Positions 1 through 15,335 of a DNA stretch of 15,335 nt are shown here, one piece after another. A program made the position numbers and the translations under genes. The DNA is from an uncultured Methylobacter sp. (GTDB lineage: Bacteria; Pseudomonadota; Gammaproteobacteria; Methylococcales; Methylomonadaceae): contig CAIKYI010000279.1 in assembly GCA_903831545.1 (NCBI GenBank), positions 1-15,335 on the forward strand, given 5' to 3'. Below the pieces are notes generated by a model that made no database searches, was not told where the DNA came from, and saw nothing but the letters and a program-made list of their open reading frames with translations. How positions within the stretch are numbered: the first letter of the stretch is position 1; each line of letters opens with the position of its first letter.

Positions 1-37
1 TCGCATATGTCAGTAGCAAAATATAGTGCGCTTGCCG

Positions 38-103
38 AACTTCATTCTGCCACATTCATCGCCATAAAGCTGCCAGTCGTGACAGGCCGGTTTTGGCCGA
101 CTG
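38..103 (+). repeat. Dispersed hairpin repeat, copy 1
   Basis: The 33-bp head at 38-70 matches 4590-4622 at 31 of 33 positions without gaps, and matches the minus strand at 12871-12839 at 25 of 33. A hairpin follows at once: CAGTCG at 74-79 pairs with CGACTG at 98-103 around an 18-nt loop. The flanking 1-312 bases hold no convincing gene; an open frame at 7-222 has no family resemblance. REP/MITE-like nature is inferred. Confidence 0.7.
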
Positions 104-312
104 CGGTCCGCCAACTTTTGATAAGAAAGTTTGTGGAGTTGGTTTTTTGTTCAACGTTCGGTAACGACCCATCAGCGACATTGGGATATGGATTTAGGCT
201 TCCCGATACCGGTCATTGGTAAGGTAAGGTTAAATTTATGCTGTTTGCTTGGCCTAAATTCAGTGGTTCTCTTTAAGTTACAATATTTAGCTGACAATAC
301 ACCATACAACTT

Positions 313-1221
313 CTAATCTGAGCATACTCGGTTCCGTCCTCCCTCTTTTGCTCTATAAAGCGCATGGTCAGCGGCATCGTTTAGTGTCTTTGGCGAAAAG
401 TATTCCTGAATCTCGATTTGTGTAGCTACACCCACGCTAATGGTGACAACAGTCGCTGCTTCAGAATAAGTATGTGGCAAGGCGAGATGTTCTATGCCCT
501 CCCGCAAGCGTTCTGCAACTTTTAGTGCAGCTTGTTGATTAGTGTCGGGGAGAATAACCACAAATTCTTCACCACCATAACGCGCGATCAAATCACTCGG
601 GCGAACTATCATTTTGGCGAGCGCAGCAGCAACCCTTTGCAAGCAAATATCTCCAGCACCGTGACCATAATGATCGTTATATTGTTTGAAATGGTCAATG
701 TCGATCATAATCAAAGAAATTGGTGTTTTATGACGTATAGCTTGCTTCCATTCTGTTGTTAATGCTTCGTCAAAGCGACGACGATTGGGGATAAGCGTAA
801 GCGCATCAAGCAACGACATGGATTCCAGTAAGTCGGCTTGCAGCTTAAGATGAATATGGTTGCGAATACGGGCTTTGACGATAGGAATTACGAAGGGCTT
901 GGTAATATAATCAATAGCTCCCAGATTAAGCCCTTGTTCTTCATCCGCTTCGGCATTCAGGGTCGTGACAAAAATCACTGGAATTTTACGGGTGATAGTG
1001 TTTTTCTTAAGCTGCCTACAAACTTCAAAACCATCAATCTTCGGCATCATAATATCTAAAAGTATTAGATCAGGTTGCTCACGTTGCGAAATTTTTAATG
1101 CTTCCTCGCCATTATTTGCCACCTTAATCCGATATAAGGATTCTAAAGACTGTGCAAGAATTTTCACATTTAGAGGTGCGTCATCAACGATCAGTATCAT
1201 GGGTAGCTGGTTGTGTGTCAT
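313..1221 (-). CDS. Response regulator with GGDEF diguanylate cyclase output
   Basis: A 302-residue cytoplasmic protein that should make cyclic di-GMP from two GTP when its receiver is phosphorylated. The receiver spans about residues 7-122, with the acidic pair D13/D14, phospho-acceptor D56 in LLDIMMP and K108 in ITKPF. A GGDEF domain (about 135-300) follows a short helical linker; the active-site motif is RYGGEEF (GGEEF at 216-220), so catalysis looks intact. RPSD at 207-210, five residues before it, is a canonical I-site (RxxD), predicting product feedback inhibition. This is the PleD/WspR-like REC-GGDEF layout. The start codon overlaps the stop of the upstream kinase as ATGA, which implies translational coupling and that the kinase is the partner. 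No obvious terminator is seen downstream. The specific signal and the gene name are unknown. Confidence 0.93.
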   Translation of the reverse strand: MTHNQLPMILIVDDAPLNVKILAQSLESLYRIKVANNGEEALKISQREQPDLILLDIMMPKIDGFEVCRQLKKNTITRKIPVIFVTTLNAEADEEQGLNLGAIDYITKPFVIPIVKARIRNHIHLKLQADLLESMSLLDALTLIPNRRRFDEALTTEWKQAIRHKTPISLIMIDIDHFKQYNDHYGHGAGDICLQRVAAALAKMIVRPSDLIARYGGEEFVVILPDTNQQAALKVAERLREGIEHLALPHTYSEAATVVTISVGVATQIEIQEYFSPKTLNDAADHALYRAKEGGRNRVCSD

Positions 1222-4200
1222 ACAATGTCCTTAGTATTCGAAGGCGTTGCTAGCTGCTGAAGAATATTCTGTGCTTCGCCATAGCGAAGTTCATCGATTA
1301 GCTTACGTAACTGGACAAACAGGTCAAGTTGGGATGTGGATAGGTAAGAGTTAAATACGTTAAGAAAACTTTCACTAATGAAGTCATTTTCCTTAAGCAA
1401 CAACTCTAGCTCTACTATGCTGCGCTTTAATTCAAAGCTATTGCCGCTAGGAGATGGTATCGGCTCTTCCGGCTGGTCCAGTGCACAAATGGTTGACATT
1501 GTTTGGTTAAATGCAGCTCGAAATGCGCCAAACGTGGCAGTTGATGCCCCCTCTTTGAGTTCAGCTTCCAATTCCTTAGTAACGGCATGAAGTTTCACGG
1601 CGCCGACGTTACTGGATACGCCTCTAATCAGGTGAACTTTTTCTCTGGCTAAAACCCAATTCCCAGCCGAAATCATCGCTTCAATTTCATCAGGCACGTC
1701 TTTCATACTACCCCTAAAATCAAGCAGCAAGCGTGTTGCAAGTTTCTGATTATTGCCCAACATCAGCAATAGATTAGTTAAGTCGAGAGTTGGCAAATCA
1801 TTCATGCCTGATTGTTGCTCTAACAATAATTTGTCAGTAGTATTCGTTGTTGATCCAATCGGTTTTATCCAATTTATTAGTGTTGAAAAAAGTTTTTTTG
1901 GATCAATCGGTTTGGCAATAACATCATTCATTCCTATAGCCAAACATTTTTCTTGTTCCTCTTTGGTTACCCCAGCCGTCAGCGCAATAATTGGAAGCGT
2001 AGCAAAACGCACTTGGCTGCGGATCCATCTTGTTGCCTCAAAGCCACCCATCTCAGGCATGTGTATGTCCATTAACACTACATCAAATTCGCCGTTCTCA
2101 AGCAAAGTCAGTGCCTCTTTGCCATTATTGGCTATCTCGATCGTGATTCCAGACAGATTGAGAAATTCACCTACAACCCGCTGGTTGATCAAATTGTCTT
2201 CTGCAATAAGAACTCGCTTACCAATTAAAAGATTACTGGAATCGACTAACTCAGAAATGGGTTTTTCTGCTTTAACAGACGAAACACCAAAAACTAACTC
2301 GAAGCTAAAGCAGCTACCTTTGCCAGGACTGCTTGCTACTGAAATTTCACTGCCCATTAGTTGCAACAAGTTATGACTGATAGCCAAGCCGAGCCCAGTG
2401 CCACCAAAACGGCGGGTGATGGAGCCATCCACCTGACTGAACGGCTGGAATAATTTTTCACAATCCTTGTCCGACATACCGATACCCGTATCAGTAACAC
2501 AAAATAACAGCCGAACTTGTGAGTGACCTTGGTGCGAAACAGCAATGTTGAGCCTGACTGAGCCTTGCTGTGTAAACTTGATCGCATTACCCAACAGATT
2601 GACTAAAACCTGTTGCAGCCTGAGTGTATCGCCAATTAGGTAACGGGGAACATCAGGGGTACACTCTATATCGAAATCAAGGTACTTTTCTTGGGCTGGG
2701 GTAGCAAACAAGCTACTAAGATTGTCCAGAAGAACATCAAGATTGAAAGTGAGGTTATCAATGTCAATGCGTCCTGCTTCCAGTTTGGAAAAATCGAGTA
2801 TATCGTTAAGAATGCTCAGTAAACTGTTAGAGGAACTGTATATCTTTTCCAGATAGTCCCGACTTTCAACGGAAAGTTCTTTGTTCAGTGCCAGCTGCGA
2901 AAGTCCGATAATGGCATTCATCGGGGTTCGAATTTCATGTGACATGTTGGCGAGAAACTCAGATTTGGAACGTGTTAGAGATTCCGCCTGATCTTTAGCC
3001 AACAAGATAACGGCTTCGTTTTGCTTGCGCTGGGTGATGTCAAAAAATGAAACTACAGCCCCCACTGTCACCCCGTTGACGATTTGTGGATACGACCAAT
3101 ACTCCGCAGGAAAAGAAGTGCCGTCAGCACGCCATAGCGCTTCGTCGTCCACATGCACAGCGACTCCTTTTTGGAATGCCTGGAAAATTGAGCATTCTTC
3201 AATAGGAAAGAACGTTCCATCCGCGTGTTTTCCGTGAATCTGCCAATGCATGTTCTTGCCGAGCAGTTCTTCAGGATGCTTGTATCCAAGCACCTTGAGA
3301 CAAGCGGCATTGCTGAAGGTGCAGTTACCGATCATGTCTATGCCGTATATCGGTTCGGCAGCCGAATTTAGTAGGAGTTGGCATGTTTCTTCGGTTTGCT
3401 TGCGCTTGGTAATGTCCTGCGTTATACCGCGTATTAAGATGGGCTTACTTTCCTGATCATATTCAATTATCCCAGAGGATCGCAGCCAATTAATATTCCC
3501 CCCTCCTGTGACTATACGGTAATCTACGTCAAAATTCATGCTGGACTCACTATTGCGCTGTGTTGCATCAATCAATTTTTGCCGATCTTCTGAATGGACT
3601 ACGCCAATAAAATCATTCCATGTGGGCTCAATTAAGTCGGAAAATCCAAGGATCATGCTATAGTTTTTTGACGAGGATTGTTTGTTATTGATCAAATCAG
3701 CTTCCCAAGAACCAATGCCTCCACTTAACTGGCTTAGACGTAGGAATGTTTCACTTTTCTGCAATTCCTCGGTTTTTAACTTTACAAGTGCATCTAGTTC
3801 GCTATTGAGCTGTCTTAGTTGCTCTTGGGTTTCTTTGTGAAAACTGATTTCAGCTTCAAGTTTTTTATTCGCAAGCATCAAACTGGAGGGAGTAGGTATC
3901 AGTAAAGCTTTTGGAATTAACGGCCATAGCAAAATGGCTGTTATTAAGGAAGCAGTCGCAGTCAATGCTTCGGCTATGGCAGACAAGCCATAAACTGGAT
4001 TCCAAATTGTAACGACGGATAATACATGAGTGATGCCGCAGGCAGATATAAAGACACTGAATAAGGACAATATCCTACGAAAGTCAATGTCTTTGCGCTT
4101 GTAAGCAAAAGAAGCCAGAGCAATAGGAATGGAGAAATAAGATAATGCTGTGACTACATTTGATACAGTAAAGAGCCACAATATGGAAGGATTCCAAAGA

Positions 4201-4268
4201 AAACAATAACCATGAGGCATCATTCCAGTGGAATTAAATAAAAAGTCTACTGCCTGTTGATAAGCCAA
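1218..4268 (-). CDS. Hybrid sensor histidine kinase with ethylene-receptor-like membrane domain
   Basis: A 1016-residue inner-membrane phosphorelay kinase. Residues about 28-120 form three membrane helices resembling the ethylene-binding domain of ETR1 and cyanobacterial Etr1: YFSIP at 44-48 and CGITH at 77-81, with the copper-ligand Cys and His (C77, H81). Next come a coiled coil (about 130-172), two PAS/PAC domains (about 173-290 and 292-416), HisKA with H444 in MSHEIRTP, HATPase_c (N561; DTGIG at 593-597; GGTGLGL at 622-628), a receiver (D734 in LMDIHMP, K786) and HPt with H879 in VHLIRG. The tail (940-1016) is a helical bundle without an active His. The position matching ETR1 Asp25 is Asn37. 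The only start fitting the whole domain is TTG at 4268, with AGG seven bases upstream; an ATG at residue 16 would cut into the conserved PHGYCFLW region. The 3' end overlaps the diguanylate cyclase gene. Ligand binding is unproven. Confidence 0.92.
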   Translation of the reverse strand: MAYQQAVDFLFNSTGMMPHGYCFLWNPSILWLFTVSNVVTALSYFSIPIALASFAYKRKDIDFRRILSLFSVFISACGITHVLSVVTIWNPVYGLSAIAEALTATASLITAILLWPLIPKALLIPTPSSLMLANKKLEAEISFHKETQEQLRQLNSELDALVKLKTEELQKSETFLRLSQLSGGIGSWEADLINNKQSSSKNYSMILGFSDLIEPTWNDFIGVVHSEDRQKLIDATQRNSESSMNFDVDYRIVTGGGNINWLRSSGIIEYDQESKPILIRGITQDITKRKQTEETCQLLLNSAAEPIYGIDMIGNCTFSNAACLKVLGYKHPEELLGKNMHWQIHGKHADGTFFPIEECSIFQAFQKGVAVHVDDEALWRADGTSFPAEYWSYPQIVNGVTVGAVVSFFDITQRKQNEAVILLAKDQAESLTRSKSEFLANMSHEIRTPMNAIIGLSQLALNKELSVESRDYLEKIYSSSNSLLSILNDILDFSKLEAGRIDIDNLTFNLDVLLDNLSSLFATPAQEKYLDFDIECTPDVPRYLIGDTLRLQQVLVNLLGNAIKFTQQGSVRLNIAVSHQGHSQVRLLFCVTDTGIGMSDKDCEKLFQPFSQVDGSITRRFGGTGLGLAISHNLLQLMGSEISVASSPGKGSCFSFELVFGVSSVKAEKPISELVDSSNLLIGKRVLIAEDNLINQRVVGEFLNLSGITIEIANNGKEALTLLENGEFDVVLMDIHMPEMGGFEATRWIRSQVRFATLPIIALTAGVTKEEQEKCLAIGMNDVIAKPIDPKKLFSTLINWIKPIGSTTNTTDKLLLEQQSGMNDLPTLDLTNLLLMLGNNQKLATRLLLDFRGSMKDVPDEIEAMISAGNWVLAREKVHLIRGVSSNVGAVKLHAVTKELEAELKEGASTATFGAFRAAFNQTMSTICALDQPEEPIPSPSGNSFELKRSIVELELLLKENDFISESFLNVFNSYLSTSQLDLFVQLRKLIDELRYGEAQNILQQLATPSNTKDIV

Positions 4269-4589
4269 ATTCTGAACCTGAGTATGAATTCTGTACTTCT
4301 AGTAATAGTACTTAAGCCTATCATGATTTATAATCTGAACGCTGAATTTTTCGGTTTTGTTATTTTTGGAGGACTTATTTTATTTCGCTTTATTTAATAT
4401 CAGAAACCGAAAACCTGAACGTGTGGAGTATAGAAATAGTTAATAACTGACATTACAGCTTAACAGGGAGCGTAGGCCAACAAGTTGAACTTCGAATCTG
4501 AGAGGGGGATCACTTGATGATTCTCATAACATCACGCGAACACCGTCAAGGCCATGAAGAAAGCCTATGCCACAAGTAGGTATCATGCA
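4269..4589. other. Intergenic leader of the kinase operon
   Basis: No gene is supported here. It contains a perfect 10-bp inverted repeat (TTTTCGGTTT at 4348-4357 and AAACCGAAAA at 4404-4413, 46 bases apart) in an AT-rich stretch upstream of the kinase start. This could be a regulator site, or just AT-rich chance pairing. The kinase promoter should lie here on the minus strand, but no clear -35/-10 pair was found. A GGAGG at 4368-4372 on the plus strand has no start codon after it. Confidence 0.4.
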
Positions 4590-4662
4590 AACTTCATTCG
4601 GCCATATTCATCGCCATAAAGCGGACTGTCGCGACGGTCAGGTTTTGGCCGAGAACAGTCCG
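4590..4662 (+). repeat. Dispersed hairpin repeat, copy 2
   Basis: The 33-bp head at 4590-4622 matches copy 1 at all but two positions. The hairpin stem CGGACTGT (4622-4629) pairs perfectly with ACAGTCCG (4655-4662) around a 25-nt loop that contains GGTTTTGGCC, also present in copy 1. The stem sequence differs from the other copies although pairing is kept. Copies 1 and 2 have the same orientation and bracket the two-gene signalling operon. Confidence 0.75.
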
Positions 4663-4846
4663 TCAAGTTCGAAGAAAATTGAGTTAAGTTGGCCGTCAAC
4701 AGACGAATTATGACTGCAGTCCCACCCCAAAATTTGCCACCACGCCGCAACATTTCCCAGTAAGCTATGACTTTCAATGGCTTACGAGTTGCGGATTCAG
4801 GTTTAACGAATCCGAAACACTCGGGACACAATCCGCCAAGTTGCGA

Positions 4847-4983
4847 CAGTTTTTCGAGTTGGGTGGACCAAAGGGGGTAAAGGGGGTAAAGGGGGTAAAG
4901 GCGGTGTTCAATTTTACATTTCGACCACCACCTTTACCGCCTTTTCCGGCTTTAGATCGGACCGTTTGGAAAAATGTCTGCGC
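4847..4983 (+). repeat. Iteron-bearing origin-like site A
   Basis: Four tandem 9-bp units AAAGGSGGT run without gaps from 4870 to 4905 on the plus strand. Opposing units of the same consensus (AAAGGCGGT, AAAGGTGGT) lie on the minus strand within 4925-4950. The whole block resembles site B at 7991-8112 in the same orientation, including flanking TTTTTCGA and the trailing AAAATGTC. Such 9-bp iterons next to a replication primase-helicase suggest an initiator-binding site, comparable in layout to the ori/crr pair of satellite phage P4. The replication role is inferred. Confidence 0.65.
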
Positions 4984-5041
4984 GAGAAGCCGGGTTTTCG
5001 ATTCAATTGCGCTCGTGTGTGCCTTTCGAATCTTAACTAAT

Positions 5042-5077
5042 GTGGCAACTAGATAGTATCTGCTACTTAGTTGCCAC
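5042..5077. terminator. Perfect 10-bp inverted repeat after the primase gene
   Basis: GTGGCAACTA (5042-5051) pairs with TAGTTGCCAC (5068-5077) around a 16-nt loop, 8 bases past the stop of the primase-helicase gene. It has no U-tract on either side, so it is a stem-loop that may protect or end the transcript rather than a textbook terminator. The 10-mer AGATAGTATC occurs within it (5051-5060) and again at the gene's 3' end (5087-5096). Confidence 0.45.
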
Positions 5078-5084
5078 TTGTAAA

Positions 5085-7679
5085 TTAGATAGTATCGATA
5101 CCTAGAAGCTTATCAAGCCGCTCGTTATTGGCCATCTCTAGTTTTTTCTCTTCCGACATTACTGTTTTAGTAGTTAAATCTTGGGAAGCTGGATTAACCT
5201 CAATCACTTTCCAAGCTCCTCTTCCATCAGCCTCAGCTTTTTGAAGTTCGAAACCACCGACAATTCTATTTGCATTCTTTTTCAGCAACCAACCAAATTT
5301 TGAGTTATTGATGCTGCCTCGTTCTTCAATCGGGAATTCACGTATTGCATCCAGTAGATCAGTGTTGTGAGTTTGCGCACTATCAATGACCTTTCGAACC
5401 GTGGTAGCTTTAGATCCAAATATTAAGTGCCACTCCTTGAATAAAACCGACAGCTTTTCAGCATCGGGGTCGTGTGTAACTTGTTCCAGCAATGCCGTCG
5501 CAGGATCGGGGTGCCCTAACCACATTAAAGGATGACGACAATAGTCAGACCACAAACCACTATAGGTGACGATATTTTTATCATTAGATGTTGGTCTGCC
5601 CGCTGCTTGCCAGGCCAATATAATGGTGAATACCGCAGAAATATATTTTTCTCGTTGTTCACGTACTTTTTTCACCGGGAACCCTTGATAGACCATGGTC
5701 GCTGGAGTTGCCCTGCGAGGATCAATGTTAATGGTGAGTACTCTACGTAACAAATCACGCACAGGACCTACGTTATTTCCTGAACCCAGAATCAAAGTGC
5801 GCGTGCTAACTGTAGCCGTCTTACTGTAACCCAAAATGCGATCAGTAATCTTATCTGCAGTTAACATCCGTTTGATGGTACCGTGAGGAATCCAGTCAGT
5901 ATCCATGTCATCAAACTCAATCACCGCAGGGCATGTCATCAATAAGGACAACATAACTTTGGTCGCTTCCTCGGATGTGGCTGGATAGCTTACCTTGGCA
6001 TTGCCACCGGCTGCTGCGAAAGTACCTATGAGGTCACAAAGGTAAGTTTTTCCACTGCCGAACACGGGAGCTTTAATATGGTAGGCCGGTGCAAAGTCTA
6101 AAGTGGATCTGGTCGCGGCGGTGAACATCGCTGAAAGTGCTGCCGCTTTGTCAGTGTCGGCAACAAAATGGAATTCCACCAACAAATCAGTCAACACGAC
6201 CAAAGCCTCTTGCGCCATCTCCAATGTTGGATTGGCTGGAATGTTGTAAGCTTTCGAGTCGAATACGCCGAAAAGATTAGAAATGGAGTCATAACCCGTT
6301 TCGGTAACCAATTGACCGTCGATTTCCCTAAAGTAAGGTTGTCTGGTTACACCCGCCAAAGAAGGTAAGTGTTTGAAGTTTTGGGCATCATACAAAATTG
6401 AAATATGCCTCACTGGCGGATCACAACGAACCCATCCTTTAGTGCGACCGTCAAATTTTTCCCAAATGAGTGATGAAGATAATTTCCGAGTCAACGCCTC
6501 TCTAGTTATCGGCACAATGATGGAATTCCCCGTCAATGAATCGGTTTTAACAGAAACAATTAAACCTCCACTTTGATAAATATTCCCGGAATCGGCCAAT
6601 ACTTGTTCAACATTATCAACAATACGATCTATTTCACCCGCAACAAGCCGTAATATAGGCTTATGCCGAGCCTCTATATTCTGAACATTAAGAAATTCCA
6701 GTAATTCTGGAATATGATATTTTTCACGATGTGAGTGCTGACAACAAAAACCGCCTGTGGCGTATTGTTCATTGGGTTCAAAATAGGCGGTACCTGAATC
6801 AAGCGCATCAGTGTGTTCCTCCACCCAAGGACAAGTAATACCATGTTTAGCTGAACCTAGTGGTTTTTTGTAGAGACCTCTCGCTTTGAGAGCCGATATG
6901 ATGGGATTTTCGTTCGCTTTTGGTGTGAATACTTCGCTGCTATGCTGAACTGGAGTTGTGGGGTTAGCTGCAATGCTTTCGACAACAACGGTGGCTGACT
7001 CCAATTTAAGGCCCACCATTATTTCTTCGGGTGTATAACGTTTTCCAGGCTGAAACTTGCTCAACTTGCATTGAAATGGCTGACCTGAGGCATCAACATA
7101 TTTCTGTTTACCGTTAATCGCCTCGGGCAATCTTGCCCAACGACTCATAGGGCCTGTGGCACCTGGATCACTTAAATCTGCCTTAATGATGGCGTCAAGT
7201 AACTTGGTCGCTTCTTCACCGTCCACTAGGGGGTCAGAAAAAATGATGCCTGCTTGATAATTGCCGGGACTGGTTTCTACTAACCAAGAAGGTTCGAAGT
7301 CACCCAACAGTTCCAAAGGAAACTTGGTGCCCAGATCGTCCAGCATTAGGAAATGAGTGGCGGCGAAGTTTTCCTTACGAGCATTGAAAGGTTTATCAGC
7401 ATCAACGTGGAAACTTGAGCAATTAATGTAATTATTGGTATTACTCGAAAGGTCATCGACAACCGAATCAGCGCGTTTGGCAAACCAACCACCTACAGTG
7501 GGATCGTCTTTTTTGGTGCATATCGCTGGGTGAGCGTTTTCGGGAAGCTGCGTAAAAACAAGTTTGATGAATTCTGCGTTGGAAATGTTCGCAATGTCTT
7601 CAATAGTTTCGAATGTTTCTTCCAGTTGGTCGGAAGTATTATGTGATATTGATGGATTAACTGCTGTAATTGTATTCAT
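5085..7679 (-). CDS. Primase (RepB/AEP-like)-helicase replication protein
   Basis: An 864-residue multidomain protein likely to start replication of the element. Residues about 100-215 look like a RepB/archaeo-eukaryotic-type primase: LMLDDLGTK with D114/D115, ETSPGNYQ at 135-142, and RLP...N.K (R183, P185, N189, K191). A zinc-binding segment follows (C283, H289, C312/C313, H315/H317). The C-terminal half carries a P-loop NTPase: Walker A FGSGKT (GSGKT at 541-545), Walker B AVIEFDD (D590/D591), a sensor-like GSGNN (632-636) and arginines at 641, 645 and 646, as expected of a AAA+/SF3-type helicase. The start ATG at 7679 has only a weak AGAGA ribosome site. The gene runs opposite to the integrase and is bracketed by iteron sites A and B. 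A 6-bp inverted repeat (GAAATA/TATTTC, 7705-7720) just upstream could be an operator. It differs from P4 alpha, whose primase is Toprim-type. Family assignment is by motif reading only. Confidence 0.75.
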   Translation of the reverse strand: MNTITAVNPSISHNTSDQLEETFETIEDIANISNAEFIKLVFTQLPENAHPAICTKKDDPTVGGWFAKRADSVVDDLSSNTNNYINCSSFHVDADKPFNARKENFAATHFLMLDDLGTKFPLELLGDFEPSWLVETSPGNYQAGIIFSDPLVDGEEATKLLDAIIKADLSDPGATGPMSRWARLPEAINGKQKYVDASGQPFQCKLSKFQPGKRYTPEEIMVGLKLESATVVVESIAANPTTPVQHSSEVFTPKANENPIISALKARGLYKKPLGSAKHGITCPWVEEHTDALDSGTAYFEPNEQYATGGFCCQHSHREKYHIPELLEFLNVQNIEARHKPILRLVAGEIDRIVDNVEQVLADSGNIYQSGGLIVSVKTDSLTGNSIIVPITREALTRKLSSSLIWEKFDGRTKGWVRCDPPVRHISILYDAQNFKHLPSLAGVTRQPYFREIDGQLVTETGYDSISNLFGVFDSKAYNIPANPTLEMAQEALVVLTDLLVEFHFVADTDKAAALSAMFTAATRSTLDFAPAYHIKAPVFGSGKTYLCDLIGTFAAAGGNAKVSYPATSEEATKVMLSLLMTCPAVIEFDDMDTDWIPHGTIKRMLTADKITDRILGYSKTATVSTRTLILGSGNNVGPVRDLLRRVLTINIDPRRATPATMVYQGFPVKKVREQREKYISAVFTIILAWQAAGRPTSNDKNIVTYSGLWSDYCRHPLMWLGHPDPATALLEQVTHDPDAEKLSVLFKEWHLIFGSKATTVRKVIDSAQTHNTDLLDAIREFPIEERGSINNSKFGWLLKKNANRIVGGFELQKAEADGRGAWKVIEVNPASQDLTTKTVMSEEKKLEMANNERLDKLLGIDTI

Positions 7680-8305
7680 GATTTTCTCTTAAACATAAGT
7701 GCTAGAAATAGGGTTATTTCTGAAGAGGCCGCACTTGCGTTTTAAAGATAAATCATCTTTTGGATGTCACTAAGAATTAGACATGAATCATTGCGGTTAA
7801 TTAAGAGTCTCTTCACTTACCCTAGATCAACACTGAAAATCTAATTTGGTAAAAATATAGATCAAAAAAAGGGTTTGGTCAAATAATTATAAAAAATAAC
7901 AATCCAACGCATTGATTCACCCCTTTACCGACTTTTCCCAAGGCAGCTTAGAAAACTGTCGAAATTGAAATTCGAAAAAAACGAACACGACATTTTTTCG
8001 AACTGCCCCAAAAAAAGGTGGTGAAGGGGGAAAGGCGGTGCCAAACAAAAAATGCCGACTTTACCACCTTTACCGGCTTCACCGGCGCCGTTTAGTGAAA
8101 ATGTCAGCTGCTGTGGTAACCGCCATCTGAAACCTGAACTGAGTTCAAACGCCGACACCTGACCCCCAAACCACTCCGGCTCGGCATGTTTGGCGCTGCC
8201 CTATACTGACGTCACCCGGCACACCCCCGCTCCACCGGCGAGGCCCTGTAAATGCTTTGGCCTTACAATTTAAATTTAACTACCTTTCAACACTGGAGTT
8301 CCACC
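7680..8305. promoter_or_regulatory. Divergent control region with candidate origin
   Basis: This 626-bp gap separates the leftward primase gene from the rightward genes. From left it holds an inverted repeat GAAATA/TATTTC (7705-7720), a second, AAAGAT/ATCTTT (7744-7760), a very AT-rich tract (about 7835-7917), minus-strand iteron units (7920-7935) and iteron site B. An isolated TATACT at 8202-8207 may be a -10 box for the gene at 8306, but no good -35 accompanies it. The AT-rich tract beside iterons is what a replication origin with an unwinding region looks like; that role is inferred. A frame open at 7925-8158 is judged non-coding. Confidence 0.5.
7991..8112 (+). repeat. Iteron-bearing origin-like site B
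   Basis: Plus-strand units AAAGGTGGT (8014-8022), GAAGGGGG (8023-8030) and AAAGGCGGT (8031-8039) are followed by four 9-bp minus-strand units in 8054-8089 (best match AAAGGTGGT). The order, spacing and flanks match site A at 4847-4983, so the two are diverged direct repeats on either side of the primase-helicase gene. Two further units lie at 7920-7935 next to the AT-rich tract. Confidence 0.65.
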
Positions 8306-8698
8306 ATGAAAATAATATATGTTTCAACACTCATCCTTTTGTCCTCAATCGTCCACGCTGAAAAATACTACCCGACCGACAACTACGGCAACAGGAAATA
8401 TGGCCAAACTGCTTACGAACGGAACGGCGACCGACTCCTTCCCATTGATAGTTTTGGGAATCGCCGGTCCGGTAGTAGCTTCAAGATTGACGGTAACAAG
8501 ATATCGCCCATCGACGCCCACGGTAACATGAAACAAAATGAAAACTTTTATCGCATCAATAAGGACGGTCGTATCAATGCCACCGACACTTACGGAAACC
8601 GGAAATTTGAGGATTTCAAAATTGAAGGCAATAAAATAGTACCGGTAGATTCTTACGGCAATCATAATCCAAAAAGAATGGGGTACATCAAGAAATAG
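8306..8698 (+). CDS. Secreted repeat protein with PxDxYGN units
   Basis: A 130-residue protein of unknown function. The ATG at 8306 is chosen over an upstream in-frame start because it has GGAG seven bases before it and begins a clean signal peptide (about residues 1-18, hydrophobic, ending VHA before EKYY). The mature part is almost entirely five units with the core [PA]-x-D-x-[YFH]-G-N at residues 23-29, 46-52, 68-74, 92-98 and 113-119, spaced 21-24 residues. Between them are strand-like stretches such as FKIDGNKI and FKIEGNKI. This suggests a small periplasmic or secreted beta-rich repeat protein; no cysteine or lipobox is present. It is the first rightward gene after the control region and looks like cargo rather than replication machinery. 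I do not recognise the family. Confidence 0.75.
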   Translation: MKIIYVSTLILLSSIVHAEKYYPTDNYGNRKYGQTAYERNGDRLLPIDSFGNRRSGSSFKIDGNKISPIDAHGNMKQNENFYRINKDGRINATDTYGNRKFEDFKIEGNKIVPVDSYGNHNPKRMGYIKK

Positions 8699-8789
8699 CC
8701 AGGGGGGCATTGCGCCACTGATGAACTAAGAGAAAACACAGGGAATGTTTTCAGTAGAATAGGGTAATTTTTATGTTGGAGAGTTAAAC

Positions 8790-9518
8790 ATGGCAAACAC
8801 CATCACAATTGAAGATGCGGTCGCACGAATGGTGAATATGGGAGATATTCCCTTAGGCTGTCCTCTTTTGGAATATTTGAATCAGTTGGTAACTGAGGCG
8901 GAAGACAATTACGAAAAAGCCAAAGCACAGAAATTGAGTTCTCAAGAATTAGAGTTGCTGGACTTGTGTGTTAAAGCCAATACGTCAAAATATGAATTTG
9001 CCACGCTGGTTATGAGGCATATTGAATGGGAATTGGACACGCCACCGAAAACATCCCTCCTGAAGGTGTCACCCGATACCGGCAACACAAAAAAGTTGGA
9101 CATGGCCAGTGTTGCTGAGTGGGCAAGTTTTCATTATTTAATTGCTCGTTTCGATTACGAAGAATTGGTTAATAAGAGTAGAGAAATACCCATCACCAAT
9201 TCTGAAAAGGCGGCTGAAAGGATCGCTGGAAATGGCTTAAATCCGAAATCAATAACACGGTTATATGTTTCTCTTGCCTATATGCTTGAAGAATTCATTG
9301 CCGTTAAGCAAGCCAACACAAAACACTTCGGTACAGTTGAAAATATTAATGTTGATTCAGTGGCAGAGCCTTTGCGATTGCGAGCATTAAATTTTAAAGG
9401 AGCAGCCCCTAAAAAAAATGTGGAAAGTGAGGAGCATGCTCAGTTTTATAGCAAAGAAAGTTTTAGATCGACCATCGAAATAGCCATCGCCATGAAAAAA
9501 ATGTTTGGTAAAAATTGA
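8790..9518 (+). CDS. Hypothetical protein, mostly helical
   Basis: A 242-residue cytoplasmic protein that I do not recognise. The start is supported by GGAGAG about seven bases upstream. The sequence is rich in charged helical stretches (about 30-85 and 165-195), has no signal peptide or membrane segment, and ends in a basic helix (MKKMFGKN). The last third (ENINVDSVAEPLRLRAL, then SKESFRSTIEIAIAMKK) has the look of two short helix pairs and could be a DNA- or protein-contact region, but this is only an impression. It lies 91 bases after the secreted repeat gene; a weak GAAAAC/GTTTTC inverted repeat (8732-8752) lies in that gap. Its place in the rightward run before the integrase suggests a role in the element. 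Confidence 0.7.
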   Translation: MANTITIEDAVARMVNMGDIPLGCPLLEYLNQLVTEAEDNYEKAKAQKLSSQELELLDLCVKANTSKYEFATLVMRHIEWELDTPPKTSLLKVSPDTGNTKKLDMASVAEWASFHYLIARFDYEELVNKSREIPITNSEKAAERIAGNGLNPKSITRLYVSLAYMLEEFIAVKQANTKHFGTVENINVDSVAEPLRLRALNFKGAAPKKNVESEEHAQFYSKESFRSTIEIAIAMKKMFGKN

Positions 9519-9837
9519 CCCTCATTTTTTACTTTCAGTAAATCCGACTTACCACCGCTCCCTTAATATAAATATAAAATTTGCATCGTACTAATAGCAG
9601 CCCATAAGGAGGGCCAATGTTACCGGCGCAAAATCAAATCAAAACATACTCTTCAGCTCCTAGAAATCAGTACTGGAGAGTGTCCTTTCTTCCCATGAAA
9701 ATTTTAATGCTGATTGATCGGATGAGGATGTCACTGATGACAATACTTAACCGGAAAATTTAGACGTTACTCTGACAGATTTAATAGCCCTGTCACCGGT
9801 TGAAATATTCTTGCAATCAACAAACTAGGAAATAAAC
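9519..9837 (+). other. Gap with small ORF and possible decayed gene
   Basis: No long frame is present. In the frame starting at 9616, protein-like stretches (KSVLESVLSSHENFNAD, SDEDVTDDNT, LDVTLTDLIALSPVEIFLQ) are separated by in-frame stops at 9661, 9715 and 9748 and end with a stop shortly before the next gene. This could be the remains of a small acidic protein, or chance. A competing 48-codon frame with a strong ribosome site is listed separately. Confidence 0.3.
9617..9763 (+). CDS. Possible 48-residue small protein
   Basis: ATG at 9617 follows an unusually good ribosome binding site (AAGGAGGG at 9606-9613). The frame runs 48 codons to TAG at 9761-9763. The product is basic and methionine-rich at its C-terminal half (MKILMLIDRMRMSL), with no recognised family. 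The ribosome site is the main argument for it. Against it, the composition looks unselected and another frame across the same bases looks more protein-like. Confidence 0.3.
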   Translation: MLPAQNQIKTYSSAPRNQYWRVSFLPMKILMLIDRMRMSLMTILNRKI

Positions 9838-10167
9838 ATGAAAAATCAAAATACAGTTGCACACATCACTCTTCAAGACGGTTCCAGAGTGAGCGCAGAT
9901 TTTTACCGCAAGGTATATAAGCAAGTTATGGATGAATATTCGAATTGTGTTGGTGAGGGGGGATTATCCATTGAAGATATTCTTAGCCCGCGCTTTTTGA
10001 ATTCTTTAACTGAGTATGAATCTCGGCAGGCCTTCAAATGCTTCATAAAATTGGTTGAAAACGGCTCCACCAGCTTTGTATCGGTTGGTTCGGCATCAAC
10101 CGCTTATCAGTATTACGAAGCGATGGAGCCCGTTGAAGTTGAAGAGGATGACCGGTTTCCTTTTTAA
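9838..10167 (+). CDS. Hypothetical protein, 109 residues
   Basis: A small acidic protein of unknown function. ATG at 9838 has AGGA about seven bases upstream. Residues 10-35 look like a strand-turn followed by a helix (ITLQDGSRVSADFYRKVYKQ), and the C-terminus is strongly acidic (EPVEVEEDDRFPF), as seen in small proteins that contact a partner or mimic nucleic acid; that reading is speculative. It has no membrane segment or signal peptide. It sits in the rightward gene run of the element, 72 bases before the next gene, with a strong stem-loop between them. Confidence 0.65.
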   Translation: MKNQNTVAHITLQDGSRVSADFYRKVYKQVMDEYSNCVGEGGLSIEDILSPRFLNSLTEYESRQAFKCFIKLVENGSTSFVSVGSASTAYQYYEAMEPVEVEEDDRFPF

Positions 10168-10177
10168 ATATTGAATT

Positions 10178-10207
10178 GTGCGGGCGTTTCATGAGTTGCG
10201 CCCGCAC
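10178..10207 (+). terminator. Strong GC stem-loop between two small genes
   Basis: GTGCGGGCG (10178-10186) pairs perfectly with CGCCCGCAC (10199-10207) around a 12-nt loop, 10 bases after the stop of the 109-residue gene. No T-tract follows, so it is more likely an attenuating or RNA-stabilising hairpin than a full intrinsic terminator. Confidence 0.5.
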
Positions 10208-10239
10208 TTAACTCCCAATGAATTATGGAGTAGAACCTT

Positions 10240-10521
10240 ATGGATAAAACTAAAGAACGTATTCCCCTGAATAATCGACTTTCCATAACGGCTGAATTAT
10301 TCGTCAGTCTGTTTATGGCGATAGAGGAAAATAAAAGCTTGGTCAAAGGAGGTGAATATTGCGCTAAGAAAATCTGCGGTAAGGATTTTTGGAGTGCTCT
10401 CACCATTGGAGAATGTAAGCAGGCGGGTATTTGTATTTCGCAGTTGGTGAAATACGAAATGCTTAATTTGATAGAAGTGAAACGGAGACATGAATATCCA
10501 AAGCACTATCAATTGAAATAA
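10240..10521 (+). CDS. Hypothetical protein, possible small winged-helix
   Basis: A 93-residue protein; ATG at 10240 has GGAG nine bases upstream. The C-terminal half (about 50-93) runs helix, helix, then a two-strand-like end (LIEVKRRHEYPKHYQLK), which could be a small winged-helix DNA-binding fold. Its position directly before the integrase would suit an excisionase or element regulator. Neither the fold nor the role is established by any motif I can name. Cysteines occur at 41, 46, 59 and 65 without a clear metal-binding pattern. Confidence 0.6.
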   Translation: MDKTKERIPLNNRLSITAELFVSLFMAIEENKSLVKGGEYCAKKICGKDFWSALTIGECKQAGICISQLVKYEMLNLIEVKRRHEYPKHYQLK

Positions 10522-10529
10522 TGTCAATC

Positions 10530-10565
10530 GGTACCTGATCCGCGGTTGGGATTGGGTGCCTTTTT
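10530..10565 (+). terminator. Weak terminator candidate before the integrase
   Basis: GGTACC (10530-10535) can pair with GGTGCC (10555-10560, one G-U pair) around a 19-nt loop, and is followed by TTTTT (10561-10565). The stem is short and the loop long, so this is a weak call. If real, the integrase has its own promoter or depends on read-through. Confidence 0.35.
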
Positions 10566-10590
10566 CAACATCACAAAATGGAGATTTATT

Positions 10591-11775
10591 ATGCCCATCA
10601 TTAAACTAAGCCAATCGTTCATTAACAATAATCTTCAATGCTTGGAAGCTAAAGCGCGGATAGAATATTGTGATCAGGACACACCAGGCCTTTATGTCGA
10701 GGTCAGAAAAACCAGCCCGGGGCAGGGCACCTATTACTTGCGCTACAAAGACTCAAAAGGTAAAACCTGTCATCAGAAGATCAGTAAAGCTAATGAAATG
10801 ACCTTGATCGAAGCCCGTAAAGCGGCCAAAACCTTAAAGGCGGAAATCAACTTGGGTGCAGATCCGAGGGGTGAAGAGAAAGCAAAAAGGGCGGTTCTGA
10901 CTTACGCTGAGTTCTTCACAAACCATTACATGCCTTATGTTAAGGTACGTAAACGCTCATGGAAAACTGATGAAGGGTTTTATCGTTTGCGGTTGAAAGC
11001 CGAGTTTGGTGATTTACGTCTCAATCAAATCACCCGGCAACATATCCAAACCTTCCACACATCAATGAGTGATGAAAACTTGGCGGCGGCCACCTCCAAC
11101 CATTACCTGAAACTGCTGAAACACAGTCTTAATTTGGCCATTGATTGGGATATGCTGGATATTATCAACCCAGCCAGTCGCATTCCGCTATTCCATGAGG
11201 ATAATCAAGTTGAAAATCTACTTTCCGATGAGCAACTGGAAAGGCTTCTGACAGCCTTGAAGACCGATGAAAATAAAATGGTCTGTTTAATCGCCTTATT
11301 CTTGCTTTCAACCGGGGTTAGATTGAATGAAGCACTTCAAGCAAAATGGACTCATGTGGATCAGAAAAATCGCGTGTGGCGTATTCCGGCGGCCAATTCA
11401 AAAAGTAAACGGACCCGTGCAGTGCCTTTGAATGACAGCGCTCTTGAGGTGTTGAATCAACTTACTACCAAAGGAGTCTACGATAATGTGTTCATCAACT
11501 TTCAAACCGGTTTACCTTACACCACCATATCAAAGGTGTGGGGTAGGTTACGAAAGAAAGCGGGATTGCCGCACTTACGTATCCATGACCTAAGACACCA
11601 ATACGCTTCATTTTTGGTGAATTCGGGTCAGACCCTGTTTATGGTACAGCAAATTCTGGGCCATTCCAGCCCTTCGGTGACACAACGATATGCGCATCTA
11701 TCGACTCGGTCATTGCAGGAAGCAGCCAATACCGCATCGGTCATGATCAAGGGGGCGATGGCGACCACGGCCTAG
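10591..11775 (+). CDS. int: Tyrosine recombinase (phage-type integrase)
   Basis: A 394-residue site-specific recombinase that would integrate and excise the element. ATG at 10591 is preferred over the upstream in-frame ATG at 10546 because GGAG lies seven bases before it and the MPIIKLS start is more typical. An N-terminal arm-binding region (about 1-95) is followed by a SAM-like core-binding domain (about 100-195: YAEFFTNHYMPYVKVRKRSW, then ITRQHIQTFH) and the catalytic domain. Catalytic residues are R244 in TGVRLNEA, a lysine in SKSKRTRAVPL, H332/R335 in HDLRH, H358 in LGHSS and the nucleophile Y367 in RYAHLS. All are present, so the enzyme looks active. It is the last gene of the rightward run, as expected beside an attachment site, but no att core or tRNA could be identified. 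Confidence 0.95.
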   Translation: MPIIKLSQSFINNNLQCLEAKARIEYCDQDTPGLYVEVRKTSPGQGTYYLRYKDSKGKTCHQKISKANEMTLIEARKAAKTLKAEINLGADPRGEEKAKRAVLTYAEFFTNHYMPYVKVRKRSWKTDEGFYRLRLKAEFGDLRLNQITRQHIQTFHTSMSDENLAAATSNHYLKLLKHSLNLAIDWDMLDIINPASRIPLFHEDNQVENLLSDEQLERLLTALKTDENKMVCLIALFLLSTGVRLNEALQAKWTHVDQKNRVWRIPAANSKSKRTRAVPLNDSALEVLNQLTTKGVYDNVFINFQTGLPYTTISKVWGRLRKKAGLPHLRIHDLRHQYASFLVNSGQTLFMVQQILGHSSPSVTQRYAHLSTRSLQEAANTASVMIKGAMATTA

Positions 11776-12042
11776 GTTGAGCCGGTTTTTCAGGGGAGGG
11801 CAGTGTCGAAAAAACGCGGATCTCCCAGCCAAACCGGCACAGTGTCTGATTTTCTCAGGCGGGTCGGGTCTCGGTACTGACCCGGCCACCTGGGGCATAC
11901 ACAGCGCAGGGGAAGCGAGTTGGGTGGATCTTCAAAATTTACTACGGAGGACAATTGACATTTACTGTTTAATTTTTTAAACATCATAAAAAGTGTGTCA
12001 GAGATGTAACTCTATTATTTTGACTCCCCAATATTGCTTCAT
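11776..12042. other. Gap after the integrase; inverted repeats and a promoter-like site
   Basis: No gene is supported. GCCGGTTT (11781-11788) and AAACCGGC (11831-11838) form a perfect but distant inverted repeat. CAGTGTC occurs directly repeated at 11801 and 11840. TTGACA (11955-11960) and TAAACA (11978-11983), 17 bases apart, make a fair promoter reading right toward the antitoxin, with GTTTAA/TTAAAC (11967-11982) overlapping the -10 as a possible operator. This is where the integrase-proximal attachment site would be expected, but no matching core was found on the left. Confidence 0.4.
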
Positions 12043-12066
12043 TAGTGCTATAGTGCCTTAGTATAT
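12043..12066 (+). promoter_or_regulatory. Extended -10 promoter with phased TAGT repeats
   Basis: Three 8-bp units, TAGTGCTA, TAGTGCCT and TAGTATAT, follow one another without gaps. An extended -10 element, TGC then TATAGT (12046-12054), overlaps the first two. The site is about 20 bases before the antitoxin gene, so it fits autoregulation by the antitoxin or TA complex, which is usual for such operons. The binding role is inferred. Confidence 0.45.
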
Positions 12067-12085
12067 TAATAACCTGGAGATTAAT

Positions 12086-12367
12086 ATGATGACAACATTA
12101 GCTACTCAACCTAGCGTCAAGGTCATTGGCGCAAACGGACAAATCTCTCTGGGCAAGCAGTATGCTGGTCGACAAGTTCTGGTGGAAGAACAGGAGCCTG
12201 GCGTTTGGCTGGTACGCACCGCTACCGTAATTCCAGACAACGAACGCTGGTTACACCAACAAAAAGCGGCGGTTGATCTGCAAAATGCCTTGATTTGGGC
12301 ACAATCAAATTCACCCAGCGACACCCATATTGATGCCATTTTTGAGGAACTAAATGGCGAAAATTGA
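12086..12367 (+). CDS. AbrB-like antitoxin
   Basis: A 93-residue protein likely to be the DNA-binding antitoxin of a type II toxin-antitoxin operon. Residues about 10-48 resemble an AbrB/SpoVT swapped-hairpin domain (VKVIGANGQISLG, then GRQVLVEEQEPGVWLVR), and the charged C-terminal helix (about 50-93) would bind the toxin. ATG at 12086 has GGAG six bases upstream; an ATG one codon later is equally possible. The gene overlaps the toxin frame by 14 bases, a typical TA layout, and phased repeats sit in its promoter. Domain assignment is by motif resemblance only. Confidence 0.7.
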   Translation: MMTTLATQPSVKVIGANGQISLGKQYAGRQVLVEEQEPGVWLVRTATVIPDNERWLHQQKAAVDLQNALIWAQSNSPSDTHIDAIFEELNGEN

Positions 12368-12679
12368 CAAGGATGCACTGGTCAGGCTTGATCTAAATAA
12401 CCCTGTTTTCCAAGAAAATCTTCTAACACTGCAAAAACCAGAGCGACACGCAGCCTTAGATGCGCTTAACAAACTTCGGCAGATGACATGGAGTCAGGTC
12501 TATCGTGACAATGGTCTCAAGTGGGAAAAATCATAAGTGTTAAGCCTCCGTCTGGAATTGATGCTATCTATTCTTTGCGTATTACTCAGGCATGCCGGGC
12601 AACGGCCTATCGTGATGGTGAATTTATCCGTCTTCTGACTATTGCCTCTGATCACGATAACACTTACGGAAAGAAGTAA
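12354..12679 (+). pseudogene. Frameshifted RelE-like toxin gene
   Basis: The frame from ATG at 12354 gives 60 residues (ending GLKWEKS) and stops at 12534-12536. Reading continues in the -1 frame as IISVKPPSGIDAIYSLRIT...AYRDGEFIRLLTI...DHDNTYGKK to TAA at 12677-12679. The join falls at a run of five A (12526-12530), where one extra A would restore a toxin-like protein of about 108 residues. The N-terminal part (LDLNNPVFQ, then LRQMTWSQVYRDNGLKWE) and the C-terminal part (RATAYRDG-IRLLTI-DHD) together match what I recall of a RelE/ParE-like toxin family paired with AbrB-type antitoxins. Possible explanations are an inactivating mutation, a homopolymer sequencing error, or slippage during translation. 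The active form would probably cleave mRNA on ribosomes or otherwise block growth; this is inferred. Confidence 0.7.
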
Positions 12680-13073
12680 TAGATTTCGGATTTATCAGTT
12701 TTGTAGACTGAACTACTGTTTTGACTTAAACCGTATTCTGCAAGGCAACCCTATAAAAATAGATGCTTTAATCAGGTATTGAAGTCACGACCGTCAGTCC
12801 GTCAGTCGTCGGAAAAAAGTTGCCCGTCACGACTGACCGCTTTAAGGCAATGGATGTAAAAAAAAGAAGTTCAATCGCTCAACTCCTGACTGTCGGAACG
12901 ACCTATCCAGATTTTGCCTTTATCCATTGAAGACGAAAATACAGTTTTTTCAATGGATTTAAGTGCCCCTTTGGACAGTCGTAGCGAGTTACAATCGGCA
13001 ATAATATCTTCATACAACGTCTCATAAGAAACGCCATAAATCGGCTTCTAAGTTTCTCTGGAATTATACCGGG
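12680..13073. other. Gap with repeat copy 3 and a 10-bp inverted repeat
   Basis: No coding frame is supported. Besides repeat copy 3 it contains a perfect 10-bp inverted repeat (ATCCATTGAA at 12922-12931, TTCAATGGAT at 12949-12958, 17-nt loop), which could end transcription from either side although only short T-runs flank it. The tandem CCGTCAGT (12791-12798, 12799-12806) lies next to the copy 3 hairpin. Confidence 0.45.
12801..12871 (-). repeat. Dispersed hairpin repeat, copy 3 (inverted)
   Basis: On the minus strand the 33-bp head runs from 12871 to 12839 and matches copy 1 at 25 of 33 positions without gaps. Its hairpin is the strongest of the three: GTCAGTCGT (12837-12829 read on the minus strand) pairs with ACGACTGAC (12809-12801) over 9 bp with a 19-nt loop. 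It is the most diverged copy and lies opposite in orientation to copies 1 and 2. Confidence 0.65.
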
Positions 13074-13781
13074 TCACCTTGTGGCACCTGCTCGGTTACT
13101 ACCCAATAGATGCACAAAGGCGGCGCGGTCATTGGTCGAGAGTCGAGAGGGGTTAAGGAAGTACCACATGAAGGCATACGCAGGTTGCTCTTCAACCCCA
13201 ACGTGAATAGATTCGCCATAGTCTTGACGCTCGACGGTGCGCGGAGTTAAGTGGCTCCGATATGCCACATGCCCTAATTCATGCCAGAGAGTAAAAGCGC
13301 CGCGTCGCCCAAATGGCGAGGGCCTTAGTTCGTGCATGGCACTGTGGGTAAGTTCGATGCGCCGACCAGTCTCCGTTATCTTACTGCGGGTACGGGGCTG
13401 ATCCATGTTCGCCCCGCCACTAAGGAGGGTGGTTGGGTTCGGGTGTGTCTCGTCTCGCCAGTTCGATCCCGTCCAATCGACACAGACAATGCCGCGGTAT
13501 TGTTCGGCGAACCTAGCTAGAAGCACTGGGGGCAGACGATCGAGAATTTCGCTAATGATTTTTAATTCGTCGCCAGTATGATTACGGACGGATATCCCGT
13601 GAACCTTGGAAGAATTTAGCATCATGTTTTGCATTACCACCTGCTCGTATAACTTGCCGCGTGGATGTTGGATTACAACGTGTCCCTGCTGCTGAGCCGC
13701 AGGGACGCTGGCACAAACATGCACTCCAGCTACGAACGTTTTGCGACGTGGCGCCAACTCGGCGTAGATGGTGAGTGCCAT
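13074..13781 (-). CDS. HELGH metallopeptidase-like protein
   Basis: A 235-residue protein with a zincin active site: WHELGH at 166-171 (ligands H167 and H171, catalytic E168), followed 26 residues later by EEQPAYAFMWYFL (E197/E198 as likely third zinc ligand), the gluzincin arrangement. There is no signal peptide or membrane segment, so it acts in the cytoplasm or is exported by another route. The region before the motif (LPPVLLARF, then GIVCVDWTG) loosely recalls lethal-factor-like effector peptidases; that comparison is speculative. The base composition is clearly more GC-rich than the AT-rich flanks, pointing to separate acquisition. GGAGG lies seven bases before the ATG, and the start overlaps the stop of a 38-codon ORF (TAATG), suggesting coupled translation. 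The substrate is unknown. Confidence 0.75.
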   Translation of the reverse strand: MALTIYAELAPRRKTFVAGVHVCASVPAAQQQGHVVIQHPRGKLYEQVVMQNMMLNSSKVHGISVRNHTGDELKIISEILDRLPPVLLARFAEQYRGIVCVDWTGSNWRDETHPNPTTLLSGGANMDQPRTRSKITETGRRIELTHSAMHELRPSPFGRRGAFTLWHELGHVAYRSHLTPRTVERQDYGESIHVGVEEQPAYAFMWYFLNPSRLSTNDRAAFVHLLGSNRAGATR

Positions 13782-13897
13782 TAGTTGCCCTCCAAAATGA
13801 ATAAAATTACACCCGATTGCTGTTTTGAATGTCTGACATGAGCTTCAAGAGAGCGGCGTTCATAGAGATTGTTGCCTGTTTTGGATTTACTAGACAT
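13781..13897 (-). CDS. 38-residue peptide ahead of the metallopeptidase
   Basis: ATG at 13897 has GAGG about seven bases upstream and gives a basic N-terminal half (SSKSKTG, LYERRSLEAHVRH) and a short hydrophobic end (GVILFILEGN). Its stop overlaps the metallopeptidase start by one base (TAATG), so the two are almost certainly read from one transcript. It could be a partner or inhibitor of the peptidase, or simply a leader peptide that couples translation; nothing in the sequence decides. No family is recognised. Confidence 0.55.
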   Translation of the reverse strand: MSSKSKTGNNLYERRSLEAHVRHSKQQSGVILFILEGN

Positions 13898-13936
13898 TAT
13901 TTTCCCTCATCCTAAAAGCGCAAAGTTACAATTACT

Positions 13937-13965
13937 AAAATAACTAAAGTAAGAAATAGCAACAA
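13937..13965 (-). promoter_or_regulatory. Candidate promoter of the metallopeptidase operon
   Basis: On the minus strand TTGTTG (13965-13960) and TATTTT (13942-13937) are 17 bases apart, about 40 bases before the 38-codon ORF. It is a moderate match in AT-rich DNA, so uncertain. Confidence 0.35.
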
Positions 13966-14259
13966 AGCTCTTCTGATTTAGCTTACAGTTGCAATTTGTA
14001 CACTTTAATTGTGGTATTTACAAGAATTAAATTTGATTTATTTGAGAAATAGACTAGGTAGTATTTTCGAGCGCAAAGGCATATTAAGAATTCCGAAGGC
14101 AATTTATACACTCAGCTTTATCGCCCCCCAGTGGCAAAAAAAATCGGTAAATTACTTATGATCTGCTCAGTAAATCAACCCTGAAAATTTTCGGCCAGAA
14201 AACAGGGGTAATCGCCGCGCCATTTTAAAAACAGCTGTTCCCACGCAAACCTTATTGAC

Positions 14260-14288
14260 TTGATAATGCCAGCGAGTCTATCTATACT
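14260..14288 (+). promoter_or_regulatory. Orphan sigma70-like promoter
   Basis: TTGATA (14260-14265) and TATACT (14283-14288) are exactly 17 bases apart on the plus strand, a close match to consensus. No gene lies downstream in this direction before 14608, so the transcript would be non-coding or a leader. A second TATAAT at 14383-14388 lacks a good -35. Confidence 0.45.
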
Positions 14289-14418
14289 CAAGACAAAAAA
14301 TCCTTTGCTGGACCAGTGAGTTCATGACTAAGAAGATGCTGTTGATCTAGGCAAACTGACGTGTTCACCTGCTTTGCCCTTATATAATGAACTGTATAGG
14401 GAAGTCTGAATTCGTAGC

Positions 14419-14452
14419 CGACAGGCAGGTGTGGGTCCTAACCGGCTTGTCG
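14419..14452 (+). ncRNA. Stem-loop, possible part of a small RNA
   Basis: CGACAGGC (14419-14426) pairs with GCTTGTCG (14445-14452) over 8 pairs with one G-U. Inside, after one mismatch, GGT pairs with ACC. It lies about 125 bases after the predicted start of transcription from the orphan promoter, and no terminator tract follows. A small RNA is possible, but the hairpin may be incidental. Confidence 0.25.
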
Positions 14453-14607
14453 ATTCCAATTGAATGGAGTTTGAGCATAATCGATAATGTGTTTAATTTT
14501 CTGTATTGCCATATAGATAACTGAGCGACTGAATCGTTATGTGTCAGTTTTTATTACGGTGAGCGCGTCCGAGAATTGGGCCGGGTAGGGTGTTTTGCAT
14601 GGGATCA

Positions 14608-14952
14608 CTAATTGATCGGCTCATTATGAATAACCCGGGTTTCCAGTAACGCTTTTATGGCATCGTTTTCCTTGATGGCACGTTTCTGCGAGGCAATCCT
14701 TCTTCTGCGTTCGGTCACCAAGACCGGCATAAAATCATTATGCAGAGTTACCTCGAAGCTTCTTTTTTCCAGTTCTTCAACCAACTCCAGAGTGCTGGCC
14801 AAATCAAGGTTTGCTTTGGGAGCTTTGAGCAACTCCAGTTTGCCAAGCTTTATGTCGGCAATCCATTCGGTGGGTACGCGAATAACTTGGGAGGGTTTAT
14901 CATTGGGTTTTCGTCCGGCGCCTTTTCTGACGCCGCCACGTTGAACTGTCAT
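14608..14952 (-). CDS. Small basic protein, possible ribbon-helix-helix regulator
   Basis: A 114-residue cytoplasmic protein. The N-terminus RGGVRKGAGRKP (5-16) is a basic AT-hook-like segment, followed by QVIRVPTEWIADIKL (22-36), a strand-then-helix pattern as in ribbon-helix-helix/Arc-type DNA-binding proteins. The rest is helical and charged (VEELEKRSF; TERRRRIASQKRAIKE). This head motif is common in small mobile-element proteins thought to bind DNA. It may be a regulator or an antitoxin without a visible toxin: the gap downstream has no ORF, and the next gene lies beyond the window on the other strand. ATG at 14952 has AGGTGG six to seven bases before it and a strong promoter upstream. 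The function is unproven. Confidence 0.65.
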   Translation of the reverse strand: MTVQRGGVRKGAGRKPNDKPSQVIRVPTEWIADIKLGKLELLKAPKANLDLASTLELVEELEKRSFEVTLHNDFMPVLVTERRRRIASQKRAIKENDAIKALLETRVIHNEPIN

Positions 14953-14983
14953 GCTGCCACCTTATAGTCCTTAAATGAATCAG

Positions 14984-15012
14984 ATTATATTGAATGGGGT
15001 TACGTAATTCAA
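14984..15012 (-). promoter_or_regulatory. Near-consensus promoter for the small basic protein gene
   Basis: On the minus strand TTGAAT (15012-15007) and a perfect TATAAT (14989-14984) are 17 bases apart. The expected start of transcription is about 14977, leaving a leader of about 25 bases before the ATG at 14952. Confidence 0.7.
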
Positions 15013-15281
15013 ACTGTATTTTTCTGTAATCGGTTTGTTAGTATCTGTTTATATTGTATTATTTATTATTGAATTCAAATTAAACTTCAGTTTAAATGTA
15101 ACATTATTCAATTAATTGGGTTGTATATGGCATAAATAAGAGTTATTAATATTAAATTTTGTAACTTTAATAAAATTTAACCCTGCCGTAAAATGAAGCA
15201 ATCCCCCGTTGGGTTCTGGAAGGTGAGGGCGCGGGCCGGGTCGGATTCTGAAGCGATTTTCGGTTTTCGTTCGGTGAGAAA
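15013..15281. other. AT-rich divergent intergenic region
   Basis: No gene. It lies between the leftward promoter at 14984-15012 and a rightward one at the window edge. It includes a palindrome TTAAAC/GTTTAA with a 4-nt centre (15080-15095) that could be a regulator site, and a short GC-rich island (about 15205-15260) in otherwise very AT-rich DNA. Confidence 0.4.
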
Positions 15282-15335
15282 TTGTTACAATTGATTGATT
15301 AAATTAGATATTTTAATATATTTGGAGGCATTTCA
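15282..15335 (+). promoter_or_regulatory. Promoter and ribosome site of a gene beyond the right edge
   Basis: TTGTTA (15282-15287) and TAGATA (15305-15310) are 17 bases apart, and GGAGG (15324-15328) ends seven bases before the window edge. A start codon is expected at about 15336, just outside. Confidence 0.5.

What the first reader, a model, noticed from the sequence alone, without database searches (positions are those of the whole stretch)
4847..8112. Two diverged iteron sites in direct orientation flank a primase-helicase gene
Site A (4847-4983) and site B (7991-8112) share 9-bp units of consensus AAAGGNGGT, first on the plus then on the minus strand, with matching flanks. They sit just beyond either end of a RepB-like primase/helicase gene; site B adjoins an AT-rich tract and extra units at 7920-7935. 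Phage P4 also uses two separate iteron-bearing regions (ori and crr) recognised by its primase-helicase, but P4 alpha is Toprim-type. A comparable two-site origin served by a RepB/AEP-type initiator would be a different replicon design.
Basis: partly seen in the sequence, partly recalled or inferred. Interest (0 to 1): 0.7.

Follow-up and report, generated by a model that had tools for sequence, protein, structure and literature searches.

The report
Palindromic iteron origins flanking a primase-helicase
A mobile element carries, on each side of its own replication gene, a long palindrome of 9-base repeats that is most likely where the encoded protein starts copying DNA, and in many relatives matching sites are written into the two ends of the gene itself.

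Summary
The two sites are real. Each is a palindrome: GACAG/GACAT box, about 20 nt, 9-bp units on the plus strand, then a mirror copy (4845-4978; 7989-8105). A fifth, degenerate half-site lies at 7909-7960. The gene encodes a RepB'-type primase, an SF3-type helicase and a winged-helix-like C-terminus. A second contig of the same genome carries the module (87.5%) in different surroundings.

In 31 of 44 close loci one half-site sits at each end of the gene, usually inside the reading frame, with several codon columns nearly fixed to rare codons. Ten of 13 relatives at 40-44% identity keep the layout with another unit (AAAACCGAY or similar). Of 34 more distant loci, 27 have one palindrome of 8-10-bp units near the gene's 3' end. 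One is Streptomyces plasmid pWTY27, whose published RepA footprint coincides with the pair my scan picked.

Best reading: initiator-binding palindromic iteron origins, site A being the family-typical one. New are the doubling, the split coding-embedded form and the family-wide pattern. Binding, replication and a circular form are untested here. pWTY27 and pRN1 are closer precedents than P4.

The parts
4845..4978 (.). Site A: palindromic iteron site, 106 bp 3' of the replication gene
   Evidence: 4845-4983 folded as DNA: z = -4.0, 0 of 200 shuffles as stable
4845..4905 (+). Left half-site of A: GACAG box plus four 9-bp units (4870-4905)
   Evidence: 4845-4896 scores 49.0 bits with the relatives' profile
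4927..4978 (-). Right half-site of A: three units plus GACAT box
   Evidence: 50.1 bits
7989..8105 (.). Site B: palindromic iteron site, 309 bp 5' of the replication gene
   Evidence: 7986-8110 folded as DNA: z = -2.2, 4 of 200 shuffles as stable
7989..8040 (+). Left half-site of B, one unit shortened by a base
   Evidence: 20.8 bits
8054..8105 (-). Right half-site of B
   Evidence: 46.3 bits
7909..7960 (-). Fifth, degenerate half-site between the AT-rich tract and site B; also present in the second copy (L009 4597-4648)
   Evidence: 13.3 bits; 12.2 bits in the copy
7836..7919 (.). AT-rich tract (0.77), candidate melting region
7854..7882 (-). Promoter-like site (10 of 12) reading into the gene; the region has no excess of such sites over shuffles
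5085..7679 (-). 864-aa replication initiator: RepB'-type primase (about 34-225), SF3-type helicase (Walker A 541-547), C-terminal winged-helix-like domain (about 737-829)
   Evidence: Pfam RepB_primase 3e-9; structure matches; C-terminal model
10546..11775 (+). Tyrosine integrase, probably of the same element

Best explanation
Sites A and B are initiator-binding origin sites of an integrative element. The encoded protein binds the 9-bp units, most likely through its C-terminal winged-helix-like domain. Because the units form two facing arrays, two hexamers of the SF3-type helicase can assemble head to head; the duplex is melted and the RepB'-like primase domain lays primers for the host polymerase. 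Site A, 3' of the gene, is the family-typical origin. Site B, beside an AT-rich tract and the likely promoter, is a second site: an alternative origin, a copy-number or looping partner, or an operator. In most close relatives the two palindromes are replaced by one half-site at each end of the gene, inside the reading frame. Shown here: the sites, their conservation, DNA-level constraint, and the fit to a published footprint in a homologue. Inferred: binding, hexamer loading, priming, and the roles of A against B.
Confidence: 0.75

Rival explanations
1. Site A is the origin; site B (and the 5' half-site in relatives) is mainly an operator or copy-number site, where the initiator represses its own promoter or pairs with site A. 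This overlaps with the best explanation and differs only in the role of B.
For: Distant homologues show only one palindrome, near the 3' end of the gene (27 of 34 loci). Site B and the fifth half-site lie upstream of the promoter-like site.
Against: In the close clade and the 40-44% clade both ends are usually kept (31 of 44 and 10 of 13), and in the close clade the 5' site is under strong DNA-level constraint.
Confidence: 0.35
2. The palindromes act as hairpins on single strands, recognised by the RepB'-like primase, as ssiA and ssiB of RSF1010 are.
Against: In the embedded form the two halves lie about 2.4 kb apart, so the pair cannot form a local hairpin, yet the arrays stay conserved. Site B folds less significantly (4 of 200 shuffles as stable). 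pWTY27 RepA, which binds, is the helicase partner; the primase-like RepB is a separate protein.
Confidence: 0.15
3. The half-sites are terminal inverted repeats of a cassette that moves the replication gene.
For: The module is shared with contig C710 while neighbours differ; 52-nt inverted half-sites bracket the gene in 31 of 44 loci.
Against: No transposase is encoded between the sites and I saw no target duplication (read by eye). Some relatives, for example L031, L032 and L060, share sequence outside the sites. Distant relatives have one palindrome on one side, and one such palindrome is a proven initiator site. Mosaic exchange of an initiator with its cognate sites explains the boundary.
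Confidence: 0.05
4. The arrays are selected as protein linkers (GKGGEGG; PPLTPSPP), not as DNA.
For: All 31 in-frame 5' sites and all 30 in-frame 3' sites keep one frame; of the best 120 proteins 82 carry the first motif and 78 the second by a strict pattern.
Against: Codon choice is nearly fixed to rare codons at several columns; the same arrays are non-coding here and in C710, and lie beyond the stop in L045, L050, L063 and L071.
Confidence: 0.02

Closest known systems
Streptomyces plasmid pWTY27 repA and its iteron region
   Same: Helicase-type initiator (27% identical over residues 411-829); palindrome of iterons about 120-220 bp 3' of the gene, two units spaced 9 bp in each arm; RepA footprint on the 105-bp inverted repeat; bidirectional mode inferred there from linear propagation (PMC3583192: passages and section 8)
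   Different: Primase is a separate protein; one origin region only; unit GTGGGAAC; site in a non-coding stretch
Crenarchaeal plasmid pRN1 (ORF904) and phage BIP-1
   Same: AEP primase, SF3 helicase and winged helix in one protein; large stem-loop 3' of the gene, about 100 nt and required in pRN1, predicted in BIP-1 (PMC4234260: passages and part 1 of section 18)
   Different: That paper says the pRN1 origin lacks an iteron structure, and describes one stem-loop only
SaPI Rep and SCCmec Cch2 initiator helicases
   Different: Cch2 binding needs its direct repeats and not the inverted ones; no sequence match of this protein to SaPI Rep or Cch chains in the PDB search
RSF1010 RepB' primase with ssiA/ssiB
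   Different: Iterons are bound there by a separate protein, RepC, and DNA is unwound by RepA (PMC4234260)
Satellite phage P4 alpha protein
   Same: One protein that binds repeats with a winged helix, unwinds and primes (PMC4234260); two separate regions ori and crr (recalled)
   Different: Toprim primase (PMC4234260); its repeat sites as palindromes at both ends of the gene are not known to me (recalled)

Membership tests
RepB_primase (PF16793) AEP primases | Sequence and fold of the RepB' catalytic domain | tested here: met
RepB_primase (PF16793) AEP primases | Primer synthesis | not testable with these tools
   needs purified protein
SF3-type initiator helicases (D5, SaPI Rep, NrS-1) | AAA+ core with Walker A, Walker B and motif C | tested here: met
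SF3-type initiator helicases (D5, SaPI Rep, NrS-1) | C-terminal winged helix that binds DNA | tested here: inconclusive
Palindromic-iteron origin (pWTY27 type) | Two facing arrays of short units next to the helicase gene | tested here: met
Palindromic-iteron origin (pWTY27 type) | Initiator binds the arrays | not testable with these tools
   seen in print for pWTY27 only (PMC3583192)
Phage P4 type replicon | Toprim (bacterial-type) primase | tested here: not met
   RepB_primase and AEP fold at the N-terminus instead
Integrative element | Integrase and attachment sites | tested here: inconclusive
   Integrase present; no att repeat found

The most novel reading that the evidence does not exclude
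A split origin. In the clade to which this element belongs, the origin is made of two half-origins at the two ends of the initiator's own reading frame, each loading one helicase ring. Firing needs both halves brought together across the gene, so that the gene is the built-in spacer of its origin and only a complete gene can replicate; the window keeps a doubled, non-coding version of this.
Probability: 0.25. Interest if true: 0.82.

Novelty: new variant of a known kind. Interest (0 to 1): 0.68.

Why it matters
It turns scattered cases (pWTY27, pRN1) into a testable rule for a large family of mobile-element initiators (1831 proteins at E <= 1e-20 among the 7993 candidates scored): look for facing arrays of mostly 9-bp, sometimes 10-bp, units near the 3' end of the gene, or one at each end of it. 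It also bears on whether these initiators read a hairpin or duplex iterons: conserved half-sites 2.4 kb apart favour duplex arrays. Iterons written into both ends of a coding sequence, with codon choice nearly fixed, are an unusual overlap of origin and gene.

Tried and rejected
Attachment sites and empty site: shared 13-mers between the two sides of the window, and DNA searches of 23 same-genus genomes with the left and right flanks, gave dispersed repeats, paralogous sensor genes and a remnant of an integrase end, but no att pair. Left open.

Protein-linker and transposon-end readings were rejected (see rivals). First detectors: the AAAGGNGGT scan and a strict array scan (12 of 93 loci at period 9, 0 of 93 in each of two shuffles) were too narrow for other units. 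Searches treated genome-search loci as oriented and unclipped when some were not; correct strand and coordinates, and I rely on those. The off-target and direct-orientation controls exist only, with that flaw.

Rows dropped: one search left out 4 of 97 loci (L026, L068, L073, L102). One search took the 44 loci at 55% identity or more and left out L073. Tree labels were set by hand, mainly, include weak cases (L011, L017, L072, L090, L091, L092, L098), and 21 of 92 rows are unlabelled; L020 and L025 are identical copies; the tree is a quick search and reports long branches that meet.

Folds not listed are not excluded: Foldseek against PDB gave no match at E <= 0.001 for the C-terminal piece.

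Not in print, as far as searched: ten paper searches (listings only, except the passages and sections cited) showed me no description of coding-embedded paired iterons for this family; the library lacks most subscription journals.

Full report
WHAT IS THERE. Both sites exist at the stated place and are far beyond chance. Nine of ten exact AAAGGNGGT matches of the window lie in them, and the two-unit pattern gives 9 matches against 0.07 expected. Each site is an inverted repeat: box GACAG or GACAT, TTTT and about 20 nt, three or four 9-bp units, a short spacer, then the mirror image. A fifth degenerate half-site (7909-7960) lies between the AT-rich tract (0.77 AT) and site B. A half-site profile counted from 75 sites of relatives, without this genome's sites, scores the five half-sites at 49.0, 50.1, 13.3, 20.8 and 46.3 bits; none of 100 shuffles reaches 5 bits. 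'Direct orientation' says little, since each site is nearly self-complementary.

SECOND COPY. Contig C710 of the same genome (L009) has the same layout with a protein 87% identical. Nucleotide similarity to the window forms one long block, 4878-8139 (87.5%), that is from inside site A to just beyond site B; the other matches are between the sites themselves. Gene and sites have moved together.

CLOSE RELATIVES. Of 44 loci at 55% identity or more (window and C710 included), 31 have a plus-strand half-site at the 5' end and a minus-strand half-site at the 3' end, both at 20 bits or more, typically about 2.4 kb apart. Three more (L044, L047, L068) are cut by a contig end and have the half-site at the other. 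Six (window, C710, L056, L057, L059, L061) have arrays outside the gene on both sides instead, L056 with a variant unit and L059 in a more complex order. L053, L071 and L072 pass the threshold at the 3' end only; L054 shows only an array cut off by the contig end 141 bp after the stop. In the embedded form the arrays are translated, as GKGGEGG and PPLTPSPP; of the best 120 database proteins (the window's own included), 82 have the first motif and 78 the second by a strict pattern, 61 both.

CONSTRAINT IS ON DNA. All 31 in-frame 5' sites share one frame, as do all 30 in-frame 3' sites. At several columns codon choice is nearly fixed to codons that these genes otherwise use little: Thr ACA 27 of 28 (background 0.14), Val GTT 24 of 24 (0.16), Gly GGT 25 of 29 and 29 of 30 (0.24), Pro CCT 29 of 29 twice and 24 of 28 (0.15), Leu TTA 22 of 27 (0.04), Thr ACT 26 of 26 (0.10), Val GTC 28 of 28 (0.25). 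Other columns vary, and one Gly column of the middle unit has GGC 21 and GGT 8, against the unit consensus. As a control, 213 conserved four-fold columns of the core in 31 genes have a median of 0.60 for the commonest codon, and one column reaches 0.95. Sequences are related, so these are not independent counts. In L045, L050, L063 and L071 the 3' array lies beyond the stop codon.

MORE DISTANT RELATIVES. At 40-44% identity (13 loci without the Sphingomonas group L064, L067, L069), 10 have inverted arrays at both ends of the reading frame with another unit, AAAACCGAY or close variants; 8 of the 10 beat all 60 shuffles, 2 (L090, L092) are reached by 1 of 60. L016 and L094 match over part of the protein only, and L011 showed no such pair. 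Among 34 loci at 36% identity or less, which share mainly the helicase part, 22 have a palindrome with period 9 at, inside or beyond the 3' end (19 beat all 60 shuffles, 3 are reached by 1 of 60; 0.7 kb beyond in L081). In 5 more it shows at period 10 or 8 (L089, L097, L100, L104, L108); in 7 I saw none (L026, L084, L087, L088, L102, L105, L109), of which L026 and L102 match in the primase part and were not. Two of the 22, L020 and L025, are identical copies, and for some (L079, L096) period 10 fits as well or better. Units look like GTGGGTTTN, GCAGGGTTT or GCGGGTATT. Over 93 loci, period 9 beats all 60 shuffles in 69, periods 8, 10 and 11 in 7, 16 and 3; 15 loci have none of the four. Controls: 70 off-target stretches gave 7 at period 9, one being a real extra site in L071, and 3 each at periods 8 and 10; direct-orientation pairs on target were significant in 23 of 92 (with strand errors in some loci; inverted pairs in the same setting 63 of 92).

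INDEPENDENT EXPERIMENT. Streptomyces plasmid pWTY27 turned up as a homologue (27% over residues 411-829). In PMC3583192 (passages and section 8 read) its RepA binds by gel shift and DNase I footprint (405-509) to a 105-bp inverted repeat made of iterons 3' of repA, and the authors infer bidirectional replication. I had seen the paper's passages before that scan. PMC4234260 (passages and part 1 of section 18) reports that pRN1, with an AEP-SF3-winged-helix protein, needs a 100-nt stem-loop 3' of its gene, and says its origin lacks iterons.

TREE. On a helicase tree of 92 rows (quick search), layouts and units follow the protein: single 3' palindromes 1 change, AAAACCGAY embedded 1, AAAGGCGGT embedded 2, external on both sides 3; all four labels together 4 changes where 3 is the least, shuffled mean 33.3. 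The 60 rows that hold both embedded groups and the external group form one side of a branch with SH-aLRT 100. Labels were set by hand and 21 rows have none. Between the two unit groups (24 and 11 rows) identity is lowest in residues 771-829 (0.35, against 0.79 and 0.63 within), as expected of a recognition domain, though this is not proof.

MECHANISM. Most likely the initiator binds the facing arrays, forms two helicase rings, melts the DNA and primes. Site A matches the family-typical origin. Site B may be a second origin, a looping or copy-control partner, or an operator; sequence alone cannot decide. The embedded form, with halves 2.4 kb apart, argues against a local hairpin as the general requirement and suggests a split origin.

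VERDICT. Observation confirmed; interpretation partly supported. A new variant of a known kind: the palindromic-iteron origin is known, while the doubled and the split, coding-embedded forms were not met in the papers searched.

Noticed in passing
window 38-100, 4590-4652, 12822-12872: A dispersed repeat of about 50-63 bp in the flanks; pieces of it also match in many same-genus genomes. It looks like a REP-type repeat.
   Followed up: partly
L009 7279-7898 and the contig end: The second copy's contig carries an antitoxin-like and a Doc-like gene, by appearance of the sequence, after its integrase, and a tRNA-like sequence at the end (no family search or tRNA scan was run on these).
   Followed up: no
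window 8252-8698: Small protein with repeated D-x-(Y/F/H)-G-N motifs just beyond site B; no Pfam family above cut-off.
   Followed up: no
L104 6374-6510 (Psychrobacter plasmid pA32H2): A 6.5-kb circular plasmid has a 10-bp version of the inverted iterons 3' of its replication gene; a handy model replicon.
   Followed up: partly
L071 3445-3566 and 5455-5579: Dechloromonas chromosome: two full palindromes upstream plus degenerate half-sites at the gene ends, perhaps a transition between the two layouts.
   Followed up: partly
L035 9185-9236, L053 4119-4170, L058 4821-4872: Extra half-sites away from the gene in some close relatives.
   Followed up: no
window 313-4268: Hybrid sensor kinase and diguanylate-cyclase response regulator beside the element; many similar stretches in the genus.
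   Followed up: no
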